Shown here one piece after another: positions 1-57,482 of a stretch of DNA of 57,482 nt. Under the pieces are notes generated by a model that saw only the letters and a program-made list of their open reading frames with translations, had not been told where the DNA came from and searched no databases. Position 1 is the first letter of the stretch; the number at the start of each line of letters is the position of its first letter. The position numbers were made by a program, and so were the translations under genes. This stretch comes from Sutterella sp. GTDB lineage: Bacteria; Pseudomonadota; Gammaproteobacteria; Burkholderiales; Burkholderiaceae_F. The stretch spans positions 1 through 57,482 of the forward strand of contig NZ_JAUNSF010000008.1 of the NCBI RefSeq assembly GCF_030539355.1. The letters run 5' to 3'.

Positions 1-126
1 TTGTCTAAGGTGTCTCAAGAAAGAGAGAAATCGATGTAGTTTGCGTTCGCCGTGCGGTAACCCTGAGGCTCCGTTTGACGAATCCACAGTGTCATCTGGC
101 ATTAACGTCTTAGGATCGTCAGACAT
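1..126 (-). CDS. Unrecognised ORF overlapping the SocA/Panacea gene (3' end outside window)
   Basis: An ATG at 126-124 opens a frame of 42 codons without a stop that runs off the left edge. Its first 8 bases overlap the end of the Panacea-domain gene, an arrangement common for toxin-antitoxin pairs. The visible N-terminus (starts MSDDPKTLMPDDTVD) is acidic, then basic, with no motif I recognise. By position it could be the partner or toxin of the Panacea antitoxin; this is inference only. It could also be a chance open frame. Confidence 0.45.
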   Translation of the reverse strand, partial: MSDDPKTLMPDDTVDSSNGASGLPHGERKLHRFLSFLRHLRQ

Positions 127-586
127 CCGTTCCTCCATGCCTGATGATATCAAGAAGCTTTGCAAAGAAAAGCCTTATTTCGCGATCATCAAGTGCAGCC
201 AAAGCATCTGCCTTATCCCAAGGCGAACCTGCTCGATGAGACCAACTAGAAAGTTGAGATGCAGTATACCTTCCGAATACAGTAATTGTTTGATTAATCA
301 GTTGCAACGATTCAGGAGGGCAGTCCCTTTCAAACTGCTGAGCCATCTCAACAGTAAGGCGTCCCTTCTTGATATCGTTAAATGTACGCGGAAAGACGGG
401 ACCGTAAGGCCACTTTCTCGGATGTTCGTCCGTCAGACGTTCGTCCGTAGCCGCCAATACTGCGCCATAGCAGCAGTACAGTAGCTTCTGAGCCTTGGTG
501 TTGTTGACCTCAATAGGGGAGTCCCTCTGCACAATCTTGCAGAAGTACAGAACGTAGGCCATCACAACAGAACTGCGAAATTCCAT
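119..586 (-). CDS. Panacea (SocA-like) domain antitoxin-type protein
   Basis: A 155-residue protein with the layout of the Panacea/SocA-like (DUF4065) family: an N-terminal helix with AYVLYFCKI, the typical NTKAQKLLYCCYGAVLA segment (about residues 28-44), WPYGPVFP (about 59-66, the usual W-x-x-GPV-x-P motif), and a C-terminal region with SSWSHRAGSPWDKA like the family's conserved THxxxPWxxA. Panacea proteins neutralise many unrelated toxins, and SocA is a proteolytic adaptor; which role applies here is unknown. The start has a good ribosome site, GGAGG, 6 bases upstream. The next gene on this strand overlaps its end. Base composition is lower in GC than the rest of the window, suggesting transfer. 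Confidence 0.8.
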   Translation of the reverse strand: MEFRSSVVMAYVLYFCKIVQRDSPIEVNNTKAQKLLYCCYGAVLAATDERLTDEHPRKWPYGPVFPRTFNDIKKGRLTVEMAQQFERDCPPESLQLINQTITVFGRYTASQLSSWSHRAGSPWDKADALAALDDREIRLFFAKLLDIIRHGGTDV

Positions 587-1006
587 GCTGACCTCCGATT
601 CAGGGTTTCACAATTTGAGATGATCTCTCACTTCATCATAGCTGAGAAGGAAGGAATCGCGACACTGTTGCTCATGATTTCGTCCTAATTCGCGACGTTT
701 GAGCAACAGGTTCCAGACCACTTGCTCATCAACAACGTGATCGAACAACTGCAGCTTCATACAAGAGTGGCGCAACTAGAATTCGTTATCAACGCCCGAT
801 CTATGCAAGACAAAAAAAGCCAAGTTGCTCCGGTAATTCACGAACGACACTTATGCAACGGTAGCAATCTCCTCACCCCGGAGCACTACCCACTCGGTTG
901 ATCGAAACTGGCAAGACTATGCAACTTTAGGATGAGGCGGACCGCGTTTTCCGCTGTTATGATTTTTTGACAAAACTTCATAACGACCCCAGCCCCCTTC
1001 CCATCC
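587..1006. other. Gene-free stretch with an inverted repeat
   Basis: No convincing gene is seen in these 420 bases. The region is AT-richer than what follows. It holds a perfect 10-base inverted repeat (CTGTTGCTCA at 665-674 and TGAGCAACAG at 700-709, 25-base loop) upstream of the Panacea gene, with no T-tract, so an operator or the remains of an element is more likely than a terminator. Confidence 0.5.
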
Positions 1007-2038
1007 ATGTCCTGCCACATCCAGTTCCGCAGAGCCGAGTTCGCGCACGCCGCCGTGACGGGCGTGCTCGCGCTCCTCACCGCTGCGCTCGTCCTCGCGG
1101 ACCTCGCGACTGGCACCTCCGGCATCCCGGCGAGCGAACTCGTCTCCGCCATCCTCGCCGGCCCCTCGGGCGAATCGTCCGAGGCGATCATTCTCTGGTC
1201 GCTCCGCCTGCCGATGACGCTCACCGCTCTCTTCGTGGGCGGCTCGCTCGCTCTCGCGGGCCTCGGCATCCAGACCATCACCGCCAACGCTCTGGCGAGC
1301 CCCTCCACGCTCGGCATCACCTCCGGGGCGAGCTTCGGCGCAGCGCTCTCCATTTCCGCAGGACTCACCATCATGGGAGAGCTCTGGGCCGGCACGATCG
1401 CCTCGGCCTTCGTGGCCGCGCTTCTGATCAGCGCGCTCATCCTGATGCTCGGCCGCATGCGCGGCATGACTCCGGCGACGCTGATCCTCGCGGGCATCAT
1501 CATGAACTTCTTCTTCATGGCCCTCGAGCAGCTCCTCATTTACCTCGCGTCGCCTGAGACGGCGCAGCTCATCAACGGCTGGACCTTCGGCAACCTCGAG
1601 CGCGCGGGGTGGCTGTCCGCGGCAGTGGCTGGCGGTGCGCTCGCAGTCGGTCTCTTCCTTCTCATCCCCGTCGCCTGGCACCTCACCACGCTCTCGATCG
1701 GTGAGGAGCGTGCGAAGAGCCTCGGCGTCCCCGTCGAGCGCCTGCGGCTGATCGTCTTCTCGGTCTCGTCGGTGCTCATCGCCGCCGCGGTGAGCTTCAT
1801 CGGCACGATCGCCTTCGTCGGTCTCGTCGCCCCGCACTGCGCGAAGCTGATGCTCGGCGACGACCAGCGCTTCCTCATACCGGGGAGCGTCCTCGCGGGC
1901 GGCTTCATCATGCTGCTCTCCTCGATGCTCGCCAAGGCACTCTCCGCGGGGGCCCTCATGCCGATCGGCATCGTCACCTCGATCGCCGGCGTTCCCTTTC
2001 TCTTCATCCTGCTCCTGCGCAGCCGGAGGGACTTCTGA
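1007..2038 (+). CDS. FecCD-family ABC transporter permease (metal-chelate or cobalamin type)
   Basis: A 343-residue, very hydrophobic inner-membrane protein of the BtuC/FecCD family, which forms a homodimeric channel for iron-siderophore, haem, cobalamin or nickel/cobalt chelate import. Family signatures are visible: LRLPMTLTALFVGGSLALAGLGIQTITANALASP near residues 65-97 and the C-terminal GTIAFVGLVAPHCAKLMLG (about 266-284) that contacts the ATPase. Its stop shares one base with the start of the ATPase gene, so the two are translationally coupled. The usual length of the family is 320-350. The substrate cannot be read from the permease; a histidine tail on the partner ATPase and nearby hydrogenase genes make a nickel or similar metal chelate plausible (inference). 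Confidence 0.92.
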   Translation: MSCHIQFRRAEFAHAAVTGVLALLTAALVLADLATGTSGIPASELVSAILAGPSGESSEAIILWSLRLPMTLTALFVGGSLALAGLGIQTITANALASPSTLGITSGASFGAALSISAGLTIMGELWAGTIASAFVAALLISALILMLGRMRGMTPATLILAGIIMNFFFMALEQLLIYLASPETAQLINGWTFGNLERAGWLSAAVAGGALAVGLFLLIPVAWHLTTLSIGEERAKSLGVPVERLRLIVFSVSSVLIAAAVSFIGTIAFVGLVAPHCAKLMLGDDQRFLIPGSVLAGGFIMLLSSMLAKALSAGALMPIGIVTSIAGVPFLFILLLRSRRDF

Positions 2039-2937
2039 TGCTCACGCTTGATGTTCGCGACCTCTCGGTCGACTACGGCTCCCGCAGGGTGCTCTCCGAC
2101 ATTTCCTTCTCCGTGAACGCGGGCGAGCTCGTCTGCGCGGTCGGTCAGAACGCCGCCGGCAAGACCACGCTCTTCAAGGCGATCGCCGGTCTCACGGCCC
2201 ACGGCGGGTCGGTCGAGCTCAATGAGGACGGCAAGCGCCTCCCGCAGTCCTCGATCGCGTACCTTCCGCAGCTCACCCAGGTGAAGAGCCGCCTCTCCGT
2301 CTTCGAGATGGTGATGCTGGGCCTCGGCCGCAGCCTCTCCTGGCGGGTCACGCCCGACATCATCGACCGCGTCGACGAGACGCTCCACGCGATGGAGATC
2401 GCGCACCTCTCCGCCCAGCCCGTCGCCGCACTCTCGGGCGGCCAGAAGCAGCTCGTCTTCATGGCCCAGGCCTTCGTCTCCCGCCCGCGGGTGCTGCTCC
2501 TTGACGAACCGACGTCCGCCCTTGACCTCCGCCACCAGCTGATCGTCATGGAGGCCGCGAGGGCCTACGCGCAGAGGACCGGGTCGATCGCCATCGCGAT
2601 CGTTCACGACCTGATGCTCGCCGCGCGCTTCTCGACGCGCCTCCTCATGCTCGCGAACGGGACGCTGCGCCGTTATGCCTCGCCGGCGGAAGTGCTCACC
2701 CCCGAGGAGATCTCCGCGGTCTACCGGGTCGAAGCCTCGGTCGAGCGTTCGACCGCGGGCGTGCTCACCGTGATCCCCGAGCGCGCGCTCGACACCGGCC
2801 TCGGCCACGGTCACGGCCATGATCATGACCACGACCACGATCATGCCCACGGACACTTCCACGCGCATGACCACGCTCATCCGCACGTCCACTCCCACGC
2901 GCATCCGCACACGCATTCCGAGGCGGCCGCCGCCTGA
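2038..2937 (+). CDS. ABC transporter ATPase with histidine-rich C-terminal tail
   Basis: A 299-residue FecE/BtuD-type ATPase that would power the upstream permease. Walker A GQNAAGKTT is at 36-44, signature LSGGQ at 132-136 and Walker B VLLLDEPTS at 152-160. After the normal end of the domain, residues 256-293 form an alternating tail of 19 histidines with Gly, Asp, Ala and Pro between them. Such tails bind Ni, Co or Zn in proteins such as HypB and SlyD; here it may buffer metal at the cytoplasmic mouth of the transporter. The tail is odd for this family. The start overlaps the permease stop. Function as an importer ATPase is firm; the metal is inference. Confidence 0.92.
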   Translation: MLTLDVRDLSVDYGSRRVLSDISFSVNAGELVCAVGQNAAGKTTLFKAIAGLTAHGGSVELNEDGKRLPQSSIAYLPQLTQVKSRLSVFEMVMLGLGRSLSWRVTPDIIDRVDETLHAMEIAHLSAQPVAALSGGQKQLVFMAQAFVSRPRVLLLDEPTSALDLRHQLIVMEAARAYAQRTGSIAIAIVHDLMLAARFSTRLLMLANGTLRRYASPAEVLTPEEISAVYRVEASVERSTAGVLTVIPERALDTGLGHGHGHDHDHDHDHAHGHFHAHDHAHPHVHSHAHPHTHSEAAAA

Positions 2938-2985
2938 GGCCCGCCGACACCGAACAACATTTCCCTTTCTTTTCAGAAGTCTTCC

Positions 2986-3780
2986 ATGACCGACGCCGCA
3001 CAAGAGAACGCCACCCGGAACCCCAATGCCACCGCCCTGCTGCAGCAGGTCTCCGACTACTGGGACACCCGCGCCGAGGGCTACAGCATCCGCACGATCG
3101 ACGAGCTTCAGGGCCCGAGGGGCGAAGCCTGGAGCCGGAAGCTCTTCCCCGCGCTGGCTCTCCCCGAGGGAGCCAGGGTCGCCGACATCGGCTGCGGCCC
3201 GGGTCTCTTCGCGCTTCTCGCCGCCAAGGCCGGTTACAAGGCCACGGGCTGCGACGCCTCGCCCGGCATGCTCGCCCGTGCGAAGGCCAACGCCGAGGCC
3301 GCGGGCCTCGAGTGCGACTTCATCGAGGCCGATGCCACGAAGCTCCCCTTCGAGGACGCTTCGCTCGACGCGGTGATCTCGCGCTACCTGGTCTGGAACC
3401 TCCCCGACCCGAAGGCCGCCTTCCGCGAGTGGCTCCGGGTGCTCAAACCCGGCGGAGCGATCCTCTATGCCGACGGCAACCACTACCGCTACCTCACGGA
3501 CGCGGACTACGCCCGCGTGCATGCCGAGGAGGCCACGCCCTACGGTCACGCGGGGAAGTTCGTCCTCGGCGTCGACACCTCGCCGATGGAGCGGCTCGCG
3601 AGGTCGCTGCCGCTCACAGGCACTGACCGCCCGGGCTGGGACATCGAGACGCTCCTCGAGCTCGGCTGCACCGATGCCTGCGTGCTCGAGCCCGAGCTCG
3701 CCCGCACCCGCGATCCGCGCACCGGCACCGAGAAGGCCGTCATCACGAACTTCATGGTGCTCGCCCACAAGGCTGCCTGA
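2986..3780 (+). CDS. Class I SAM-dependent methyltransferase in the metal-transport operon
   Basis: A 264-residue UbiE/Methyltransf_11-like enzyme. Motif I VADIGCGPGLFALLA lies at about 65-79, the acidic residue of motif II is in GCDASPGML (about 87-95), and the post-motif region LKPGGAILYADGN is at about 155-167. It follows the ATPase gene by 48 bases and precedes the binding-protein gene, so it is probably co-transcribed with the importer. A methyltransferase inside a FecBCD-type operon suggests it modifies the imported chelate or chelator once inside, but the substrate is not known from sequence. The N-terminal 50 residues (VSDYWDTRAEGYS) match the common start of these enzymes. Confidence 0.85.
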   Translation: MTDAAQENATRNPNATALLQQVSDYWDTRAEGYSIRTIDELQGPRGEAWSRKLFPALALPEGARVADIGCGPGLFALLAAKAGYKATGCDASPGMLARAKANAEAAGLECDFIEADATKLPFEDASLDAVISRYLVWNLPDPKAAFREWLRVLKPGGAILYADGNHYRYLTDADYARVHAEEATPYGHAGKFVLGVDTSPMERLARSLPLTGTDRPGWDIETLLELGCTDACVLEPELARTRDPRTGTEKAVITNFMVLAHKAA

Positions 3781-3908
3781 CCGCACTGCCCGGACCCACA
3801 CGGGAGCCGCTCAAGTGACCTTTGTGACCTTCGTGACCTGACATCTCATCGGCCCCGGCTCCCGTCACACACCCTGTTTCCTAAGATGCATTGAGGAGGA
3901 CATCCCCC

Positions 3909-5081
3909 ATGCCCAGCCGTCGTTCGCTCATCGGTTTCGCCACCGCGCTCGCTGCGCTCCACTGCCTGCCCGCCTTTGCGGCCGGATCCTCCCCGGAGGA
4001 ACTCCCCTCACTGCCGCCCGTAGGCATCTGGCCCGTGAGCTTCACGGATGCCGCCGGCCGGAAGGTGACCCTCGCGAAGGCCCCCTCGCGCATCATCGTC
4101 GGCAACTACATCGCGAACTACCTCCTCGTCGGCGGGGCCGGGTCGCTCGACCTCGTGGTCGGCATGACGAAGGACCACTGGGAGAGCGTCCGCACGGGCG
4201 AGTGCCGTGTCTTTTCCAAGGCATATCCGAAGATTGCGGTGATCCCCTCGATCGGCGGCTATCACGACGACATCCTCAACACCGAGCGCATCATCTCCTT
4301 GAAGCCCGACGTGATCGTCATCAACCGCTCGCAGTTCACCGCGAACTCCGGCCGCGTTGAGCTCCTCGAGCGCGCCGGCATCCGCGTGATCGTGATCGAC
4401 TACCACTCGATGACGCTCACGAACCACGTCCTCTCGACGCGCATCATCGGCCGCATCACGGGTCAGGACGTTCGCGCGGAGCGCCTCTGCCGCGAGGCGA
4501 TCGAGGGCCTCACCGAAATCGACCGCAGAATCGCCGCGCTCCCCGAAAGCGAGAAGCACCGCACCTGCTACATGGAGCTCGGCAGCCTCGGTCCCTCGCA
4601 GCAGGGGAACTCATACAACCACACTGTTCTCTGGGGCGCGATATTGAAGCGCATCGAAGCGGGCAGCATCGCCGAGAACAACCCCGAGCCCTGGGGCGCG
4701 CTCACCCGCGAGTTCGTGCTCTCCCGCCGCCCGGAGATCATCATCATCGGGGGCTCCCTCTGGAACAACAACCACGCCGACCAGATGGCGATGGGCTTCA
4801 CGGTTCCGCGTGATCTGGCTCTGAAGCGCCTCGAGACGTTCCTGAAGCGCCCGCTCTGGCAGGGTCTCCCCGCGGTGAAGAACCGCCGGTTTTACGGCGT
4901 CGACCACGGCAGCCTGCGCTCCATCATCGACTGGCGTTTCACGGAGTTCCTCGCCAAGGTCTTCTACCCGGAGACCTTCCGCGACACCGATCCCGAGCGC
5001 GCGATCATCGCGACCTACCGGGAGTACCTCCCCGAGATCGATCCGAGCGGCACCTTCACGCTGAGCCTCGACGAATCCTGA
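3909..5081 (+). CDS. Periplasmic metal-chelate binding protein (FecB/BtuF, TroA-like fold)
   Basis: A 390-residue periplasmic binding protein that should deliver ligand to the upstream permease. The N-terminus (MPSRRSLIGF, hydrophobic stretch, PAFAAG) is a signal peptide with cleavage near residue 24. The conserved opening VSFTDAAGRKVTLAKAPSRIIVG, the SLKPDVIVI strand and the long linking helix between lobes are typical. I chose the ATG at 3909 because GAGGAGG sits 9 bases upstream; the TTG at 3891 in the same frame overlaps that ribosome site. Longer than the usual 280-330 because of an extended C-terminus. Last gene of the operon; a strong terminator follows. Ligand unknown. Confidence 0.88.
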   Translation: MPSRRSLIGFATALAALHCLPAFAAGSSPEELPSLPPVGIWPVSFTDAAGRKVTLAKAPSRIIVGNYIANYLLVGGAGSLDLVVGMTKDHWESVRTGECRVFSKAYPKIAVIPSIGGYHDDILNTERIISLKPDVIVINRSQFTANSGRVELLERAGIRVIVIDYHSMTLTNHVLSTRIIGRITGQDVRAERLCREAIEGLTEIDRRIAALPESEKHRTCYMELGSLGPSQQGNSYNHTVLWGAILKRIEAGSIAENNPEPWGALTREFVLSRRPEIIIIGGSLWNNNHADQMAMGFTVPRDLALKRLETFLKRPLWQGLPAVKNRRFYGVDHGSLRSIIDWRFTEFLAKVFYPETFRDTDPERAIIATYREYLPEIDPSGTFTLSLDES

Positions 5082-5116
5082 TCCTCTTCCAGGGCCGTTC
5101 CGAGACAGCCTCCCTT

Positions 5117-5154
5117 CGCCTCCCCGAAGCCTGCGCCAGGGAGGCGTTTCTTTT
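5117..5154 (+). terminator. Rho-independent terminator after the metal-transport operon
   Basis: An 8-base stem CGCCTCCC (5117-5124) pairs with GGGAGGCG (5139-5146) and is followed by TTTCTTTT. It lies just after the binding-protein gene. Confidence 0.85.
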
Positions 5155-5192
5155 CTGGCTTCCGCCCGCTGTGAATCCGGCCGAAGGCCGGC

Positions 5193-5597
5193 TCACTTCC
5201 ATTCGCCGCTCATCACTTGTCTGGCGATGTATCCCGAGCGGGTGTCGCCCGAGCGCTTCGCGAGGGCATCAAGCCGCCGCAGCACGCGCTGCGGCAGCGT
5301 CACGTTGATCCGCTCCGTTTTCCCGGAGAGACGGCTGAGGTCAATGTCGACCGCGGCCCAGATCCATCCGGCCCATTCGGGATGCGCCTCCCTGAGATCA
5401 TCGAAATTCGAGGGCTTCGGCGTGCTCTGCCCCGCGTCGAAGGCCGCCCCGAGCCAGAGTTCCGCGGCGGCCTGCGCATTCCGGACGGCATCGTCAAGGT
5501 CGCTTCCTTGTGAGAAGCTGCCCGGCAGGTCGGGAATGATCACGCCGAAGTCGGGGTTCTCCCGATCCGCCGGTTCGATGGCGATGATGTACTTCAT
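5193..5597 (-). CDS. HicB-family antitoxin-like protein without an adjacent hicA
   Basis: A 134-residue protein. The N-terminal half (MKYIIAIEPADRENPDFGVI, then IPDLPGSFSQGSDLDDAVRNA) is the RNase H-like HicB fold with the usual P-D-L-x-G-x-x-S-x-G-x-x-x-x-x-A pattern; the C-terminal half (INVTLPQRVLRRLDALAKRSGDTRSGYIARQ) is a ribbon-helix-helix DNA-binding domain. The ATG at 5597 is preceded by GGAGG; a longer frame from 5633 lacks such a site. HicA toxins of about 60 residues normally sit next to hicB, but I find none in the flanks, so this is an orphan or a regulator only. Confidence 0.85.
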   Translation of the reverse strand: MKYIIAIEPADRENPDFGVIIPDLPGSFSQGSDLDDAVRNAQAAAELWLGAAFDAGQSTPKPSNFDDLREAHPEWAGWIWAAVDIDLSRLSGKTERINVTLPQRVLRRLDALAKRSGDTRSGYIARQVMSGEWK

Positions 5598-5677
5598 GAC
5601 CTCCTCCGAAACGCTTCCCCACACACCACACACGCCTGCAGTCCGCCAAGCGGTTCACGCCCGTTCCTCACTCGACC

Positions 5678-5690
5678 CACACTCCGTGTG
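5678..5690. promoter_or_regulatory. Inverted repeat upstream of the HicB gene
   Basis: CACAC-TCC-GTGTG forms a short palindrome about 80 bases upstream of the HicB start. Ribbon-helix-helix HicB proteins repress their own promoters at such palindromes, so it is a candidate operator (inference). Confidence 0.35.
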
Positions 5691-5806
5691 TATTGATTGG
5701 GATGTTACCAAACGGCCCCGCGGGGCATCCCAGCGGGGCTCGCTTGTCCAGAATTCTCAGACTTCCCAGGCTTCCGGCTGAACGGCCTTCACGAGTGAGC
5801 GAACGC

Positions 5807-6286
5807 TCACTCCTTCTCGCCTCCGCCCCTGCGGGGGCTCACGAAGACCGTCTTCTCCGCCGTCTTCATCCCGAAGACGGCCTTGGCGAGCAGGCGCTCA
5901 AGCTGATCCGCCTCCTCGTCGGTGAGACCGTTGCAGAGCGACTCCGTGAGCTCCATGGAGATCTCATCCATCACGGGCTTCAGACCCCTGCCCTTGTCGG
6001 TAAGGCAGATAACGGTCGCCCGGGCGTCCTTCGGCGACACGCGCTTCTCGATGTAGCCCTGCTTCACAAGGCGGTCGATCATGATGCTCGTCGTGGACTT
6101 CGTCCTGTGAATCTTCTCGGCGACCGCGGTGAGGCTCTGTCCCTCCTTCTGGAAGAGCACCATGAAGATGTCGCCGCAGCTCGTGGTGAGATCCGCGAGG
6201 CCCGCGGACTTGAGCGAGGCGAGCAGCCGGCGATGTCCCTCCTCGTGCAGGCGGGCGGCAAGGGCGAGTATCGGTCGTTGTTTCAT
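5807..6286 (-). CDS. MarR-family transcriptional regulator
   Basis: A 159-residue winged-helix regulator. The core DIFMVLFQKEGQSLTAVAEKIHRTKSTTSIMIDRLVKQGYIEKRVSPKDARA (about 39-90) contains the recognition helix and the wing with the D-x-R motif diagnostic of MarR proteins, flanked by dimerisation helices. It lies downstream of the MFS carrier gene on the same strand (157-base gap) and near divergent ydiB-aroD, so it is a candidate regulator of that block responding to an aromatic acid. Target sites were not identified. Confidence 0.9.
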   Translation of the reverse strand: MKQRPILALAARLHEEGHRRLLASLKSAGLADLTTSCGDIFMVLFQKEGQSLTAVAEKIHRTKSTTSIMIDRLVKQGYIEKRVSPKDARATVICLTDKGRGLKPVMDEISMELTESLCNGLTDEEADQLERLLAKAVFGMKTAEKTVFVSPRRGGGEKE

Positions 6287-6442
6287 GAGACACTGCGAAA
6301 AGAAGGACCCGCCCGGGAACTTGAAGTGGGTCCGTTTGCCGATGATTATAAGAAGATCCCGGGAGTTCTCCCCTGCCTTCGCCGGCCTCCGGCCGGCCTC
6401 TTTCGACCTCTTTCGACCTCCTTCGGCCTCCGCCGGTCACGG

Positions 6443-7636
6443 TCAGGCGGTCTGCTCCGCGACCTTCTGCGCCAACTCCGCCTGCCGGCTTCTCCAGGCG
6501 ATGAAGCACGCGAGCAGCACGCCCGTGAAGGCGATGGCGGCGTCAAAGAGGAAGATCCCCATCACCGAATCATGCCGCGAGATCCAGGCCGTGACGAGCG
6601 GAATGGAGAAGGTCGCGATGCTGCCCGCGCTGTAGTAGATGCCGGTCGCCCGCCCCTTGGCCTCAGGGAACTGGGCCGCAAGCAGCGCGAGACCGAGCTG
6701 CAGTACGCCGCCCGCGGCGAACACGCCGAAGACGAAGGCGAAGCAGGTCACCACGAGCGGCGTGGGAAAGAGCGTCACGGCGACGAGCGACAGAAAGCTC
6801 ACCGTTGTGCAGAGAACGAGCATCACGCGGGGCTTAAGGAAGGTGCGCAGAGCGGCCGACGAGAGGAACACGCCGATCAGCGACCCTGCGGTGTAGAAAG
6901 AGAGAAGCCGCAGAGCCCCGTCCCGCGGCATGCCGGCGATGAGCTCGCCGTACTGCGCGAGCCAGTTGCTCACCAGCTGGAAGGTCGCCATGCCGACGTA
7001 GCCGAAGAGCGCGTAGCACGTGACATCGAGCCACGCCGCCGTGCCCGTCTCCCGCTTCCTCTCAAGCGTCCTGCGGGGACGCTCCGCCTGAGGACTCGAG
7101 ATGCAGAGGATGACGATGAAGTTGATGGCGAGCCCGGCCGCGGCCGCGACGAAGCACCAGCCGAACCAGAGGCCGCTCCAGGCAAGCCAGGCAATGATGA
7201 ACGGGAGCAGCCCCTGCCCGAGCGAGACAAAGGCCTTGATCATGATCACGGCCGGACCGGGTGATCTGGGGAAAAGCTCAAGGAGCCTCGGGTACGTGCC
7301 CGCGTCAAGGAAGGAGTTCGCGCACCCCGCGAGGAAACCGCAGACATAGGCCGTCGTCAGGGACTCGGTGTTGACGATCCCGAGGAAGAAACAGATGTAG
7401 GTAAGGCCGCCGAGGAGCACGAAGGGGCGGCGTCCGAAGCGGTCCGAGAGAATGCCGGCGACATAGAGCACCGAGAGGCGGCCGAGCCCCAGCGACGAGA
7501 TAACCACCGACACGCCCGCGGCGTCCGTGCCCCACTGCTTCGAGAGATCCGGCATGTGGAGCGCCAGGATGATGATGGCCATGCCGTGGATGCAGTAGTT
7601 GAGATAGAGGAAAAGGGCGTTGAGGTAGCGTCGCAC
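6443..7636 (-). CDS. MFS transporter, YdiM/YdiN-like, probable shikimate/quinate-type carrier
   Basis: A 12-helix major facilitator of about 397 residues in the inner membrane. The loop 2-3 motif appears as [17 protein letters not shown], and a second half begins after a charged central loop ([17 protein letters not shown]). The long open frame upstream of residue RRYLNALF is low-complexity and not protein-like; I place the start at the GTG at 7636, which has GGAG seven bases upstream. It is divergent from ydiB-aroD. In E. coli the related ydiM/ydiN carriers adjoin ydiB-aroD, which supports shikimate or quinate as substrate, though this is inference from context. Confidence 0.85.
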
Positions 7637-7972
7637 TCGGGATCTCCGGGCTGCAGTTTTTGTTCTTGTTCGGCGTTCCCTGCTGTGTCCGGCGCGGGAT
7701 CCCGGCCGTGGGAAACATGTCCTCACAGCGCGACACAGGCAGAGAGACGGATAGTCGAAGATACGCGACGACCAGTTTTGGTGCAAACCCATTCAAGCCT
7801 TTTTGCGTGCTTCTCTTCGCGCTATCTGATTTCAGCCACACCGTCTAGGTTCTGCCGCTTACCCCGCACGTGCCGCGACGGCGGGATACTTACGGTTCGC
7901 GGCTCCAGGATGGTGCATTGCGCAGCCGACTGCCTGACCGCCCCGAATTTACTTTCCTTCTGGAGACCCGCC
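7637..7972. promoter_or_regulatory. Divergent promoter region between the MFS carrier and ydiB
   Basis: These 336 bases separate the divergent genes and should hold both promoters and the binding site of a regulator such as the nearby MarR. I could not pick out a convincing operator. No gene is supported here. Confidence 0.4.
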
Positions 7973-8836
7973 TTGGAAGTCACCGCCAAGTACGAACTGA
8001 TCGGCCTCATGGCCTATCCGATCCGCCACAGCCTCTCGCCGAAGATGCAGAACGCCGCGCTCGAGAAGCTCGGCATCCCGATGTGCTACATGGCCTTCGA
8101 GGTGGATCAGCAGGCCTTCCCCGATGCCATCAGGGGGCTGAAGGCTCTCAGGATGCGCGGCTCGGGCGTCTCCATGCCGAACAAGCAGCTCGCCGTCGAG
8201 TTCATGGACGAGCTCGATCCGGCGGCGAAGCTCGCCGGGGCGATCAACACGATCGTGAACGACAACGGGCACCTCACCGGCTACAACACCGACGGCACCG
8301 GTCACCTGATGGGCATCCGCGAGACGGGCTTCGATGTCAAGGGCAAGACCATGGTGCTCGTGGGCGCAGGCGGTGCCGCCACCGCGATCGGTGCCCAGGC
8401 CGCGGTCGAAGGCTTCAGGGAGATCAAGCTTTTCAACCGCAGGGACAGCTTCTGGGAAGGTGCGGAGGTTTTCGCCAGGCGCGTCAATGACGCGACGGAC
8501 TGCAAGGTGACGGTCTGCGACCTCGATGACCGCAAGCTCTTCGGAGACTCGATCGCAGGGGCGGACGTGCTCACGAACGCAACAAAAGTCGGGATGAGAC
8601 CGTGCGAGGACATGTCCATCATCACCGACACCTCGATGCTCCGCCCGGATCTGCTCGTCACCGAGTGCGTCTACAACCCGCACATCACGCGCTTCCTCCG
8701 CCAGGCCGCCGAGGCCGGCTGCCGGACGGTGGACGGGTATCAGATGCTCCTGTGGCAGGGGGCGACGCAGTTCAAGCTCTGGACCGGTCAGGACTTCCCG
8801 ATCGACCATGTCCGAGAGGTCATGGGTTTCAAGTGA
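7973..8836 (+). CDS. ydiB: Quinate/shikimate dehydrogenase YdiB
   Basis: NAD(P)-dependent interconversion of quinate or shikimate with their 3-dehydro forms, in the cytoplasm. The 287-residue product aligns end to end with E. coli YdiB as I recall it: [20 protein letters not shown] at the N-terminus, catalytic Lys71 in MPNKQ, Asp107 in NTDGTGH, the nucleotide-binding [10 protein letters not shown] at 131-140 and the C-terminal VMGF. This fit picks the TTG at 7973 as start, with GGAG seven bases upstream, instead of the far longer open frame. The aroD gene follows after 58 bases, so the two form an operon for quinate/shikimate use or extra aromatic biosynthesis. Confidence 0.93.
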
Positions 8837-8894
8837 TACTCTGACCGTTCCCGTCCCTTCTCACCCATCCAACACCCGCAGAAGCAGCAATTCC

Positions 8895-9650
8895 ATGAAG
8901 ACCGTCACCCTGAAGAATGTCACCCTGGGCGAGGGCGCGCCGAAGATCCTCGTCTCCCTGATGGCCGCGGACATCGAGGCCGTCAATCGCGAGGCCGCGG
9001 CCTATCAGGCCGCCGACTTCGACATCCTCGAGTGGCGTGCGGACTTCTTCTCGGCCATCACCGAGACGGCGAAGGTTCTTGAGGCTCTCAGGGCACTGCG
9101 CGAAGCCTTCCCCGGGAAGCCGATCCTCTTCACCTTCCGCTCCAAGGCCGAGGGCGGCGAGCAGGCCCTCGATCCGCGCGTCTACACGGACCTCAACATC
9201 GCTGTCGCCGGGAGCGGCCTTGTCGATGCGATCGATCTCGAGCTCTTCACCGGCGACGAATTCGTGAAGGAAGCGCTTGCCGAGGCTCACGCGAAGGGCG
9301 TCAAGGTGATCATGTCGAGCCACGACTTCAAGAAGACTCCGCCGAAGGCGGAGCTCCTCGCGAGGCTCACGAAGATGCAGGAGCTCGGCGCAGACGTGCC
9401 GAAGGTCGCGGTCATGCCGCAGAGCAAGGCCGACGTGATCGAACTTCTCGCCGCCACCGCAGCCTTCTCCGAGACCGCCGACCGTCCCGTCATCACGATG
9501 AGCATGTCGAAGACCGGCGTCATCTCGCGCCTCTCCGGTGAAGCCTTCGGGTCCGCGGCCACCTTCGGCGCAGTCGCCAAGGTCTCCGCCCCGGGCCAGA
9601 TCTCCGTGGGAGACCTGCGCACGGTGCTCGACATCCTGCACAGGGCGTAA
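8895..9650 (+). CDS. aroD: Type I 3-dehydroquinate dehydratase AroD
   Basis: Converts 3-dehydroquinate to 3-dehydroshikimate by a Schiff-base mechanism in the cytoplasm. The 251-residue protein has the type I signature: [10 protein letters not shown] (42-51), [10 protein letters not shown] with catalytic His143, and Schiff-base Lys170 in VPKVAVMPQ; the C-terminus [20 protein letters not shown] is the conserved substrate loop. Length and numbering match the E. coli enzyme. The start is the ATG at 8895, giving the MKTVT beginning typical of AroD. Together with YdiB it can bring quinate into the shikimate pathway. Confidence 0.95.
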
Positions 9651-9696
9651 AGTCCGCCCTCCCGGGGACTCCCTTCCCGAACCTCCCATCGAAAAA

Positions 9697-9733
9697 GACC
9701 CGCCGGACTGAAATCCTGCGGGTCTCGTTCTTT
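9697..9733 (+). terminator. Rho-independent terminator after aroD
   Basis: GACCCGC (9697-9703) pairs with GCGGGTC (9718-9724), the stem is extended by GGA/TCC, and TCGTTCTTT follows. The tail runs into the first repeat of the CRISPR-like array. Confidence 0.8.
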
Positions 9734-9929
9734 AGCACTCCCACTTTCGTGGGTAAACGTCACCCCTGCTATTGCAGGGAAATTACACCCCCGCTTTCGC
9801 GGGGAAAACAAACGGAGCGCCCATCAGAAAGCCCGTCGCAGAAACACCCCCACCGAAGTGGGGAAACCAAATACGGAGGCGGCCTTGCTGGCAACTCCAT
9901 AGAAACACCCCTGCCGTCGCAGAGAAAAT
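9731..9929 (-). CRISPR. Small degenerate type I-E-like CRISPR array with hydrogenase-like spacers
   Basis: Five related repeats begin near 9731, 9756, 9781, 9840 and 9901. The first three follow each other at a 25-base pitch without spacers; the third, fourth and fifth are 29 bases long and are separated by spacers of 30 (9810-9839) and 32 bases (9869-9900). All share the pattern CACCCC, a stem-loop, then GGGGAAA, the same as the array beside cas5e at 54.0 kb. On the minus strand they read like type I-E repeats (TTTCCC... stem... GGGTGT). Stems differ between repeats but stay paired: CCCAC/GTGGG, CCCTGC/GCAGGG, CCCCGC/GCGGGG, CCCCAC/GTGGGG; the last (CCCTGC/GCAGAG) has one mismatch. Spacer 1 resembles hyaC and spacer 2 resembles hyaB (see findings). 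No cas gene or clear leader is adjacent. Confidence 0.75.
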
Positions 9930-10120
9930 ACACAAACACACAGAGCTCTGACTCACCCCGGCAATCCACAGCCCCCTCCCATCAGAATCACCTGGCCGGC
10001 GGCACTCACATCATCACTTCCTCCGGGGGCAGAACCAACATTAGCACACAAACCGTCAGATCACGTCGCAGACATGAGCGCAGACATAAATTTTTACAAG
10101 ATTCTTCGGACACCAATAGG

Positions 10121-10156
10121 AAAAGCCCTCCGGAACCGAAATCCCGGAGGGCTTTT
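10121..10156 (-). terminator. Terminator after the hyaABC operon
   Basis: AAAAGCCCTCCGG (10121-10133) pairs with CCGGAGGGCTTTT across a short loop; read on the minus strand the stem is followed by TTTTCC. It lies just past hyaC. The stem also ends in T's on the plus strand, so it may work both ways. Confidence 0.8.
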
Positions 10157-10210
10157 CTTGTCTGATCAGGCCTCCCGGCCCCGAGGGACCGGGAGAGGCT
10201 CAAGGGACGA

Positions 10211-10921
10211 TCAGTGCTCGGTGTGCTTGAACATCCTCAGGCCCGTCGTCATCGACGAGAGGGTCGTGCAACCGCCCATGATGTCCTCGCGGAAGGACAT
10301 GTACATGTGAGCGATCGAGAAGATGATGAAGACATACATCGTGGCATGGTGGATCGTGCGGACCGCCTGAGCGTCACCGCAGAGGGTGAACACCCAGCCG
10401 AACCAGCTCATCCAGCCGATGCCCTCACCCCAGGCCTGCGCGTAGAGCGCGAGACCCGTGATGATGATGACGATCGAGCCGATCGTGAAGAAGCCGAACA
10501 TGGCGAGCTGGGCGAGCGGATTGTGGCCCGCGTACTCGGCAGACGTCTTCTTCATGAAGAGGTAGTAGGCGACCTGTCCGAAGACACCCTTCCACCACTT
10601 GAAGCTCCAGAGCGGCGGGATGAAGATCTGACGCGCGTACTTGTTGCCGACCACCATCCAGTAGAGGCGGTAGACAAAAAGACCCGTGTAGATGATGCCC
10701 GCGGCAAAGTGAGCAAAGCGGATGTAAGCGAAGTCGTAGGTAGACCAGGTGTCACCTAAATTCGACACCAGCGGAGCGCCGATGAGAAAGCCCGTGAAGA
10801 TCATCACGAACATGCAGACCATCATTGCCCAGTGCCAGACTCGAACCGGTGCCTCCCAGACATAGAGCGGGTGCGTGCCCGCGCTCATGTCAACTTCGTA
10901 GGTGACTGGATCGATTTTCAT
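10211..10921 (-). CDS. hyaC: [NiFe] hydrogenase b-type cytochrome subunit HyaC
   Basis: Integral membrane dihaem cytochrome b that anchors the hydrogenase and passes electrons from the small subunit to the quinone pool. The 236-residue protein (E. coli HyaC about 235) has four hydrophobic segments: about 28-48 (MMVCMFVMIFTGFLIGAPL), 70-90, 145-168 and 195-215. Likely haem-ligand histidines are in VRVWHWAMM, RFAHFAAG and VRTIHHATMYVF. Third gene of hyaA-B-C, 20 bases after hyaB. A segment of 24 bases (10772-10795, coding TGFLIGAP) matches the first spacer of the array 0.9 kb downstream at 22 positions. Confidence 0.95.
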   Translation of the reverse strand: MKIDPVTYEVDMSAGTHPLYVWEAPVRVWHWAMMVCMFVMIFTGFLIGAPLVSNLGDTWSTYDFAYIRFAHFAAGIIYTGLFVYRLYWMVVGNKYARQIFIPPLWSFKWWKGVFGQVAYYLFMKKTSAEYAGHNPLAQLAMFGFFTIGSIVIIITGLALYAQAWGEGIGWMSWFGWVFTLCGDAQAVRTIHHATMYVFIIFSIAHMYMSFREDIMGGCTTLSSMTTGLRMFKHTEH

Positions 10922-10941
10922 GGAAAACCTCCTCTCCGCTG

Positions 10942-12705
10942 TCAGCGGACCTGAACCGAGCAGAGTTCCTCACCCTCGGGATTCAGGAGATGGGACGCGC
11001 AGGCGAGGCACGGGTCAAAGCTGTGGATCGTGCGGATGATCTCAAGCGGACGCTTGGGATCGGCGATCGGGGTGCCGATGAGCGAAAGCTCGAAGGCGCC
11101 CTGCTGACCCTCGTTGGAGCGCGGCGAAGCGTTCCAGGTCGTCGGGACGACAGCCTGCCAGTTCTCGATCTTCGTGTCCTTGATGACGCAGTAGTGCGCG
11201 AGCGCGCCACGCGGGGCCTCGGAGAGACCGACGCCGCGGCACTGCTTCGGCCAGGTCGACGGTTCCCAGAACTCCATGTTGGCGGCGGCTTCGTCACCGG
11301 CCTTGATGTTCGCGGTGAGCTCGTCGACGTACTGGACCATCTTCTGGGCGGCCCAGTGGCATTCGAGAGCGCGCGCGGCATGGCGGCCGAGCGTCGAGAA
11401 GACGGCCTCGAGCGGAGCGTTGAGCTCGGAGAGGAGCGCGAGAGCGGGTTCTTTGATGTGCGGAACGTTCTTCGCGACACCGACCACAAGGCGGGCGAGC
11501 GGGCCGACTTCCATCATGTGGCCGCGCCAGCGCGGGCTCTTGACCCACGAGTACTTGCCGTCCGGCGTGAGCCACGAGAACTTCGTGGCAGTGCCTTCGG
11601 CACCCGGGGGCAGCTCGTACTTCTGCTCGGTGATGCCGTCCCACGGATGCAGACCCTTGTTCTGATCCGGGTACTGGTACCACGAGTGATCGACGAATTC
11701 CTGCAGCTGCTCGGGGTCGCGCGGGTCAAAGTCGTGGACCTCATTGAGGTTGCCGTTGACGATGACGCCCTGCGGGAGCTGGAGGGACTTGTCGGACCAG
11801 TCGTTGGGGATCTCCGGGAAGTCGCCGCAGCACAACATATTTTTACCGGCCAGGCCGCCGCCGTACTTGAACCACTCGGGGTAGAAGGAGGCGATCGCCT
11901 TGATGTCCGGCAGATACACGTTCTCAACCATCGCGACGGCCTGCTTGGCGACCTGGCGCATGTAGTTGAGGGTGACTTCGTTCACCATCGTGCCCTGGGC
12001 GCCCGTGTCGTGCATGTTGATCGGGCAGGCGACACCGCCGACGAGATAGTTCGGGTGCGGGTTCTTGCCGCCGAGGATCGTGTGGATGCGGACGCACTCA
12101 CGCTGGAAGTCCAGGACCTCGAGGTAGTGGGCGACGGCGAGAAGATTGACCGCGGGCGGCAGCTTCATCTCGGGGTGGCCCCAGTAGCCCTTGTTGAAGA
12201 TGGAGAGCTGGCCGGACTCGACGAGCTTCTTCACACGGTTCTGGATGTCACGGAAGTAACCGACGGCCGCGAGCGGATGACGCGGCGAAATCTTCTGCTG
12301 CAGGTCAGCCGTTTCGCGCGGATCGGCCTGGAGGGCGCTCACCACGTCCACCCAGTCAAGGGCGGAGAGCTGATAGAAGTGGACGATGTGGTCCTGCGTG
12401 TAGAGGGTCGCGTTGATCAGGTTGCGGATGAGGTTCGCGTTCTTCGGGATCTTGATACCGATGGCGTCCTCAACGGAACGGACGGCGGCAAGGGCGTGAA
12501 TGCCCGTGCAGACGCCGCAGATACGCTCAACGAAGGCCCAGGCGTCACGGGGGTCACGGCCCTTGAGAATGACCTCAAGGCCGCGCCACATCGTGCCGGT
12601 GCTCATGGCGTCAGTGATTTTCCCGTCATCACCGAGGACGGCCTGAACGCGCAGGTGACCCTCAATGCGGGTGACGGGGTCGACGACGATTCTGCGTTCG
12701 CTCAT
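10942..12705 (-). CDS. hyaB: [NiFe] hydrogenase large (catalytic) subunit HyaB
   Basis: Carries the Ni-Fe(CN)2CO centre for H2 oxidation on the periplasmic side. The 587-residue precursor has the N-terminal ligand pair RICGVCTGIH (Cys63, Cys66) and the C-terminal pair DPCLACASH (Cys566, Cys569). A 15-residue tail after His572 (LLNPEGEELCSVQVR) is the piece removed by the maturation protease once nickel is inserted; that protease gene is not in this window. Its start codon overlaps the hyaA stop by one base. Codons for KYGGGLAG at 11842-11868 correspond, with synonymous changes only up to the last codon, to the second spacer of the nearby array. Confidence 0.97.
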   Translation of the reverse strand: MSERRIVVDPVTRIEGHLRVQAVLGDDGKITDAMSTGTMWRGLEVILKGRDPRDAWAFVERICGVCTGIHALAAVRSVEDAIGIKIPKNANLIRNLINATLYTQDHIVHFYQLSALDWVDVVSALQADPRETADLQQKISPRHPLAAVGYFRDIQNRVKKLVESGQLSIFNKGYWGHPEMKLPPAVNLLAVAHYLEVLDFQRECVRIHTILGGKNPHPNYLVGGVACPINMHDTGAQGTMVNEVTLNYMRQVAKQAVAMVENVYLPDIKAIASFYPEWFKYGGGLAGKNMLCCGDFPEIPNDWSDKSLQLPQGVIVNGNLNEVHDFDPRDPEQLQEFVDHSWYQYPDQNKGLHPWDGITEQKYELPPGAEGTATKFSWLTPDGKYSWVKSPRWRGHMMEVGPLARLVVGVAKNVPHIKEPALALLSELNAPLEAVFSTLGRHAARALECHWAAQKMVQYVDELTANIKAGDEAAANMEFWEPSTWPKQCRGVGLSEAPRGALAHYCVIKDTKIENWQAVVPTTWNASPRSNEGQQGAFELSLIGTPIADPKRPLEIIRTIHSFDPCLACASHLLNPEGEELCSVQVR

Positions 12706-13799
12706 TATTCCTTACCTCCGATTTCCTTGTTGGTCTTGGCACGGGCCTGCGCGACGCACGAAAGGGCGGCATGCGCGGCCGCGGCGACGCCGACGACGGC
12801 GACGGTGGCGAGACCGACCTTGTCAACAGTGCCTTCAACACCGCCGAAGACGGGCGGCAGAACGGTCGTCTCGTGCTCGTAGAACGAGCCCTTGTCGAAG
12901 AAGTTGGGCTCGGCGCAGCCGATGCAGCCGTGACCGGACTTGACAGGCCAGGAGAGGCCCTCGTTCCACTGGACGGTCGAGCAGGGCGCGTAAGTCGTCG
13001 GGCCCTTGCAGCCGACCTTGTAGAGGCAGTAGCCGAGCTTGGCACCGGCGTCGTCGAACTTCTCGGCGAACTGACCGGCGTCAAAGTGACCGCGGCGATA
13101 GCACTTGTCATGGATGCGCTGGCCGTAGAACATCTTCGGACGGCCGAGGCGGTCAAGCGGCGGCAGACGGTCGTAGGTGAGGATGTAGGTGACCACAGAG
13201 GTCATGACCTCCGGGATCGGCGGGCAGCCCGGAACGAGCACGACGGGCTTGTCCGTGATGATCTCCGTGATAGGCACGCTTTCCGTGGGATTCGGCTTCG
13301 CGGCCTGCACGCAGCCCCAGGCGGCGCACGAGCCCCAGCCGATGACGGCCTTGGCGCCCGCGGCGACGTGCTTGAGCTTGTTGAGGAAGATCTCACCGTT
13401 CGGCACGCAGTTGATGCCGCCCTGGTAGAGCGGAACGTTGCCCTCGACGGCGAGGATGTAGTTGCCCTTGTACTTCTCGATCGTCTCGGCGAGGGACTCC
13501 TCGGCCTGCTCGCCGGCGGCGGCCATGATGGTGTCGTCGTAGTCGAGCGAGATCATCGAGAGGACGACGTCCTCAACGAAGGGTGAATAGGAACGGACGA
13601 AGGACTCGGTGCAGCAGGTGCACTCGAGGCCGTGGAGCCAGATCACCGGAGTGCGGGGCTTCGTTTCCATCGCGTTGGCGATTTCCTGAGCACCGGCGCT
13701 GCCGAGACCGAGACTCGCAGCGGTGAGCGAGCAGAACTGCAGGAAGCTGCGGCGGCTCACGCCCTGGCGCCGCAACGCCTCATATTGCGTTTCAAGCAT
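12705..13799 (-). CDS. hyaA: [NiFe] hydrogenase small (Fe-S) subunit HyaA, oxygen-tolerant type
   Basis: Electron-transfer subunit of a group 1d-like membrane-bound uptake hydrogenase. Residues 15-30 ([16 protein letters not shown]) form a twin-arginine export signal, so the folded heterodimer is exported by Tat. The proximal cluster region has [10 protein letters not shown] (Cys60, 62, 63) and GSCAAWGC (Cys158, Cys163), plus Cys192 in PGCPP. The extra cysteines at positions 62 and 163 are those that make the [4Fe-3S] cluster of oxygen-tolerant enzymes. Medial and distal cluster ligands follow ([22 protein letters not shown]). A C-terminal hydrophobic helix (about 330-350) anchors it to the membrane. 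First gene of the operon. Confidence 0.97.
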
Positions 13800-14480
13800 G
13801 TGTGGGTCTCCCCCTCTTTTGTTTCTCGAGCGGACCCTGATCAGGACAGGAGGGTTTGCCTTTACCGGGGTCCGAAGCTTCTTTTCCTGAGCCGTCGTGG
13901 ATCTGACGAACCCGAGCCGCTTGAGTAATAGGTATTGCGGCTTCAGTGTCCGACATCCGCTTTCTGTTCCGCCCTGAACTCAGCCCCCAGGGGCGGAACA
14001 TCAGAAACGTCGAGACGGTGCGGTGACCTTCGGACAGCTCGAAACTTTCGAGTGCAAGATTAAAGACGCCCCCGCGGGAGCCGCCATTGACCTTCCGCAC
14101 ACTCCGCCTACCCCTGAAGTACTACCTAGTAGTATTTTCTCAGGGAAAACCCTCGAAAAATTCCCTGACAAAACAAAGCTGAGAACCGTTCGCATTTTCA
14201 ACCCGGTGACACTCCACTTTGGGGATGGAAAGGAACTCCACCTTTAGCACTACCCCCGTGCCTCCCTTTGGCTGATGAGCCGCGAGGGGGTTCGTTCCTA
14301 TACTCTGAAAGGGATCGTGCCCCCGGAGCGCCCCTGGAGCGCCCCGGCCGCCGTCCCGGGAGAAAGAACAATTCAGACGCCCCGTCCGGAGCCCCCGTAG
14401 CCCGGGGATCGCACCGCCCTCATATATGGAGAGGCAGGCATCCCCGCCCCCGGAACGGTGAGCGAGGAGAGAGCACCTTG
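13800..14480. promoter_or_regulatory. Divergent control region between hyaA and the accessory genes
   Basis: These 681 bases separate hyaABC (minus) from the chaperone and hyp genes (plus) and hold no convincing gene. Possible sites are an inverted repeat TCAGGGA (14140-14146) with TCCCTGA (14162-14168) and an imperfect palindrome ACTACCTAGTAGT near 14121. I could not find a clean sigma-54 promoter on either strand. Confidence 0.45.
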
Positions 14481-15365
14481 ATGAGCGAAGAGAAGACCGG
14501 GTCCCAGGCCGAGAACCTGCGCGTGTTCGCAGAGTCCCCGGCAGACTTCTTCACCGACGGTTTCCGCGAGATCGAACGAACCCGCATGGCGGGCCTGCCC
14601 GTGCTCAATCCGAAGGTGGAGGTGCGCCCGGCCGGGTTCCGCCGCTGGGGCAACGACTGGATCGGCGTGATGACGACGCCCTGGGCGATCCTCGCGGTCT
14701 ATGTCTGCGGCTCGCGCGAGGGCTGGGTGGACGTGCCCCCGGGCCGCTCGCGCCTCATTGAACTCCCCGCCGGGGACTTCCCCTTCGTGTCGATGGCCGA
14801 CCCGCTGCTCGGCCGGTTCCTGCTGCTCTCCTTGAAGAGCCCCGTGCTCGACATCGCCGACCAGGAGACCGCGGACGCGTTCGCGGCCACGTGCTTCGAC
14901 GCGATGCTGAAGGCCACCTCGATCCCCGAGGATGACGAGGACGCCACCGCCTGGATTCCGCCCACGGCCGACGGAGAACTCCGCCGCGTGATTCCGATCC
15001 GCGTCTCACCCCCGAAGGGCTACGAGAAGACGCCCGTTCTCACCCCGAAGCCGCCCGAGCCCGAGAAGAAGGAGCCCGTGATGGAGCGCCGCGTCTCGCG
15101 CCGCGAGTTCTTCGGCCGGGGAAAACGCTATGTGGAGAAGTCCGCCGAGGCCCCGAAGAAGCAGACGCTCGAGGCCGCGAAGGCCGGCGACGACTTCGTC
15201 GCCGCTCAGAAAGCCGCGGAGGCCGCCCAGGCCGCAGCGCAGGAAGCCGCGAAGGCTGCCGAAGCCGCGCCGAAGGCCGCTCCCGCCGCCCCCGCTCCCT
15301 CCGCCGCGCCGGCAGCCGCGCCCGCGCCGAAATCGAACACCCCGGGCACCGGGAGGCCTCTATGA
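14481..15365 (+). CDS. HybE/HupJ-type [NiFe] hydrogenase assembly chaperone with long Ala/Pro-rich tail
   Basis: The first 150 residues fit the HybE/HupJ chaperone family: RTRMAGLPVLNPKVEVRPAGF, then WIGVMTTPWAILAVYV, a LPAGDFPFV motif and the GRFLLLSLKSPVLD segment. HybE proteins bind the hydrogenase subunits and hold back Tat export until assembly is complete. Beyond the domain lies a tail of about 140 residues, rich in Ala, Pro, Lys and Glu, that includes RRVSRREFFGRG (204-214), which fits the twin-arginine consensus S-R-R-x-F although it is internal. The ATG at 14481 follows GAGGAG; the longer open frame upstream is composition noise. The stop overlaps the start of the next gene. Confidence 0.8.
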   Translation: MSEEKTGSQAENLRVFAESPADFFTDGFREIERTRMAGLPVLNPKVEVRPAGFRRWGNDWIGVMTTPWAILAVYVCGSREGWVDVPPGRSRLIELPAGDFPFVSMADPLLGRFLLLSLKSPVLDIADQETADAFAATCFDAMLKATSIPEDDEDATAWIPPTADGELRRVIPIRVSPPKGYEKTPVLTPKPPEPEKKEPVMERRVSRREFFGRGKRYVEKSAEAPKKQTLEAAKAGDDFVAAQKAAEAAQAAAQEAAKAAEAAPKAAPAAPAPSAAPAAAPAPKSNTPGTGRPL

Positions 15366-16867
15366 CGACCTCTGCGATCTCCGCCATGATGGACGAGGCC
15401 GCGATCTGCGTGGCGCTCAAACGCAACGCCGGGAAGCGCCCGAGCGCGTGCGTTTCGTCCACGCGCACGAACGCGCTCGCCCGTGCGATGACGCTCCCCG
15501 CGAACCGCGGCCGCGCGCGCCGTCTCTTCACGATCGTCTACGGACTCTGCCCGGTCGCGCATCTCGCGGCCTATGACAGCGCCCGCATGGCCGCCTGCGG
15601 CCTCACAGTCCACGACCGCCGCGGGAAGGACCTGGGGCTCCTTGAGGAAGCCGTCCGTCTCGAGGCCGTCACCGAAAACCTGCGCGTCCTCGTGCTCGAG
15701 GCCGCGCGCCTCGAGCGTGAGTGCACGCTCTCGGGGCTCCTCTCGACGCTCCCGCGCCTCACCGCGATGGCCGCCGTTGACATGCGCGCCTTCGGGCGTC
15801 TGCGCGCCCGCATGGCGCAGGTGGCCGGCCACCTCGCCTCGCTCGATCCGATGCTCCCCTGGGGAGACGCCGAGCGCGCGCGTGTCGAGGAGGCCCGTGC
15901 GACGCTCAAGATCGTCGCCCAAGAGGCCGCCGGGCTTGGCAGCCGCTTCCTCTGGGGCATGACCCCGGAGACCTTCGCCCTCACGATGACCGAGGGGAAC
16001 GCCCTCTCGACGTGGGCCAACGAGAACGCGGCGACGCTTCCCGCGGCGCACCTGCTCGCGGGCCTCATGCAGGACAACGACGCGCTCGCGCTCGACATTC
16101 CGATGCTCCCCGAGCGCTCGGAGTACCTCACCGACGACTTCGCCGAGGAGTTCTCCTACCGCATGCTCGTCGACGCGGGCTTTGATCTCTCGCCCTTCTG
16201 GCAGGGCACGCCGAGGCTCACCGGTGCCGTCGCGCGCCTGCGCGCCGTGCCGGCCGTGAAGGAACTGATGGTCCGCCACGGGCTCGGTCCCGTCGCGCTC
16301 GTCGCCTCGCGCGTGCTTGAGTGCGCGGTGATGCTCTCCGCGGCCGCCGCGAGCCTGCAGACGAAGCCCGGCGACATCGACGACCATGACCGCGAGGTCG
16401 AGTTGAATTCCATCATCTGGAGCGCGAGGCCCGAGACGGGCGTCGGCATCTCGTTCGTCGAGACCGCGCGCGGTCTTCTCACGCACGCCGTGCGCGTCTC
16501 GCGCGCGGCCGACGGCAGTGCGCCCGAGGTGACGGAACTGCGCATCACCTCGCCCACCGAGTGGCAGTTCTCGCCCAACGGGGCGGGCCAGCGCATGGCC
16601 TGTCTCGCCGCGAAGCAGATGGACTATCCCGAGGGCGAGGAGGCCCGCGGACTCGCGGAACTCCGCATCCGCCGCGCGCTCTTCGGGCTCGACGCGTGCG
16701 TTCCCGTCACGTTCCTCTGGAACGGCCAGTCCCAGACGGCCGAGGGCCGCGCCGCCATGATGGGCGGCATCGACGAGCCCTCCCAGGATGACGACGGGCG
16801 CGCCGCCGCGCGCACCGCCGCCGATCCGCTTTTCATCCCCGGAAACCCGGAGCCCGCCCATGCATGA
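15362..16867 (+). CDS. HupK/HoxV-like hydrogenase assembly protein (vestigial large-subunit homologue)
   Basis: A 501-residue protein whose ends recall the hydrogenase large subunit: FTIVYGLCPVAHLAAYDSAR (about 57-76) in place of RxCGxCxxxH, and RRALFGLDACVPVTFLW (about 440-456) in place of DPCxxCxxH. Each motif keeps only one cysteine, which is the mark of HupK/HoxV proteins; these act as scaffolds for building the Fe(CN)2CO unit before transfer to the large subunit. It overlaps the gene before it by 4 bases and hypA by 8, so the three are one operon. Overall similarity is low, so the name rests on motif placement and context. Confidence 0.68.
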   Translation: MTTSAISAMMDEAAICVALKRNAGKRPSACVSSTRTNALARAMTLPANRGRARRLFTIVYGLCPVAHLAAYDSARMAACGLTVHDRRGKDLGLLEEAVRLEAVTENLRVLVLEAARLERECTLSGLLSTLPRLTAMAAVDMRAFGRLRARMAQVAGHLASLDPMLPWGDAERARVEEARATLKIVAQEAAGLGSRFLWGMTPETFALTMTEGNALSTWANENAATLPAAHLLAGLMQDNDALALDIPMLPERSEYLTDDFAEEFSYRMLVDAGFDLSPFWQGTPRLTGAVARLRAVPAVKELMVRHGLGPVALVASRVLECAVMLSAAAASLQTKPGDIDDHDREVELNSIIWSARPETGVGISFVETARGLLTHAVRVSRAADGSAPEVTELRITSPTEWQFSPNGAGQRMACLAAKQMDYPEGEEARGLAELRIRRALFGLDACVPVTFLWNGQSQTAEGRAAMMGGIDEPSQDDDGRAAARTAADPLFIPGNPEPAHA

Positions 16868-17225
16868 GCTCTCGCTTGCCGAAGGCATTCTCGAAATCGT
16901 CGAGCGCACCGCGCGCGCGAACGACGTGAAACGCGTGCGCACCGTGCGCATCGCCGTCGGCGAACTCGCCGGCGTGGACATCCCGAGCCTCGAGTTCGCC
17001 TGGGAGTCGGTGAGGAAAGGCGGCGTCGCCGCGACCGCGCCGCTCGCGATCGAGCGCCCCGCGGGCGAGGCCTGGTGCATGACGTGCGAAGCGACCGTGC
17101 CGTTGAAGCAGTACGGCGACGCGTGCCCGAAGTGCGGCGGCTTCCGCCTCATGGCCACGGGCGGCACCGAGATGCGGGTGCTCGAGATCATCGAGGCCAC
17201 GGACGACCAGGGGCCCCCGGCCTGA
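16860..17225 (+). CDS. hypA: Hydrogenase nickel insertion protein HypA
   Basis: Nickel metallochaperone that works with HypB to load Ni into the large subunit. The 121-residue protein starts MHEL (His2 is the Ni ligand) and has the structural zinc site CMTC...CPKC at about 73-96. Its ATG is inside the end of the preceding gene (8-base overlap, ATGCATGA). The conserved VRIAVGELAGVD segment is present. Confidence 0.96.
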   Translation: MHELSLAEGILEIVERTARANDVKRVRTVRIAVGELAGVDIPSLEFAWESVRKGGVAATAPLAIERPAGEAWCMTCEATVPLKQYGDACPKCGGFRLMATGGTEMRVLEIIEATDDQGPPA

Positions 17226-17381
17226 CGAACCCATTCTTAAGACACTGACAACCGCCCCCTCCGGGAGATACGAAATACTCCGCCGCGGGGCTAGACTTCA
17301 GAGACACAGAGGATGCCTCCTCACTCGATAAAACCCGAGGAGGAAGGGATCCCGCAGTAAACGACGAGGAAGATTACAGAT

Positions 17382-18269
17382 ATGTGCACCACCTGCGGCT
17401 GCGGCCACTCCGGCCCCCACATGCATGAGACCGTGGACGAGAACGGCAACGTGACGATCACGGTCCACGACCACGATCATGACCATGATCACCATGACCA
17501 TGACCACGCGCATCCCCATACGCACGACCATGACCACGGTCACAGCCATGATCATGAGCACACGCATGATCATGCCCATCCCGAGCACAGCCACGACTCC
17601 TCGATGCCCGCGGGCCGTGCGATCGCGGTCGAGGAGGACATCCTCGCGCGCAACAACGCCATCGCGGACCGCAACCGCGCGAAGTTCGCCGCGCGCCATG
17701 CGCTCGCGCTGAATCTGGTCTCCTCGCCGGGCTCGGGCAAGACGGAACTTCTGGCCGCGACGCTGCGCACCGTGAAGGAATTCCCGACCGCCGTGATCGA
17801 GGGCGACCAGGAGACCGCGAACGACGCAGAGCGCATCCGCGCGACCGGTGCCCGGGCGCTCCAGATCAACACCGGAAAGGGCTGCCACCTTGACGCGGCC
17901 ATGATCGAACGCGCGCTCGAGGCCCTTCCCGTCGAGGAGAACTCGGTTCTCTTCATCGAGAACGTCGGCAACCTCGTCTGCCCGGCGGAGTTCGATCTCG
18001 GCGAAGCCGCCAAGGTCGCGATTCTCTCGGTCACCGAGGGCGAGGACAAGCCGCTCAAGTACCCGGACATGTTCCGCGCCTCGTCGCTCGTGCTTTTGAA
18101 CAAGATCGACCTGCTGCCCTACGTGCGCTTTGACGCCGACAAGGCCGAGGCCAATGTGCTCCGCGTCAACCCGCGCGCCAAGGTGATCCGCGTCTCCGCC
18201 ACGACGGGCGAGGGCCTTGAGAAGTGGATCGCCTGGGTGAAGGCCCAGCTCGTTCTCGCGAGCCTCTGA
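17382..18269 (+). CDS. hypB: Hydrogenase nickel incorporation GTPase HypB with His-rich N-terminus
   Basis: GTPase that drives nickel delivery. The 295-residue protein begins MCTTCGCG, the high-affinity metal site. Residues about 30-72 are a histidine-rich nickel-storage stretch alternating with Asp, and the G domain follows with P-loop [11 protein letters not shown], the switch motif [13 protein letters not shown], the metal site GCHLDAAMI and NKIDLLPY for guanine. A GAGGAA ribosome site precedes the ATG. It sits 156 bases after hypA, a gap holding a short CCTCCT/AGGAGG hairpin. Confidence 0.97.
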
Positions 18270-18426
18270 TCCCGCACATTTTTTTCTCCGGTACCGGCCG
18301 CTGATATGAAGAGCGCCCGCGCGGTGCACCCCGAAGCTTCAAAAGAAGCACGGAGCGCCCGGGCGGGCTCCCGGCCGTACCCGCCGGGGGCGGTTCCTCC
18401 GTCCCCGAAGGAGCAGTAGTCCAAGC

Positions 18427-20871
18427 ATGCCGACCGAAGCACGTCTCGTACGCGTCGAGGGTCTTGTCCAGGGCGTGGGGTTCCGCCCCACCGTCTGGAG
18501 GATCGCCGTCGCGCTCGGCCTCACGGGAGAGGTCTTCAACGACCCGCAGGGCGTGGGCGTCCGCCTCGAGGGCGAGCCCGCCGCGCTCGACGCGTTCCCT
18601 GATGAGCTCATGCGTGAGAAGCCGCCGCTCGCCCGCATCGACTCGATCGAGGTGTTCCCGGCCGAGATGAAGGGCTTCACGGAGTTCTCGATCACCGCTT
18701 CCGAACACTCCGGGGCGGTGACGACGATGATCACCGCCGACGCGGCCACCTGCGCGCACTGCTTCGCGGACATCTTCGACAAGGCGAACCGCCGCCACCG
18801 CTACGCCTTCACGAACTGCACGCACTGCGGTCCGCGCTTCACGATCACGAGGGCGCTCCCCTACGACCGCCCCCAGACCTCGATGGCCGTCTTCCCGATG
18901 TGCCCCGAGTGCCTCGCCGAGTACCGCGACCCGGCGGACCGCCGTTTCCATGCGCAGCCCAATGCCTGCCCGGTCTGCGGGCCGCAGCTCACGTTCACCG
19001 CTGCTGACGGCACCCCGCTCCCCGGTGATCCCGTGCGCGAGGCCGCCCGTGCCATTCTCGAGGGAAAGATCGTCGCCATGAAGGGCATCGGGGGCTTTCA
19101 TCTCGTCTGTGACGCGAGAAACCCGGAGGCCGTGAAGCGCCTGCGCTCCCGCAAGGGCCGCGACGAGAAGCCCCTCGCCGTGATGTGCGCGGGCGTCGCA
19201 AGCGCCCGCCGCTGGGTGAATGTGAACGACAGGGAAGCCGAGCTTCTCACCTCGCCCGCCCATCCGATCGTGCTCTGCCGCAAGTCGGCCGAGCTCCGCG
19301 CTGCGGTCGCAGCGGATCCCGGCGCCGCGGCGGCCCTTCCCGGCATCGCCGACGGTCTCTCCGAGCTCGGCGTGATGCTCCCCTACACGCCGCTCCACGC
19401 ACTCCTCTTCCACTCGCTCGCCGGCGAACCCGAGGGGAAGAACGGGCCCGCCTCCTGGATGGACGAGCCGCAGGAGCCGCTTGTCGTCATGACGAGCGCC
19501 AATCCGGGCGGAGAACCGCTCGTCATCGGCAACGACGAGGCGGTGGAACGACTCGGCTCCATCGCAGACTTCATTCTGATGCACAACCGCGAGATCCTCG
19601 TGCGCTGCGACGACTCGGTCGCCCGCGTCATCGACTCGGGCACGCTCTGGGTGCGCCGCGCGAGAGGCGTCACGCCCGAGGCCGTGAAGATCCCCGCGGT
19701 CGAGAACGCCCCGGACGTGCTCGCCACAGGCTCGTACCTCAAGAACGCCGCCGCGCTCACCCGCGGCGACGAGCTCTTCCTCTCGCAGCACATCGGCGAC
19801 CTCTCGAACTTCTCGAGCTGCGAGGCGCTCGAGCTCGCGGTCGCGCACCTCTCGCGCATCCTCGAGCACGCGCCGGGCGCATACGCCTGCGACCTGCATC
19901 CGGACTTCTTCTCGACGCAGCTCGCCGAGAAGCTCGCCACCGAAACGGGGAAGCCCCTCATCCGCATCGCCCACCACGCCGCCCACGTCGGCGCCGCGAT
20001 GGCCGAGGCCGGCAGGGTCACCAGGACCTACGGTGCCGCGCTCGACGGCGTCGGGCTCGGTCCCGACGGCGGCGTCTGGGGCGGCGAGTTCCTCGCCTGC
20101 TCCGCAGAGGGCTTCACGCGCTTGGGGCGTCTCGAGGCCCTGCCCCTCCCGGGCGGCGACCGCGCCGCACGCGAGCCCTGGCGCATGGCCGCGGCCGCGC
20201 TCGTGCGCGCCGGCATGCCTGAGGCCCGCTTCGAGCTCCTCGCCGGGCCCGACGTCCCGGAGATGATGCTCGCCGAAATCACGAAGCTCGTCGCCTCGCC
20301 CCGCACGCCGCTCACGACGGCGCTCGGACGCTGGTTCGACGCCGCGGCCGCCCTCCTCGGGCTCGCCCGCGTCGTGCACGACGAGGCCACCGCCGCGATG
20401 CGGCTCGAGAGCCTCGCCGAGACCTCGGCCGAGGATCCCGCCCCCAGGGCGGACCTCGCCCCGGTCGAATCGGGCGTCCTCCGGTTGTCGCCGCTTCTCG
20501 CGGAGATCGCCCGCGAGCGCCTCGCCGACCCGTCGCGCGAACACGCCGCGGGGCTCGCGAAGCTCTTCGAGATCACGGTCGCCGACGGGCTCGCCCGCTG
20601 GATCGCCTCGCTCGTCGGTGACAAGGATCACGAAGAGGAAGACGAAGTGATGCTCACCGGCGGCTGCATGCTCAACCGCGTGCTCTCCCGCGAGATCCCC
20701 GCGAGGCTCGCCCGCCTCGGCATCCGCGCGCGCATCCCGCACGCCGTGCCGCCGGGCGACGGCGGTCTTGCCCTGGGTGAAGCGCACCTCGCGCGCCTTG
20801 CGCTCTCGCGCGGCCTCACGGAATATCCCTTCCTCGGCGACCGCACGCCCCCGGCCGCCGCGGACAAATAA
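18427..20871 (+). CDS. hypF: Carbamoyltransferase HypF
   Basis: Makes the carbamoyl-adenylate precursor of the active-site cyanides and transfers it to HypE. The 814-residue protein shows the normal order: acylphosphatase-like domain (RVEGLVQGVGFRPTVWR, about 8-25), two zinc-finger pairs (CAHC...CTHC and CPEC...CPVC, about 110-185), a YrdC domain (KGIGGFHLVCDA, about 219-230) and a Kae1-like domain with HHAAHVGAAMAE (about 518-530), ending with PPGDGGLALGE. Full length. A 157-base GC-rich gap with hairpins separates it from hypB. Confidence 0.97.
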   Translation: MPTEARLVRVEGLVQGVGFRPTVWRIAVALGLTGEVFNDPQGVGVRLEGEPAALDAFPDELMREKPPLARIDSIEVFPAEMKGFTEFSITASEHSGAVTTMITADAATCAHCFADIFDKANRRHRYAFTNCTHCGPRFTITRALPYDRPQTSMAVFPMCPECLAEYRDPADRRFHAQPNACPVCGPQLTFTAADGTPLPGDPVREAARAILEGKIVAMKGIGGFHLVCDARNPEAVKRLRSRKGRDEKPLAVMCAGVASARRWVNVNDREAELLTSPAHPIVLCRKSAELRAAVAADPGAAAALPGIADGLSELGVMLPYTPLHALLFHSLAGEPEGKNGPASWMDEPQEPLVVMTSANPGGEPLVIGNDEAVERLGSIADFILMHNREILVRCDDSVARVIDSGTLWVRRARGVTPEAVKIPAVENAPDVLATGSYLKNAAALTRGDELFLSQHIGDLSNFSSCEALELAVAHLSRILEHAPGAYACDLHPDFFSTQLAEKLATETGKPLIRIAHHAAHVGAAMAEAGRVTRTYGAALDGVGLGPDGGVWGGEFLACSAEGFTRLGRLEALPLPGGDRAAREPWRMAAAALVRAGMPEARFELLAGPDVPEMMLAEITKLVASPRTPLTTALGRWFDAAAALLGLARVVHDEATAAMRLESLAETSAEDPAPRADLAPVESGVLRLSPLLAEIARERLADPSREHAAGLAKLFEITVADGLARWIASLVGDKDHEEEDEVMLTGGCMLNRVLSREIPARLARLGIRARIPHAVPPGDGGLALGEAHLARLALSRGLTEYPFLGDRTPPAAADK

Positions 20872-20912
20872 AATTTGGCTCTAATTCAACGTTTTCGGAC
20901 CCGCTTTAAATC

Positions 20913-21164
20913 ATGTGCCTTGCAGTACCCGCTGAAATCAAATCCGTGTCGGATGACGGCACGGAAGCCGTCGCCTGGATCGGCGGCATCGAGAAGACCG
21001 TGGACGTCTCCCTGATCGAGAACCCGGTTCCCGGTGACTGGGTGATCGTGCACGTCGGCTTTGCGCTCAACCGCATCGACGCGAAGGAAGCCGAGGAGAC
21101 GCTGCGCGTGCTCGCCCAAGCCGGCGCCGATGTGAAGACGGTCACCGACAGGAGCGCGTCGTGA
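20913..21164 (+). CDS. hypC: Hydrogenase assembly chaperone HypC
   Basis: Small chaperone that binds HypD and the large-subunit precursor during Fe(CN)2CO assembly. The 83-residue protein starts MCLAVPAEI, the invariant opening with Cys2, and has VDVSLIENPVPGDWVIVHVGFALNRID typical of the OB-like core. The stop overlaps hypD by 4 bases. Confidence 0.97.
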   Translation: MCLAVPAEIKSVSDDGTEAVAWIGGIEKTVDVSLIENPVPGDWVIVHVGFALNRIDAKEAEETLRVLAQAGADVKTVTDRSAS

Positions 21165-22276
21165 AATACGTTGACGAATACCGCAACGGGGAGGAGGCGC
21201 AGCGCCTCGCCGAACGCATCCGCCTCGAGGCCGATCCCGCCCGCGAATACCGCTTCATGGAGTTCTGCGGCGGTCACACCCACGTGCTCTCCCGCTGGGG
21301 ACTCTCGGACCTGCTCCCGCCCAACGTGCGCATGATCCACGGCCCCGGCTGCCCGGTCTGCGTGATGCCGATCGGCCGCATCGACATGGCGATGGCGCTG
21401 GCGCTCGAGCACGACGTCATCCTCTGCACCTACGCGGACACGATGCGCGTGCCGGCCTCGAAGGGCCGCAGCTTCTTCCGCTGCCGCGCCGAGGGCGCGG
21501 ACATCCGCATGATCTATTCGCCGATGGACGCGATCCGTGCGGCGAAGGAGAACCCGGAACGTCAGGTCGTCTTCTTCGCGATCGGCTTCGAGACGACGAC
21601 GCCCCCGACGGCCGCGGCCATTCTCGCCGCGGAGAAGCTCGGCCTCAAAAACTTCTCCGTCTTCTGCAACCACGTGCTCACGCCCGCGGCGATGGAGCAC
21701 ATCCTGCTCACCGCCCCCGACCGCCCTGACGCGCCCAAGCTCGCCGGTCTCGTCGGCCCCGCGCACGTCTCGACCGTCATCGGCTCGCGTCCCTACGCGC
21801 ACTTCTCCGAGAAGTGGAAGATGCCGGTCGTGGTCTGCGGGTTCGAACCGCTCGACATGCTGCTCTCGATCCTGATGCTCATCCGCCAGGTGAACGAGGG
21901 CCGCGCCGAGGTGGAGAACGAATTCACCCGCGCCGTGACGGCCGAGGGCAACTTGAAGGCCATCGATCTGATGGCGCAGGTCTTCGAGCCGCGCGAGAGC
22001 TTCGAGTGGCGCGGTCTCGGCCGCGTGCCGCTCTCGGCGCTGAAGCTCCGTGAGCGCTACGCCGCCTTCGACGCGGAGAAGCGCTTCTCGATGCCCGAGA
22101 TCTCGGTGCCCGACGCCAAGTCCTGCGAGTGCGGCGCGATCCTGCGCGGCGAGAAGGAGCCGAAGGACTGCAAGCTCTTCGGACGCGCCTGCACGCCGGC
22201 CCACCCGATCGGGGCCTGCATGGTCTCCTCCGAGGGCGCCTGCGCCGCGTACTACAGCTACGGCCGCCACGAGTGA
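21161..22276 (+). CDS. hypD: Hydrogenase maturation protein HypD
   Basis: Iron-sulphur scaffold where the Fe(CN)2CO unit is built. The 371-residue protein shows the FCGGHTH motif (about 28-34), MIHGPGCPVCVMP (about 57-69), the ATP/redox region FFAIGFETTTPPTA and the C-terminal cysteine set for the [4Fe-4S] cluster (CECGAILRG, DCKLFGRACTP, GACMVSSEGAC). Complete length for the family. Confidence 0.97.
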   Translation: MKYVDEYRNGEEAQRLAERIRLEADPAREYRFMEFCGGHTHVLSRWGLSDLLPPNVRMIHGPGCPVCVMPIGRIDMAMALALEHDVILCTYADTMRVPASKGRSFFRCRAEGADIRMIYSPMDAIRAAKENPERQVVFFAIGFETTTPPTAAAILAAEKLGLKNFSVFCNHVLTPAAMEHILLTAPDRPDAPKLAGLVGPAHVSTVIGSRPYAHFSEKWKMPVVVCGFEPLDMLLSILMLIRQVNEGRAEVENEFTRAVTAEGNLKAIDLMAQVFEPRESFEWRGLGRVPLSALKLRERYAAFDAEKRFSMPEISVPDAKSCECGAILRGEKEPKDCKLFGRACTPAHPIGACMVSSEGACAAYYSYGRHE

Positions 22277-22322
22277 GCCCGAAGGCTACAGGAACAGAAT
22301 CATTGACATACGAGGAAGAAGA

Positions 22323-23387
22323 ATGACCGAACAATCCCTCAAGGCCGAGCGCGCCGGACGCGGCCGCAGGCTCGACATCGCCCGCGGCACGGTTGAGATG
22401 ACCCACGGCTCGGGCGGCCGCGCCTCCGCGCAGCTGATCGGCGAGCTCTTTGCGAAGCACCTCACCAACGAGTGGCTCGCCCAGGGTCATGACGGCGCGG
22501 TGATGCCGCCCATCACGCATCCCGTCGCCATGAGCTGCGACGCGCATGTGGTGAAGCCCCTCTTCTTCCCCGGCGGCGACATCGGCCGTCTCGCCGTCAC
22601 GGGCACCGTGAACGACGTGGCCATGTGCGGCGCGAAGCCGCTCTGGATCTCCGCGGCCTTCATCCTCGAGGAGGGCTTTCCGCTTGCCGACCTCGAGCGC
22701 ATCGTCGAGTCGATGGCCGAGGCCGCCCGCGAGGCCGGCGTCGCGATCGTCACGGGCGACACCAAGGTCGTTGAGAAGGGCCACGGCGACGGCTGCTACA
22801 TCGCGACGACGGGCGTGGGCGAACGGATCGCCGACCACATGATCTCCGGCGCGTCGGCCAGGCCCGGCGACGCGGTGCTCGTCTCCGGCTCGATCGGCGA
22901 CCACGGCATGACCGTGATGAGCCTGCGCGAGGACATGAGCTTCGGTACCTCGCTCGTCTCGGACGCCGCCCCGCTCGCGCAGATGGTCGCGAACGTCATC
23001 GCCGCCGCTCCGCACGTGCACGTGCTCCGTGACCCGACCCGCGGGGGCCTCGGCACGACGTTGAACGAAATCGCCGCCGAGAGCCGCGTGGGCATCACGC
23101 TCGAGGAGAAGTCGATCCCCGTGAAGCCCGAGGTGCGCGCCGCCTGCGAGTTCCTCGGCCTCGATCCGCTCTACTCGGCCTGCGAGGGGCGTCTCATCTG
23201 CATCGTCCCCGCCGACGAGGCCGAGGCCGCGCTCGCCGCGATGCGCTCGAGCCCCTACGGCGAAGGCGCCGCGCGCGTCGGCACCGTCACCGACACCGCC
23301 CCCGGGTTCGTCGAGATGGTGACCCTCATGGGCGGCCGCCGCATGGTCGACTGGCTCACGGGCGAGCAGCTCCCGAGAATCTGCTGA
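22323..23387 (+). CDS. hypE: Hydrogenase maturation protein HypE
   Basis: Dehydrates the carbamoyl group on its C-terminal cysteine to thiocyanate, the source of the CN ligands. The 354-residue protein has the PurM/AIR synthase fold: MTHGSGGRASAQLI, HDGAVM, SGSIGDHGMTVM and RDPTRGGLGTTLNE are visible, and it ends in PRIC, the required C-terminal Cys. A GAGGAAG site precedes the ATG at 22323. Last gene of the hyp operon; hyp genes here run A-B-F-C-D-E. Confidence 0.97.
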   Translation: MTEQSLKAERAGRGRRLDIARGTVEMTHGSGGRASAQLIGELFAKHLTNEWLAQGHDGAVMPPITHPVAMSCDAHVVKPLFFPGGDIGRLAVTGTVNDVAMCGAKPLWISAAFILEEGFPLADLERIVESMAEAAREAGVAIVTGDTKVVEKGHGDGCYIATTGVGERIADHMISGASARPGDAVLVSGSIGDHGMTVMSLREDMSFGTSLVSDAAPLAQMVANVIAAAPHVHVLRDPTRGGLGTTLNEIAAESRVGITLEEKSIPVKPEVRAACEFLGLDPLYSACEGRLICIVPADEAEAALAAMRSSPYGEGAARVGTVTDTAPGFVEMVTLMGGRRMVDWLTGEQLPRIC

Positions 23388-23414
23388 TTCCCTGGCGAAC
23401 TCGATATCTCTTCC

Positions 23415-23444
23415 AGGCCCCTGAAGGTGCACCTTCAGGGGCCT
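23415..23444 (+). terminator. Perfect 30-base palindrome after hypE, likely terminator
   Basis: AGGCCCCTGAAGGTG is followed at once by its exact reverse complement. The T-tract is weak (GCTGTTCC), so it may act as a hairpin terminator or 3' stabiliser of the hyp transcript. Confidence 0.6.
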
Positions 23445-23598
23445 GCTGTTCCGAGGCACGTCCCGCCGGCTTTAAGTTCGCTGACAGGCGGGCGTGCAAG
23501 AATGGCTGAATACTGAAAATTCTGCGCGGCTGCCAACTCTGCCTGACTGCCTCATCGAGCGCATCCGGAAAGCAGCCCGCCGCCCCCGAAGGAAACTT

Positions 23599-24021
23599 AT
23601 GTTCATGACCAAAATCTGTGCCGCCGCCATGACGGTCGTCGGCATGACCGCCGCGGCCCAGGCGATGGAGCCCGTCACGCCGCAGCCGGCCTCCCCGCTC
23701 ACCTACTCCGACCCCGCCTACGCGAAGGTCGTTCCCGCCGAGGCGAAGAAGATGCTCGAGGCCGGCGTCGTCATGATCGACGTCCGCGAGCCCGACGAGT
23801 TCGCCGAGGGCCATGTCCCGGGCTCGATCAATGTTCCGTTGTCGTCCTTCAAGTTCGGCATGAGGCTCAGCGCCGTGCCGAACCTCGACGACAAGGTGCT
23901 CGTCATCTGCCGCTCCGGCGTGCGCGCCGAGCGCGCCTCGCGCGTCCTCGTCGAGTCGGGCTACCGCCACGTCTACAACGCCTACGGCACGTCGCAGTGG
24001 CCGTACGGACTTGTCCGCTAA
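23599..24021 (+). CDS. Periplasmic rhodanese-domain sulphurtransferase
   Basis: A 140-residue single-domain rhodanese with an export signal (TKICAAAMTVVGMTAAAQA, cleavage near residue 22). The fold motifs VVMIDVREPDEFAEGHVPGS (58-76) and LVICRSGVRAE (101-111, active Cys104) are intact, so it can carry persulphide. I chose the ATG at 23599 because GAAGGA lies 7 bases upstream. It stands alone between two hairpin terminators. Substrate unknown; periplasmic rhodaneses often belong to sulphur-oxyanion metabolism. Confidence 0.88.
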   Translation: MFMTKICAAAMTVVGMTAAAQAMEPVTPQPASPLTYSDPAYAKVVPAEAKKMLEAGVVMIDVREPDEFAEGHVPGSINVPLSSFKFGMRLSAVPNLDDKVLVICRSGVRAERASRVLVESGYRHVYNAYGTSQWPYGLVR

Positions 24022-24047
24022 ATCTGACTTACATCTGACATTCATGA

Positions 24048-24076
24048 GAAAGCCGCGGTTTTGCGCCGCGGCTTTC
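24048..24076. terminator. Bidirectional terminator between the rhodanese and dipeptidase genes
   Basis: GAAAGCCGCGG (24048-24058) pairs with CCGCGGCTTTC (24066-24076). The convergent genes end on either side. Confidence 0.75.
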
Positions 24077-24093
24077 ATCTTCCTGCGGAGGAC

Positions 24094-25950
24094 TCAGACC
24101 TCCCGGGCACCTTCCCCGAATTCCCCGGTCTCGCCGGCCTGCCCGTCCGTCGTGCCCGCCTCACCGGCCTTCTCCATCGCGAGCGGCGCAGCCACTTCCT
24201 CGAACACCCTCACGGCGTCCACGCCGCCGAAGGGCTCGCCGTCGGCGAGTCCGAAGAGCCAGAGATCCGTCCTCACGCCGGGAATGCACTGCCGCAGGAT
24301 CGCGGCCTTGGGGAACGTGAAGAGCGCCTCGAGCCTGCCGTCGCCGTCGATGTCCTCGAGGCTCATCGCGGTCACGCGCGCACGCGCGGCGTGCCACTCC
24401 ATGTCGAGCGTGGGAAAGACCGTCCCGAGGCTCACCGACCCAGGGTCGATCTTCGCGGGATCCATCCCGGTGCGGGGAAAGAGCGCCACGGTCACCGTGT
24501 CGTCCTCGGCGCAGACCGTGGAGAGGTCGCCCGAGAGAATCGCGATCCTCGCGGGCGACATCGCCTCGAAGGCCGCGCTCATCGCACCGACGGCCGCGGC
24601 CCAGGCGCGCTCGTTGAAGTCGTGGAGCACCTCGGCCGCCTTCTCGCGCGAGACGCGGGAGAGGAGCATCCGGGCGGTCTTCTGCACCTCAGCCGTCTCG
24701 CCCATGCCGCAGGACTCCATGTACGCGGAGTAGATTCTCGGGTCGCCCTCGAGCCAGTCGGCGAGCGTCTGCGCCATCAGGAACTTCCAGAGCGGACGGT
24801 CCGGGCGGAAGTCGAAGACCTCCGCGGGAGCATGGAAGTGCTGTTCCTCGGCCTGCGCCGCCGGCATCACGGCCTCGGACTCGGCCGGCCCGCCGAGCGG
24901 GAAGAACGGCACGAAGGGCAGCGCCGAGGGACGCCCCGGCACGCGCCAGCCGGTGATCAAAAGCGGCTCCTCGTCCATCTCGAAGACTGTGGCGTCATAG
25001 GTGCCGACGTTCGAGATGTCGCGCATCGTGCGGTGCGAGGGGCCGAAGCCGGGACGGTCCTCGGTGTCGCTTCTCGCCGAGAGGACGTGCATCACGTCGC
25101 GGACGGAGAGCTTCAGCTGCGGCTTCGCGGCATAGGGCACCCGCTCGGGGTCCGTGATCCGCATGCCCGTGAGATAGGCCCAGGCCGTGCGGGCACGGTC
25201 AAAGTTCCAGAGCGCGAAGCGCCGCTCCGAGGGCTGGTAGGCCCGGCGGAAGGAGAAGTCGGAGTAGTCGCGGCCGGTCTCGGGGATGTAGCGGCCGGTC
25301 TCGGTCGCATGGCGGATGAGGTCGGGCGAAAGCAGGATGTCGCCCGGCGGCACGTCGTTCACGCGGTCGAGCGCGAAGGCGTTCGCCGTGAAGACCACCT
25401 CGTCGTCGCGCACGCGCCGCGCGGCCCAGCGGTGGCCGCGCAGCAGAAACATCTGCCAGGCCTCGTTCGCGTCCGCGAAGGTGTAGGTGCGCCCCTCGCC
25501 CACGTAGCCGTAGCGCTCCTGCAGTCTGATCGTGATCTGCACGGCCTCGCAGGCGGTGCGGGCGCGCATGGCCACTATGCGGCGCACGGCGTACCCCACG
25601 CCGCCGTCGTTGACGGACTCGTCCTTCTCCCAGGTGCGCGAGCAGGAGTTGGAGACGATGATGACGCCGGCTTCGTTCACGAAGGTGTCGGAGTAGGCCG
25701 CCCCCTCGGGCGTGATCGTCTCGCTCCAGCAGTATCCGAGCGACCGGGCTGGGAGCGGAATCTCCGCCGTCCCGGGCTCGAAGGCAATGCGTTCGCCCTC
25801 GGCATGCTCACGCGCGGGCACGAAGAGGCGGTTCGTGATGACACGTCCGCCGTTGTCCTCGTTGTGCCCGATCAGAATGCGTCCCGTGATCGACGCCGCC
25901 CGGCCGACGATCACGGTCGAGCAGCCGCCCTCATGAGGTCTTTGATGCAT
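24094..25950 (-). CDS. C69-family dipeptidase (PepD-like)
   Basis: A 618-residue N-terminal-nucleophile peptidase. The start region MHQRPHEGGCSTVIVGRAAS places Cys10 as the nucleophile exposed after removal of a short propeptide, followed by GHNEDNGG, as in lactobacillal PepDA and related C69 enzymes. The central DYSDFSFRRAYQPSERRFALWNFDRA and MHVLSARSDTED segments match the family. The ATG at 25950 has AAGGAC upstream; the longer frame to 26058 is unlikely. It is longer than the usual 470-560 residues because of a C-terminal extension of low similarity. Likely cleaves dipeptides in the cytoplasm. Confidence 0.85.
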   Translation of the reverse strand: MHQRPHEGGCSTVIVGRAASITGRILIGHNEDNGGRVITNRLFVPAREHAEGERIAFEPGTAEIPLPARSLGYCWSETITPEGAAYSDTFVNEAGVIIVSNSCSRTWEKDESVNDGGVGYAVRRIVAMRARTACEAVQITIRLQERYGYVGEGRTYTFADANEAWQMFLLRGHRWAARRVRDDEVVFTANAFALDRVNDVPPGDILLSPDLIRHATETGRYIPETGRDYSDFSFRRAYQPSERRFALWNFDRARTAWAYLTGMRITDPERVPYAAKPQLKLSVRDVMHVLSARSDTEDRPGFGPSHRTMRDISNVGTYDATVFEMDEEPLLITGWRVPGRPSALPFVPFFPLGGPAESEAVMPAAQAEEQHFHAPAEVFDFRPDRPLWKFLMAQTLADWLEGDPRIYSAYMESCGMGETAEVQKTARMLLSRVSREKAAEVLHDFNERAWAAAVGAMSAAFEAMSPARIAILSGDLSTVCAEDDTVTVALFPRTGMDPAKIDPGSVSLGTVFPTLDMEWHAARARVTAMSLEDIDGDGRLEALFTFPKAAILRQCIPGVRTDLWLFGLADGEPFGGVDAVRVFEEVAAPLAMEKAGEAGTTDGQAGETGEFGEGAREV

Positions 25951-26092
25951 GCCTGTCCTTCGCCCCGTGCGTCGTCGGAGCCGTGATATTTCTATGTAAC
26001 GTTGAAGTGTAGCCCGTCGGAGTATCAGCGACACGAGAACAGACAATGTCATCTTCATCCCTAAGATACGACATCCTCTGATGTAGCAATTC

Positions 26093-26110
26093 TATACCCG
26101 AACGGGTATA
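26093..26110. promoter_or_regulatory. Operator-like palindrome before the ABC-3C operon
   Basis: TATACCCG-AA-CGGGTATA is a perfect 8-base inverted repeat, and its right arm overlaps a good -10 box (TATACT, 26106-26111). The next gene downstream encodes a helix-turn-helix protein, so this is probably its autoregulatory operator. Confidence 0.65.
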
Positions 26111-26167
26111 CTATTAGCTGTTGTACCTTCTCCAAGTAACCTGGGCTTTCCAAGCATTCTGAGCGAT

Positions 26168-26461
26168 ATGAATAAAGATATTGCATTTCCGGAGACAAGT
26201 CATCCTGTCGATTATTCGGCGAAAAAGGCCCTGGCCTCACATTTCAACCAACTGGTGGAAGATCGCGGATTGAATCAGAAACAAATTTCCGCGATAACCG
26301 GAATGACTCAGCCTAAAGTATCCCAGATCAAGAATTACAACCTGAAGAATATTTCACTCGAACGTCTCATCAATGCGTTAGTCGCCCTGGATCAAAGAGT
26401 TGACATCATCATAACTCATAGCAAAAACAACGACTCCGCCTGTATCAACGTCAGGTATTGA
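26168..26461 (+). CDS. XRE-family helix-turn-helix regulator of the ABC-3C operon
   Basis: A 97-residue protein with a helix-turn-helix in VEDRGLNQKQISAITGMTQPKVSQIKNYNLKNIS (about 30-63), of the type found in HigA-like antitoxins (HTH_37). It is the first of four genes in an AT-rich block and lies just after a palindromic operator, so it most likely represses the operon and may sense activation of the system. The gap to the next gene is 15 bases and contains AAGGA. Confidence 0.82.
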   Translation: MNKDIAFPETSHPVDYSAKKALASHFNQLVEDRGLNQKQISAITGMTQPKVSQIKNYNLKNISLERLINALVALDQRVDIIITHSKNNDSACINVRY

Positions 26462-26476
26462 TAAAGGACTTTCCCG

Positions 26477-27445
26477 ATGCAATTCTCGTACGAGTACCTT
26501 TCCCCGGCCGCTTTCGAAGAACTGATTATTTTAATTTGTCAGAAACTTTTCGGACTTGGAACACAGCCGTTTTCAGAAGGCAGGGACGGCGGTCGTGACG
26601 GAAAATTTGTCGGTACGGCAGAAGCATTTCCAAGCAAAGCAAGTCCATGGACAGGCACCACTATCATCCAGGTGAAGCACGCCAGTGGCTATAATCGCCA
26701 TTTTCTCGAAAATAGCTTTTTCAGCGAATCAAGCAAATCCTGCGTCATCAATCAGGAAATACCCCGCATCAGAGCATTGCGCAACAGCGGCGAACTGGAC
26801 AACTACATTCTTTTCTCAAACAGAAGAAAAACAGCCGGTGCTGAGGCCAAAATTCATAAATATATATCCGAAAAATGCAACATACCCTATGAATCCGTGC
26901 ACATCTGCGGAACCAATGACATTGATTTACTCTTAAAACAATTTCCCGATATAAAGGAAAAATTCCTCGCAAGCCCTATCACTTTTGAAGTCACATTACG
27001 TCCAAATGAACTCTCTGAAGTGATCGAAGCTTTTGCGGATAAAAAAGATTCAATCAACAAAGCTGTAACCAATGAGATCGCCCGGGATTTCGAAAGAACT
27101 AACATAGCGGACAAAAACAAGTACAACAATCTGACAAACAACTATTCACAACACCTTTTGGATACATGCCTCAAGGAAAGCCGTTTAATTTACGATTTTA
27201 TTTCAGACCCAAACAATGAAGATATCCGTGATAAATATGAGACCGCAATCGCAGATATAGAATCCAAAATCATAGCGAACAAAAGCAGATTCCCCAGCTT
27301 TGACGACTTGTTCAACCATATTTTAGATGTCCTGATCAGCAGTGATCCAATACTAAGCGACCACTATAACACAACAAGAGCTATATTATGTTATATGTAC
27401 TGGAACTGCGACATAGGGAGAATTTCTGATGCTCCGTCCGACTAA
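26477..27445 (+). CDS. ABC-3C effector: PD-(D/E)xK nuclease-like N-terminus with ABC-3C C-terminal domain
   Basis: A 322-residue protein. Residues 11-70 show an Mrr-like restriction fold: AFEELIILICQKLFGLG, then EGRDGGRDGKFVG (34-46) with the probable metal ligand Asp41, and IIQVKH (63-68) as the Q-x-K half of the motif. The rest is helical (EIARDFERTNIADKNKYNN onward) and resembles the C-terminal domain shared by effectors of ABC-three-component systems. The last 17 bases overlap the middle-component gene. In these systems the ATPase controls an effector through the middle component; the expected role is DNA cleavage on phage infection (inference). GC content is far below the flanks. Confidence 0.78.
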   Translation: MQFSYEYLSPAAFEELIILICQKLFGLGTQPFSEGRDGGRDGKFVGTAEAFPSKASPWTGTTIIQVKHASGYNRHFLENSFFSESSKSCVINQEIPRIRALRNSGELDNYILFSNRRKTAGAEAKIHKYISEKCNIPYESVHICGTNDIDLLLKQFPDIKEKFLASPITFEVTLRPNELSEVIEAFADKKDSINKAVTNEIARDFERTNIADKNKYNNLTNNYSQHLLDTCLKESRLIYDFISDPNNEDIRDKYETAIADIESKIIANKSRFPSFDDLFNHILDVLISSDPILSDHYNTTRAILCYMYWNCDIGRISDAPSD

Positions 27446-27668
27446 ACACTCGCACCCTGATAAAACAGTCATTTACGCCTCCTATCTTATTCTGAATCGC
27501 CTGATCAAAAATCAGACCGACAGTTTTGATAATTTAAATAATTACGTAAAACAAACCATCGACGGCGGCGAAGCATTATTCATTCCATCCATTTCATTCC
27601 TATATCTTCTTGGAGTGGTTGAATACCGTCAAAAAACAGATTCCTTTGAATACAAGAAAAAAATATGA
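27429..27668 (+). CDS. ABC-three-component middle component (MC6-like)
   Basis: A 79-residue winged-helix-like adaptor. LRPTKHSHPDKTVIYASYLILNRL at the start and FIPSISFLYLLGVVEYRQKTDSFEY at the end fit the ABC-3C middle-component family 6, which links effector and ATPase. It overlaps both neighbours (17 and 4 bases), which implies tight translational coupling and a complex. Confidence 0.75.
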   Translation: MLRPTKHSHPDKTVIYASYLILNRLIKNQTDSFDNLNNYVKQTIDGGEALFIPSISFLYLLGVVEYRQKTDSFEYKKKI

Positions 27669-29455
27669 AACTCTCCAGAATTTACTCCAATCTTCCTGAA
27701 AAGTTCCCGCCCGTATCTTTCAATCCGGGACTGAATGTTGTTCTGGCCGAAATCAAACTTCCCGAGAACAGGGACAAGGACACTCACAACCTGGGCAAGA
27801 CTACATTTGGCAGACTCATCGACTTCACCCTTCTTTCGAAAAAAGATCCTGATTTATTTTTGTTTAAGAATATTGATACCTTCAAGGACTATATATTCTA
27901 TCTGGAAATTCAGACCGGGAACAATTCATTTCTCACCATCAGAAGAAGCGTTTCCTCTCCAAACAGCATAAACATCCATCTGCATGATTCAGGCAATCTC
28001 GATTTATCCAGTCTGCCAGATGAAGAATGGTCTCACAATGCTCTGTCATTCACGAAATCCGTTGAACTGCTGGACGGAATTCTTGACTTCACCGCTTTGA
28101 AGGACTGGACGTATCGCCGGGCTCTTGGGTATCTACTGCGTACTCAGGAGGACTATCGGGACGTTTTCCATCTTCATAAAATCGTCAGAAACTCCGACTG
28201 GGTTCCTTTTGTCGCACGCATATTAGGATTCAATGACGTTCAGATTACGGATTTATACGAAAAGGAAAAGAAGCTTGAAGAGCTCAGGGCCAGAGACAAG
28301 CAACTTACCGAGGAAATCAAGGATTCCAAGGATGCCCTGGAAAAATCCGAAGGTCTTCTGCTCCTGAAGAGAGCGGATCTTGCCAAAAAAGAAGCCATTC
28401 TTGAGTCCTTCAATTTCAATGACCCGGACAAAGAACGGACCATTGATTTAGTTGAAAATATTGATTCTGATATTGCGATTCTGAATTCAGAACGCTATCT
28501 TCTCAATAAAAACAAGAAGAAAATCGTTTCCTCATTGGAAAACGAAATCATTCACTTCAATCCTGAGAAAGTCAGTCAGTTATTCAATGAAGCCAATATT
28601 CTCTTTCCTGATCAGATAACAAAGGACTACAGTCAGCTCATCCAATTCCTCAAAACGATCGGAAAGGAACGCAAAGATTATCTCACCAAAGAACTGGAAG
28701 AGATAAAAACCCGACTGAAGCAAGTTGAAATCTCTTCTGCTGATCTACAGCTCAAGAGATCAAATGCACTTTCCTTCCTGAGCAGCACGGATATTTTCTA
28801 CAAATACAAGGATCTGTCAAAAGAATTATCCAATCTGAGAAATGACATCACACATCTTGAATACGAAGTTGAGCAACTCCATAAACTTCGCTCGCTTAGA
28901 TCCGAAATTCGAACAATAAACGAAGAAATCAGTCGTCTTCACACTGCGATTGAAGAGGACAAGGATTTGCAGTGCAGTTCATCCGACAGTCTGTTCACTA
29001 AAATCAGAATTTATTTCAGTGAGATCATTGAATTTGTCATTGATCGTCAGGCTCTTCTCAATGTAATCATCAACGCCAACGGTCAGCTTGCGTTCAAGGC
29101 GGATATTCTCGATGACAACGGCAATTCCACAAGCGCCGACCTCGGTCATACTTACAGGAAACTGCTGTGCATTGCCTTCGACCTTGCCGTTCTTCGCGCT
29201 CACCTCGGTGAGAAATACCCTCATTTTGTTTTCCATGATGGATTGCTGGAATCGCTTGATGACAGAAAAAAGGAGAATCTTCTGACTCTCATTCGGCAAT
29301 ATTCCGCCCTGGGCATACAGTCCATCATCACTGCGATTGACTCTGACCTGCCGATTCGATCGGCTTCAGAAGACATTTTCACCAGTGAGGAAATCATACG
29401 AAAACTTGATGACACCGGAGATTCTGGGCGTCTGTTTAATATTCCCGCATTTTAA
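27665..29455 (+). CDS. ABC-three-component ATPase, DUF2326 family
   Basis: A 596-residue SMC/RecN-like ATPase. KLSRIYSNLPEKFPPVSFNPGLNVVLAEI opens the protein as in DUF2326 proteins, and the P-loop is the unusual THNLGKTTF (40-48). Residues about 200-430 form long charged coiled coils. The C-terminal lobe has DLGHTYRKLLCIAFDLAVL (signature-like, about 500) and HFVFHDGLLESLD (Walker B-like, about 525), with His before the Asp. It should sense or act on nucleic acid and switch the effector. Stop followed after 19 bases by the unrelated M20 gene, where GC content jumps back up. Confidence 0.82.
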   Translation: MKLSRIYSNLPEKFPPVSFNPGLNVVLAEIKLPENRDKDTHNLGKTTFGRLIDFTLLSKKDPDLFLFKNIDTFKDYIFYLEIQTGNNSFLTIRRSVSSPNSINIHLHDSGNLDLSSLPDEEWSHNALSFTKSVELLDGILDFTALKDWTYRRALGYLLRTQEDYRDVFHLHKIVRNSDWVPFVARILGFNDVQITDLYEKEKKLEELRARDKQLTEEIKDSKDALEKSEGLLLLKRADLAKKEAILESFNFNDPDKERTIDLVENIDSDIAILNSERYLLNKNKKKIVSSLENEIIHFNPEKVSQLFNEANILFPDQITKDYSQLIQFLKTIGKERKDYLTKELEEIKTRLKQVEISSADLQLKRSNALSFLSSTDIFYKYKDLSKELSNLRNDITHLEYEVEQLHKLRSLRSEIRTINEEISRLHTAIEEDKDLQCSSSDSLFTKIRIYFSEIIEFVIDRQALLNVIINANGQLAFKADILDDNGNSTSADLGHTYRKLLCIAFDLAVLRAHLGEKYPHFVFHDGLLESLDDRKKENLLTLIRQYSALGIQSIITAIDSDLPIRSASEDIFTSEEIIRKLDDTGDSGRLFNIPAF

Positions 29456-29474
29456 AAACTAAAGGCATCAATCA

Positions 29475-30656
29475 ATGACTTCAACACTTGAAGAACTCCT
29501 CGGCGCCGAGGACGCCGCCCGCCTCGTCGCCTTCCGCCGCGACCTGCACCGCCATCCCGAGATCGGCATGGACACCGTGCGCACGGCGCAGAAGATTGAG
29601 GAATTCCTTGCCACCTTCCCCGTCGACCGCGTCGAGCGCGTGGAGAAGAACGGCGTCGTCGCCGTCATCAACGGCCGCGCCGCGGGCCCGATGATTGGGC
29701 TCCGCGGTGACATCGACGCGCTCCCCGTGAAGGAGGAGACGGGCGTCGAGTGGACGAGCTGCGAGGAGAAGCGCGCGCACCTCTGCGGTCACGACGGCCA
29801 CGCCGCCGGCATCATGGCCACGGCGCTTTATCTCTCGAAGCACCGCGACTTCGCGGGCTCGGTCGCCCTCATCTTCCAGCCGGGCGAGGAGGGCTTCGCG
29901 GGCGCGGACCTGATGATCAAGGACGGGCTCTTTGAGAAGTTCCCCTGCCGCGAGGTGTTCGCGATCCACGGCGACCCGCAGAACCCGCTCGGCGACATCG
30001 CGATCCGCGACGGCGCGATGACCGCCTCGGTGGACATCGCCTACATGACTGTCGAGGGCCGCGGCGGCCACGGCGCGCGCCCGCACGAGACGATCGACCC
30101 GGTGCCGGCCGCGGCGCAGCTGATCCTCGCGCTGCAGACCATCGTTTCGCGCACGATCAACCCGGCCGAGTCCGCTGTGGTGAGCTGCTGCTTCGTGCAC
30201 GCGGGCGACCCGGTCGCGACCACCGTGATCCCGCAGCGCGTCGAGCTCTCCGCCACGATCCGCACGCTCAATCCCGCCGTGCGCGACCAGATCGAGAAGC
30301 GCTTCGAAGAGATCTGCGCGGGCGTCGCCGCGCAGTTCGGCGGCCAGATCCGTCTCGACTACCAGCGCCGCTATCCGCCCCAGATCAACGACGCCGAGCT
30401 CACGCGCGCCACGATTCCCGCGCTTGAGGCCGCCTTCGGCGCGGAGCACGTCCGCACGAAGCAGCTCCCGATGATGGGCGGCGAGGACTTCGCCTTCATG
30501 TCGGAGAAAGTGCCGGGCGTCTACATGCGCCTCGGCCTCAGGGACGAAAACCACACCGCAGGCCTCCACAACCCGGGCTTCGACTACAACGACCTCGCGC
30601 TCGGCAGCGCCGTCACCGCGTTCGCCTCGATCGTCCGCGCGCGTCTGCCGCTCTGA
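29475..30656 (+). CDS. M20-family amidohydrolase (hippurate/N-acyl amino acid hydrolase type)
   Basis: A 393-residue cytoplasmic metallo-amidohydrolase. DLHRHPEIGM (23-32), RGDIDALP (77-84), the Cys/His metal site HLCGHDGHA (102-110) and FQPGEEGFAGA with its catalytic Glu pair define the M20D subfamily, which removes acyl groups from amino acids such as hippurate or N-acetyl amino acids. The C-terminal HNPGFDYND closes the metal site. Composition is again GC-rich, so the acquired defence block ends upstream. Exact substrate not readable. Confidence 0.9.
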   Translation: MTSTLEELLGAEDAARLVAFRRDLHRHPEIGMDTVRTAQKIEEFLATFPVDRVERVEKNGVVAVINGRAAGPMIGLRGDIDALPVKEETGVEWTSCEEKRAHLCGHDGHAAGIMATALYLSKHRDFAGSVALIFQPGEEGFAGADLMIKDGLFEKFPCREVFAIHGDPQNPLGDIAIRDGAMTASVDIAYMTVEGRGGHGARPHETIDPVPAAAQLILALQTIVSRTINPAESAVVSCCFVHAGDPVATTVIPQRVELSATIRTLNPAVRDQIEKRFEEICAGVAAQFGGQIRLDYQRRYPPQINDAELTRATIPALEAAFGAEHVRTKQLPMMGGEDFAFMSEKVPGVYMRLGLRDENHTAGLHNPGFDYNDLALGSAVTAFASIVRARLPL

Positions 30657-30691
30657 TCTGAGGCATTCACCTCGGTGATATCCCTTTGAAA

Positions 30692-30731
30692 AGACGGCGC
30701 ATCGGATGCTGAAAAGTCCGATGCGCCGTCT
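30692..30731 (+). terminator. Terminator after the M20 gene
   Basis: A 15-base stem (AGACGGCGCATCGGA at 30692-30706 with its exact complement at 30717-30731) closes a 10-base loop; the T-run is weak. A candidate upstream start of the next gene lies inside this hairpin and was therefore not used. Confidence 0.7.
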
Positions 30732-30789
30732 CCTTGATCCGCGTTCCCCGGCCTCCCCGGGCGGGCTCTCACAACTCCAAGGCTCTCTG

Positions 30790-32733
30790 ATGTACCTCAA
30801 GCAGCACACCAAGGTCCCTGACGCCCCCGGCAGGATCACCTTCAAGAAGAAGGGCGGCAGCACATACGTGCTCTACGAGACCGGCCGCGTCTACAACGCG
30901 GAGCGTCAGTTCAACGTTCCGAAGCGCGCGATCATCGGGAAGCTCGTCGACCCGTCGGACCGGACGCTGATGCTGCCCAACGAGAACTACCTGAAGCTTT
31001 TTCCCGAAGCTCTTCAGGACCCTCCCGAGCAGCCTCCCTCCTGGAGGAGCAAGCAGCACACCAAGGTCCCGGACGTCCACGGCAGGATCACCTTCAAGAA
31101 GAAGGGCGGCAGCACATACGTGCTCTTCGAGACCGGCCGCGTCTACAACGCGGAGCGTCAGTACAACGTGCCGCAGCGCACGATCATCGGAAAGCTCGTC
31201 GACCCGTCGGACCGGACGCTGATGCTGCCCAACGAGAACTACCTGAAGCTTTTTCCCGAAGCCCCTCAGGACCCTCCCGAGGAGCCTCCCTCCTGGAGGA
31301 GCAGCACGGTGCACGTCGGTGCGTTCATCGCCCTCTCGGCCGTCATCCGGGAGTGCCGGCTCCGCGGGCTGCTCGAGGCCTCGTTCGGTGCCGACGCCGC
31401 CGGGGTCATCCTCGACCTCGCGGTCTGCAGGATCGTCACGGAGGAGAACGCTGCCGCAGTCTGGCCGGACTACGCATGGTGCCATCCGCTCTTCACCGGG
31501 AACATGCGCATGCTGAACGAGGATGCCCTCCCGGAATTCCTTTCCAGGCTCTTAGACGTCACAATCGCGGGGTTCCTCGATGACTGCAGCCGCGCCCGGG
31601 ATCATCGCGAGCGCATCTGGATCTCCTGCGACCTGACGAACGGGCTCGCGATGGCGGGCGAACTTGAGCTCGCCGAGTCAGTAAGCGTGTTGAACCGTCA
31701 GAACGTGCTGAGTCTCAGCCCTGCCCTGGCCAGTGACAGCGCCGGTCAGCCGCTTTTCTACAAAATCCTCCCCAGGACGGTTCCCGGTCTGGGGCGGCTC
31801 AGGTATCTCATCGATCGAATCGAGGAACACGGCTGCCATTCCGCAGGCGTGGTGCTCTACCGCGGCTCCGTGAGCCGCGACACCATCGAGTATCTGGATC
31901 AAAAGGACATTCCGTTCCTGCTGATGATGCAGGGCCACCGGGAGTCGGTGTCGTCGCTCATCGAAGCGAACCGCGGAACCTTTGAGACGAAGAGGGCAAC
32001 CCGGATCGGCACCGCCGGCGTCCACGGCGTCACCGTCAGGGGGAAGCTCTTTCCCGGCGAATCCGAGGAGCGCTCCTTCCATCTCTTCTTCGACCCGTCG
32101 CAGACGGCGGCGGAGCGCGCCGAGTTCAACCGTCTGCTTGACCGGATGGCGGAGCTGCTGAGGAGACACGAGGGAATCGACTTGATGTTCGCCGAGCCCT
32201 GGACGCGCTGGTTCACCTGCCGCTATGCGGAAGAGAACGGCAGAAAACGCTTCCTCTCCGCCGAGGAGAAACAGGACGCCATTCAGCGCGAGCTTGAGCT
32301 CTGCGGGTACTCGTGCATCGTGAGTTCCGAGGCGATGACGGCCGCAGAGGCCTGGAGCCTCTGCCGCGGCCATGACGCTTTCCGGGGGTTCCTCCGTGAC
32401 GTCAGCTGGGACTCACTGGACTCACTCCCGGGGTATTCCGCCGTGCTGCCCGAGACCTTGATCTTCATCGACTTCATCGCGCTCATCCTGCAGAGCCGCT
32501 TCCGAAGCCTCCTCGAAAAGCAGGTGCAGGATCCGAAGGCGCGCCGCCGCGCGCTGACCGTCCCCGAGGCCGTCCGGGAGCTCGAGCGAATTGAGATGAC
32601 ACGGCAGGACGAAAACCGCTGGCTCCCCGGCGGTGCCATGACGAAGACCCAGCAGGAGATCCTCCGGGCGCTCGGCCTGAGTCCCGAGGATGCATTCTCA
32701 GAAATGCAGAGGCTGGCCGCGGCGCTTCTCTGA
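30790..32733 (+). CDS. IS1634/IS4-type transposase with duplicated N-terminus and altered catalytic site
   Basis: A 647-residue transposase-like protein. The ISCDLTNGLAMAGELEL segment corresponds to the conserved first-Asp strand (usually SYDSTN), but the second catalytic position, normally LDRG, reads VLYRGS here, so the Asp is lost. Near the end, VLPETLIFIDFIALILQSRF matches the family's C-terminal helix. The N-terminal domain (KQHTKVPD to PPSWRS, 84 residues) occurs twice in a row. The frame is intact, so either a recently inactivated element or a retained non-transposing derivative. I found no clear terminal inverted repeats. Confidence 0.75.
   Translation: MYLKQHTKVPDAPGRITFKKKGGSTYVLYETGRVYNAERQFNVPKRAIIGKLVDPSDRTLMLPNENYLKLFPEALQDPPEQPPSWRSKQHTKVPDVHGRITFKKKGGSTYVLFETGRVYNAERQYNVPQRTIIGKLVDPSDRTLMLPNENYLKLFPEAPQDPPEEPPSWRSSTVHVGAFIALSAVIRECRLRGLLEASFGADAAGVILDLAVCRIVTEENAAAVWPDYAWCHPLFTGNMRMLNEDALPEFLSRLLDVTIAGFLDDCSRARDHRERIWISCDLTNGLAMAGELELAESVSVLNRQNVLSLSPALASDSAGQPLFYKILPRTVPGLGRLRYLIDRIEEHGCHSAGVVLYRGSVSRDTIEYLDQKDIPFLLMMQGHRESVSSLIEANRGTFETKRATRIGTAGVHGVTVRGKLFPGESEERSFHLFFDPSQTAAERAEFNRLLDRMAELLRRHEGIDLMFAEPWTRWFTCRYAEENGRKRFLSAEEKQDAIQRELELCGYSCIVSSEAMTAAEAWSLCRGHDAFRGFLRDVSWDSLDSLPGYSAVLPETLIFIDFIALILQSRFRSLLEKQVQDPKARRRALTVPEAVRELERIEMTRQDENRWLPGGAMTKTQQEILRALGLSPEDAFSEMQRLAAALL
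30799..31302 (+). repeat. 252-base in-frame tandem duplication
   Basis: Unit 1 (30799-31050) and unit 2 (31051-31302) encode the same 84-residue domain with few changes (for example Tyr/Phe in YVLYETG and YVLFETG, and KRAIIGK versus QRTIIGK). The differences show it is an old duplication and not an assembly stutter. Confidence 0.9.
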
Positions 32734-32804
32734 AGTGAAGAATAATAAGTAACCGCGCAAAAATAAAATTTAAATTTTCGAGCCCGCCATTGTATACTTC
32801 AGCC

Positions 32805-33947
32805 ATGGCTGACGACACCTTTCTTCGCAATCCCGAGGTCTCTCACTACATAGAGACTCTCCTTCCCCTGCTCAATGAGCAGCAACGCCGATGTTTTGTC
32901 GGCGGTCTGGTGGCGCTCGCCGGCCACGGCGGCCTGAAGCTCATCAGCGAGATCTCCGGCCTTTCCCAGCCCACACTGATCAAGGGGCGGAAAGAGTACG
33001 AAACACTGAAAAACGACCCGGAGGCACGTGCAGCGCTTTCCGACGGCAGCCGGATCCGCAGGGAGGGCGGCGGCCGGAAGTCCGTCACGGAGCTTCATCC
33101 CGAAATCGAGACTGAACTCGCGAAGCTGCTTGACGGTCACGAGAGCGGCAGCCCCGGGAACCCGCTCACCTGGACGACGAAGAGCACCTACACGCTCGCG
33201 AAGCTCCTGGCGAAAAAGGGGATGAAGGTCAGCCCGAAAACCGTGGCGAGGCTGCTCAAGGCTGCCGGCTTCAGCCTGCGGCAGAACAGCAGGTACGTCG
33301 AGAAGACCGCCGCCTCGCCGAATCGTGACGAGCAGTTCCGCTTCATCAATGAACTCTGCAAGGCCTTCCTGCGTGAAGGCTGGCCTGTTGTTTCAGTCAA
33401 CGCCGGAAGGAAGGAACTCGCCGGCGGCTGCAAAGACGGCTGTCATGACCTTGAAGGCCCCGGCGGTGCCGACATTGAAGCCGCTGACGGCCTGGAGAAT
33501 GCCGGCATCGGCGCAGACACCGCCGAGTTCGCTGCGGCAGGCATCAGACGCTGGTGGGAAACCTCGGGGCGGGAACGCTGCCCCAATGCCCGCAGGCTGA
33601 TGATCACTGCGGACTGCGCAGGCAGCGACGACGAAACCCGGCACTGGAAAACCTGTCTGCAGCGTCTTGCTGACGAGACCGGTCTTGAGATCCACGTTTC
33701 GCATTTCCCGCCGGGCACATCGAAGTGGAACCGGATCGAGCCTCTGATCTCAGCTCAGATCACCCGCTGCCGGCGTGGTCAGCCGCCCGAGTCGCTTGAG
33801 ATCAGCGTATCGCTGATCGCCAGCAGTGATCACGGGAAAGGCACCGTGGTCACCGGTGAAGAACTGACGGCAGAGAGTCCCGGGCAGGACTCCCGGCGGG
33901 GCGACAACTGGAACTATGTCATCCGCCCGATTCAGGCTTGTCCGTAA
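32805..33947 (+). CDS. ISAzo13-family transposase, internally deleted and probably inactive
   Basis: A 380-residue protein. GNPLTWTTKSTYTLAKLLAKKG, VSPKTVARLLKAAGFSLRQNSR, HDGE-like DTAEFAAAGIRRWWE, RRLMITADCAGS and HFPPGTSKWNRIE are hallmarks of ISAzo13 transposases. The first catalytic Asp, usually in SVDTKKKE, is Asn here (VVSVNAGRKE), and the next stretch, normally containing HDFP and YGVYD, is missing and replaced by a short low-similarity segment (DLEGPGGADIEAADGLENAG). The ATG at 32805 is used; the TTG 15 bases upstream is less likely. No inverted repeats were recognised around it. Confidence 0.78.
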   Translation: MADDTFLRNPEVSHYIETLLPLLNEQQRRCFVGGLVALAGHGGLKLISEISGLSQPTLIKGRKEYETLKNDPEARAALSDGSRIRREGGGRKSVTELHPEIETELAKLLDGHESGSPGNPLTWTTKSTYTLAKLLAKKGMKVSPKTVARLLKAAGFSLRQNSRYVEKTAASPNRDEQFRFINELCKAFLREGWPVVSVNAGRKELAGGCKDGCHDLEGPGGADIEAADGLENAGIGADTAEFAAAGIRRWWETSGRERCPNARRLMITADCAGSDDETRHWKTCLQRLADETGLEIHVSHFPPGTSKWNRIEPLISAQITRCRRGQPPESLEISVSLIASSDHGKGTVVTGEELTAESPGQDSRRGDNWNYVIRPIQACP

Positions 33948-34029
33948 TTGAAATCGGTTTTCTGCGCAGATCCTTGTTCACGCTCCCCGGTGAACCCTCA
34001 TGAGGAGAGTTTCCTCCGGAGCTCCGGGA

Positions 34030-34857
34030 TCACTTCCCCGCCGCCTTCGCCGCCTTCACGGCTTTCTCCACCACCGCATTGATCGCGAGCGCCGCCACCG
34101 CCATGCCGATCGAGGCCGTGACAACCACCCCCGACCCGTACCCCGCGCAGGCGAGCGCCGCACCGGGTGCGACCGCGCAGGCCGCGTCCCCCATGGGCTT
34201 CTTCACAGGCTCTGCCGAGTAGACGCAGGGCACGCGGAAGGCGGGAGCGAGGGGCTTCCCCGGCTTTCCCGCGTCGGCCGGGGCCTTCGGGAACCCGTAC
34301 TCCTTCCTCAGGCGATAGCGCACCGACGAGAGAAGCGGGTCGCCCGAGATGCGCCCTAGGTCACCGGTCTCGATCGCGAGGGGATTGACGCGCCCGCCAG
34401 CCGCGCCCGAGGTCACGACGAACTGCCCTCTCTTCCTGCAGAGCGCGATGAGCGCCGCCTTGGCGCGCACCTGGTCGATGCAGTCGAGCACCACGCCGTC
34501 CGGGGCGACAAGCTCGGCCACGTTCTCCTCGTCGACGAAGTCCTCGATGCACTCGACCTCTGCCCGCGGGTTGATGAGCGCAATTCTTTCCTTGAGCGCC
34601 TCCACCTTCGCCATGCCGTACGCGTCCCCGAGCGCCTGGATCTGCCGGTTCGTGTTGCTCTCGGCGATGTTGTCGAGGTCGATGAGCGTCAGATGCCTTG
34701 CTCCCGTGCGGGCGAGCGCCTCCACGGCCCAGGAGCCCACGCCCCCGACGCCGGTGACGACGAAGTGCGCCCCGGCGATCGCCCGCGCGCCCTCGGGGCT
34801 GTAGAGGCGGTCAACGCCGCCGAAGCGCCTTTCATAGTCGATCTGGTGCCCGGTCAT
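34030..34857 (-). CDS. tcdA: tRNA threonylcarbamoyladenosine dehydratase TcdA
   Basis: E1-like enzyme that cyclises t6A37 of tRNA to ct6A using ATP. The 275-residue protein has YERRFGGVDRLYSPEGA at the N-terminus, the Rossmann nucleotide site VVTGVGGVGSWAVEALAR, DLDNIAESNTNRQIQA, and a C-terminal glycine-rich hydrophobic helix that usually anchors it to the membrane. I use the ATG at 34857 (MTGHQIDYERRF), the normal family start; the upstream extension is not conserved-looking. Confidence 0.93.
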   Translation of the reverse strand: MTGHQIDYERRFGGVDRLYSPEGARAIAGAHFVVTGVGGVGSWAVEALARTGARHLTLIDLDNIAESNTNRQIQALGDAYGMAKVEALKERIALINPRAEVECIEDFVDEENVAELVAPDGVVLDCIDQVRAKAALIALCRKRGQFVVTSGAAGGRVNPLAIETGDLGRISGDPLLSSVRYRLRKEYGFPKAPADAGKPGKPLAPAFRVPCVYSAEPVKKPMGDAACAVAPGAALACAGYGSGVVVTASIGMAVAALAINAVVEKAVKAAKAAGK

Positions 34858-35225
34858 TGGGGGAATGTCTCCGAAGGGATGGGGAAAAAACTTGATTGGG
34901 ATAACGGGAGGGCCCGGCATGAAGTTTGCTGCCATCGCTCATGCCGCAACAGTCTTCATCTCACTGCGAACGCCTCGCAATTCCCCCTCAAAAGCCGCAA
35001 TTCGCCTCTCAAACACCCGCATTCATGGGTACTTTCCGCATCACGCGCGTGTTCAATACGACTTTCGACTTAGGCAGAATTCACTGAATCGTCACAGAAT
35101 TGAAACTGAGCCGCCATCGGGGGACGGAAGAATACGCCCCCGGTCGCCTATCGTGCCTGACCAGGCGCCTGAAAACGTGCCTGTAACGCCGCCCGTCATC
35201 CTCAACTTGTGTGGACTCATCAATC
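34858..35225. other. Gene-free divergent region between tcdA and the peptide ABC operon
   Basis: About 370 bases with no convincing gene, presumably holding the promoters of the two divergent units. No clear operator or RNA element was recognised. Confidence 0.4.
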
Positions 35226-36785
35226 ATGACTGATTTTTTCTCTCCGCGCCGCAAAACGATCGCCTGCGCCGTCTTCGCCGCCCTCACTCTCGCCGGCCAG
35301 GCCTGGGCGAGCGCCGAGCACATGATCGTCGCGATGCCGCAGCTGCCTCAGATCATTGAGCCGCAGGGCAAGAACCACAACCCGCTCGAGCGCGTCGCCT
35401 ACTCGATCTACGAGACGCTCATCCGCGCCGACCAGAAGACGGGCGAGCTCTATCCGGGGCTCGCGGAGAGCTGGACGCGCATCTCGCCCGAGACGGTGGA
35501 GTTCAAGCTCCGCCACGGCGTCAAGTTCCAGGACGGCACCGACTTCACGGCCGATGACGTCGTCTTCTCCTTCGGCCCGGAGCGCTTCCTCGCCGACGAT
35601 GCGCCGGGCCGCCCCGCAGCGCAGGAGTTCCTCGGCGGTCTCAAGGAAGTCACCAAGGTTGACGACTACACGGTCCGCGTCACGATGAAGGCGCCGGATC
35701 CGTTGATCGAGCGCCGCTTCGCCGCCCGCATGTCCGAGATCATCTCCGAGGACGGCTGGAAGGCCGCCGGCGGCTGGGACGAGTGGATCAAGAAGCCGAT
35801 CGGCACGGGTCCCTACAAGATTGTCTCCTTCAAGGTCGGCAACCGCCTCGAGCTCGAGCGCTTCGACGGCTACTGGGGCGACAAGGCCCCCGCCGCGAAG
35901 CTCACCTTCGTCGAGGTTCCGGAGCTCTCCTCGCGCGTCGCGGGTCTGCGCTCGGGTGAGTTCGACCTCATCACCGAGGTTCCGCCCGATCAGGTGAAGC
36001 CCCTCTCGCGCGACGGCAAGATCGACGTCGTCGGCGGCCCGATCGACAACATCTACTCGATGGTCTTCGACACGAAGTCCTCGAAGCTCATGGCGAACAA
36101 GCAGCTCCGCCAGGCCATCCTCCACGCGATCAACCGCGACCTCCTCGCCGACTCGCTCTTCGGCGGCAAGACCAAGGCCGCCAACAGCGTGCAGTCGCCG
36201 ACCTTCGGCGAGCTCTTCATCAAGGAGCTCGACCAGAAGCTCTACGACCCGAAGAAGGCCCGCGAGCTCGTGAAGGCCTCGGGCTACAAGGGCGAGCCGC
36301 TCGTCTGGCGCATCCAGGCTGGCTACTACACCCAGGAGCTCACGGTCACGCAGGCTATCGCCGCCATGCTGAAGGCCGTCGGCATCAACACGAAGATCGA
36401 GGTGAAGGAGAACTGGTCGCAGATCGAGGCCGCCGGCCCCGAGCGCATGATCAACAACGCGTCGCTCTCGGCCTACTTCCCCGACCCCGCCTCCCAGCTC
36501 TGGCGCCGCATGAAGCCCAACGCCTTCTGGGACAAGAACGGCTACTTCGAGCACACGCCTGAGTACCAGAAGTTCGGCGAGCTCGGCGTGATCCTCGAGA
36601 CGACGATCGACCCCGCGAAGCGCAAGGAAGCCTGGAAGGGCATGCTCGAGGTCTTCGCGCAGGACCCGCTCGCCTGCCCGATCTACTCGCTCCCGATGAT
36701 CTACGCCAAGCAGAAGAACGTGATCTGGGAACCGGGCACGCAGGGCCTGCTTGATCTCTCGGCCCGCAACCTGAAGTTCAAGTAA
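35226..36785 (+). CDS. Family 5 periplasmic binding protein of a peptide/opine-type ABC importer
   Basis: A 519-residue SBP_bac_5 protein. The signal peptide is RRKTIACAVFAALTLAGQAWA with cleavage near residue 29. The pattern YSIYETLIRADQKTGELYPGLAESW, the FKLRHGVKFQDGTDFTADDVVFSF motif and the C-terminal FDRD-like region identify DppA/OppA relatives. First gene of an operon with a double ATPase and two permeases; a hairpin after it may keep its transcript more abundant. Start is either this ATG or a GTG 15 bases upstream. Ligand could be peptide, opine or a phosphodiester compound; unknown. Confidence 0.9.
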   Translation: MTDFFSPRRKTIACAVFAALTLAGQAWASAEHMIVAMPQLPQIIEPQGKNHNPLERVAYSIYETLIRADQKTGELYPGLAESWTRISPETVEFKLRHGVKFQDGTDFTADDVVFSFGPERFLADDAPGRPAAQEFLGGLKEVTKVDDYTVRVTMKAPDPLIERRFAARMSEIISEDGWKAAGGWDEWIKKPIGTGPYKIVSFKVGNRLELERFDGYWGDKAPAAKLTFVEVPELSSRVAGLRSGEFDLITEVPPDQVKPLSRDGKIDVVGGPIDNIYSMVFDTKSSKLMANKQLRQAILHAINRDLLADSLFGGKTKAANSVQSPTFGELFIKELDQKLYDPKKARELVKASGYKGEPLVWRIQAGYYTQELTVTQAIAAMLKAVGINTKIEVKENWSQIEAAGPERMINNASLSAYFPDPASQLWRRMKPNAFWDKNGYFEHTPEYQKFGELGVILETTIDPAKRKEAWKGMLEVFAQDPLACPIYSLPMIYAKQKNVIWEPGTQGLLDLSARNLKFK

Positions 36786-36840
36786 TCTCCCCTGACGCTC
36801 CCCGCCCGAGGGCTTCCAGAAGCCCGCGGGGAGACAATCC

Positions 36841-36866
36841 CAAGGGGCGGCGCAAGCCGCCCCTTG
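36841..36866 (+). terminator. Intercistronic stem-loop after the binding-protein gene
   Basis: CAAGGGGCGGC pairs with GCCGCCCCTTG around a GCAA tetraloop, with no T-tract. Such hairpins often protect the binding-protein message and lower expression of downstream transporter genes. Confidence 0.6.
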
Positions 36867-36907
36867 AGCCGTATCTAGAGAAACCTCAGAAAAGAACAAG
36901 ATTTCGC

Positions 36908-39070
36908 ATGCCGGACAGCCGCCAGACCCCGCAGCGCCCCCACGAGCCCCCGGCGGGCCCGCGGGAGCCGCTCCTCTCCATCCGTGACCTCCGCGTCGCC
37001 TTCGGCGGCCTCGAGGTGCTCCACGGCGTCGACCTCGAGCTCGCCCGCGGCGAGACGCTTGCCCTGATCGGCGAGTCCGGCTCAGGCAAGTCCGTCCTCG
37101 CCCGTTCGATCCTCGGTCTCGCGGGTCACCGCTCGGAGACCTCCGGCAGCATCCGCTTTGAAGGCCGCGAACTCGTGGGCGCCCCCGAGAAGACGCTCGC
37201 CGCGATCCGCGGCGCCGACATCAGCATGATCGTGCAGGACGCGATGGCCGCCTTGAACCCCATGCGCTCGATCGGCGAGCAGCTGATGGAGACCATCGTC
37301 TGGCGCCATCCCGACTACCGGGACCACGCGAGCGAGGCGGTCCTCGTCTCCAAGCGCGCTGAGCTCATGGAGCTCGCGATCTCGTTCCTGCGCCAGGTCG
37401 GCATCACCGCCCCCGAGAAGCGCGTCAGCTCCTATCCGCACCAGCTCTCGGGCGGCATGCGCCAGCGCATCCTCATCGCGCTCGCGCTCGTGGGGTCGCC
37501 GAAGCTCCTTCTCGCCGACGAACCCACCACGGCGCTCGACGTCGTCGTGCAGCGCGAGATCCTCTCCGAGCTCCGTGACCTCGTGCGCGCCCGCGGCATG
37601 TCGATGCTCCTCGTGACGCACGACCTGCACCTCGCGCGCGACGTCGCCGACCGCGTCTCCGTGATGTACGCGGGGTCGCTGATGGAGGACGGCCCCACCG
37701 AGAAGGTGATCCCCAACCCGGCGCATCCCTACACCGAGGGGTTGCTCAACGCCATGCCCGACATGGAGAGCCCCCGCGGCTCCTTGAAGCCCATCGAGGG
37801 CGAGGTGCCGGCGCCTGGCAACCTCGGCGCCGGCTGCCCCTTCGCGAGCCGCTGCGTGCTCGCGGAGGACCGCTGCCGCTCCGCGATGCCCCCGATGACG
37901 CCGATTGCCGAGGGCTGGAGCACGCGCTGCGAGCTCGCCCACACGCGCGGCGCAGATCTGGAAAAACTTGAGGAGCTCGCCGCCGCCGCGCCCGAGGGGA
38001 ACGGCTCCGCGCCAGCCGAGGCCGAGATCGAGCGCCGCGGCTTCGGCGAGGCTCAGACCGGAGATTTCCCGGTCCTCGTCGACGCCCGCATCAAGAAGCA
38101 CTGCTACTACGCCCGCCGCGGCTTCTTCGGCCGCCGCACGCCGTGGAACGTGCTCGAGGACATTGACCTGCGCATCGAGCGCGGCGAGGTGCTCGGGCTC
38201 GTGGGCGAATCGGGCTGCGGCAAGTCGACGCTCGCCCGTCTGATGCTCGGTCTGATGCGTCCGACCGAAGGGTCCGTGCGCCTGCGTGAGGAGGAGTACC
38301 CCGAGCCCCGCACCGCGCCCTGGCGCGCCCAGCGCGCGAGCGTGCAGATGATCTACCAGGATCCGTTCAGCTGCTTTGACGAGCGCATGAGCGTGATCAA
38401 CCAGGTGGCCGAGCCCCTCGAGGTTCATCTGGGCTTGAGTCACGAGGCCGCGAAGAAGAAGGCCCTCGAGGTGCTCACGGCTGTGGGACTGCCCGCGCAC
38501 CACGCGGGGAAGCTCCCCGGCGTGATGTCGGGCGGGCAGCTGCAGCGCGCGGCCATCGCCCGCGCGGTGGCGCTTAAACCCGCGCTCCTCGTCTGTGACG
38601 AGCCCGTGGCGTCGCTCGACGTCTCGATCCAGGCGCAGGTGCTCGCGCTACTCAATCGCCTCAAGGCGGCGACGCACATGTCGATGCTCTTCGTCTCGCA
38701 TAATCTCAACGTCGTGCGGTACCTCTGCGACCGCGCCGCGGTGATGTACCTCGGGCGCATCGTCGAGACGGGCCCCGTCGAGGAGGTCTTCCACAGGCCG
38801 CTCCATCCGTACACGAGGCTGCTGCTCGCCAGCACCCCGGGCGCCAAGGACACCGTGATCCGCTTCTACCCGAAGGGCGTGATGCCGAGCCCGATGGACC
38901 GCCCCGAGGGCTGCGTCTTCGCCAACCGCTGCCCCGTCGCCACTGACCGGTGCACGAAGGACGTGCCCGTGCTCGAGGACCGCGGCGGCGACCACGCCTG
39001 CGCGTGCTTCGTGAAGCACTCGTTCCTCACCGACAGCGCCGCGCCGCTCCCGCAGGAAGAGGAGGCCTGA
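36908..39070 (+). CDS. Fused double ATPase of a dipeptide/oligopeptide-type ABC importer (DppD-DppF)
   Basis: A 720-residue fusion of two nucleotide-binding domains. Domain 1 (about 20-320) has GESGSGKS, LSGGMRQR and LLLADEPTT, then an OppD-like C-terminal piece with CPFASRCVLAEDRC. Domain 2 (about 385-715) has GESGCGKS, MSGGQLQRAAIARA and LLVCDEPVAS, and its own C-terminal piece CVFANRCPVATDRC, whose cysteines recall the Fe-S cluster known in DppD relatives. The fusion replaces separate D and F genes. It precedes the permeases by 5 bases. Confidence 0.93.
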   Translation: MPDSRQTPQRPHEPPAGPREPLLSIRDLRVAFGGLEVLHGVDLELARGETLALIGESGSGKSVLARSILGLAGHRSETSGSIRFEGRELVGAPEKTLAAIRGADISMIVQDAMAALNPMRSIGEQLMETIVWRHPDYRDHASEAVLVSKRAELMELAISFLRQVGITAPEKRVSSYPHQLSGGMRQRILIALALVGSPKLLLADEPTTALDVVVQREILSELRDLVRARGMSMLLVTHDLHLARDVADRVSVMYAGSLMEDGPTEKVIPNPAHPYTEGLLNAMPDMESPRGSLKPIEGEVPAPGNLGAGCPFASRCVLAEDRCRSAMPPMTPIAEGWSTRCELAHTRGADLEKLEELAAAAPEGNGSAPAEAEIERRGFGEAQTGDFPVLVDARIKKHCYYARRGFFGRRTPWNVLEDIDLRIERGEVLGLVGESGCGKSTLARLMLGLMRPTEGSVRLREEEYPEPRTAPWRAQRASVQMIYQDPFSCFDERMSVINQVAEPLEVHLGLSHEAAKKKALEVLTAVGLPAHHAGKLPGVMSGGQLQRAAIARAVALKPALLVCDEPVASLDVSIQAQVLALLNRLKAATHMSMLFVSHNLNVVRYLCDRAAVMYLGRIVETGPVEEVFHRPLHPYTRLLLASTPGAKDTVIRFYPKGVMPSPMDRPEGCVFANRCPVATDRCTKDVPVLEDRGGDHACACFVKHSFLTDSAAPLPQEEEA

Positions 39071-39075
39071 GACAA

Positions 39076-39996
39076 ATGTTCGCACTGATTTCCCGCATCG
39101 TCTTCCGCTCGGCCCTGACGCTGCTGCTCCTCGCGGCCTGTGTCTTCTTCGGCCTCCACCTCACCGGTGACCCGGCCCGCATCATGTTGGGCGACGGCGC
39201 CGACGAGATCGCGCTCGCGAGCTTCCGCATGCAGTGGGGCCTCGACCGTCCGCTCTGGGAGCAGTTCATCATCTACGTCGGCAAGGCGCTCACGCTCGAC
39301 ATGGGCACGAGCTACCAGTCGAGCCTCCCCGTGAAGGAGGTGTTCCTGCAGGCGCTCGGTCCCACGATGGACCTGATGATCCCGACGGCGATCGTCACGC
39401 TCCTGATCGGCATCCCGACGGGCGTCATCGCCGCGCTCCACCGCGACCGGCCGCTCGACCGCGGCATCATGGTGCTCTCGGTCTTCAGCTACTCGGTGCC
39501 GAACTTCTTCATGGGCGTGCTGCTGCTCCTCGTCTTCTCGATCTGGCTCGGGTGGCTGCCGTCCTACGGCAACACGTCGCTCCTCAACTACATCATGCCG
39601 GTGATCACCATGGCGACCTCCGAGGCGGCGATCTTCTCGCGCTACGCGCGAAGCGCCATGATCGAGTCGATGCGGCTTCCCTGCGTGCGCGCCGCGCGCA
39701 TGAGGGGCCTGCCGCGCCAGCGCGTCATCTGGCTCCATGCGCTCCCCAACGCCATGCTCTCGATCCTCACGATCCTCGGCTTCTTCCTCGGCACCCTCGT
39801 CGCGGGCGCCGTCATCACGGAGAACGTCTTCTCGTGGCCAGGCGTCGGCAAGCTCCTCGTGCAGTCGGTCGCGGCGCGCGACATCCCCGTCGTGCAGATG
39901 ATCGTGCTCGCCACGGGCGCCTCGCTCATCTTCGCCAACCTCCTGATGGACATCCTCGCCCTCGTCGTGAACCCGCGTCTGAGGAAGGAGAACTGA
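39076..39996 (+). CDS. DppB-type ABC transporter permease
   Basis: A 306-residue inner-membrane permease with six predicted helices. LTGDPARIMLGDGADEIALA and LRMQWGLDRP-like FRMQWGLDRPLWEQFIIY are the typical N-terminal region, GTSYQSSLPVKEVF follows, and the EAA loop is in RAARMRGLPRQRVIWLHALPNAM. The ATG at 39076 lies 5 bases after the ATPase stop. Pairs with the next permease. Confidence 0.92.
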   Translation: MFALISRIVFRSALTLLLLAACVFFGLHLTGDPARIMLGDGADEIALASFRMQWGLDRPLWEQFIIYVGKALTLDMGTSYQSSLPVKEVFLQALGPTMDLMIPTAIVTLLIGIPTGVIAALHRDRPLDRGIMVLSVFSYSVPNFFMGVLLLLVFSIWLGWLPSYGNTSLLNYIMPVITMATSEAAIFSRYARSAMIESMRLPCVRAARMRGLPRQRVIWLHALPNAMLSILTILGFFLGTLVAGAVITENVFSWPGVGKLLVQSVAARDIPVVQMIVLATGASLIFANLLMDILALVVNPRLRKEN

Positions 39997-40009
39997 GGAA
40001 CACCCCGCC

Positions 40010-40885
40010 ATGACTGACATTGCTGCAACCAACAACACTCGGAAGCCGGGGCTCCTCGCGCGCATCGTCGCCGGCCGCCCCCGCGGCATCGCCGGCCTCG
40101 CCGCGCTGATTCTCGTGGTCTTCTTCACCGCGGGCCTCCTCGCCCCCGTGCTCGCCCCCTACGAGCTCGAGGACATGGACCTGATGGAGCGCCTCGTCGC
40201 CCCCTTCACGTCGCTCACGCACCCGCTCGGCACCGATGAGCTCGGACGAGATGTCTACTCGCGCCTTCTCTATTCGCTGCGCCTCTCCTTCGTGCTCGCC
40301 GTCACGGGCACCGTGCTCGGCGCCGTCGTGGGCACCGCTCTGGGTTTCCTCGCCGCGCGCTTCGGCGGCTTCATCGACGACCTCGTCAACGTCGGCATCG
40401 ACTTCACTGCGTCGCTTCCCTTCATCGTGCTCGCCCTCACGATCCTCGCCTTCCTCGGCACGGACGTGACGGTGATCATCGTGATCATGGCCGTCTACGG
40501 CTGGGACCGCTACGCTCGACTCACCCGCAACCTCGCGCGCTCGGCCTACACCGAGGGCTACGCGGGCGCCTTGGAGGGCCTCGGCATCCCGACGCGGAGG
40601 ATTCTGCTGAGGCACATCCTGCCCAACATCGCGAGCGCGCTCGTCGTCAACATGACGCTCAACTTCCCCGGCATGATCCTGCTTGAGACCTCGCTCTCCT
40701 TCCTCGGCGTCGGCGTGCAGCCCCCGATGAGCTCGCTCGGCACCATGCTCGGCTTCGGCCGCGACTACCTCACCACCGCCTGGTGGATCGCCATCATCCC
40801 CGGCGTCGTGATCGTGATCTCCACGCTCTCGATGTCGCTCCTCGGCGACTGGGTGCAGCAGAAGCTCGACCCGCAGAACCGCTGA
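40010..40885 (+). CDS. DppC-type ABC transporter permease
   Basis: A 291-residue permease. HPLGTDELGRDVYSRLLYSLR is the signature region of DppC/OppC proteins and the EAA loop is EGYAGALEGLGIPTRRILLRHILPNI. Starts 13 bases after the DppB-type gene. A GC hairpin follows, so it is probably the last gene of the transporter message, although the phosphodiesterase gene comes next on the same strand. Confidence 0.92.
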   Translation: MTDIAATNNTRKPGLLARIVAGRPRGIAGLAALILVVFFTAGLLAPVLAPYELEDMDLMERLVAPFTSLTHPLGTDELGRDVYSRLLYSLRLSFVLAVTGTVLGAVVGTALGFLAARFGGFIDDLVNVGIDFTASLPFIVLALTILAFLGTDVTVIIVIMAVYGWDRYARLTRNLARSAYTEGYAGALEGLGIPTRRILLRHILPNIASALVVNMTLNFPGMILLETSLSFLGVGVQPPMSSLGTMLGFGRDYLTTAWWIAIIPGVVIVISTLSMSLLGDWVQQKLDPQNR

Positions 40886-40924
40886 TCCCGCTTGGGGGCT
40901 CACTTTCCTCATCATCATCACCCG

Positions 40925-40954
40925 CGCCGCCGGCTTCCCCCGGGAACCGGCGGC
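40925..40954 (+). terminator. GC-rich hairpin after the ABC importer
   Basis: CGCCGCCGG pairs with CCGGCGGCG, extended by TTCCC/GGGAA. There is no strong T-tract, so termination may be partial. Confidence 0.5.
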
Positions 40955-41164
40955 GTCACAGCTGCAGTACCAAATGCAACACAGCGGTCACCCCGCTGTC
41001 ATTTTTCGCTGATACATTTCCGGGTCACTGTCCAGAAATTTACCCTTCCTCTGCAACCCATTGATTTATATGTACATGTCAGACAGGTTACAGATTTGTG
41101 ACGCCATATATGACGTCCTCCGGAACAATTGCCGTGAATGACGCTGAAAAAGGAAAGAACTGAA

Positions 41165-42673
41165 ATGTCGCTCAAGTTTCTCATTGTGGGCTTCGACGGC
41201 CTGCGCCCCTCCGACGTGACCCCGGAGACCATGCCCGCGCTCTCGAGGTTCGTCGCCGAATCGCACTCCTGGAAAAACTATCTCGGGCAGTTCCCCACCG
41301 AGACCTACGTCAACCACCCGTCGATCTTCTCGGGCTTCCGCCCGGGGGACCACGGCATCATCGCCAACTCGTTCTTCAATGCCGCCCACGAGGGCGAGGC
41401 CCGGCTCTTCCAGGGCTGGAGCGTTGAGTCGGTGATGCGTCAGGACGCGCTCGAGCGCGGTCTCTACCGCGTCCCGGACCTCGGGGCCCGTCTCGCGCGC
41501 GAAGGCAAGACCCTGCGCATCTACTGCTCAAACTCCGCCGGGAGCACCCGGCTGCAGAACATCCACGCGAGCCAGTCGCCGGGGCACCTCAACTGCTGCG
41601 TGCACGCGATGTTGAAGACGCTCCCCCCGCGCGAGGCGCAGATGCTCGCCCGCGACCACGGCGACGGCGTGCCGCTGCAGTTCCCGGACAACCGCGGCAC
41701 GAAGATGATCGTCGACCTCTTCTTCGAGCGCGAGGTCCCCAACGGCCTCGGCGACGTGACCTTCCTCTGGATCGGCGAGCCCGACCACGCCGAGCATGCG
41801 TTCCCCCTCTCGGACCCGCGCGTCGCCGACTCGCGGCGCGTCGCGGACCGCGAGTTCGCGCGGGTGCTCGACTGGTGGGAGGCCGAGGGGCGCGCCGCCG
41901 GGGTGCAGCTCGTCACCATCTCCGACCACGGCATCGTCGAGGTGGCGCGCCACTTCGACGTCGCGCAGTACCTCGAGGACCAGGGGTTCTCGGTGATCAC
42001 GAGCCGCGAGATCATGCAGGGCGAAAAGATCTCCGAGGAGGACGTCGTTCTCGTCGGCTGCTACGCGGCGGGCCTGTGGCTCCCGCACCGGGCCCCGAAG
42101 CGCCTGCTCGAGCTCCGTGACGCGCTGATGGCGAGTCCCGACGTCGGTCTCATCTTCTCGCAGCCCGACGACCGCCGCCCGGTCTCGCTCGAGGGGCGCG
42201 TCCCCGGCACCTTCTCCGAGGCGCTCACGTCGTCGGCGCACCGCCGCGGTCCCGACCTGCGGTTCGTGACGCGCGGCGACCCGGAGACGGGCCGCATCGT
42301 GATGACGGACGACATTCCATTGGGCGCCGGCATGCACGGCGGCCTTCTGCCGCAGGAGACCCATGCGCTCCTCGCGGCCGCGGGCTCGCGCTTCCCCGGC
42401 GCCGGGGTGCACGAGGAGCCGGCGAGCCACGACGACTTCTCGACCACCCTCATGACGATGCTCTCGCTCCTCGACGACGACGCGCCGCTCCCGCTTCCCT
42501 CCGGGCGCATTCTCTCCGAGGCGATGGGGATCGGCGCCGCGTCGGAGCTCCCCACCTCGGAGACGCTCACGCTCTCCTGCGGCGGCTTCACGCAGACGCT
42601 CGAGCGCATGCTCTGCCGCGGTCACGCCTACATCACGCAGGGCTCCCGCAAGGCCGACGGCTGGATGCCGTAG
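41165..42673 (+). CDS. Alkaline-phosphatase-superfamily nucleotide pyrophosphatase/phosphodiesterase
   Basis: A 502-residue two-metal phosphodiesterase of the NPP type. FLIVGFDGLRPSDVTPETMPAL supplies Asp11; the nucleophile region FPTETYVNHPSIFSGFRPGDHGI puts Thr47 at the active site; GEPDHAEHAF and TISDHGI carry the second metal ligands, and GMHGGLLPQE the last histidine. No signal peptide is seen, so it acts in the cytoplasm. The ATG at 41165 follows AAGGAA. Next to an importer, it could hydrolyse an imported phosphodiester or phosphonate, which is inference. The terminator after it closes the block. Confidence 0.85.
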   Translation: MSLKFLIVGFDGLRPSDVTPETMPALSRFVAESHSWKNYLGQFPTETYVNHPSIFSGFRPGDHGIIANSFFNAAHEGEARLFQGWSVESVMRQDALERGLYRVPDLGARLAREGKTLRIYCSNSAGSTRLQNIHASQSPGHLNCCVHAMLKTLPPREAQMLARDHGDGVPLQFPDNRGTKMIVDLFFEREVPNGLGDVTFLWIGEPDHAEHAFPLSDPRVADSRRVADREFARVLDWWEAEGRAAGVQLVTISDHGIVEVARHFDVAQYLEDQGFSVITSREIMQGEKISEEDVVLVGCYAAGLWLPHRAPKRLLELRDALMASPDVGLIFSQPDDRRPVSLEGRVPGTFSEALTSSAHRRGPDLRFVTRGDPETGRIVMTDDIPLGAGMHGGLLPQETHALLAAAGSRFPGAGVHEEPASHDDFSTTLMTMLSLLDDDAPLPLPSGRILSEAMGIGAASELPTSETLTLSCGGFTQTLERMLCRGHAYITQGSRKADGWMP

Positions 42674-43036
42674 GAACGCTTTCCCTGCCGAGGGCGACCC
42701 CGCCCCCGGCAGAGCCGGTTTGAAAACCTCGGTCTCAGGGCCGCGGCGGCATTGACTGCTCCGCGGCCCTGTCGTTCATATAACCCGCGGCCGCAGATCC
42801 CGGGACGCGCGGGCGTACAGCAGCGGGGCGGCTGTATACACAGGGAAACGCGCCGGGCGTGCGGCGGGAAAATTTCCGCGGGAAAAATCTCAGGGAATTC
42901 AATTTGTCCGCGCGGAAATGGCATGAAATGAGTTGCGCTAGAATTCCGCGTCATATTTCAGACCTCCCGCCGGGGGAGACTCCGCCCGGGCCGGTCGCCG
43001 TCCAATACTCCGCGAGCGACATTTCCTGCGCCTCCC
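42674..43036. other. Gap with terminator and probable promoter of the polyene cluster
   Basis: No gene is supported. The first half holds the terminator of the phosphodiesterase gene; the second half is AT-rich around 42868-42950 (GGAAAATTTCCGCGGGAAAAAT includes a GGAAAATTTCC palindrome at 42867-42877) and should contain the promoter of the fatty acid cluster. Confidence 0.4.
42736..42771 (+). terminator. Terminator after the phosphodiesterase gene
   Basis: CAGGGCCGCGG (42736-42746) pairs perfectly with CCGCGGCCCTG (42761-42771), followed by TCGTTCAT. Confidence 0.7.
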
Positions 43037-44245
43037 ATGCCCTCCTCAGACTTTGAAGCCGTTTTCATCCCCGATGCCAGGCTCTCCTCGGCCGTCGGCT
43101 CGACCATGGACGAGGTGCTCGCGCGCCTCGCCGATCCCCGGCCCTTTGACGAGACGCCGGAGGGCCGCGTCGCCGAGGAGACGTTCGAGGCCGCCCGTGA
43201 GCGGGCCCTCGCGCTCGGGATCCCTGAGGGCGAGCTCACCCGCACGCTGCTCCTCGTGCTCGCCGGGGCCCTGCCGCTCCTCGAGAGCGCTTTGAGCCAC
43301 GGCTTCGCCGCGGACGAGATCGGCTTCATCGTGGGCGGCACCGCCGCCGGCACGCCCGAGGTGGTCGGGCGCCTGAGGAACCGCCCTGATGCGTGCGCTC
43401 AGGAAAAGTGGTCCTTGGTCGAGCTCAGCCGCTCCGCCCCGTGGGTCGCCCGCGCGGCGGGCATCGCGGGCCCGGTGATCACCGTTTCCACCGCCTGCAC
43501 GGCGGGTGCCAAGGCCATCGCCGAGGGCGCGCGCCTTATCGCCTGCGGCCGCGTGAAAGCGGTGGTCGCGGGCGGCGTCGACGTGCTCTCGCCCCTCACC
43601 GAAGGCGGCTTCTCGGCCCTCGGCGCGAGGAGCGCCGAGCGCGCGAAGCCCTTCCGCGCGGACCGCACCGGCCTGCACCTCGGCGAAGGCGGCGGCTTTC
43701 TGCTGATGACCGCGGACACGGACAAGTTCCCGGAGGTCGCCCCCGAGGACCGCATTTACCTCGCCGGGGCGGGCGAGACGAGCGACGCCCACCACATCTG
43801 CGCGCCCGAGCCCGAGGGCAGGGGCGCGGCGGCGGCGATCAAAGAGGCGCTTGGGGTCCGCAAGCCCGCCGACATCGGCTTTGCGCTCCTTCACGGCACC
43901 GCCACGGCCCAGAACGACGCCATGGAGGCCCGCGCGATGGCGACGGCGCTCCCCGGCGTCCGGGCGGCGTCGGTCAAGCGCGCCGTCGGTCACCAGCTCG
44001 CCGGCGCCGGGGCCTTCAACGCCGCGCTCGCCTGGGGACTTCTCACGCACCGCGCGGCGGCGCCCTTCTGCCTCTTCGAAGGCGAGTCGGACCGCCTGGA
44101 TCCGGATTTCCCCGAGGCCTTCCGCGGCGCGGTCTCGACCGTCGAAAACCGGGGCCCCGTGAGCCCCGGGCGCATCGTCGCCTCGGCCTTCGCCTTCGGC
44201 GGCAGCAACGCAGCGCTTCTGCTTGAGAGAGGGGAACATGCCTGA
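43037..44245 (+). CDS. Beta-ketoacyl-ACP synthase of an aryl-polyene-like cluster (ApeO-like)
   Basis: A 402-residue ketosynthase. The triad is complete: Cys154 in VSTACTAGA, His286 in LLHGTATAQND and His319 in KRAVGHQLAGAG, with GGSNA near the C-terminus. The N-terminus lacks the usual RRVVVTG start, as in ApeO/FabB-like members of polyene clusters. It begins a run KS-dehydratase-ketoreductase-KS, the order of apeO-P-Q-R in aryl polyene loci. The end overlaps the dehydratase gene by 8 bases. Confidence 0.85.
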   Translation: MPSSDFEAVFIPDARLSSAVGSTMDEVLARLADPRPFDETPEGRVAEETFEAARERALALGIPEGELTRTLLLVLAGALPLLESALSHGFAADEIGFIVGGTAAGTPEVVGRLRNRPDACAQEKWSLVELSRSAPWVARAAGIAGPVITVSTACTAGAKAIAEGARLIACGRVKAVVAGGVDVLSPLTEGGFSALGARSAERAKPFRADRTGLHLGEGGGFLLMTADTDKFPEVAPEDRIYLAGAGETSDAHHICAPEPEGRGAAAAIKEALGVRKPADIGFALLHGTATAQNDAMEARAMATALPGVRAASVKRAVGHQLAGAGAFNAALAWGLLTHRAAAPFCLFEGESDRLDPDFPEAFRGAVSTVENRGPVSPGRIVASAFAFGGSNAALLLERGEHA

Positions 44246-44720
44246 GATCACTTTTCCCGCGCCTGCGGAGGACTTCATTCCTCAGCGCCCGCCGATGCGC
44301 TTCGTTGACGAGGTGCTCTCGGCCGATGAAACCGGCGCCGTGACCCGCACGACCGTGCGCGCCGACTCGATCGCCGCCGACGCGGCGGGGCGCCTGCCGG
44401 CGATGGCATTGATCGAGGTGATGGCCCAGACGATCGGCGTCTTCGCCGGCCGCATCCACCGTCTCGCGGGCGAGGGACCCCGTCCGGGGCTCCTTCTCGG
44501 CACCCGCCGGATGAATCTTCCGGTGGACTCCTTCGCGCCGGGCGACGTGCTCCGCTGCACCGTCGAGAAGGCCTTCGAGAGCGACGAGGGTCTCTGGCAG
44601 TTCAAATGCGCGGTCGACCTCCTCCCTCAGGGCGACGAAAATGCCGCCCGTCCGGCGGGCGACGCCGTCCTCACCGTCTTCAATCCGCCCGACGGCTACT
44701 TCGAGAAGCTCGCCGCCTGA
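44238..44720 (+). CDS. 3-hydroxyacyl-ACP dehydratase, hot-dog fold (ApeP-like)
   Basis: A 160-residue dehydratase. FIPQRPPMRFVDEVLSAD holds the His-less substrate entry typical of ApeP/FabZ-like proteins, and LPAMALIEVMAQTIGVFAG is the conserved central helix with catalytic Glu. The ATG overlaps the ketosynthase end and is preceded by GAGAGGGG. It should form the conjugated double bonds together with the dehydratase domain fused to the ligase further on. Confidence 0.85.
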   Translation: MPEITFPAPAEDFIPQRPPMRFVDEVLSADETGAVTRTTVRADSIAADAAGRLPAMALIEVMAQTIGVFAGRIHRLAGEGPRPGLLLGTRRMNLPVDSFAPGDVLRCTVEKAFESDEGLWQFKCAVDLLPQGDENAARPAGDAVLTVFNPPDGYFEKLAA

Positions 44721-44772
44721 GGCCTCGACGCCCGGCAGACAGAATTTCCTACATTTTTGCGACTGACAACGA

Positions 44773-45531
44773 ATGACTGAATCCTCCACTGATTCCCGGG
44801 CCGCACGGCCGGCCCGCACCGTCTTCATCACCGGCAGCACGCGCGGCATCGGCCGCGCGATCGCGCTGCGGCTTGCCGAGGACGGCTACAGCCTCGTGAT
44901 CCACGGCCGCGCCCCCTCGGAGCACTCCGCGAGTCTCCTCGCCGAGCTCGCCCGCATGGGCGTCGAGGCCCGCGCGCTCTACTTCGACGTCACCGACCGC
45001 GCCCGCGCGGCCGAAGTGATCGCGGCCGACCTCGAGGCCCACGGGGCCTACTGGGGCGTCGTCTTGAACGCCGGCATCAACCGCGACGGCCCGCTCGCCG
45101 GCATGAGCGAGGCGGACTGGGACGACGTGCTCTCGACCGACCTCGGGGGCTTCTACAACGTCCTCAAACCCCTCATCCTCCCGATGGCGAGGAAGCGCGC
45201 CGGCCGCATCATCGTGATGAGCTCGGTCTCGGGCCTCACCGGCACGCGCGGTCAGACCAACTACGCCGCCGCCAAGGCCGGTCTCATCGGCGCGGCGAAG
45301 TCGCTCGCCGCCGAGCTCGCCTCCCGCGGCATCACGGTCAACGTCATCGCCCCGGGTCTCATCGACACCGAGATGGTGACCGACGAGAACCGCGACCGGA
45401 TCCTTCCCTACATCCCGATGCGCCGTCTCGGCCGCCCCTCCGAGGTGGCCGGGCTCGCCGCGTTCCTTCTCTCCGACGAGGCGGGCTACATCACCCGCGC
45501 CGTCATCCCTGTCTCTGGAGGCATCATCTGA
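44773..45531 (+). CDS. 3-ketoacyl-ACP reductase, FabG-like (ApeQ-like)
   Basis: A 252-residue short-chain dehydrogenase. NADPH site TGSTRGIGRAIA, NAG at LNAGINRDG, catalytic Ser in MSSVSGLTG and the YxxxK pair in TNYAAAKAGLIG are present, with the C-terminal VIPVSGGI. Shares one base with the next gene. Reduces the growing ketoacyl chain before dehydration. Confidence 0.93.
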   Translation: MTESSTDSRAARPARTVFITGSTRGIGRAIALRLAEDGYSLVIHGRAPSEHSASLLAELARMGVEARALYFDVTDRARAAEVIAADLEAHGAYWGVVLNAGINRDGPLAGMSEADWDDVLSTDLGGFYNVLKPLILPMARKRAGRIIVMSSVSGLTGTRGQTNYAAAKAGLIGAAKSLAAELASRGITVNVIAPGLIDTEMVTDENRDRILPYIPMRRLGRPSEVAGLAAFLLSDEAGYITRAVIPVSGGII

Positions 45532-46784
45532 TGAAGCTTCCCGCTCAACCCCGCCGCGTCGTCGTCACCGGCATGGCCGCGATCTCCCCGCTCGGCGCCG
45601 ACTGGGCGTCCGTGCGCGAGGCGCTGATGAACAACCGCAGCGCCATCCGCCACATGACGGACTGGGACAAGTACGAGGACCTCAACACGCGCGTGGCGGC
45701 ACCCGCCGCCCCCTTCGAGGTCGAGGCCGACGTCTTCACGCGCAAGCGCACCCGCTCGATGGGCCGCATCGCGCTCATGTCGGTGAAGACCGCCCGCGAC
45801 GCGCTCATCGACGCCGGGCTCCTCGACGACCCGGTGATCGCCTCGAGCAGGACCGGCGTCGCCTTCGGGTCCTCGGCCGGCCAGCCCAAGGCCGTCGCCG
45901 AGCTCGCCCAGATGGTGCTCTCGAACAGCTGCCGCGGCATCACCGCCACGACCTACGTGCGCATGATGGCGCACACGGCCCCGGTGAACATCGGCGTCTT
46001 CTTCCACTGCAAGGGCCGCATCTGCACAACGTCGTCGGCGTGCACCTCCGGCTCCCAGGGCATCGGCTCGGCCTACGAGACGATCGCCTCGGGGCGCGCC
46101 GACGTGATGATCGCGGGCGGCGCCGAGGAGCTCGACGCCACCGACGCGGCGATCTTCGACACGCTCTTCGCGACCTCGACGAACTGGAACGACGATCCGA
46201 CGCACACCCCGAAGCCCTTCGACCGCGACCGCGACGGCCTCGTCGTGGGCGAGGGCGCCGGCGCCCTCATCCTCGAGGAGTACGAGCACGCCCGCGCGCG
46301 CGGCGCCCGCATCTACGCCGAGATCGCGGGCTACGGCACGAACTCCGACGGCTCGCACATCACGAGCCCCGAGTCCGGGCAGATGGCCGAGGCGATGCGC
46401 CTCGCGCTCGCCGACGCCGGCATGGAGCCCGCTGAAGTCGACCTCGTCAACGGCCACGGCACCGCCACCGACCGCGGCGACGTCGCCGAGAGCCACGCGA
46501 CCTTCTCGGTCTTCGGGGGCGCGACGCCCTACACGACCTACAAGGGTCACATGGGTCACACGCTCGGCGCCTGCGGCGCGCTCGAGGCCATCTTTGCGAT
46601 CCACGGCATGCTCGAGGGCTTTGTCACTCCGGTCCTCAACCTCGAGAACCCCGACCCGGCCTGCGCGCCCCTCAACTACGTCATGGGAAGCCCCAGGGCC
46701 CTCGAGCAGCGCGTCGTGATGAGCAACAACTTCGCCTTCGGCGGCATCAACACGAGCCTCATCTTCCGCAGGCTCGACGACTGA
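45531..46784 (+). CDS. Beta-ketoacyl-ACP synthase II, FabF-like (ApeR-like)
   Basis: A 417-residue ketosynthase with Cys171 in TSSACTSGSQ, His in VNGHGTATDRGD and His in YKGHMGHTLGACGALE; the C-terminal FAFGGINTSLIF is typical. Start and stop fit the family length. Together with the ketoreductase it forms a translationally coupled pair. Elongates the polyene chain. Confidence 0.92.
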   Translation: MKLPAQPRRVVVTGMAAISPLGADWASVREALMNNRSAIRHMTDWDKYEDLNTRVAAPAAPFEVEADVFTRKRTRSMGRIALMSVKTARDALIDAGLLDDPVIASSRTGVAFGSSAGQPKAVAELAQMVLSNSCRGITATTYVRMMAHTAPVNIGVFFHCKGRICTTSSACTSGSQGIGSAYETIASGRADVMIAGGAEELDATDAAIFDTLFATSTNWNDDPTHTPKPFDRDRDGLVVGEGAGALILEEYEHARARGARIYAEIAGYGTNSDGSHITSPESGQMAEAMRLALADAGMEPAEVDLVNGHGTATDRGDVAESHATFSVFGGATPYTTYKGHMGHTLGACGALEAIFAIHGMLEGFVTPVLNLENPDPACAPLNYVMGSPRALEQRVVMSNNFAFGGINTSLIFRRLDD

Positions 46785-46944
46785 CCGTTGAATCAGACCG
46801 TTCCCCTCCCCGGCGCGCTGTCCGGGGAGAGCGGCTCCATCGGGCAGACCATCGGAGCGGGAGAGCCGCCCCGCCACAGCCCGGCAATGGCGTCTGCGAC
46901 GCAACCCGTCATAAAATTCTGAATCCACCCACTTTCCATAACGG

Positions 46945-48069
46945 ATGAGTATTTCCATGAAGCGCAAGCCCCGTACCTCCTTCCTCGACACCCTTGAGGC
47001 GGCGCAGCGCCTCGCCTTCGCGCCCTTCATCTTCCAGGCCGCCGCGGCCGCGCTCCGCTTCGGGTTCCTCGAGGCTGTGAACCGCCACCCCGGCGCCACC
47101 CCGGCCGAGATCGCCCGCGACATCGCGATCACGCCCTATGCGGCCGGCGTGATCGCCGACCTGCTCGTGCCCGCAGGCGTCCTTGACCGCGTTCCCGCGA
47201 AGGGCGAAAAGGGCGAGCGCAGCACCGGACTCGCGCTCTCCTCCGTGGGCGACCTGCTCCTCTTTGACGAGATGACCCGCGCGAACTTCTTCTTCACCGA
47301 GTCGGTCTGCTACCAGGGTCTCGGGAAAACCGCCGAGTCGCTCGCCGAGGGCCGTCCCGCGGGACTCTCCGCCTTCGATCCGTCCTGGAAGACGATCTAC
47401 CCGCATCTGCCGGAATTGCCTGAGGAAGCCCAGAAGGCCTGGTTCGGGTTCGATCACTGGCACAGCGACCGCGCCTACGAGGCGGCGCTCGAGATCCTCG
47501 CCGAGGCCTGTGCGCCGACGGGTCCGAGGAAGCTCGTTGACATCGGCGGCAACACGGGCCGCTTCTCGCGCGAGTTCCTGCTCCGGTTCCCCGCCTCGAC
47601 GGCGGTGCTCGTCGACCTCCCTGTCGAGGTCGAGCTCCTCCCGAGCCGTCCGGGCATCGCGGACGTGAAGGACCGGCTCGAGGGCGCCTCAATCGACTGG
47701 CTCACCGATGACGAGCTCACCGACCGCCCGGCCGTCGCCGACGCGGACATCTTCTGGATGAGCCAGTTCCTCGACTGCTTCAGCGAGGCCGAGGCCGTGA
47801 GCATCCTCGAGCGCACGCGCCGCGCCATGGCGCCGGGCGCGCGCCTCGCGGTGCTCGAGCCCATCGTGAGCGAGCAGCGCCACCGCGCCGCCGAGCTCTC
47901 GCTCGCCGCGACGAACCTCTACTTCACGGTGCTCGCGAACGGCAACTCGCGCTTCTTCAACGGCGAGGATCTGCGCCGCATCTTCCGCGAGGCGGGATTC
48001 CGCATCGAGAGCGAGACGCCGGACCTCGGCGTCTCCCACACGCTCTTCCTGCTCGTTCCGGAAGCCTGA
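46945..48069 (+). CDS. COMT-like SAM-dependent methyltransferase
   Basis: A 374-residue O-methyltransferase with an N-terminal winged-helix dimerisation region (LEAVNRHPGATPAEIARDIAITPYAAGVIADLLVPAGVL) and a Rossmann domain (KLVDIGGNTGRFSREFLLRFP; DADIFWMSQFLDCFSEAEAVSIL). Methyltransferases of this kind occur in aryl polyene clusters, where they modify the aromatic head group. It stands 160 bases after the ketosynthase. A second ATG 12 bases downstream is an alternative start. Confidence 0.85.
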   Translation: MSISMKRKPRTSFLDTLEAAQRLAFAPFIFQAAAAALRFGFLEAVNRHPGATPAEIARDIAITPYAAGVIADLLVPAGVLDRVPAKGEKGERSTGLALSSVGDLLLFDEMTRANFFFTESVCYQGLGKTAESLAEGRPAGLSAFDPSWKTIYPHLPELPEEAQKAWFGFDHWHSDRAYEAALEILAEACAPTGPRKLVDIGGNTGRFSREFLLRFPASTAVLVDLPVEVELLPSRPGIADVKDRLEGASIDWLTDDELTDRPAVADADIFWMSQFLDCFSEAEAVSILERTRRAMAPGARLAVLEPIVSEQRHRAAELSLAATNLYFTVLANGNSRFFNGEDLRRIFREAGFRIESETPDLGVSHTLFLLVPEA

Positions 48070-48095
48070 TTCTGGCAAAGACGCGCTGAAAGTAA

Positions 48096-48127
48096 AACGG
48101 CTCCCTGGACATTTTCAGGGAGCCGTT
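48096..48127 (+). terminator. Terminator after the methyltransferase gene
   Basis: AACGGCTCCCTG (48096-48107) pairs with CAGGGAGCCGTT (48116-48127) around an 8-base loop, followed by a T-rich stretch. Confidence 0.75.
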
Positions 48128-48181
48128 CGCATTCTGTCTTCACCTCACGACAGGCGGACCCGCCGCGGGGAGGTCAGGACT

Positions 48182-48589
48182 TTACTTGTAGAGGTAGCCG
48201 CGGATGTCCTTGGCCAGATTGGCGATCCAGCGCGTGATGTTGCGGTGGCCGCAGGTCTGCGAGGGATTGTTCTTGCAGGGCGCGGCGTCAAGGCCGTAGC
48301 TGCTCACGTAGTTGACGGTGTAGGTGGTGCCCGTGTACTCGACGTCGACGATCATCTCGTACTTGGCGGCCCTGGCGTTGGCCGGGTAGGCGAGGCGCGT
48401 CACGCCCGGCTTCTCGGAGACGATGCGGAAGCTGCGGGCGATGGCCGAGCGGCCGATGGCGGTCTTCACCGCCTCGGGCGTGCTGTTGACCGAGTAGGTG
48501 CTCGAGGTGATGAGCGGACGCGTGGTGCCGCAGCCCGCGAGCACGATGACGGCCGCGGCCGTGGCGGCGAGAAGGAGGGACTTCTTCAT
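48182..48589 (-). CDS. Small lipoprotein inside the polyene cluster, opposite strand
   Basis: A 135-residue protein of unknown function. The start MKKSLLLAATAAAVIVLAGC is a lipoprotein signal with lipobox LAGC (Cys20). The rest (EAVKTAIGRSAIARSFRIV, then YEMIVDVEYTGTTYTVNYVSS) suggests a small beta-rich periplasmic domain. The ATG at 48589 fits the signal peptide; the upstream extension does not. It is read against the surrounding cluster and may be unrelated to it. Confidence 0.8.
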   Translation of the reverse strand: MKKSLLLAATAAAVIVLAGCGTTRPLITSSTYSVNSTPEAVKTAIGRSAIARSFRIVSEKPGVTRLAYPANARAAKYEMIVDVEYTGTTYTVNYVSSYGLDAAPCKNNPSQTCGHRNITRWIANLAKDIRGYLYK

Positions 48590-48805
48590 GGTGATTCCTT
48601 TCTGTGAGAGGGGGAAGGGAGCGGGGGCTTCAGGGGCAGCCTCAACTGATTCGATATTGTATTTCCGCCGGTCCGGGGCAGTGCGGTCCCGTAACATCCG
48701 GAGAATCAAAATATGTGTGTCGTTCACGCTTCAAATTCACTCCCCCGCTGAATCCGGCGTTTCAAACGTCTAAAATCGCCGTTTTCTATCTCGTTCGACA
48801 GAACC

Positions 48806-49639
48806 ATGCAGAACTGTGCGCAGATTCTTCGCTGGACCGCCTGGGCGCCCGGCATGACCTCCCCCGCGGACTGGGCCGCTGCCGCGGCACGTCCCGCCTT
48901 CGGGCTCCTCGAAGGGGAGTTCGCTCCCGCGGACGCGAAGGAACCCGCCGCGCCCGCGGCCGGCGTGCCGGCGATGCTGCGCCGCAGGCTCTCGCCGCTC
49001 GGCCGTGCGCTCGCCGAGGTCCTCGCGCCGCTCGCGGCCGCCGCTCCCGACGCGCCCTGGGTCTACGCCTCCCGCAGGGGCGACGCGGGTCTCGCCGTCG
49101 AGATGCTCACCGACGTCGCCGCCGACCGGCCGCTCTCGCCCGCGAAGTTCGCGATGAGCGTGCACAACGGCCCGGCCTCGCTCCTCTCCATTGCGCTCAA
49201 GCACCGGGGGAACCTCACCGCGCTCGCGGGCGGCCCTTTCTCGGCCGAGGTCGCCTTCGAGTCCGCCGTCGGACTCCTCGCGCAGCATGAGCAGGTGATT
49301 CTCACGGTCGCCGATGTGAAGCCTCCCGTCGCCTTCGAGGCCGGGGGCGTCACGCACGCCTGGGGGCTCCTGCTCTCGCGCGCCCCCGAGCCCGCCGATC
49401 CCGCCCAATGGGACCGCATCCGCGCCGCCGGCCCGCTCTGCGCCCTCACGACGCGCGCCCTCGCGGATGACGAGGCACCGGACCCGCGGCTCAATGAGCT
49501 CGGCGGCGTCCCCGGCGACCTCGACGTCCTCGCCTGGCTTCTGAGACCGGAGGAGCGCTTCCTCACCCGCTGCGACCGGCACGCCGCCTGGGTCTGGGCG
49601 AAGGAAGGCGGCCTCTCCGGAACCGGAACCTTATTGTAA
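48806..49639 (+). CDS. Ketosynthase-like protein without active site (ApeC-type, chain-length-factor-like)
   Basis: A 277-residue protein of the ketoacyl-synthase N-terminal family found in aryl polyene loci. RRLSPLGRALAEVLAPLA, YASRRGDAGLAVEMLTDVA and SPAKFAMSVHNGPASLLSIALKHRG correspond to the N-terminal half of a ketosynthase, but the usual Cys is not present at the nucleophile position (TALAGGPFSA), so it likely acts as a partner subunit that sets chain length. First gene of the second half of the cluster. Confidence 0.8.
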   Translation: MQNCAQILRWTAWAPGMTSPADWAAAAARPAFGLLEGEFAPADAKEPAAPAAGVPAMLRRRLSPLGRALAEVLAPLAAAAPDAPWVYASRRGDAGLAVEMLTDVAADRPLSPAKFAMSVHNGPASLLSIALKHRGNLTALAGGPFSAEVAFESAVGLLAQHEQVILTVADVKPPVAFEAGGVTHAWGLLLSRAPEPADPAQWDRIRAAGPLCALTTRALADDEAPDPRLNELGGVPGDLDVLAWLLRPEERFLTRCDRHAAWVWAKEGGLSGTGTLL

Positions 49640-49779
49640 ACAGGCACTTTCCGACAGCCGCGGGTGTCATCGGGACAGAACACTTTTCCCTCCCCTGCGG
49701 AAAGGCGTGAGACAAACATCGGCGCTGGTGTGCCGATGCACACTACAATTGGATTTTGCCCAATCAAATATCCAACCAG

Positions 49780-50586
49780 ATGTCTGCATCTCCCCTCCTG
49801 CGTCTGATCCTCGTGCCGCTCCAGTTCACCGGCACGGCGATCGCGTTCGCGCTCTTCGGCGTGGGCGGGATCCTCTACGGACTCCTCGTCACGCCGTGGC
49901 TGAAGCTCACGAGCAGGACCCCGGAGGAGAGCAGGAAGCGGGCCCGCGCCGTCGTGCGCTTCTTTTTCCGCGTCTTCGTGGGCTTCATCCGTGTGCTGCG
50001 GCTCGCCAGAATCGAGGTCGTCAATCCCGAGGGACTGATGCGCCCCGGGTCCATCATCGCGGCGAGCCACCCGTCCCTCATCGATGTCGTCTGCCTCATC
50101 TCGATCGTGCCCGAGGCGACGACGATCGTGAAGGCGAAGCTCCTCAGCAACCCGTTCACAAGGTTCCCCATTCTCGCGTCCGGCTACGCCACCAACGCCG
50201 ACGGTCCGGAGGCGCTTGAGGCGCTCTCCCGTGAACTCGAGAGCGGCGCCTCCTTCGTGATCTTCCCCGAGGGCACGCGCACGCCGCGCGACCTCCCGCC
50301 GGGTGAGCTCCCTAAGATGCACCGCGGCGCCGCGCAGCTCGCGCTCCACACGGGCCGTCCCATCACCCCCGTTCGGGTCACCGCCGAGCCGCGCTGGCTC
50401 ACCAAGGACCGCGGCTGGTGGCACCTTCCCGAGAAGCCGATGGTGCTCACCTTCGAAGTGCTTCCGGAAATCCCCGTCGCGGACTATCTCCCTCTCTATA
50501 ATTCCTCACCTAGATCCGCCGCACGCCGCCTCACCGAGGACCTCGGCGCACGGCTCTTTGAACACAACGTTGAAGCCCATGTCTGA
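49780..50586 (+). CDS. PlsC-type acyltransferase (ApeD-like)
   Basis: A 268-residue membrane-associated acyltransferase. A hydrophobic N-terminal helix is followed by the catalytic SHPSLID box (His97, Asp102) and FPEGTRTPRD (about 166-175), and by RPITPVRVTA. It may attach the polyene acyl chain to a lipid or sugar acceptor. The ATG at 49780 is chosen; a TTG 24 bases upstream is possible. Its end overlaps the carrier protein gene by 8 bases. Confidence 0.85.
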   Translation: MSASPLLRLILVPLQFTGTAIAFALFGVGGILYGLLVTPWLKLTSRTPEESRKRARAVVRFFFRVFVGFIRVLRLARIEVVNPEGLMRPGSIIAASHPSLIDVVCLISIVPEATTIVKAKLLSNPFTRFPILASGYATNADGPEALEALSRELESGASFVIFPEGTRTPRDLPPGELPKMHRGAAQLALHTGRPITPVRVTAEPRWLTKDRGWWHLPEKPMVLTFEVLPEIPVADYLPLYNSSPRSAARRLTEDLGARLFEHNVEAHV

Positions 50587-50842
50587 AAACCTCATCCACG
50601 AGATCCAGGCCCTGATCATCTCCTCCCTCGGCCTTGAGGACATCCGTCCCGAGGACATCGATCCCGACGAACCCCTCTTCGGCGAAGGTCTCGGCCTCGA
50701 CAGCATCGACGCGCTCGAGCTCGGCCTCGCGCTCAAGAAGCGCTGGGGCGTCACCCTCACGGCTGAAAGTGAGGAGGCGCGCACCGTCTTCCGTTCCGTC
50801 CGCTCGCTCGCCGAGTACATCGAATCCAATAAAACCTGCTGA
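50579..50842 (+). CDS. Acyl carrier protein (ApeE-like)
   Basis: An 87-residue acyl carrier protein with the phosphopantetheine site GLGLDSIDALEL (Ser42). Acidic four-helix pattern is normal. Starts inside the end of the acyltransferase gene and is followed 9 bases later by a second carrier. Confidence 0.93.
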   Translation: MSENLIHEIQALIISSLGLEDIRPEDIDPDEPLFGEGLGLDSIDALELGLALKKRWGVTLTAESEEARTVFRSVRSLAEYIESNKTC

Positions 50843-50851
50843 TTCCCTCAA

Positions 50852-51127
50852 ATGACAGATTTCACCCCTCAGGAAGAGAAGATCTACGGCATTCTCTCTG
50901 ACATCCTTGTCAAAGAGTTTGAGATCCCGGCCGAGAAGATTGCCCCTGACGCCCGCCTCTACGAGGACTTCGACATCGACTCGATCGACGCGGTCGACAT
51001 GATCGTGCAGCTGAAGCCCCACCTCGGCAACCGCCGCGTCACGCCCGAGGCCTTCAAGCAGGTCCGCACGATGGGCGACGTCGTCCGCGTGGTCGCCTCC
51101 ATCCTTGAAGAGCCCGAGAAGGCCTGA
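50852..51127 (+). CDS. Second acyl carrier protein (ApeF-like)
   Basis: A 91-residue carrier protein with DFDIDSIDAVDM (Ser44). Two different carriers in tandem are usual for aryl polyene clusters, where one may load the starter and the other the extender units. Confidence 0.93.
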   Translation: MTDFTPQEEKIYGILSDILVKEFEIPAEKIAPDARLYEDFDIDSIDAVDMIVQLKPHLGNRRVTPEAFKQVRTMGDVVRVVASILEEPEKA

Positions 51128-51132
51128 TCCTC

Positions 51133-51756
51133 TTGGCTGAGCCCGCTCTCATCGCCCGGCGCGTCGCGTCGGGCGTTCTTGTTCTTCTTGCCGCGCTCTA
51201 TCCCCTCTGGGCCTGGTGGGGACTCAATCGCTTCGGCATCGTTCCCGTGGCGGCCTCGCTCGCCGCGGTGATGCTCCTGAGGGCCCTCCTCAAGGGCGGC
51301 CGCGAGGCCTGGGGGTGCTTCCTCATCTCGACCGCGCTCTGCCTCGCCTCGACGCTCCTTGACCGCGAGGCACCGATGCTCCTCTACCCGGTCTGCGTCA
51401 ACCTATTCATGCTCTGGCTCTTCGGCTCGAGCCTCGTCGGAGGCTCCATGCCGCTCGTCGAGCGTCTCGCGCGATTGAAGGAGAAGAACCTCCCGCCCGA
51501 GGGTGTCCGCTGGTGCCGCGGCGTCACCGTCACCTGGTGCATTTTCTTCGTCGTGAACGGCAGCGTCGCCCTCTTCACCGTGCTCCACGGCGACCGCTCG
51601 CTCTGGATGCTCTGGAACGGCGCGGTGAGCTACGTCCTCATGGGCGTGCTCTTCGCCGGAGAGTTCCTGCTCCGCATGATCGTGATGCGCCGTCAGGTCG
51701 ACAGATCTCAGAACTCTGAACAGGATTCAGAACAGGATTCCGGCGCCTCCCGCTGA
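51133..51756 (+). CDS. COG4648-type inner-membrane protein (ApeG-like)
   Basis: A 207-residue hydrophobic protein with about six helices (for example VLVLLAALYPLWAWWGL and MLWLFGSSLVGG). The same place in aryl polyene clusters is filled by a small membrane protein of unknown role. The likely start is a TTG at 51133, 5 bases after the carrier stop; no better ATG is near. Confidence 0.78.
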   Translation: MAEPALIARRVASGVLVLLAALYPLWAWWGLNRFGIVPVAASLAAVMLLRALLKGGREAWGCFLISTALCLASTLLDREAPMLLYPVCVNLFMLWLFGSSLVGGSMPLVERLARLKEKNLPPEGVRWCRGVTVTWCIFFVVNGSVALFTVLHGDRSLWMLWNGAVSYVLMGVLFAGEFLLRMIVMRRQVDRSQNSEQDSEQDSGASR

Positions 51757-51810
51757 AGGTGCCGTGCGGTATCCTTTTCAGTTCCCCTCTCTCACAAGAA
51801 GCAAAGCGCC

Positions 51811-53697
51811 ATGACCAGCGTCACCCGCCTCTCCCGCATTCTCCGCTCCGCCCCTTCTGACCGCGCCCTCGGGCGCTCGGCCTCGGACGAGATCCTCACC
51901 TTCCGGGGATTCCTCGCCGGCACGGCGGCCTGGCGCGATGCCGCGCTGAAGCTTCCCGCGGAGCAACGCGAGAACGCCGTCCTCTATGCCGAGGATGCGG
52001 TACCGCTCCTTCCCGCCCTCTTCGGTCTCTGGGCCGCGGGCGTGCACGTGGTGCTCCCCGGGGATGCGCTTCCCGGAACGCTCGAGCGCCTCGAGCGCGG
52101 CGGCGTCACGCTGAACCGCACGATCCTCGCGCTCGACGCCGTCCGCATGGACGAGGCCGGGCGTGTCCGCACGCTCGCCGTTCCCATGACGATCACGGAG
52201 ATGAACTCGGCTCCGGTCCCGGACGACCTGCCGCTCCTTGACGACCATGCGGAACTGCTCTCGCTCCTCACGAGCGGAAGCACGGGCGAGCCGAAGCTGG
52301 TGAGAAAGCGCCTTGACCAGGGGTTCTGGGAGCCCGAGGCGATTGACGCGGGGCTCCGTGCCTTCATTGACACCGACACGGACGGGCTCGGTGAGATTGA
52401 GGTGCTCGGCACGGTGAGTGCCCAGCACATCTACGGCATGCTCTTCCGCCTCTTCTGGCCGCTCATGGCCGCGAACGCCGTGCTGCACGGGCCCCGCCTG
52501 CACTTCCCCGAGACGCTTGAGGCCGCTCTCCTTGACGTGAAGGCGCGCGGTCACAAGGCCGTGATCATCGCCGCGCCCGCGCACCTGAAGCGCTTCACCG
52601 ATCCCGCGCTCTTCGCGCCGTCGCTCGGCACCGTCTCGGTGGTGTTCACCTCCACGGGTCCGCTCGACGAGGCAGGAGCGCTCTGCGCTGCTCGTGCCTT
52701 CGGGCACTTCCCCATCGAGGTGCTCGGCTCCACCGAGACGGGCGGCATCGCCTGGCGCATGCGCGCTCCGGCCGCGCCCGGTGAGGAGAAGCTCATCACT
52801 CCGCCCTGGCGCACCGTCGAGGGCATCGAGGCCGCCGTGCGCCTCGAGAACGGCGAAACGCTGCCCGCCGGCGAAGGCCTCATCTGCCTGCGCGGCCGTC
52901 ATCTGGAGCGCGAGGACTGGATCGAGGGGTCGGACCGCATCCGGCTCGATGAAACCGGTTTCACGCTCCTCGGCCGTGCCGACCGCATCGTGAAGATCGA
53001 GGGCAAGCGCGTCGCGCTCCCCGAGGTTGAAGCGCTGCTTGAGAAGAGCGGTCTTGTGAGGCGTGCCCGCGTCCTGGCGCTCAACGAGCACGGCCGCGAC
53101 CTCCTCGCCGCGGTGCTGGAACCGACGGCCGAGATGAAGACGCAGATTTTCTCGTCAGGCAAGGCAGCCGTGACATCGAAGCTGCGCGAACTGCTCAAGG
53201 CGGACCTGCCGGCCGTGGCCGTCCCGCGCCGCTGGCGCTTCGTGGACGAGTTCCCGGCCAACGCACAGGGCAAGACCACTGTGGCTGCGCTGCTCGCGCT
53301 CTTTGATGCGCGCCGCCCCGAGTGGCTCCTCGAGAGCGATGTCACCGAGGGCGACAAGCGGACGATCACGCTGCGCCTTGAGGCCTCTCCCGGACTTGAG
53401 TGGCTCAAGGGCCATTTCCCCGGCCTTCCCATCCTGCCCGGCGTGGCTCAGCTCCTCCTCGTCGAGAAGGCGGTGAGAGAGTTCGCCGCGGTCTCCGAGG
53501 ACTGGAAGCCCGGGACGGTGAAGCAGTTGAAGTTCCGTGCCGTGACGACGCCCGGGATGAGGCTGGCGCTGAAGATCTCGCTCCCGGCGAAGTTGGAGGC
53601 GGAGAAGTGGTCCTTGAAGTTTGAGTGGATCTCCATTGAAGGTGAGAATCAGAGCATCCAGTCGAACGGAAGCATTGACTGGATCAACAGTCACTGA
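51811..53697 (+). CDS. Acyl-/aryl-ACP ligase fused to a hot-dog dehydratase (ApeH-ApeI fusion)
   Basis: A 628-residue fusion. The adenylating part (about 1-500) has SLLTSGSTGEPKLVRK, EVLGSTETGGIAWR, RADRIVKIEGKRVALPEVE and the catalytic Lys in NAQGKTT. The last about 120 residues (LEASPGLEWLKGHFPGLPILPGVAQLLLVEKAVREF) form a FabA/FabZ-like hot-dog with the HFPGxPxLPGVAQ motif. In other aryl polyene loci the ligase and dehydratase are two genes. It activates the starter acid and joins dehydration of the chain. It is the last gene before the CRISPR region. Confidence 0.85.
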   Translation: MTSVTRLSRILRSAPSDRALGRSASDEILTFRGFLAGTAAWRDAALKLPAEQRENAVLYAEDAVPLLPALFGLWAAGVHVVLPGDALPGTLERLERGGVTLNRTILALDAVRMDEAGRVRTLAVPMTITEMNSAPVPDDLPLLDDHAELLSLLTSGSTGEPKLVRKRLDQGFWEPEAIDAGLRAFIDTDTDGLGEIEVLGTVSAQHIYGMLFRLFWPLMAANAVLHGPRLHFPETLEAALLDVKARGHKAVIIAAPAHLKRFTDPALFAPSLGTVSVVFTSTGPLDEAGALCAARAFGHFPIEVLGSTETGGIAWRMRAPAAPGEEKLITPPWRTVEGIEAAVRLENGETLPAGEGLICLRGRHLEREDWIEGSDRIRLDETGFTLLGRADRIVKIEGKRVALPEVEALLEKSGLVRRARVLALNEHGRDLLAAVLEPTAEMKTQIFSSGKAAVTSKLRELLKADLPAVAVPRRWRFVDEFPANAQGKTTVAALLALFDARRPEWLLESDVTEGDKRTITLRLEASPGLEWLKGHFPGLPILPGVAQLLLVEKAVREFAAVSEDWKPGTVKQLKFRAVTTPGMRLALKISLPAKLEAEKWSLKFEWISIEGENQSIQSNGSIDWINSH

Positions 53698-53981
53698 ACC
53701 TGAGTTCTGACACCCCCACAGTTAGGTGCTCAGGAACCACATATCACCCCCTTGATCTCTGTCTGAACACCCATTACGATATAGAGACGAAGATAACTCG
53801 CGAAGGATCAGTGCTGGGTTCCTGAATAGGAGTAGGTCGCAAGACTTAGAATTCCTTTGCCCCTGGGGTTATCTTCTTTTTTGTCTCGATTTTAGCCCGA
53901 CAGAATATTCAATTTCAGTCAAACAGAAGCATTGACTAAAGCAGAATAGTCTGATTCCACCGCGGATACTGATAGAAAAAT
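53698..53981. other. Gene-free AT-rich transition before the CRISPR array
   Basis: GC content falls sharply here. No gene was found; cas1, cas2 or a coding remnant of them cannot be seen. No repeat of the array type is present. Confidence 0.5.
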
Positions 53982-54015
53982 GGGTTCCTGTTTTTAAGCA
54001 GGAACCCTTTATTTT
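53982..54015. terminator. Hairpin terminator at the end of the CRISPR array
   Basis: GGGTTCCTG pairs with CAGGAACCC around TTTTTAAG. Each end is followed by T's on its own strand (TTTATTTT on plus, ATTTTT on minus), so it can stop both the array transcript and plus-strand reading. Confidence 0.75.
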
Positions 54016-54222
54016 AACCCCTGCTATGGCAGGGAAAACTGCGCGCTTATCGTCGTATGCAGGCTCATAGCGGAAACACCCCTGCTATGGCAGGGAAAAA
54101 TGGGCCCTTATCGTCGCGTATAGCGATATAGCGGAAACACCCCTGCTACGGCAGGGAAAACTGAGCCTTTATGGTCGCATGTAATGATATGGCAGAAACA
54201 CCCCTGCAGCGGCAGGGAACTA
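54011..54222 (-). CRISPR. Type I-E CRISPR array, 4 repeats and 3 mutually similar spacers
   Basis: Repeats of 29 bases at 54011-54039, 54072-54100, 54133-54161 and 54194-54222; spacers of exactly 32 bases at 54040-54071, 54101-54132 and 54162-54193. Core: ACCCCTGC, 4-base loop (TATG, TATG, TACG, AGCG), GCAGGG. The two outer repeats are degenerate at their outer ends. Read on the minus strand the repeat looks like GTTTTCCCTGC...GCAGGGGTGTTTCC, the type I-E form, in the same direction as the cas genes. The cas5e stop codon lies inside the first repeat, so there is no leader. Spacers 2 and 3 agree at 24 of 32 bases, 1 and 2 at 22, and 1 and 3 at 20, which is unusual (see findings). Confidence 0.92.
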
Positions 54223-54957
54223 AGCAATTGCTTTTCTAATAACACATCTGCTTTTATATAACTTCTCGGTTCCAAATCTTACCGGAACATCATTCAAAAA
54301 CATTTTCTGCATCGGAACACTCGCAGGCCGCTTTTCTGAATCACCCTGAGTCTCTTCCTCAATTTCCAGGATCACCATTTTATCCTGGTTTTCAGACATT
54401 GAATCCAAATTATTCCTCAAAAATTCCTCAGCTGCAAATCTTGAAGAAAAAATACCACCAAACACCGGTTCTGATGGTGCACAGCACTTCCTTCCCAAAT
54501 ATAGATCCCAGACAGGCGTTTTTAATCCTTCTATGACTCTTTCCTTCCAACCGATTGGAATTTCCATGATAACACAGAATTTCTCATCCTGCAAGTAAAT
54601 TTTCTTTGTCATTTTCATTCCACTCGTCTGAGATCGTTTGCCATCAAATGTTCTCAGTTTGCAGAAACGTTGCCAGGGATCATCTGGATCATAACCACTT
54701 CCTATCATTTGAAAATCAGTAAGATTGACGGTCTTTTTCGCTTCCTTTTTACCGATCCGATAGGCAGTCATTGGATAACATGTGAACTGCGACAGTGCGT
54801 CCTCCTGAGCACCGCCCAGACCCATTGCACAGAACAGAAGTCCGATGACACCTGATTTCGTCGGGAAATCATGTGTGTTACTGGTCCAGAACCGGGAGTG
54901 ATCACCCCAGCTCTGCAACGGACCTGCCAGGTTAAGAAGCAAGAATGCTCTTTCCAT
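54220..54957 (-). CDS. cas5e: Type I-E Cascade subunit Cas5e (CasD)
   Basis: A 245-residue Cas5 protein that binds the crRNA 5' handle. AFLLLNLAGPLQSWGDHSRF opens it in the conserved way (LxGPLQSWG), with TKSGVIGLL following. The stop codon overlaps the first CRISPR repeat. Three bases separate it from cas7e. Last cas gene here; no cas1 or cas2 follows. Confidence 0.95.
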   Translation of the reverse strand: MERAFLLLNLAGPLQSWGDHSRFWTSNTHDFPTKSGVIGLLFCAMGLGGAQEDALSQFTCYPMTAYRIGKKEAKKTVNLTDFQMIGSGYDPDDPWQRFCKLRTFDGKRSQTSGMKMTKKIYLQDEKFCVIMEIPIGWKERVIEGLKTPVWDLYLGRKCCAPSEPVFGGIFSSRFAAEEFLRNNLDSMSENQDKMVILEIEEETQGDSEKRPASVPMQKMFLNDVPVRFGTEKLYKSRCVIRKAIA

Positions 54958-54960
54958 GAT

Positions 54961-56013
54961 TCATTCCTTGATATTCATTATTACTTCAGAAATTTTTTCT
55001 ATTAATTCACTAATAGATGAACGGTCTTCACCGAAATCAAACTGGGCCAGCTTGCCAAACAGATCTCCCGCCTGACATTCCTTCATCTCCAGCGTTTCTT
55101 TCAGCACTTCAATGCTGGGTTTAAGAAAACCACCGCATGCGCCTGACTTAACCGGCTGTTCAAAACCGCACTGAATTCTCTGCCCTGTTCTGATATATAC
55201 ACGTGCAAAATCCCATGAGTTGCTTGCCGACATTGTCGACTGTCGTGCAGAAGGAACTGCAAGATACAATGCCGTTATAAATGTTTTCACAGGCTCAATC
55301 AGCTCACTCGCTTTTTCAATATTCAAGACTGAAGCAAGCTGATTAAGATTCAGTGAAACATAACGATAGTAAGTCGCCGCACTGAACTCCATATTCCCAA
55401 GATGTCCGGCGGTAAAATCATTCGGATCAGCCAGTTTTATGTCATCCAAGGCTGTGAAAAAATCGAGCTCAGATGTGCAGGCATGAGTGGAAAAGGCATG
55501 ACTGAAGGCCGCCGCGGCCTCGACATTGATTACGGGAGCCTGTGCCACCATTCTGCCGAAAAGTGCGATATCCAGTCCGTCCAAAGGACCTACCTTGGCC
55601 TTGCTGAGCAATTTTACGACGGCATCTTTTTTGATTTTATTTTCATCAAAATCAAGTTCTTTAATATATTCTGCAATGGCAGAATATTCCTGATCAGACA
55701 AAAAAATAAGAGTATCTTTCGTAATTTCCTTGGCAACAGTCTTCGCGCATTCTTTCGCCTGCGTTTCAGAAGCGTTCAGATCGATGAGTTTCTGAACAAG
55801 CGTCTTTTCAACATTCTTGGTTCTGATGGCAAGTTTGACACCGCGTTCATGAAGTTCCTGTCTAACAACTCGCTTCCAGCACTGGGAACTCACGCGTGCT
55901 CTTTCAACGCCGCCGATGAAGCAGGTTTTGGGTGAGTTCAGATCATCCCTGTTCAGGCATGAAACCGGAAAACTCTGAATAATGTGAAACTCAATGAGAG
56001 GATATTTTTTCAT
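54961..56013 (-). CDS. cas7e: Type I-E Cascade backbone Cas7e (CasC/Cse4)
   Basis: A 350-residue protein that forms the crRNA-binding filament. FHIIQSFPVSCLNRDDLNSPKTCFIGGVERARVSSQCWKR is the typical start and SARQSTMSASNSWDFARVYIR the conserved C-terminal part. I use the ATG at 56013 (MKKYPLIEF). Confidence 0.95.
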   Translation of the reverse strand: MKKYPLIEFHIIQSFPVSCLNRDDLNSPKTCFIGGVERARVSSQCWKRVVRQELHERGVKLAIRTKNVEKTLVQKLIDLNASETQAKECAKTVAKEITKDTLIFLSDQEYSAIAEYIKELDFDENKIKKDAVVKLLSKAKVGPLDGLDIALFGRMVAQAPVINVEAAAAFSHAFSTHACTSELDFFTALDDIKLADPNDFTAGHLGNMEFSAATYYRYVSLNLNQLASVLNIEKASELIEPVKTFITALYLAVPSARQSTMSASNSWDFARVYIRTGQRIQCGFEQPVKSGACGGFLKPSIEVLKETLEMKECQAGDLFGKLAQFDFGEDRSSISELIEKISEVIMNIKE

Positions 56014-56024
56014 GATATTAAGCC

Positions 56025-56636
56025 TCAAATTAATGCAAGTTGAATGAGTCCAAACCCGAAGGCCCGGCCTTTCCCGATGCCTTTTTGAAAAGCTTCAGAA
56101 AATTTTACAGAATCCGTCACTCGGAGAATTCCGGTAGCCCGTGCTTTTTTATATATTATTTTTGTATTTCCCTTGCGAAATTTTTCTGCTCCCATTTGAT
56201 CCACTTGATCTATGCGCACAATCATTCCATTGTTTTGCATCTTTTCATGAAACCAGACTCTGAAGTCACTTTCATTTTTAATCGGTATCCGCCTGCGATG
56301 GAACTGCCTCACCGGATTAAGAAAAACCTGATACCTATAATATTCATGATCAAGAAAATCTTCAGGAAGTTTTCTGCAAATAACATTAAGATCATCGGGT
56401 AATACATTTTTTGACAGGTCTCTGTCAGATAAAAAATCAATCTCCCGCCCCGTCAAATGCTGACCACGGTCTACCCAAAGAAAGCTCTTACATTCCTCAG
56501 GGTTATATATTCTTATATCAGAATAATAAAGGTCGCACATGATCTTATGCAGTGAATATCGATCCGTTACTTTCATTCGAATCAAAGCCGAAGGCTGAAG
56601 ACTGAGTCTTCCCAAATAAAGCTGCTTATTAGTCAT
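56025..56636 (-). CDS. cas6e: Type I-E crRNA endoribonuclease Cas6e (CasE/Cse3)
   Basis: A 203-residue processing nuclease. LYLGRLSLQPSALIRMKVTDRYSLHKIMCDLY (with candidate catalytic His30) and the C-terminal glycine-rich loop GIGKGRAFGFGLIQL are the marks of Cas6e. The start overlaps the end of cse2 (ATGACTAA). It sits between cse2 and cas7e, whereas in E. coli it follows cas5e. Confidence 0.9.
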   Translation of the reverse strand: MTNKQLYLGRLSLQPSALIRMKVTDRYSLHKIMCDLYYSDIRIYNPEECKSFLWVDRGQHLTGREIDFLSDRDLSKNVLPDDLNVICRKLPEDFLDHEYYRYQVFLNPVRQFHRRRIPIKNESDFRVWFHEKMQNNGMIVRIDQVDQMGAEKFRKGNTKIIYKKARATGILRVTDSVKFSEAFQKGIGKGRAFGFGLIQLALI

Positions 56637-57162
56637 TTTGTCTATCCAAATGTTTGTAATATTCCAGTGTCCAGCGGATTTTGATTTTCTCACAATCCCG
56701 TTCGAAATATATCATCTCCCAGAGCAGTCTTGAATAATTCAAATTCGCGCGTTTTCTTTCTGAAATCACTCTCAGAAGAGGTTGAATATTTTTAATCAGA
56801 TCCTCCGTGCGTTTGCACGAAAGCAGTTTTCTAATTCTGATAGCGATCGAATCATTACCTGAAATAGAAAATTTGGCTTTGTCACCCCATGTTTTTACCA
56901 AAGCCGATCCAAGCCCGTCACATCCGTTCTCTGTCGATTTATCCATGCAGATATATGCACCTATCAGAATATATGCTGTTCTGTATTTATCTATCTGGAA
57001 ATGTTCACCCATGAATGGAATAACATATTCCCAAACGGCATATGAGCCCAAAGGATTCGTAGCCCTTCTGAAAGCCGACCTCATTTTTGTGTCATTTTCT
57101 TTTTTCGCGTAAATAAATTCAACATAAGCTTCTTCCTTGTTTTTATAGGTCTTACTTTTCAT
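56629..57162 (-). CDS. cse2: Type I-E Cascade small subunit Cse2 (CasB, Cas11)
   Basis: A 177-residue helical protein. RRATNPLGSYAVWEYVIPF, IRIRKLLSCKRTEDLIKNIQPLLRVI and RANLNYSRLLWEMIYFE (the conserved LNYxxLLxDL pattern) identify Cse2, which lines the target-strand groove. Starts 3 bases after the cse1 stop. Confidence 0.92.
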   Translation of the reverse strand: MKSKTYKNKEEAYVEFIYAKKENDTKMRSAFRRATNPLGSYAVWEYVIPFMGEHFQIDKYRTAYILIGAYICMDKSTENGCDGLGSALVKTWGDKAKFSISGNDSIAIRIRKLLSCKRTEDLIKNIQPLLRVISERKRANLNYSRLLWEMIYFERDCEKIKIRWTLEYYKHLDRQND

Positions 57163-57165
57163 TTC

Positions 57166-57482
57166 TTATTGCTCCAAATGATAAGATTTATAAAAATGTG
57201 GGTAATTTGCACAGTGTGCCATTATTCTTCTTGATCCTGTGGCGGGGCATAACTGAACATAAACAGACTCTGCGATTCGTTCGGCCTCACTTATATAAGA
57301 TTCATACTGACTCTCACTAGCCAGATTTTCAACCAAGGCATGTCCGATTGCGTCACATCTCTTCCAGAATTCCTCTTCCGCTACTTTTCCTATTTTTGTC
57401 CTTAAATTTATTGCCATGATATCTTCATGATAATTTTCAACTCTTTTTTTAATATATATGACTATTCCATTCAGTCTTTTCA
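57166..57482 (-). CDS. cse1: Type I-E large subunit Cse1/Cas8e, C-terminal fragment (rest outside window)
   Basis: The frame is open from the right edge to the TAA at 57166. The visible end (VAEEEFWKRCDAIGHAL ... VYVQLCPATGSRRIMAHCANYP) matches the C-terminal helical bundle of Cse1, where FW and a late Cys-Pro before the end are common. The ATG at 57417 is internal and not the start, because the frame continues upstream without a stop. Confidence 0.82.
   Translation of the reverse strand, partial: KRLNGIVIYIKKRVENYHEDIMAINLRTKIGKVAEEEFWKRCDAIGHALVENLASESQYESYISEAERIAESVYVQLCPATGSRRIMAHCANYPHFYKSYHLEQ

Follow-up and report, generated by a model that had tools for sequence, protein, structure and literature searches.

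This locus raises the question of why both spacers of a small CRISPR array resemble the hydrogenase genes that lie beside it. The array, which is worn and type I-E-like, occupies about 9732-9929, between aroD (8808-9650) and hyaC (10211-10921), in the stretch of DNA analysed here (the window: positions 1-57482 of contig C48 of genome G000, 57,482 nucleotides). Read on the minus strand, its order is r1-A-r2-B-r3, followed by two hairpins without spacers. The array, the hya genes and the resident sites that resemble the spacers are as follows:

9902..9929, minus strand: repeat r1, 5' of spacer A, GTGTTTC handle intact
9869..9901, minus strand: spacer A, 33 nt, reading KYGGGLAGNSI (HyaB: KYGGGLAGKNM)
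9841..9868, minus strand: repeat r2, stem CCCCAC/GTGGGG, TTCG loop, GTGTTTC handle intact
9810..9840, minus strand: spacer B, 31 nt, reading ATGFLMGAPF (HyaC: FTGFLIGAPL)
9782..9809, minus strand: repeat r3, terminal, handle degraded to GTGTAAT
9732..9781, minus strand: hairpins r4 and r5, without spacers, limits approximate
10211..10921, minus strand: hyaC, Ni-hydrogenase cytochrome b (PF01292)
10769..10799, minus strand: resident hyaC site like spacer B, 23/31, PAM-side triplet GAT
10942..12705, minus strand: hyaB, hydrogenase large subunit (PF00374)
11836..11868, plus strand: resident hyaB site like spacer A, 23/33, strand opposite to the gene, PAM-side triplet CAA
12705..13799, minus strand: hyaA, hydrogenase small subunit (PF14720, PF01058)

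The original prediction held that both spacers encode the hydrogenase protein with other codons, and their translations do run parallel to HyaB and HyaC. For spacer A, the predicted agreement with hyaB at 21/27 bases, with six third-position differences, was correct; over the full length it is 23/33, and relatives give 20-24/33 at the same hyaB site. For spacer B, the predicted 22/24 core in hyaC was right, but the 24/30 claimed for the longer alignment came to 23/30 on recount, where relatives give 20-26/30. Note that these ranges come from six relatives per gene, hand-picked from 40 loci (one is locus L057 of genome G026). Since the identity of each spacer to the resident gene falls inside the between-species range, each spacer looks like the hydrogenase of a further species. 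Moreover, all 7/7 mismatches in the 24-base cores of A and B lie at third codon positions, as do 12/17 over the full lengths, a bias that resembles the one between orthologues. The Ala of spacer B is that of congeners G004 and G007 (ATGFLIGAPL), unlike the resident Phe; codon 10 of spacer A is Ser, and all 40 relatives' loci displayed have Asn. An origin of the spacers as gene duplicates was rejected, since the two spacers match opposite strands of the hya operon, A the antisense and B the sense strand.

Could these resemblances be accidental? Against the hya operon (10200-13799), the score of spacer A (16) was reached by 1/5000 mononucleotide and 3/5000 dinucleotide shuffles, and that of spacer B (20) by 0/5000 of either kind, while the 73 array spacers of congeners that served as control, two over-long units being omitted, scored 14 at most. 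Across the whole window, the best match of both spacers is their hya site. In whole-window shuffles (400 per setting, with spacer A taken two bases out of register), A was reached by 1 (mismatch -1) and 3 (mismatch -1.5), and B by 0 and 0; here A, at 17, exceeded the highest control (16) at the first setting and only equalled it (14.5) at the second.

The array itself has much in common with a canonical type I-E array: 28-nt repeats with a Cas6e-type hairpin and a GTGTTTC handle, spacers of 31-33 nt, and repeat periods of 59 and 61 bases, as in the hairpin repeats of about 61 bases of type I-E. In congener type I-E arrays the repeat GTCTTCCCCGCGTAAGCGGGGGTGTTTC stands on the minus strand, with the leader-like end, inferred from the sequence common to these arrays after the last repeat, at the right. 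This orientation rules out a plus-strand reading of the hya-side array; it places the crRNAs on the minus strand, and thus the seed at the end opposite to that assumed earlier. In the genome's two arrays, nine repeats in all, 53/54 stem cells are paired and 2/6 pairs are changed on both sides, and the GTGTTTC handle is retained where a repeat precedes a spacer and lost in terminal repeats. The precursor of the hya-side array folds with a z of -2.97 against shuffles (2/200 were equally good). Searching Rfam with 9600-10250 gave nothing above the gathering score, and no sigma-70-like promoter was seen in 9640-10230. Elsewhere in G000, outside its two arrays, the repeat pattern has only two isolated one-mismatch matches. 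Unlike those of a canonical array, the hya-side repeats are not near-identical; they diverge from one another with compensatory stem changes, and the terminal hairpins lack spacers.

The same genome carries type I-E effector genes, about 44 kb from the hya-side array, a distance that also sets this array apart from the canonical arrangement. Those in the window, and the array that adjoins them, are:

54017..54220, minus strand: second worn array adjoining cas5e, 4 repeats, 3 spacers
54220..57162, minus strand: type I-E cas5, cas7, cas6, cse2
55493..55525, minus strand: cas7e site like spacer D2 of congener G007, 28/33

A separate contig, C132, carries the start of cse1 and also cas3, which was assigned because it resembles the cas3 gene of G004. 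Of the adaptation genes cas1-cas2 that accompany a canonical array, Cas1 was searched for and had no match in the G000 draft, and some Cas1 type was found in 7/12 genus genomes; since the assembly is in 203 contigs at 96.17% completeness, the missing Cas1 is provisional. The three 33-nt spacers of the second array resemble one another, as if copies of one spacer, and no targets of these spacers (C1-C3) were found in the sequences searched, CRISPR neighbourhoods included.

In Tn7-type CRISPR transposons, an array lies beside the gene that it matches, with mismatches at wobble positions. The hya-side array has the same appearance and could on this ground be taken for the homing guide of such a transposon. 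We regard this as extremely improbable: Pfam revealed no Tn7-type transposition family in the 30 ORFs scanned of 157 listed, the array lies 929 and 1935 bases from its matched hya sites, and Cas3 is present. A transposase that is not of the Tn7 type lies at 32790-33947.

We then considered what the crRNAs could do to the resident genes. As originally predicted, the seeds mismatch the local genes, with the correction that the seed is at the other end of the spacer: spacer A is mismatched to its resident target at positions 1, 4, 5 and 7, and spacer B at positions 1-4. With these seeds, and with PAM-side triplets of CAA and GAT, the matches do not appear good enough for self-targeting interference. 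Regulation of the host hya operon by partial matching had also been put forward. Cascade-guided regulation of this kind, similar to that by CreA/CreTA or scaRNA, would accord with worn ectopic repeats that keep their stems and handles next to a putative target, and with Cascade genes in a genome without a Cas1 match. The ectopic guides CreA/CreTA share such worn repeats with retained processing elements (PMC8501985, PMC9458426). CreA, as described in PMC8501985, requires seed bases 1-5 and 7-11 to be paired at the promoter, and association of E. coli Cascade is reported to depend on pairing of the crRNA 5' end, off-target binding being inert (PMC5904413). At hya, unlike in these accounts of CreA/CreTA, there is no full seed pairing to the promoter region, and the matches lie inside protein genes. 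Upstream of hya (13800-14267) no full 10/10 seed site exists, the best being 7 or 8 of 10, and both seeds are broken at the resident sites. Nor was an array seen beside hya in relatives: 0/40 hya loci had at least two such hairpins per strand in a strict screen that recovers 3/5 repeats of the hya-side array, some of these loci ending at contig ends, and none was seen after the aroD homologue of G008. These sequence comparisons do not support regulation of the resident operon, which we consider quite improbable. Spacer A has a single full 10/10 seed site in the window, at 28883, inside a gene; it falls in an ABC-3C type defence-like gene pair at 26477-29455 (CTD12 domain, DUF2326).

Congeners provided parallel cases. 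When 12 genomes of the genus were searched for the repeat pattern, a worn mini-array came to light in G007 (L125:7894-8094). Its spacer D1 agrees with cas3 of G004 at 32/33 bases, and D2 agrees with cas7e at 28/33 in this window and 25/33 in G004; D3 had no match in the sequences searched. G007, a single-contig genome, was searched for Cse1, Cas7e and Cas1 and gave no match to any of them. In G004, Cas1 and an array directly follow an ApeI-like and an alcohol dehydrogenase gene. Since C48 and C132 both break near or in cse1, they were taken as possible neighbours; if they adjoin, we infer that the G000 cas operon lies between the ApeI-like and alcohol dehydrogenase genes. In G007 these two genes adjoin, and the mini-array lies about 5 kb on, past an IS1634 transposase. 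The gene order in the three genomes thus places the mini-array near the position where relatives carry type I-E genes. A solitary repeat of the G004-array type was seen elsewhere in G007 (L126, about 7879-7908; C1:2828881), in a region that by eye is prophage-like; it is similar to the single repeat units that PMC10651486 describes as RNA anti-CRISPRs.

In G009, the three trailer-end spacers of the main array (L095:3073-3250), presumably its oldest, match the gene for formate dehydrogenase-N alpha (TIGR01553), which adjoins cas3; this array has Cas1 beside it. Spacer F0 agrees at 23/32 bases and reads ICCYCTGGCG against ICCYCSGGCG, with 8/9 mismatches at third positions. Spacer F1 agrees at 23/33 (NSGSWIQWSE against NSGRWVQWRE), and F2 at 30/33 (31/33 to G001), with KGYFCWGMNP in spacer and gene alike.

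To place A and B among these cases, 93 spacers (85 from arrays and 8 ectopic) were compared with the CRISPR neighbourhoods of six genomes. At the DNA level, D1, F2, D2 and B stood out (B at 20, with a background top of 17), whereas A, at 16, and F0 and F1 were within the background range (16-17), so that these three rest on place and codon pattern. At the protein level, against 1381 open stretches near the CRISPR loci of the six genomes, ranks 1-5 were taken by F2, F0, D1, F1 and D2, with D1 in a frame other than that of cas3; a control spacer came 6th (42.0) and A 7th (41.8), and B was outside the best 18 of 93. If the similarity of A and B to hya were chance, it would be no surprise that A, taken by itself, stays within the background of the pooled scan and scores no higher than the best control at one whole-window setting. 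The operon-limited shuffles, the codon phase, the fact that both best matches fall within a single operon, and the similar cases in G007 and G009 all argue against chance, which we hold to be very improbable. The original claim that two spacers matching the adjoining operon are beyond chance is therefore upheld for the pair, A being the weaker partner in the wider scans.

No exact protospacer of A or B was found in the phages, plasmids, viral contigs and genomes searched, some of which collections may lack the species itself. In blastn searches of 50,697 phage records and 72,556 plasmid records, the spacers had only short or weak matches (lowest E-value 0.1), and none covered 80% of the query. 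Scans of viral contigs for exact 17-24-mers from A, B, C2, D2, F0 and F1 gave 0 matches (8/8 scans). With no convincing match in the phage, plasmid or viral-contig collections, a phage or plasmid source was rejected. The 25- and 27-base cores, allowing up to 3 mismatches, matched nothing in 399 sampled genomes of the order except the array itself, and the codon-degenerate KYGGGLAG[K/N] had 6 matches in a species-genome collection, none within a HyaB match by tblastn.

Together, seven spacers in three species match cas genes or array-side genes, two or three per operon or gene, a pattern that comes from searches mainly around CRISPR loci and hya and would miss matches elsewhere in the genomes. 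In 5/5 spacers with a resident counterpart, two or more of seed positions 1-5, 7 and 8 are mismatched. When A, B, F0, F1 and F2 were compared with the resident genes, 29/40 mismatches were at third positions; with only 11/40 at first or second positions, the spacers themselves show few signs of mutation. We therefore think it somewhat probable that A and B were captured from the hydrogenase allele of a related species rather than from the present form of the resident allele. This would account both for the divergence and for the low proportion of changes at first and second codon positions, because the spacers would have been copied from relatives' alleles. The original prediction had proposed an origin in a relative's orthologous hydrogenase; the orthologue-level divergence and the third-position bias support it, and the exact protospacer was not found. 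In the mechanism suggested by these data, the worn ectopic type I-E array would supply two crRNA units, which, if transcribed and cut by Cas6e, would load Cascade. The loaded Cascade would recognise DNA with the source allele, leading to interference against relatives' DNA, and the resident hya genes would escape through their seed mismatches.

This foreign origin, as deduced from sequence, is not free of difficulties. By itself it leaves the nearness of the array to the resident hya operon unaccounted for. No matching source allele was found, and the Ser at codon 10 of spacer A, where relatives have Asn, also counts against it. Moreover, the repeats appear old and the spacers appear little mutated.

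A different explanation is that the spacers came from the chromosome's own array-side genes and that the conflict was later relieved when recombination exchanged array or gene for a diverged version, or when cas genes were lost. Self-capture near the array would explain the location, and all seven matched sites are indeed in array-side genes or cas genes. The array-side chromosome is a known hot spot for self spacers (PMC10011333), and loss of a cas cassette has been documented under self-targeting (PMC6990116); in keeping with this, G007 has the cas3 spacer (32/33 to G004) without a match to Cse1, Cas7e or Cas1. Moreover, in the G007 and G009 arrays the matching spacer closest to the presumed leader is the least diverged. 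A and B, however, show no such age trend (23/33 against 23/31), and drift within one lineage would have mutated the spacers too, so that the few first- and second-position mismatches oblige self-capture to assume an exchange event. Like the self-targeting spacers of PMC6990116, those described here resemble resident genes, and cas loss can ensue; unlike them, as that source presents them, A, B, F0 and F1 differ from the resident genes about as much as orthologues do, and the seed is broken in all five resident matches. We thus regard self-capture plus exchange as possible but doubtful, and favour foreign capture.

If foreign capture is accepted, the spacers might also guard the locus: directed against other species' alleles of neighbour genes such as hydrogenase, formate dehydrogenase and cas genes, they would destroy incoming homologous DNA that might otherwise replace the region by recombination, and spare the resident copy by seed mismatch. 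We consider this unlikely. If true, arrays would persist as irreplaceable, exclusion of alleles would favour the CRISPR locus and slow the exchange of nearby genes, and a type I-E locus entering G007 would, through such spacers, be made to attack its own cas3 and cas7e.

The source of many spacers is not known, and searches for close matches pass over those that have diverged. Codon-aware comparison with the genes near CRISPR loci gave chromosomal homologues for the seven spacers in three species; if this is general, old array ends record alleles of neighbour genes, and CRISPR loci may be barriers to recombination around themselves. Archaeal spacers have been reported to match chromosomal genes of other, related organisms, often inexactly (Brodt et al. 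2011, PMC3285040). Our spacers are alike in their inexact matches to relatives' genes; they differ from the archaeal case, as given there, in that the matched genes neighbour arrays or are cas genes, with several spacers per operon or gene. A literature search, thin on subscription papers, did not find spacers matching diverged alleles of CRISPR-adjacent genes, which is weak evidence of novelty.

Finally, two other loci showed related arrangements. In G009 (L006:1410-1525, contig C35), two repeats flank a 65-nt insert beside genes that by eye are lysis-like. The insert starts with TGACAGGGTTTTGAAGG, which also occurs twice each in the best-matching stretches of L107 and L108, the loci of other Cas1 matches. 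In a genome of another genus (G087; L133, about 7870-7960), two worn repeats surround one spacer-like stretch of about 32 nt.
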